DNA of 11,656 bases from an uncultured Ruminococcus sp. (GTDB lineage Bacteria; Bacillota; Clostridia; Oscillospirales; Acutalibacteraceae). Shown here piece after piece: positions 1 through 11,656 of the stretch; the stretch's first letter is position 1, and every line of letters starts with the position of its first letter. The notes under the pieces are model-generated. The model did no database searches. It was not told where the DNA came from and worked only from the letters and a program-made list of their open reading frames with translations. The position numbers and the translations under genes are program-made. The stretch lies in NCBI GenBank assembly GCA_905234305.1, contig CAJOHT010000039.1, positions 1 through 11,656 on the forward strand. The letters run 5' to 3'.

Positions 1-35
1 TTTTTTTACCCTCGGCTTCGAGCCCCGTTTTAGGC
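1..35. other. Window edge with inverted tRNA-Ala T-arm copy
   Basis: No gene is visible here. The stretch opens with seven T residues, which could be the U-tract of a terminator for a gene ending before the window. Positions 17-29 (TTCGAGCCCCGTT) are a perfect 13-base inverted match to 83-95, the T-loop and 3' T-stem region of the tRNA-Ala gene. The similarity stops at once on both sides, so this is a fragment and not a second tRNA. Confidence 0.5.
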
Positions 36-73
36 AAAATTATAGGGACACCTAACGGTGTCCCTATAATTTT
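36..73 (-). terminator. Rho-independent-type hairpin after tRNA-Ala
   Basis: A perfect 17-bp stem (36-52 with 57-73) closes on the four-base loop TAAC. It begins directly at the CCA end of tRNA-Ala. The outer stem pairs are A/T only and the inner part is GGGACACC/GGTGTCCC. The hairpin is symmetrical, with A runs on one side and T runs on the other, so it could stop transcription from both directions. Confidence 0.8.
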
Positions 74-148
74 GGTGGAGATAACGGGGCTCGAACCCGT
101 GACCTCTTGACTGCCAGTCAAGCACTCTCCCAGCTGAGCTATACCCCC
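73..148 (-). tRNA. tRNA-Ala (anticodon GGC)
   Basis: On the minus strand this 76-nt sequence folds into a full cloverleaf with a 7-bp acceptor stem. It has a D-arm (TAGCTCAGCTGGGAGAG), an anticodon arm with stem CTTGA/TCAAG and loop CTGGCAG, a T-arm with TTCGAGC, and an encoded CCA end. The anticodon GGC reads GCC (and GCU by wobble) alanine codons. The acceptor stem has the G3:U70 wobble pair, the main identity element for alanyl-tRNA synthetase, which confirms the amino acid. A strong promoter lies upstream and a hairpin terminator abuts the 3' end, so the gene appears to be transcribed alone. Confidence 0.97.
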
Positions 149-160
149 AAAGCTATTGAT

Positions 161-189
161 ATTTTATACTCTTCTCTATTTATTGTCAA
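161..189 (-). promoter_or_regulatory. Sigma-A promoter of tRNA-Ala
   Basis: On the minus strand there is a consensus -35 TTGACA (184-189), a 17-base spacer and a -10 TAAAAT (161-166). This places the transcription start only a few bases before the tRNA 5' end at 148. A near-consensus promoter is expected for a stable RNA gene. Confidence 0.8.
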
Positions 190-217
190 TACTTTTTTAA
201 AATTTATTATTATCATA

Positions 218-246
218 TTGTTTTCAAAACCTAAATATGATACAAT
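218..246 (+). promoter_or_regulatory. Promoter of the secreted Lys-rich protein gene
   Basis: The -35 is TTGTTT (218-223), followed by exactly 17 bases and the -10 TACAAT (241-246). A TG one base ahead of the -10 (238-239) makes it an extended -10 element. It lies about 30 bases before the start codon at 276. Confidence 0.7.
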
Positions 247-275
247 ATAAAAAATAACACAGAAAGGAAATCATT

Positions 276-707
276 ATGAAAAAATTAACATCAATCTTTT
301 TAAGCGCGGCAATTATTTTTACTCTTATCGCAGGCTCATTCGCGGCGGTTCAAGCCTCAGAGGGAAGCACCGTTAAGAAAAAACTTATCGGGAAATGGAT
401 TTGTTACCAATGCGTATCCGACGGCAAAAAATCCGCTCCTGCCGATTATTACGGTTCGGTAGTTCGTCAGACAGGCGCATATATAAAATTTAAAGATAAT
501 AAATTCAATTGCAACTTAGGTCTTAAGGGCTTCTCGGGTAAATACACTGTAGCGAAAAACGGTAAAATCACCCTGAAAGCTACTAAAGAATGGGACGGTA
601 AAGGGACTTATAAAAAAGCAAAGAACTACACGGTTAAAATTGCTAAAAACTATAAGAAAATCGCATTCAAGGCATTCGGCGCTAAAAACTACTTTAAAAA
701 GAAATAA
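276..707 (+). CDS. Small secreted Lys-rich hypothetical protein
   Basis: A 143-residue protein of unknown function. Residues 1-27 form a classical Sec signal peptide: basic MKK, a hydrophobic core at about 7-24, and an AxA-like cleavage site VQA before Ser28. The mature part opens with KKLIGKW (35-41), which resembles the first strand of lipocalin-like or other small beta-barrel domains of secreted Firmicute proteins. Beta-prone segments follow (AYIKFKDNKF, SGKYTVAKNGKITL, KNYTVKIAKNYKKIAFKAF). It is very rich in lysine, so the mature protein should be strongly basic. There is no lipobox cysteine and no sortase motif, so release from the cell is likely. The start is set by AAAGGA at 263-268, seven bases from the ATG. 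It has its own promoter and terminator. The lipocalin resemblance is tentative. Confidence 0.8.
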   Translation: MKKLTSIFLSAAIIFTLIAGSFAAVQASEGSTVKKKLIGKWICYQCVSDGKKSAPADYYGSVVRQTGAYIKFKDNKFNCNLGLKGFSGKYTVAKNGKITLKATKEWDGKGTYKKAKNYTVKIAKNYKKIAFKAFGAKNYFKKK

Positions 708-715
708 TATTTATT

Positions 716-765
716 CCCCCCCTTTTGTAACAGAAAGCAACTGTTACAAAGGGGGTAATTTTTTT
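716..765 (+). terminator. Terminator of the secreted protein gene
   Basis: A long stem pairs the C-run plus TTTGTAACAG (ending at 733) with CTGTTACAAAGGGGG (741-755) around the loop AAAGCAA, followed by TAATTTTTTT. This is a strong plus-strand terminator. It lies between two convergent genes and may partly stop the minus-strand transcript too, although the U-tract on that side is poor. Confidence 0.85.
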
Positions 766-976
766 AATACTTTAAAGACTGTGAATAATCAATATTCAAA
801 TCCCCGCTATTCTTTTCAAAATCAAAATAATCATCTTTGCTGATTGCTTCATTATAACTGAGTTTTCCGTCAAGGAACGATATTTTTGTTAATTCTTTAT
901 CCGTGTCGAAATAAAACGCGACACCTAAACGCCCTTCCGCGCCTGTTTTTGCGACGGCGTATTTTTCAACTAACAC
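764..976 (-). pseudogene. Out-of-frame C-terminal tail of the PadR-linked membrane protein
   Basis: This 70-codon frame has only a GTG near its beginning and no usable ribosome binding site ahead of it. It starts exactly where the upstream membrane-protein frame stops (970-972). Joining the frames at about 976 gives a smooth continuation: ELIYTVTL from one frame, then LVEKYAVAKTG and GRLGVAFYFDTD from the other. That reads as consecutive beta strands of one extracytoplasmic domain. I therefore take it as the displaced C-terminus of the 970-2175 gene. Restoring the frame needs the equivalent of one missing base (or 1 mod 3). It is unlikely to be translated on its own. Confidence 0.65.
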
Positions 977-2175
977 AGCGTTACGGTATATATTAATTCC
1001 TTTTTATCCATAACCGTATCTTCCCTAAAATAATCGGTATAAGGGAAAAATGAATAACTCAAATCCGAGGAATGCTTTGACGGATATGCGCTTGCCGTTA
1101 CACTACTGCTCATATTTATTTTGAGTTGGTTATTATATTTTTGAAAAAAATAAGTATCAGCACCAAAATCGGGTTTAATAAATTTATGCTTGACCTGAGG
1201 AAACTGTTTAGAAAACTCATCCGCCAATTCCTTGCAGTCCTTTTTTGTGTCGGCGTTAACGATAAACTCTATTATTTCCCTGCGATAATTTTCAGTTTCC
1301 TCAATTATACTGTTTTTCATTATATAAGTATATGAGGAAGCGACTATCGCCGTAATAATCAGAAACCCGCAAAACGCAGCAGCAATATTCTTGATCACAT
1401 TCAATATGAGCTTAAAAATACCGATATAATACATACGCTCTTTGCATAATACTTTAAGTATAATAAAAACAGCCCATAATACGAGAATTATCCAAACAAC
1501 AAGCACAAGCCAATCATATTCACCGTTCTCAAATATATCGGCGTAATCATAGCCGTGAAGCGTTTCCGTATATTCGGAATAACCCTTCGTAAATATAACT
1601 ACGCAGGCATACACTAACGGCTTAATATAATTTGTAAGCAATCCCGTCAGCGGCCTGAAACCGTCGTACCATTTCTCTTCGATATTGACAGGCAGAAAAC
1701 TCGGCGCAATCGAAATAATAAGCAGCAGAAGCGCCACGGCTGTGAGGTATACAGCAGGAACGACTTTATTATCATATCTCATTGACAACGCGAAAATTAT
1801 AACAAAAGCCGTAAAAACAGCTAAAGAAAGCATATCAACCCATAAATGATGTATTTCAACGGTTGACTCAAGATAATAACAATTGCTTGAAATTATGTAT
1901 GACATAACAAAACACAGCAACAACAGCAGAATTGATACAACGCTAAATACATTCTTATACCATTTTTCGCTGTGAAGGGTATTAAGCGGAGCGGCTGTCT
2001 CGTCAGGCGCGCCCATTTCCTCAACAGCCTTAGCCTCCGCCTCGGCTTCGGAATAACCGATTTCAATATAATATGCTTTCTTGTCCTCAATATGACTTTC
2101 GATTTCCGCCAAAACCGCCTTTTTAGCGGTTTTATTTTTTATCGACTTTGAGATTTCTTCAAGATATACATTCAT
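970..2175 (-). CDS. HAAS-domain multi-pass membrane protein, frame-broken at 3' end
   Basis: A 401-residue membrane protein of the kind commonly encoded just after PadR regulators. Residues 1-60 form a charged helical domain (EISKSIKN, LAEIESHIED, YSEAEAEAKAVEEMGAP) typical of the HAAS/DUF1700 family. Membrane segments follow at about 74-97, 112-132, 139-162, 222-244 and 257-281, with a weaker one near 177-195. The rest (about 285-401) looks like an extracytoplasmic domain. The ATG at 2175 is preferred over the upstream in-frame ATG at 2256. TAAGGAGT lies just before 2175 and overlaps the PadR stop codon, and the extra 27 residues would lie inside padR. The frame ends early at 970 and its natural C-terminus appears at 764-976 in another frame. 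Its function is unknown; related proteins are thought to act in envelope stress or membrane signalling. Confidence 0.75.
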   Translation of the reverse strand: MNVYLEEISKSIKNKTAKKAVLAEIESHIEDKKAYYIEIGYSEAEAEAKAVEEMGAPDETAAPLNTLHSEKWYKNVFSVVSILLLLLCFVMSYIISSNCYYLESTVEIHHLWVDMLSLAVFTAFVIIFALSMRYDNKVVPAVYLTAVALLLLIISIAPSFLPVNIEEKWYDGFRPLTGLLTNYIKPLVYACVVIFTKGYSEYTETLHGYDYADIFENGEYDWLVLVVWIILVLWAVFIILKVLCKERMYYIGIFKLILNVIKNIAAAFCGFLIITAIVASSYTYIMKNSIIEETENYRREIIEFIVNADTKKDCKELADEFSKQFPQVKHKFIKPDFGADTYFFQKYNNQLKINMSSSVTASAYPSKHSSDLSYSFFPYTDYFREDTVMDKKELIYTVTLC

Positions 2176-2185
2176 TACAGACTCC

Positions 2186-2515
2186 TTAATATGAGAAGCT
2201 GAGAACTTTTTCGACGGAGTTCGAGTAAAGCTTCCATTCCTCTTCCTTATCGGCAAGCTGCTTTAAGCCCTTTCTGGTGAGGTGATAGTATTTCCTCTTT
2301 CGATTATCGACCTCATCCCAATAACTCTCAAGATAATTTTCCTTCTCAAGAGCGTGGAGTATCGGATATAACGTTCCCTCTTTAAACTCAAAAACGCTCT
2401 CGCTCCTCAGCTCCAGCTCCTTTATTATTTTATAGCCGTACAAATCCTTACCCTTTAAAACACTTAAAATAAGCATAGTTGTACTTCCTTTAATTAATTC
2501 TTTACTTAGTTTCAT
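2186..2515 (-). CDS. PadR-family transcriptional regulator
   Basis: A 109-residue winged-helix DNA-binding protein, the usual size of the short PadR-s2 type. Signature segments are LKGKDLYGYKIIKEL (about 20-34), EGTLYPILHALEKENYLESYW (about 46-66) and the wing NRKRKYYHLTRKG (about 71-83). PadR proteins bind as dimers to palindromes in their own promoters and repress, with release on ligand or stress. AAGGAG at 2524-2529 sits eight bases before the ATG. The following membrane gene starts 10 bases after the stop, with its ribosome binding site overlapping that stop. The two are therefore one operon, probably autoregulated through the repeat-containing site at 2529-2552. The inducer is unknown. 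Confidence 0.92.
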   Translation of the reverse strand: MKLSKELIKGSTTMLILSVLKGKDLYGYKIIKELELRSESVFEFKEGTLYPILHALEKENYLESYWDEVDNRKRKYYHLTRKGLKQLADKEEEWKLYSNSVEKVLSFSY

Positions 2516-2528
2516 AATAAGCGCTCCT

Positions 2529-2552
2529 TACCTAGATATTCAATATACCTAG
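2529..2552. promoter_or_regulatory. Candidate PadR operator
   Basis: Two direct copies of TACCTAG (2529-2535 and 2546-2552) start 17 bases apart. Between them is a perfect palindrome ATATTCAATAT (2536-2546), and CTAG occurs at both flanks. The element lies between the padR -10 box and its ribosome binding site, where a bound repressor would block transcription. Function is inferred from position and the known autoregulation of PadR proteins. Confidence 0.5.
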
Positions 2553-2567
2553 TTGTTCTATGTATTA

Positions 2568-2596
2568 ATATTATCACATCATTAATTAATTGTCAA
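2568..2596 (-). promoter_or_regulatory. Promoter of the padR operon
   Basis: On the minus strand there is a consensus -35 TTGACA (2591-2596), a 17-base spacer ending in TGTGA, and a -10 TAATAT (2568-2573). It is divergent from the promoter of the DRTGG operon; the two -35 boxes are about 60 bases apart. Confidence 0.8.
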
Positions 2597-2656
2597 TAGG
2601 AGTTCCTTTGTGAAAATTACCTATTTTTGACTTGTATTTTATATAAGAAATGCGCA

Positions 2657-2685
2657 TTGTTTAAGCGTGTTCAGTATGTTATAAT
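2657..2685 (+). promoter_or_regulatory. Promoter of the HydS/DRTGG operon
   Basis: The -35 is TTGTTT (2657-2662), followed by 17 bases and a perfect -10 TATAAT (2680-2685) with an extended TG at 2677-2678. The expected start is near 2692, giving a leader of about 35 bases before the ATG at 2728. The other 100 or so bases between padR and this operon hold only the padR control region. Confidence 0.8.
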
Positions 2686-2727
2686 AAGATGATTAATAAA
2701 AAACCACTTACGAAAGGGTGTTGTTAG

Positions 2728-3075
2728 ATGGTAGTAAAGGATATTATAGACATCTTAGAGGGCGACGTAATCTGTGAAGGCGATTTAAATAAAGAAATCA
2801 AAACCGCCTGCGGCTCAGATATGATGAGCGATGTACTCGCGTTCGTTAAAGACCAAAGCGTGCTGCTTACGGGACTCGTTAATCCTCAGGTTGTAAGAAC
2901 AGCCGAGATGATGGATATGGCGTGTATCGTATTTGTTCGCGGAAAAGATCCCGACCAGAGTATTATCAACTTAGCCGAGCAAAGGGATATCACCCTTATG
3001 AAAACTAAATACAGAATGTTTACCGCCTGCGGACTTCTTTACGCTAACGGACTTTCGGGAGGTACTAAGGTATGA
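2728..3075 (+). CDS. DRTGG domain-containing protein
   Basis: A 115-residue soluble protein that fits the stand-alone DRTGG family, a small alpha/beta domain also found in some CBS and phosphotransacetylase-related proteins. Its ligand is not established. The N-terminus VVKDIIDILEGDVICEG matches the family opening. The core contains SVLLTGLVNPQVVRTAEMM (about 45-63) and CIVFVRGK (66-73), and the C-terminal part ends with FTACGLLYANGL. It shares layout with the second DRTGG gene at 4825 (ILEDD/LE, IxxVL, ACIVFV versus SCIILV). In Clostridia such genes recur beside [FeFe]-hydrogenase genes. AAAGGG at 2713-2718 precedes the ATG by nine bases. It is first in the operon, and its stop overlaps the next start as ATGA, implying translational coupling. 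Confidence 0.82.
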   Translation: MVVKDIIDILEGDVICEGDLNKEIKTACGSDMMSDVLAFVKDQSVLLTGLVNPQVVRTAEMMDMACIVFVRGKDPDQSIINLAEQRDITLMKTKYRMFTACGLLYANGLSGGTKV

Positions 3076-3503
3076 GTAACGCTATACATCTTCATTTCGA
3101 TGTATCGAGCGATGACTTTACGCGCGCGGGTGAAGCCAGCGGTTCGGTAAAGAAAAGGCTTAAATCCCTCGGATATGATCCCGACGCTATCCGCAGAGTA
3201 GCTATAGCTATGTATGAGGCTGAAATTAATATGGTAATTCACGCTGACGGCGGATACTGCGACGTAGATATCTATCCCGATAAGGTCGAAATACTTTTAT
3301 CAGATAAGGGACCAGGAATACCCGATGTAGAAAAAGCTATGCAGGAAGGCTTTTCAACCGCGCCCGATAACGTAAGGTCTTTAGGCTTCGGCGCGGGTAT
3401 GGGACTGCCTAATATCAAAAAATACACCGACGAAATGAGAATCGAAACAACAATCGGCGTCGGTACTAATCTTTATTTAACGGTGAATGTAAACAATGAA
3501 TAA
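3072..3503 (+). CDS. RsbT/RsbW-like HATPase (anti-sigma/switch kinase type)
   Basis: A 143-residue single-domain GHKL ATPase. Visible motifs are an N-box EAEIN (E49, N53), a G1 box DKGPG (D78, G80, G82) and a G2 region GFGAGMGL (105-112). Length and motif order match anti-sigma factors and serine/threonine switch kinases of the RsbW/RsbT/SpoIIAB class. It lacks the dimerisation histidine domain of sensor kinases. Known family members phosphorylate a partner anti-sigma antagonist or bind a sigma factor. No such partner (STAS protein, SpoIIE phosphatase or sigma factor) is encoded nearby. GGGAGG at 3057-3062 gives a nine-base spacer. The ATG overlaps the stop of the DRTGG gene, and hydS-like follows 15 bases after its stop. 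Presumably it transmits the state of the neighbouring hydrogenase homologue; this is inference. Confidence 0.85.
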   Translation: MSNAIHLHFDVSSDDFTRAGEASGSVKKRLKSLGYDPDAIRRVAIAMYEAEINMVIHADGGYCDVDIYPDKVEILLSDKGPGIPDVEKAMQEGFSTAPDNVRSLGFGAGMGLPNIKKYTDEMRIETTIGVGTNLYLTVNVNNE

Positions 3504-3518
3504 ATCTAAGGAGTAATT

Positions 3519-4793
3519 ATGAGTACATATTTTCACTCCGTCAGGCTGGAAGTGGATAAATGCTGCGGATGTACAAACTGCCTTAAAAGATGCCCTACCG
3601 AGGCTATAAGAATACGAGACGGCAAGGCTCATATCCTCTCGGAAAGGTGTATAGACTGTGGCGAATGCATACGCATATGTCCTCACCACGCTAAAAAGGC
3701 GCATAGCGCCGATTCGGACGATATTAAAAAATTTAAATATAACGTAGCTATCCCCGCTCCCGCTTTATACGGTCAGTTTAATAATCTCGATAAAGCGAAC
3801 ATTGTACTTACGGGGCTTAAAGAACTGGGTTTTAACGATATTTTTGAGGTATCAAGAGCGGCGGAGCTTGTATCGGAAGCTACAAGAAACCTTATAAAAG
3901 AAAAAAAGCTCAACAAACCTATAATAAGCTCGGCGTGTCCTGCTATAGTAAGGCTTATAAAAATCCGCTTTCCCGAGCTTTGCAGCAACGTTCTTCCGCT
4001 TATGGCTCCGATTGAGGTAGCCGCGAGAATGGCAAGAAAGGAAGCTATTAAGAAAACAGGCTTAAAATCCGAGGAAATAGGAGTATTCTTTATCTCCCCC
4101 TGCCCCGCTAAAGTGACGGAAATCAACACCCCTAACAGTGTAGAAAAATCCGCGTGCAACGGCGCTATAGGAATATCAAGGATCTATCCCGAGCTTACTA
4201 AGGCTATGGACCATCTTGAGCATATTGAAAGTATATCGCGCTCTGGCTTAATCGGAATCGGCTGGGCTACCTCGGGCGGAGAAAGCGCGGGAATGCTCGG
4301 CGACAAATATCTTGCCGCAGACGGTATCGAAAACGTCATCAGAATTCTTGAGGAATTAGAGGACGAACATATACGTGACGTCGATTTTGTAGAGCTTAAC
4401 GCTTGCGCGGGCGGATGCGTCGGCGGTGTACTTACCGTTGAAAACCCTTACGTTGCTCAGGCGCGTATCCAGAAACTAAGAAAATACCTGCCCGTATCGC
4501 TCAATCACCTTGAGGACGGCGATTTGGAAAATATGATGTGGGAGCATGAGCTTGAATTTGACGCTGATATTTTCCGCCTAAGCGACGATATTTTTAAGGC
4601 TATGGAAATGATGGATAAAATGGAAAACATCTGCAAGGAGCTTCCTGGACTTGACTGCGGCTCCTGCGGCTCTCCCACCTGCCGCGCTATGGCGGAGGAT
4701 ATCGTAAAGGGTGAAGCTAAGGAAACCGACTGTATCCATAAACTCAAAGAAAAGATACACAGTGTTTACGATCAGCTGAAAAACACTATTTAG
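3519..4793 (+). CDS. hydS: HydS-like (sensory-type) [FeFe]-hydrogenase homologue
   Basis: A 424-residue cytoplasmic iron-sulfur protein. Residues 15-25 and 44-54 form two CxxCxxCxxxC [4Fe-4S] ferredoxin motifs. The hydrogenase catalytic-type domain spans about 75-330, with modified motifs: L1 SSACPA (C140), L2 SPCPAKVTE (C195) and L3 ELNACAGGCVGG (C296, C300). Four apparent H-cluster cysteines are kept, but Ala139 stands before C140 where catalytic enzymes usually have the proton-relay Cys. That Ala is described for sensory HydS enzymes. A C-terminal domain LDCGSCGSPTC (C380, C383, C388, plus C405) matches the PF04060-type Fe-S fold. The PAS domain found at the end of characterised HydS proteins is absent. 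AAGGAG at 3508-3513 sets the start. A role as an H2 or redox sensor is inferred; low-rate hydrogenase activity is possible. Confidence 0.85.
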   Translation: MSTYFHSVRLEVDKCCGCTNCLKRCPTEAIRIRDGKAHILSERCIDCGECIRICPHHAKKAHSADSDDIKKFKYNVAIPAPALYGQFNNLDKANIVLTGLKELGFNDIFEVSRAAELVSEATRNLIKEKKLNKPIISSACPAIVRLIKIRFPELCSNVLPLMAPIEVAARMARKEAIKKTGLKSEEIGVFFISPCPAKVTEINTPNSVEKSACNGAIGISRIYPELTKAMDHLEHIESISRSGLIGIGWATSGGESAGMLGDKYLAADGIENVIRILEELEDEHIRDVDFVELNACAGGCVGGVLTVENPYVAQARIQKLRKYLPVSLNHLEDGDLENMMWEHELEFDADIFRLSDDIFKAMEMMDKMENICKELPGLDCGSCGSPTCRAMAEDIVKGEAKETDCIHKLKEKIHSVYDQLKNTI

Positions 4794-4824
4794 GATTCAG
4801 GGTTCAGAATTTTGGGTGATTAAT

Positions 4825-5151
4825 ATGAATGTTAAAGAACTGATTGAAAAACTTGATTTAAAAATTCTTGTTGAGGACGATTTAGAAAGAGATGTCACCG
4901 ATTGCTATATCGGCGATCTCTTAAGCTGGGTTATGGGGCGCGCTCCCGAGGACAGCGCGTGGCTTACCGTTATGGGCAACATAAACTCTATCGCGGTCGC
5001 TACATTAGCAGACGTAAGCTGTATAATCCTCGTAGAAAACGCCGCGCTAGATAACGACGCTAAGGCTAAGGCGGAAATGCACGGCGTTAACATACTGCTT
5101 TCGGAAGAAAACAGCTACAGCTTAGCGGTTAAAATCAGCAAATTGATATAA
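4825..5151 (+). CDS. Second DRTGG domain-containing protein
   Basis: A 108-residue protein, paralogous in layout to the DRTGG protein that opens the operon. It has MNVKELIEKLDLKILVEDD at the N-terminus, CYIGDLLSWVMGRA (about 27-40), a DSAWLTVMGNINSIAVATLAD segment (about 43-63), and the strand SCIILVENA. It ends in a short helix. The ATG at 4825 is chosen over the in-frame GTG at 4816 because that GTG lies inside GGGTGAT (4814-4820), which fits the GGTGAT end of the anti-Shine-Dalgarno complement. The gene follows hydS-like after about 30 bases and precedes the PHP gene by nine. Two different DRTGG proteins in one operon suggests they act as a pair or heterodimer; this is inference. Confidence 0.8.
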   Translation: MNVKELIEKLDLKILVEDDLERDVTDCYIGDLLSWVMGRAPEDSAWLTVMGNINSIAVATLADVSCIILVENAALDNDAKAKAEMHGVNILLSEENSYSLAVKISKLI

Positions 5152-5160
5152 GGTAATTTA

Positions 5161-5886
5161 ATGAAATATTTTTACGACCTTCATCTTCACTCCTGCCTTT
5201 CTCCATGCGGCGATATGGATATGACGCCGAATAATATCGTTAATATGGCTAAGCTCTTAGGTCTGGATGTGATTGCGCTGACCGACCATAACACCTCGCT
5301 TAACTGCAAGGCGGCTATAGAGGTCGGGAACGAAATCGGCTTAACGGTAATCCCAGGGATGGAGCTTACTACCAGCGAGGATATCCACGCCGTATGCCTT
5401 TTTCCTGACCTTGAAAAAGCAATATGTTGGGATGAATATGTAAGGGATAACAGAATAAAAATAAAAAACAAAGCTGAGATTTACGGCCGCCAGGTCATTA
5501 TGAACAGCGCTGACGAGGAAATCAGAGAAATTGAGGAACTGCTTTTGCCAGCGAGTAATATCAGCATTATGAACGCTTATGAAAAGGTAAAAGAGTTCGG
5601 CGGTATCTGCTACCCCGCTCATATTGACCGCGACAGCCTCTCGATTCTCTCGGTACTGGGCGAAATTGACGAAAGCTGCGGCTTTAAAACAGCGGAGCTT
5701 TACGATAAATCCCTTGAAGAAGATTTAAAAAAGCTCCACCCTATTCTGAACAATCTAAATATAGTAACGAACTCGGATGCGCATTACCTTGAGAATATGC
5801 GTGACGCTCAAAACTATATCGAACTTGACTCATTAAATCCCCAAAATGTAATAGATTATCTTGACAGCAATAAAAAGGTCGTTTAA
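5161..5886 (+). CDS. PHP-domain metal-dependent phosphoesterase
   Basis: A 241-residue enzyme of the PHP superfamily, a metal-dependent phosphoesterase fold that also occurs as histidinol phosphatase and in DNA polymerase III. Metal-binding motifs are in order: DLHLHS (H8, H10), ALTDHNT (D42, H43), GMELTTSEDIHAV (E68, H76), CYPAHIDR (H154) and TNSDAHYL (D206, H208). All expected ligands are present, so it is probably active. Its substrate is unknown; 3',5'-nucleotide or other small phosphoesters are known for relatives. It is the last gene of the HydS operon, with AAGG at 5150-5153 overlapping the previous stop. Its stop codon lies in the loop of the terminator hairpin. Recurrent linkage of PHP genes to hydrogenase genes in Clostridia suggests a regulatory or signalling job here. 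Confidence 0.88.
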   Translation: MKYFYDLHLHSCLSPCGDMDMTPNNIVNMAKLLGLDVIALTDHNTSLNCKAAIEVGNEIGLTVIPGMELTTSEDIHAVCLFPDLEKAICWDEYVRDNRIKIKNKAEIYGRQVIMNSADEEIREIEELLLPASNISIMNAYEKVKEFGGICYPAHIDRDSLSILSVLGEIDESCGFKTAELYDKSLEEDLKKLHPILNNLNIVTNSDAHYLENMRDAQNYIELDSLNPQNVIDYLDSNKKVV

Positions 5887-5898
5887 ACGGCCTTTTTC
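5872..5898 (+). terminator. Terminator of the HydS operon
   Basis: An 11-bp stem AAAAAGGTCGT/ACGGCCTTTTT (one T:G pair) encloses the loop TTAA, which is part of the PHP gene's stop codon context. The T run forms the 3' arm. It separates this operon from hydC, which has its own promoter. Confidence 0.75.
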
Positions 5899-5908
5899 AT
5901 TATACATA

Positions 5909-5928
5909 TAGTTAGTCAGCGCTAACTA
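5909..5928. repeat. Inverted repeat upstream of the hyd promoter
   Basis: TAGTTAG and CTAACTA (5909-5915 and 5922-5928) form a perfect 7-bp inverted repeat around TCAGCG. It is about 60 bases upstream of the hyd -35 box. It does not match the Rex consensus that I know. It could be a regulator site or a minor hairpin; nothing else recognisable lies between 5898 and the promoter. Confidence 0.35.
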
Positions 5929-5988
5929 AAATGTACTAATTACTGACAATTATAACAGTTATTTTTATTAAAAAAAGCTAAAAAGTTA

Positions 5989-6017
5989 TAGACATTCGAC
6001 ATAAGTTATGATATAAT
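5989..6017 (+). promoter_or_regulatory. Promoter of the hydABC operon
   Basis: The -35 is TAGACA (5989-5994), followed by 17 bases and a perfect -10 TATAAT (6012-6017) with an extended TG at 6009-6010. The start should be near 6024, giving a leader of about 67 bases. That leader can fold GTGCGC (6034-6039) against GCGCAC (6060-6065), just ahead of the ribosome binding site. Confidence 0.75.
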
Positions 6018-6090
6018 ATCTCTAAACGTATAAGTGCGCCCAGACGTATATATAATTAAGCGCACAATATCATTTAAAGGAGGAAAAACG

Positions 6091-6591
6091 ATGCTAAAGA
6101 AAATCAGCAATCTGCCCTTTAAGGGCACACCTGAACAGGAAGCTCAGCTGAAAGAGGTCATTAAAAAGCACCTCGACGATCCAGGCGCGGTAATGCCTGT
6201 CTTACAGGAAGCTCAGGATATTTACGGCTACCTTCCGATTGAGGTCCAGACTATGATTGCCGAAGGACTTAATGTACCGCTCGAGGAGGTTTACGGAGTA
6301 TCTACTTTCTACTCCCAGTTTGCTCTTTCACCTAAGGGTAAATACAACATCTCGGTATGTTTAGGAACCGCTTGTTATGTAAAAGGTTCGGGCGATATTC
6401 TCAACAAGCTCTCCGAATTACTCGGAATCGAGGCTGAAGAGTGTACACCTGACGGAATGTTCTCGCTTACCGCTTGCCGTTGTATCGGCGCGTGCGGATT
6501 AGCTCCCGTAATCACAGTTAATGATGATGTTTACGGTAGATTAACAGTAGACGACGTACCCGGCATTATCGGAAAATACAAAGATGCGTGA
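6091..6591 (+). CDS. hydC: HydC, NuoE-like [2Fe-2S] subunit of bifurcating hydrogenase
   Basis: A 166-residue subunit of the trimeric NAD(H)- and ferredoxin-dependent [FeFe]-hydrogenase. It belongs to the NuoE/HymA family of thioredoxin-like [2Fe-2S] proteins. The N-terminal helical part (about 14-60) contains the family segment MPVLQEAQDIYGYLP. VYGVSTFYSQF (68-78) leads into the cluster domain. Cluster ligands are C90 and C95 (CLGTAC) and C131 and C135 (CIGAC), all present. The ATG at 6091 is chosen over an in-frame GTG at 6034 because AAAGGAGG (6076-6083) sits seven bases upstream of the ATG and the GTG would add residues with no family match. It opens the operon, and its stop overlaps the next start by eight bases. 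Confidence 0.93.
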   Translation: MLKKISNLPFKGTPEQEAQLKEVIKKHLDDPGAVMPVLQEAQDIYGYLPIEVQTMIAEGLNVPLEEVYGVSTFYSQFALSPKGKYNISVCLGTACYVKGSGDILNKLSELLGIEAEECTPDGMFSLTACRCIGACGLAPVITVNDDVYGRLTVDDVPGIIGKYKDA

Positions 6592-7132
6592 GCTGTCGCT
6601 TAACGTAATGGACGTAGCCCAGAACTCGGTAAGAGCCGAAGCGAAGCTCGTTAAAATTATCGTAAACGAAAGTGATAAGGACGACTTCCTCACTATCTCG
6701 ATCGAGGACGACGGCTGCGGAATGAGCGAGGAGCAGGTCAATCAGGTTATCGACCCGTTCTTTACTACACGCACTACCCGCAAGGTAGGGCTCGGAGTTC
6801 CGCTCTTTAAGCTGTCCGCGGAACAGACAGGCGGAGCTTTCGACATTAAATCCAAAATCGGCGAAGGCACCACTACTACAGCGAAATACAAAAAAAGCCA
6901 CGTAGATATGACTCCGCTCGGGGATATCAACTCCACGGTGGAAATACTTATAAGGTGCAATCCCGATATTGACTTTGTATTTACTCACAGCACCGATAAC
7001 GGAAGCTTTACTCTCGACACGAGAGAATTAAGGGAGGTACTCGGGGATGTGAGTCTCGATACACCCGACGTTTTAGAATGGATAAAACAATATTTAGAAG
7101 AACAAACTCAAATTATAATCGGAGGTGTTTAG
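6584..7132 (+). CDS. Histidine-kinase-like ATPase in the hyd operon
   Basis: A 182-residue soluble protein with a GHKL/HATPase domain at about 1-105. It has an N-box-like DVAQN (D10, N14), a G1 box DDGCG (D42, G44, G46), an F-box DPFFTTR (57-63) and a G2 box KVGLGVPLFK (67-76). There is no phosphoacceptor His domain or receiver. The remaining residues, about 106-182 (MTPLGDINSTVEILIRCNPDID onward), form a C-terminal part seen in the hydrogenase-linked members of this family. Such genes are regularly found between hydC and hydB in Clostridia, but their role is not established. Assembly, regulation or signalling are possibilities. The gene overlaps hydC by eight bases and has only a weak upstream GGAAAA, so translation is probably coupled. 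Confidence 0.85.
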   Translation: MRELSLNVMDVAQNSVRAEAKLVKIIVNESDKDDFLTISIEDDGCGMSEEQVNQVIDPFFTTRTTRKVGLGVPLFKLSAEQTGGAFDIKSKIGEGTTTTAKYKKSHVDMTPLGDINSTVEILIRCNPDIDFVFTHSTDNGSFTLDTRELREVLGDVSLDTPDVLEWIKQYLEEQTQIIIGGV

Positions 7133-7135
7133 ATA

Positions 7136-7510
7136 ATGAAATCTTTAGCTGAATTACAGGCTATCAGAGAGAGAGCAAAGGCAAGTCTCGACCTGAGAAA
7201 AGAAAACCCCAACGCTTGCCGCGTACTTGTAGGTATGGCTACATGCGGAATTGCCGCGGGCGCAAGACCTGTACTTAACGCTTTTACTGAAGAAATCGCT
7301 AAAAGAGGATTAACTGACAGTGTTACAGTTACTCAGACAGGCTGCATCGGCATCTGCCAGTATGAGCCCGTTGTAGAAATCGAAATTCCAGGTGAGGAAA
7401 AAGTAACGTACATTAAGATGACTCCCGAAAAAGCGGTTAAGGTTGTTAACGACCATATTGTAAATAAAAACGTTATTACCGAATATACAATCGGTACAAT
7501 GGGCAAATAA
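7136..7510 (+). CDS. Thioredoxin-like (2Fe-2S) ferredoxin domain protein
   Basis: A 124-residue protein of the thioredoxin-like [2Fe-2S] family, related to the N-terminal domain of HydB and to NuoE. An N-terminal helix (1-25) precedes the cluster fold. VLVGMATCGIAAGARPVL (about 30-47) is the first motif and TQTGCIGICQYEP (66-78) the second. Cysteines are C28, C37, C70 and C74. The usual first Cys of the CxxxxC pair is Gly33 here. C28 could supply a fourth ligand, but its position is unusual. GGAGGTG at 7121-7127 lies eight bases before the ATG, and the gene starts three bases after the previous stop. It probably supports electron transfer or assembly of the hydrogenase; in some clostridial operons this small gene is a standard member. 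Confidence 0.85.
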   Translation: MKSLAELQAIRERAKASLDLRKENPNACRVLVGMATCGIAAGARPVLNAFTEEIAKRGLTDSVTVTQTGCIGICQYEPVVEIEIPGEEKVTYIKMTPEKAVKVVNDHIVNKNVITEYTIGTMGK

Positions 7511-7522
7511 AGGAGGGCAATA

Positions 7523-8743
7523 ATGTATCGTTCTAATGTGCTTGTTTGCGGCGGTACCGGATGTACCTCCTCAGACAGTTTAAAAATCGTAGATAAACTC
7601 AACGAGGAACTTAAGGCTAAAGGACTTGATAAAGAAGTAAACGTTATTACAACAGGATGCTTCGGACTTTGCGCTTTAGGTCCGATTATGGTAGTTTATC
7701 CCGAGGGCAGCTTCTACTCAATGGTAAAGGTAGAAGATATCCCCGAAATCGTTGAGGAACATCTCTTAAAAGGAAGAATCGTTACCCGTCTTCTCTATCA
7801 GGAGACAGTTGAAAACGATACCGTAAAATCACTTAACAAAACCGCTTTCTACGCTAAACAGAAGCGTGTTGCTTTAAGAAACTGCGGTGTTGTTGACCCT
7901 GAGAAGATTGATGATTATATCGCTCAGGACGGTTACGCGGCATTAGGTAAGGTTCTTACCGAAATGACCCCCGAAGACGTAATCCAGACTATGCTTGACT
8001 CGGGACTCAGAGGCCGCGGCGGCGCGGGCTTCCCCACAGGCTTAAAGTGGAAATTCGCTGCAGGCAACCAGGCGGATCAGAAATACGTTTGCTGTAACGC
8101 CGACGAAGGCGACCCCGGCGCGTTTATGGATCGTTCCGTACTTGAGGGTGACCCCCACGTACTTATCGAGGCTATGGCGATCGCTGCTTACGCTATCGGC
8201 GCTGACAAAGGCCGAGTATACGTAAGAGCCGAGTATCCTATCGCTGTTAAGCGTTTACAGATCGCTATCGACCAGGCTCGCGAGTATGGTCTTTTAGGCG
8301 AGGATATCTTCGGAACAGGATTTAACTTTGACTTGGAGCTTCGTCTCGGCGCGGGCGCGTTCGTTTGCGGTGAGGAAACAGCTCTTATGACCTCTATCGA
8401 GGGTAAGCGCGGCGAGCCCAGACCTCGTCCCCCGTTCCCCGCTGTTAAGGGTCTTTATCAGAAACCGACTATCTTAAACAACGTTGAAACATACGCTAAT
8501 ATCCCGCAGATTATCTTAAAGGGTGCCGACTGGTTCGCTTCAATGGGTACCGAAAAGAGCAAGGGTACTAAGGTATTCGCTCTCGGCGGTAAGATTGAGC
8601 ATACGGGACTCGTTGAGGTACCTATGGGTACTACACTCCGCGAAATCGTAGAGGAAATCGGCGGCGGTATCCCGAACGGCAAAAAGTTTAAGGCCTCGAT
8701 ATTCCTATCGACTACGATAACCTCCTCGAAATCGGCTCAATGA
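7523..8743 (+). CDS. hydB: HydB (NuoF-like) N-terminal two thirds, frame-broken
   Basis: The diaphorase subunit of the bifurcating hydrogenase; binds FMN and NAD(H). Residues 1-90 form a thioredoxin-like [2Fe-2S] domain (C9, C14, C46, C50). The FMN/NADH domain shows [18 protein letters not shown] (161-178), [14 protein letters not shown] (191-204) and [16 protein letters not shown] (277-292). The SLBB-like region runs about 349-390. After K390-A391 the sequence departs from the family. The normal continuation with the GGPSGGC segment is missing, and the conserved [15 protein letters not shown] resumes at 8695 in another frame. The 15 residues from 392 to the stop are therefore nonsense. Frame arithmetic requires a loss of 1 mod 3 bases, probably 43 or 46. 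AAGGAGGG at 7510-7517 sets the start. As written, the protein lacks its N3 and ferredoxin clusters. Confidence 0.9.
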
Positions 8744-9285
8744 TGGGCTCCGGCGGACTTATCGTTATGGACGAAACAACCTGTATGGTTGATATCGCTA
8801 AATTCTTCCTCGAGTTCACCGTTGACGAAAGCTGCGGTAAATGTACTCCCTGCCGTATCGGCACAAAGAGACTTCTCGAAATGCTCGATAAAATCACAAA
8901 GGGTCAGGGTACCCTCGAGATGATCGACGAAATGGAAGAGCTTTGCTACTTCATTAAGGCTAACTCGCTTTGCGGACTCGGACAGACCGCTCCCAACCCC
9001 GTACTCTCAACTCTCCGTTATTTCAGAGATGAGTATATCGCTCACGTAGTTGACCATAAATGTCCCGCGGGCGTATGTAAGGATCTTCTCGAGTTCCATA
9101 TTGATAAAGATAAATGTATCGGCTGCGGAATGTGCGCAAGAAAATGTCCTGTATCTACAATTCATCCTTCGGACTATATCGCACCAGGTAAAAAGAAACC
9201 CGCTTACCAGATCGACACAAGCAAGTGCGTTAAGTGCGGCGCTTGTATTGATAACTGTAAGTTCGGCGCAGTATCTAAAGGCTAA
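8740..9285 (+). CDS. hydB: HydB C-terminal third in a shifted frame
   Basis: This 181-residue frame carries the rest of Hyd[14 protein letters not shown] (C32, C35, C38) with C78 of [11 protein letters not shown] forms the NuoF-type N3 [4Fe-4S] site. Two C-terminal ferredoxin motifs (C126, C129, C132, C136 and C163, C166, C169, C173) match the extension typical of bifurcating HydB. The homologous frame actually opens at 8695, 15 codons before the first ATG, so the ATG is not a natural gene start. The upstream stop and this ATG overlap as ATGA, so coupled re-initiation could make it as a separate chain; no ribosome binding site is present. A functional split subunit seems unlikely because the GGPSGGC segment is absent from both parts. 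Intact HydB would be about 600 residues. Confidence 0.88.
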
Positions 9286-9302
9286 AGAAAGGAGATATTA
9301 TA

Positions 9303-11042
9303 ATGGAAATGCTTAACATTAAAATTAACGGCAAAGATTATTCCGTTGAAAAAAATACCACTATTCTTGAAGCCTGCCATCAGTTCGGAATCAAGGTTCC
9401 GACATTATGCTACCTTAAGGATATTAACGAAATCGGCGCGTGCCGTATGTGTCTTTGCGAGGTTAAAGGCGCAAGAGGTTTAGTAGCGGCTTGCGTATAT
9501 CCTATTGAAAGAGAAGGAACTGAAATCTTTACTAACACTCCTCAAATCCGCAAGTACAGAAAGATGAACCTTGAGCATCTCCTTTCAAATCACGACAAGA
9601 AATGTCTCTCCTGCCCGAGAAACGATAACTGCGAGCTTCAGAAGCTCTGTCTTGAGTACGGCGTAGACGAAGAAAAATTCCAGGGCGAGGAAACTAAATA
9701 TAAGGAAGATAAATCTACCTTACACCTCGTTCGCAATAATAACAAATGTATCCTTTGCCGTCGTTGCGTAGCGGCTTGTAAGAACCAGTACGTATCTGTT
9801 ATCGGCGCTAACAACAGAGGTTTTGATACAGCTATTTCATGCGCTTTCGATCAGGATCTCGATCAGGTTTCCTGCGTAAGCTGCGGACAATGTACTGTAG
9901 TATGTCCGACAGGCGCTTTAGTTGAGCGCGACGATACAGCCAAAGTATTTGAGGCTATCGCCGACCCGACTAAGCACGTTGTTGTTCATACAGCTCCCTC
10001 AATCAGAGCTACTCTCGGCGAGTGCTTCGGTATGCCTATCGGCTCTAACGTAACCGGCAAAATGGCTACCGCTCTCCATATGCTCGGCTTCGATAAGGTA
10101 TTTGATACCAACTTCGGCGCTGACCTTACAATTATGGAAGAAGGCACCGAGTTTATCCACCGCGTAAAAGAAGGCGGTACACTGCCGATGATCACCTCCT
10201 GCTCACCAGGATGGATCAAGTTCTGCGAGCATTATTATCCCGACCTTATCCCCCATCTCTCGACTTGTAAATCACCTCAGCAGATGCAGGGTGCTATGAT
10301 TAAATCCTACTATGCTGAGAAAGCGGGAATCGACCCGAAGGATATCGTAGTTGTATCCGTAATGCCCTGCGTTGCTAAGAAATTTGAGATTAAGCGTGAC
10401 AATCAGGGCCGCGACGGTATGCAGGATAACGATATTTCAATCTCGACAAGAGAGCTTGCTAAGATGATTAAGACTGCAGGTATCCAGTTCACCGAGCTTG
10501 AAGACGGCGAATTCGATCCCATTATGGCTATCGGTTCAGGCGCTGGTACTATCTTCGGAGCTTCGGGCGGTGTTATGGAAGCTGCTCTCCGTACTGTTGC
10601 GGACATCCTCACAGGCGAGGATTTAGCTGAGTTCGAGTATAAAGAAGTACGCGGTATGGACGATGTTAAGGAAGCTACTTATAACGTAGCGGGCATCGAC
10701 GTAAACGTTGCCGTTACCTCCGGACTTAAGAACGCCGCTAAACTTCTCGACGAAATCCGCGCCGGTAAGTCTAAATATCACTTTATCGAGGTTATGTGCT
10801 GTCCAGGCGGTTGTATTAACGGCGGCGGTCAGCCGATCCAGCCCGGTCACGTAAGAAACTTTGTTGATCTTCGCGAAAAGAGAGCAGAAGCTCTCTACGA
10901 CGACGACCGTCATCTCCCGTTCAGAAAGTCTCACGATAACCCTGAAATCAAGGCTATCTACGACGAGTATCTCGGCGAGCCGGGTTCTCATAAGGCACAC
11001 GAACTCTTACATACTTCATACGTTAAACGTAAGAAATATTAA
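9303..11042 (+). CDS. hydA: HydA, catalytic [FeFe]-hydrogenase subunit
   Basis: The 579-residue H-cluster subunit that makes or oxidises H2 in the cytoplasmic HydABC complex. Domains in order: a plant-type [2Fe-2S] ferredoxin (C36, C47, C50, C64); a His-Cys [4Fe-4S] site (H97, C101, C104, C110); two [4Fe-4S] motifs (C149, C152, C155, C159 and C191, C194, C197, C201); then the H-cluster domain. L1 is TSCSPGW (298-304), L2 is MPCVAKKFE (354-362) and L3 is EVMCCPGGCINGGGQP (496-511). The C-terminal small-subunit-like tail (about 520-579, HNPEIK-type and YDEYLGEPGSHKAHELLH) is complete. L1 has Ser at the fourth position and L3 has Cys where Ala is common. AAAGGAG at 9288-9294 gives an eight-base spacer to the ATG at 9303. 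It is last in the operon and followed by a strong terminator. Confidence 0.96.
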   Translation: MEMLNIKINGKDYSVEKNTTILEACHQFGIKVPTLCYLKDINEIGACRMCLCEVKGARGLVAACVYPIEREGTEIFTNTPQIRKYRKMNLEHLLSNHDKKCLSCPRNDNCELQKLCLEYGVDEEKFQGEETKYKEDKSTLHLVRNNNKCILCRRCVAACKNQYVSVIGANNRGFDTAISCAFDQDLDQVSCVSCGQCTVVCPTGALVERDDTAKVFEAIADPTKHVVVHTAPSIRATLGECFGMPIGSNVTGKMATALHMLGFDKVFDTNFGADLTIMEEGTEFIHRVKEGGTLPMITSCSPGWIKFCEHYYPDLIPHLSTCKSPQQMQGAMIKSYYAEKAGIDPKDIVVVSVMPCVAKKFEIKRDNQGRDGMQDNDISISTRELAKMIKTAGIQFTELEDGEFDPIMAIGSGAGTIFGASGGVMEAALRTVADILTGEDLAEFEYKEVRGMDDVKEATYNVAGIDVNVAVTSGLKNAAKLLDEIRAGKSKYHFIEVMCCPGGCINGGGQPIQPGHVRNFVDLREKRAEALYDDDRHLPFRKSHDNPEIKAIYDEYLGEPGSHKAHELLHTSYVKRKKY

Positions 11043-11059
11043 GGTTTAGAAGTTCATAT

Positions 11060-11092
11060 AAAAAGCGTACGCAAATTTTGCGTACGCTTTTT
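11060..11092 (+). terminator. Terminator of the hydABC operon (probably bidirectional)
   Basis: A perfect 13-bp stem AAAAAGCGTACGC/GCGTACGCTTTTT closes on AAATTTT. The A-run and T-run flanks make it work in both directions. It lies between hydA and the convergent rubredoxin gene, whose stop is at 11110. Confidence 0.88.
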
Positions 11093-11109
11093 AACGTTAT
11101 AATTGCTTT

Positions 11110-11265
11110 TTACTGTTCTGAAAAGCTGTCCTTATCTACTCCGCAGAGAGGACATTCAAAATCATCAGGTAAATCCGCAAATTTTGTACCGGGGGCAATT
11201 CCGTACTCGGGAGCGCCTGCTTCCTCGTCGTATTCCCAACCGCATACATCGCATACGTATACCAT
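11110..11265 (-). CDS. Rubredoxin
   Basis: A 51-residue rubredoxin, below the length at which many gene finders report. The iron site is made by CDVCGWEYD (C5, C8) and [11 protein letters not shown] (C38, C41). The family residues EYDEEAG, the [18 protein letters not shown] stretch and the aromatic core are all present. It carries single electrons in the cytoplasm, typically to reactive oxygen- or NO-reducing enzymes such as rubrerythrin or flavodiiron proteins. AAGGAG (11274-11279) lies eight bases before the ATG at 11265. An in-frame ATG at 11283 exists, but that AAGGAG falls inside the added codons. The gene follows the ridA locus by about 25 bases on the same strand, so they probably share a transcript. 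Confidence 0.95.
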
Positions 11266-11290
11266 AAAACTTTCTCCTTTCATTTATTAA

Positions 11291-11359
11291 TTATGCCTCG
11301 GCAACAACTTCAACTTCAACAAGCACATTCTTAGGCAGCGTCTTTACCGCTACAATACT
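11291..11359 (-). pseudogene. Out-of-frame C-terminal end of RidA
   Basis: Read in this frame, the minus strand encodes SIVAVKTLPKNVLVEVEVVA followed by EA and a stop at 11291-11293. This is the standard last two strands of RidA proteins. It is displaced by one frame from the upstream part (11331-11636) and has no start signal of its own. The segment that should link the two, roughly YFxxxPAR, is missing. Frame arithmetic gives a loss of 2 mod 3 bases, about 29. Both edges share AGTAT, so a deletion between 5-base repeats would explain it. Confidence 0.8.
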
Positions 11360-11636
11360 TACCATATATTTCGTTAAAAGAACTAAAATCATTAATATCG
11401 GCCAAAAAGCAAACTGTTTTTACAGCCTTATCAAGAGACGAACCAGCCGCTTCAAGCACATTCTTTAGATTAGTGCAAACCTGCTCTGTCTGAGCCTCGA
11501 TAGTTTCCGCCTCTACATTGCCCGTAGCGGGATTTATCGCAATCTGACCCGAAGTGAATACGAGTCCGTTAACCTTTACCGCCTGGCTGTAGGGTCCTAT
11601 AGCGTCAGGCGCGTTTTTTGTATATACTTTTTCCAT
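11331..11636 (-). CDS. RidA-family protein (reactive intermediate deaminase), frame-broken
   Basis: A 101-residue truncated member of the RidA/YjgF/UK114 family, which hydrolyses reactive enamine/imine products of PLP enzymes such as threonine dehydratase. The N-terminal and middle parts are typical: KNAPDAIGPYSQAVKVNGLV, FTSGQIAINPATG, QVCTNLKNVLEAAGSSLDKAVKTVCFLADINDF, and SFNEIYGKY ending at residue 94. After this the frame runs into CSGKDAA and stops. The deletion removes the PARS segment, whose Arg (Arg105 in E. coli RidA) binds the substrate carboxylate. The start at 11636 is preferred over the in-frame ATG at 11654 because AGGAGA (11646-11651) lies nine bases before it and inside the longer reading. 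An intact protein would be about 124 residues. Confidence 0.88.
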   Translation of the reverse strand: MEKVYTKNAPDAIGPYSQAVKVNGLVFTSGQIAINPATGNVEAETIEAQTEQVCTNLKNVLEAAGSSLDKAVKTVCFLADINDFSSFNEIYGKYCSGKDAA

Positions 11637-11656
11637 TTTTTTATTTCTCCTCATCT

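Follow-up and report, generated by a model that had tools for sequence, protein, structure and literature searches.

The window analysed here, the whole stretch of 11,656 nucleotides from a draft genome of an uncultured Ruminococcus sp., carries on its forward strand a hydB gene in the neighbourhood expected for an NAD-linked [FeFe] hydrogenase, with hydA and a hydC-like gene alongside. The features of this locus are as follows.

6034..6591, + strand: hydC-like gene (NuoE-like 2Fe-2S protein) in one open frame; PF01257 at 172.3 bits, profile positions 2-145 of 145
7136..7510, + strand: gene of a small 2Fe-2S thioredoxin-like ferredoxin, between the hydC-like gene and hydB; PF01257 at 25.7 bits (cut-off 24.8)
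7523..8743, + strand: 5' piece of hydB, with a 2Fe-2S thioredoxin-like part, the FMN domain and an SLBB domain that is cut short; the last 15 residues (392-406) are out of frame
8694..8695, + strand: junction lacking 46 bases that all 28 comparable relatives carry; its edges can be placed to within 1-2 bases
8695..9285, + strand: 3' piece of hydB, in which the HydB frame is resumed, with the NADH_4Fe-4S domain and two 4Fe-4S motifs
8740..8743, + strand: ATGA, where an in-frame ATG and the stop codon of the shifted frame overlap
9303..11042, + strand: hydA, catalytic subunit, intact in one open frame of 579 aa; NF040763 at 882.8 bits (cut-off 765)

The hydB frame opens at 7523 and is typical of the family up to K390 (codon 8690-8692) and A391 (codon 8693-8695), after which 15 out-of-frame codons lead to a TGA at 8741-8743, the whole ORF comprising 406 aa. 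The remainder of HydB is read in a second frame from 8695 to 9285, where the earliest ATG, at 8740, opens an ORF of 181 aa. The initial annotation had described a NuoF-like frame that turns into nonsense after K390-A391, with HydB continuing from 8695 in a different frame; all of its coordinates hold. The 5' piece is 95% identical over residues 1-392 to an intact relative, P0002 (602 aa), and the 3' piece is 91% identical to residues 406/407-602 of the same protein. Neither piece contains an internal stop, no further decay is seen in hydB, and N is absent within 300 bases of the junction. As a sequence, the break in hydB is not a chance pattern.

Comparison with relatives defines what is missing. 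A search of 59 genomes (the genome itself and 58 relatives), 54 of which gave a match, yielded 29 hydB loci outside the own genome. One of these, L021, stops at a contig end before the site; each of the 28 loci with sequence across it, including L015, which ends 2 bases past the segment, carries 46 extra bases in an open frame and reads K-F-K-A-A-Q-[TS]-G-G-P-S-G-G-C-I-P. The loss had been put at 43 or 46 bases, of which the larger figure stands and the smaller does not, and the prediction that the missing segment holds GGPSGGC is borne out by all 28 relatives. The break was also considered as a trait of the lineage, for which close relatives with the same split had been named as the sign to look for, and was rejected as such, since none of the 28 comparable relatives shares it. 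The collection grew to 109 loci, or 108 without one duplicate, with 80 more drawn from named genome records (best 80 of 579; the nearest records are drafts called Ruminococcus sp. or uncultured Clostridia). Among these 109, 97 are full length in one frame and 11 end at a contig end; none of them, mostly from different species, is split at the window's site. None of the 14 junction-spanning 15-mers, and none of the 20 junction-spanning 21-mers, occurs in the 109 related loci.

Pfam profiles place the break within the SLBB domain. The 5' piece holds the FMN-binding Complex1_51K domain whole (PF01512, profile 3-149 of 150) and the N-terminal 2Fe-2S thioredoxin-like part (PF01257, profile 67-143 of 145, as also in intact P0002), and its SLBB domain is incomplete (PF10531, profile 3-37 of 55 vs 3-53 of 55 in P0002). 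GGPSGGC, looked for in the 406-aa protein, is absent. The NADH_4Fe-4S domain (PF10589, profile 1-85 of 85) and the C-terminal 4Fe-4S pair are present in the 3' piece, out of frame with the 5' piece; in P0002 all of these are read in a single frame.

The overlap of the shifted-frame stop with the ATG at 8740 might be taken as a sign that two working polypeptides together make up HydB, translation of the second being restarted at the ATG of the ATGA. We regard this as barely credible. About 15 conserved residues, including GGPSGGC, would still be missing, and the split occurs in no relative tested. The overlap itself is explained by the conserved Met-Met of MMGSGG, and the shifted frame of the relatives likewise meets a stop at the position of 8740-8743.

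The rest of the hydrogenase system appears sound. The hydA frame lies above the cut-off of NF040763, the family of NADH-dependent [FeFe] hydrogenase group A6, in agreement with the earlier claim of an intact catalytic subunit, and the maturase HydF is encoded in the genome in one frame, above its own cut-off. Two PF02906 genes were found in the genome, both within the window. Upstream of the hyd genes, at 2728-5886, lies a cluster with two DRTGG-domain genes, a PHP-domain gene and, at 3519-4793, a second gene of the [FeFe]-hydrogenase type that has 4Fe-4S and FeS domains; the cluster may be akin to sensory hydrogenase clusters. No second hydB to replace the broken one was found in this 92%-complete genome.

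These observations bear on one rival explanation of the break, a real and very recent 46-bp deletion in the strain that inactivates HydB and leaves HydA and HydC without their NADH/FMN partner. The sequence as given reads this way, the junction is free of nearby N, and the loss is confined to this genome, as expected of a recent mutation. On the other side, HydA and HydF are intact although no replacement hydB was found, hydB has not decayed further, and other conserved genes of the same draft are broken in a like manner, as described below. We therefore consider a real deletion unlikely. In PMC9499530 the NAD site and the bifurcation site are both assigned, as a proposal, to the FMN of HydB, whose C-terminal domain carries clusters B3 and B4; a HydB cut at residue 391, lacking the downstream clusters, should thus have lost its NAD-linked function if the deletion were real.

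The break was further compared with proteins matching the 5' piece. Among the 120 homologues listed, only the window's own protein (P0001) ends in this way, and the nearest other protein is 95% identical and intact. No other hydB copy of the same species is present among the 120 matches listed, whether the 5' or the 3' piece is used as query (nearest 95% and 91%, respectively). Occurrence on a single contig was rejected as a sign of error in itself, many intact listed proteins being likewise known from one contig. The 181-aa 3' ORF proved uninformative as a query for split genes, the recurring lengths of 181, 235, 262 and 314 probably reflecting internal starts and contig ends.

GGPSGGC is missing from 3 of the 120 listed homologues, namely the window's own protein, P0012 and P0094. 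The latter two belong with P0111 and P0118 to a set of proteins with 387 or 388 identical positions over the first 388 residues (five pairs compared), of which P0012 leaves the HydB register at residue ~394, P0094 at ~399 and P0118 at ~471, and P0111, a partial protein of 442 residues, stays in register throughout. The register loss of P0118 may be a contig-end effect. A second group, P0011, P0056, P0083 and P0085 (376-385 of 388 identical in pairwise comparison), leaves the register at ~432, 468, 468 and 452, respectively. Since the query covers residues 1-392 only, such a listing is enriched in proteins broken past residue 392. Contig ends fall in the same stretch: among 108 loci, 10 of the 11 contig ends inside hydB lie in codons 377-466 (L010, L015, L021, L026, L034, L035, L084, L091, L094 and L105). 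The chance of this is 0.0007 if ends are evenly spread over codons 377-602, a figure to be read with the interval having been picked post hoc and the search having favoured loci complete to residue 392. The differing breaks in near-identical copies, together with contig ends at one place, look like recurrent assembly trouble.

The same breaks in both groups, at differing points from 394 to 471, could instead be attributed to a real hotspot of frame-breaking deletions in the 3' half of hydB, by which strains of Ruminococcus-like bacteria would repeatedly lose or switch the NAD-linked hydrogenase and keep HydA intact, the window recording one such event. This explanation is very improbable in our judgement. 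The bias of the query towards proteins broken beyond residue 392 weakens it, as does the accumulation of contig ends in the same interval, which points to assembly, and the stretch is split in none of the 109 loci. The lone frame change among them, in L018 (genome G011), lies near residue 585, far from the window's site.

The draft itself consists of 195 contigs totalling 1.58 Mb, with 92.14% completeness and 3.97% contamination. In 616,730 of its bases (39%; 42 stretches from 42 contigs) we counted 24 N runs, 3-145 long and distributed over 16 of the 42 stretches, compared with none in 1,629,176 bases of seven genomes of the same genus. Their varied lengths make the runs look like scaffold gaps whose size was set from read pairs, although stretches withheld from the supplied sequence are also written as N and some runs may be of this kind. 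One run, of 128 N, begins at 11657, directly after the window's last base, 11656 (L115, contig C39). On another contig (L114, contig C3, ~15967-18193), N runs of 28 and 145 bases break up rnfC-like and rnfD-like frames; the Rnf complex thus also appears broken in the draft.

The draft was surveyed for frame-broken genes against ORFs of 150 aa or longer taken from three relatives, and the relatives were tested in the same way against each other. Eight of 177 own genes were flagged vs 1 of 215 in the three relatives (Fisher p = 0.009). Upon inspection, five of the eight proved to be breaks with no N within 300 bases, two held N runs, and one was a method error, the reference ORF having run past the rpsC start on its upstream side. 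The single control flag was an ORF antisense to apparently intact ribosomal protein genes, which reduces the controls to 0 of 215. The N-free breaks thus amount to 5 of 177 vs 0 of 215 (p = 0.018), or to 4 of 176 when hydB is left out (p = 0.040). This excess gives modest support for an assembly artefact; fragmentation is lower in the control drafts. Lowering the length limit to 100 aa weakened the contrast (10 of 231 own vs 8 of 322 control genes flagged); this wider survey holds many antisense ORFs and was partly inspected, its control flags being judged mostly antisense by strand, as shown for one of them, and for this reason our conclusions rest on the 150-aa survey.

The other N-free breaks, with gene names that are our reading of the sequences, are found in four genes. 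A clpC-like gene changes frame at L141 ~12392-12396, with 7 residues left unmatched at its second Walker A motif. In a recN-like gene the change lies at L203 ~12882, and in a sigma-factor-like gene at L136 ~13423-13432. In a small zinc-ribbon gene (L211 ~2107-2114) the frame changes at a run of eight G, and this break may be a homopolymer error.

Taken together, the N-rich draft, the other N-free breaks in conserved genes, the lack of a second copy of the break and the differing points (residues 392-471) at which hydB of other species is broken favour an assembly origin. We conclude that the 46-base loss is very probably an assembly error in a fragmented metagenome draft. The description of hydB as broken, by recent loss or by an assembly deletion, therefore stands as a reading of the sequence, and of its two proposed causes the evidence favours the second. 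Two pieces of hydB would have been joined and the bases between them dropped, and the organism itself would carry an ordinary intact hydB, whose product would work with the intact HydA and HydC.

As to how the misjoin may have arisen, the join would represent a gap whose estimated size was zero or negative and that was closed with no N inserted, that is, the lower tail of the gap sizes that are otherwise seen as short N runs. We prefer this mechanism because it is consistent both with the short N runs and with the small N-free losses. The junction is nearly blunt, given the 1-2 base ambiguity of its edges, and for that reason a join by overlap is not supported. Slippage between direct repeats was considered and set aside, as the nearby repeats (8636/8722 and 8654/8728) are not at the junction. 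DNA shared between species is not supported as a general cause of gaps: a shared 21-mer was found in 0 of 24 N-run flanks, in a test whose reference covers few of those genes, and at 5 of 75 contig ends. The hydB junction has a high value for shared DNA in the flank test (0.525), one that is biased by the 109 hydB loci in the reference. Within hydB, codons 381-460 belong to the stretches that are shared most, but the junction ranks only 230 of 1600 positions for shared 21-mers; its content of shared 21-mers is moderately, not extremely, high.

A real deletion would mean that a fermenter had very recently lost the NADH-linked arm of its hydrogen production. If, as is probable, the break is an artefact, it calls for caution: even at a rated completeness of 92%, a draft can make a well-conserved gene appear broken, and the enzyme would be wrongly missing from metabolic models derived from it. 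Contigs of related drafts often end in the same stretch of hydB.

Among known systems, the closest counterparts compared by sequence are the HydB subunits of trimeric NAD-linked [FeFe] hydrogenases (PDB 7q4v chain B and 7p5h chain B). The intact relative P0002 aligns with 7q4v chain B over residues 3-601, the missing segment with GGPSGGC included, and the order of HydB domains is alike. Unlike HydB of the 7q4v/7p5h type, the gene in the window lacks the 46 bases that include GGPSGGC and is read in a different frame beyond them. PMC11017572 describes spurious pseudogenes that arise through assembly errors. The present case differs in that metagenome-assembled genomes, by its own account, lie outside that study and in that the loss comprises 46 bases rather than a small indel; it resembles those pseudogenes in that a conserved gene carries one frame-breaking change and is otherwise undecayed, the draft having several genes of this sort.
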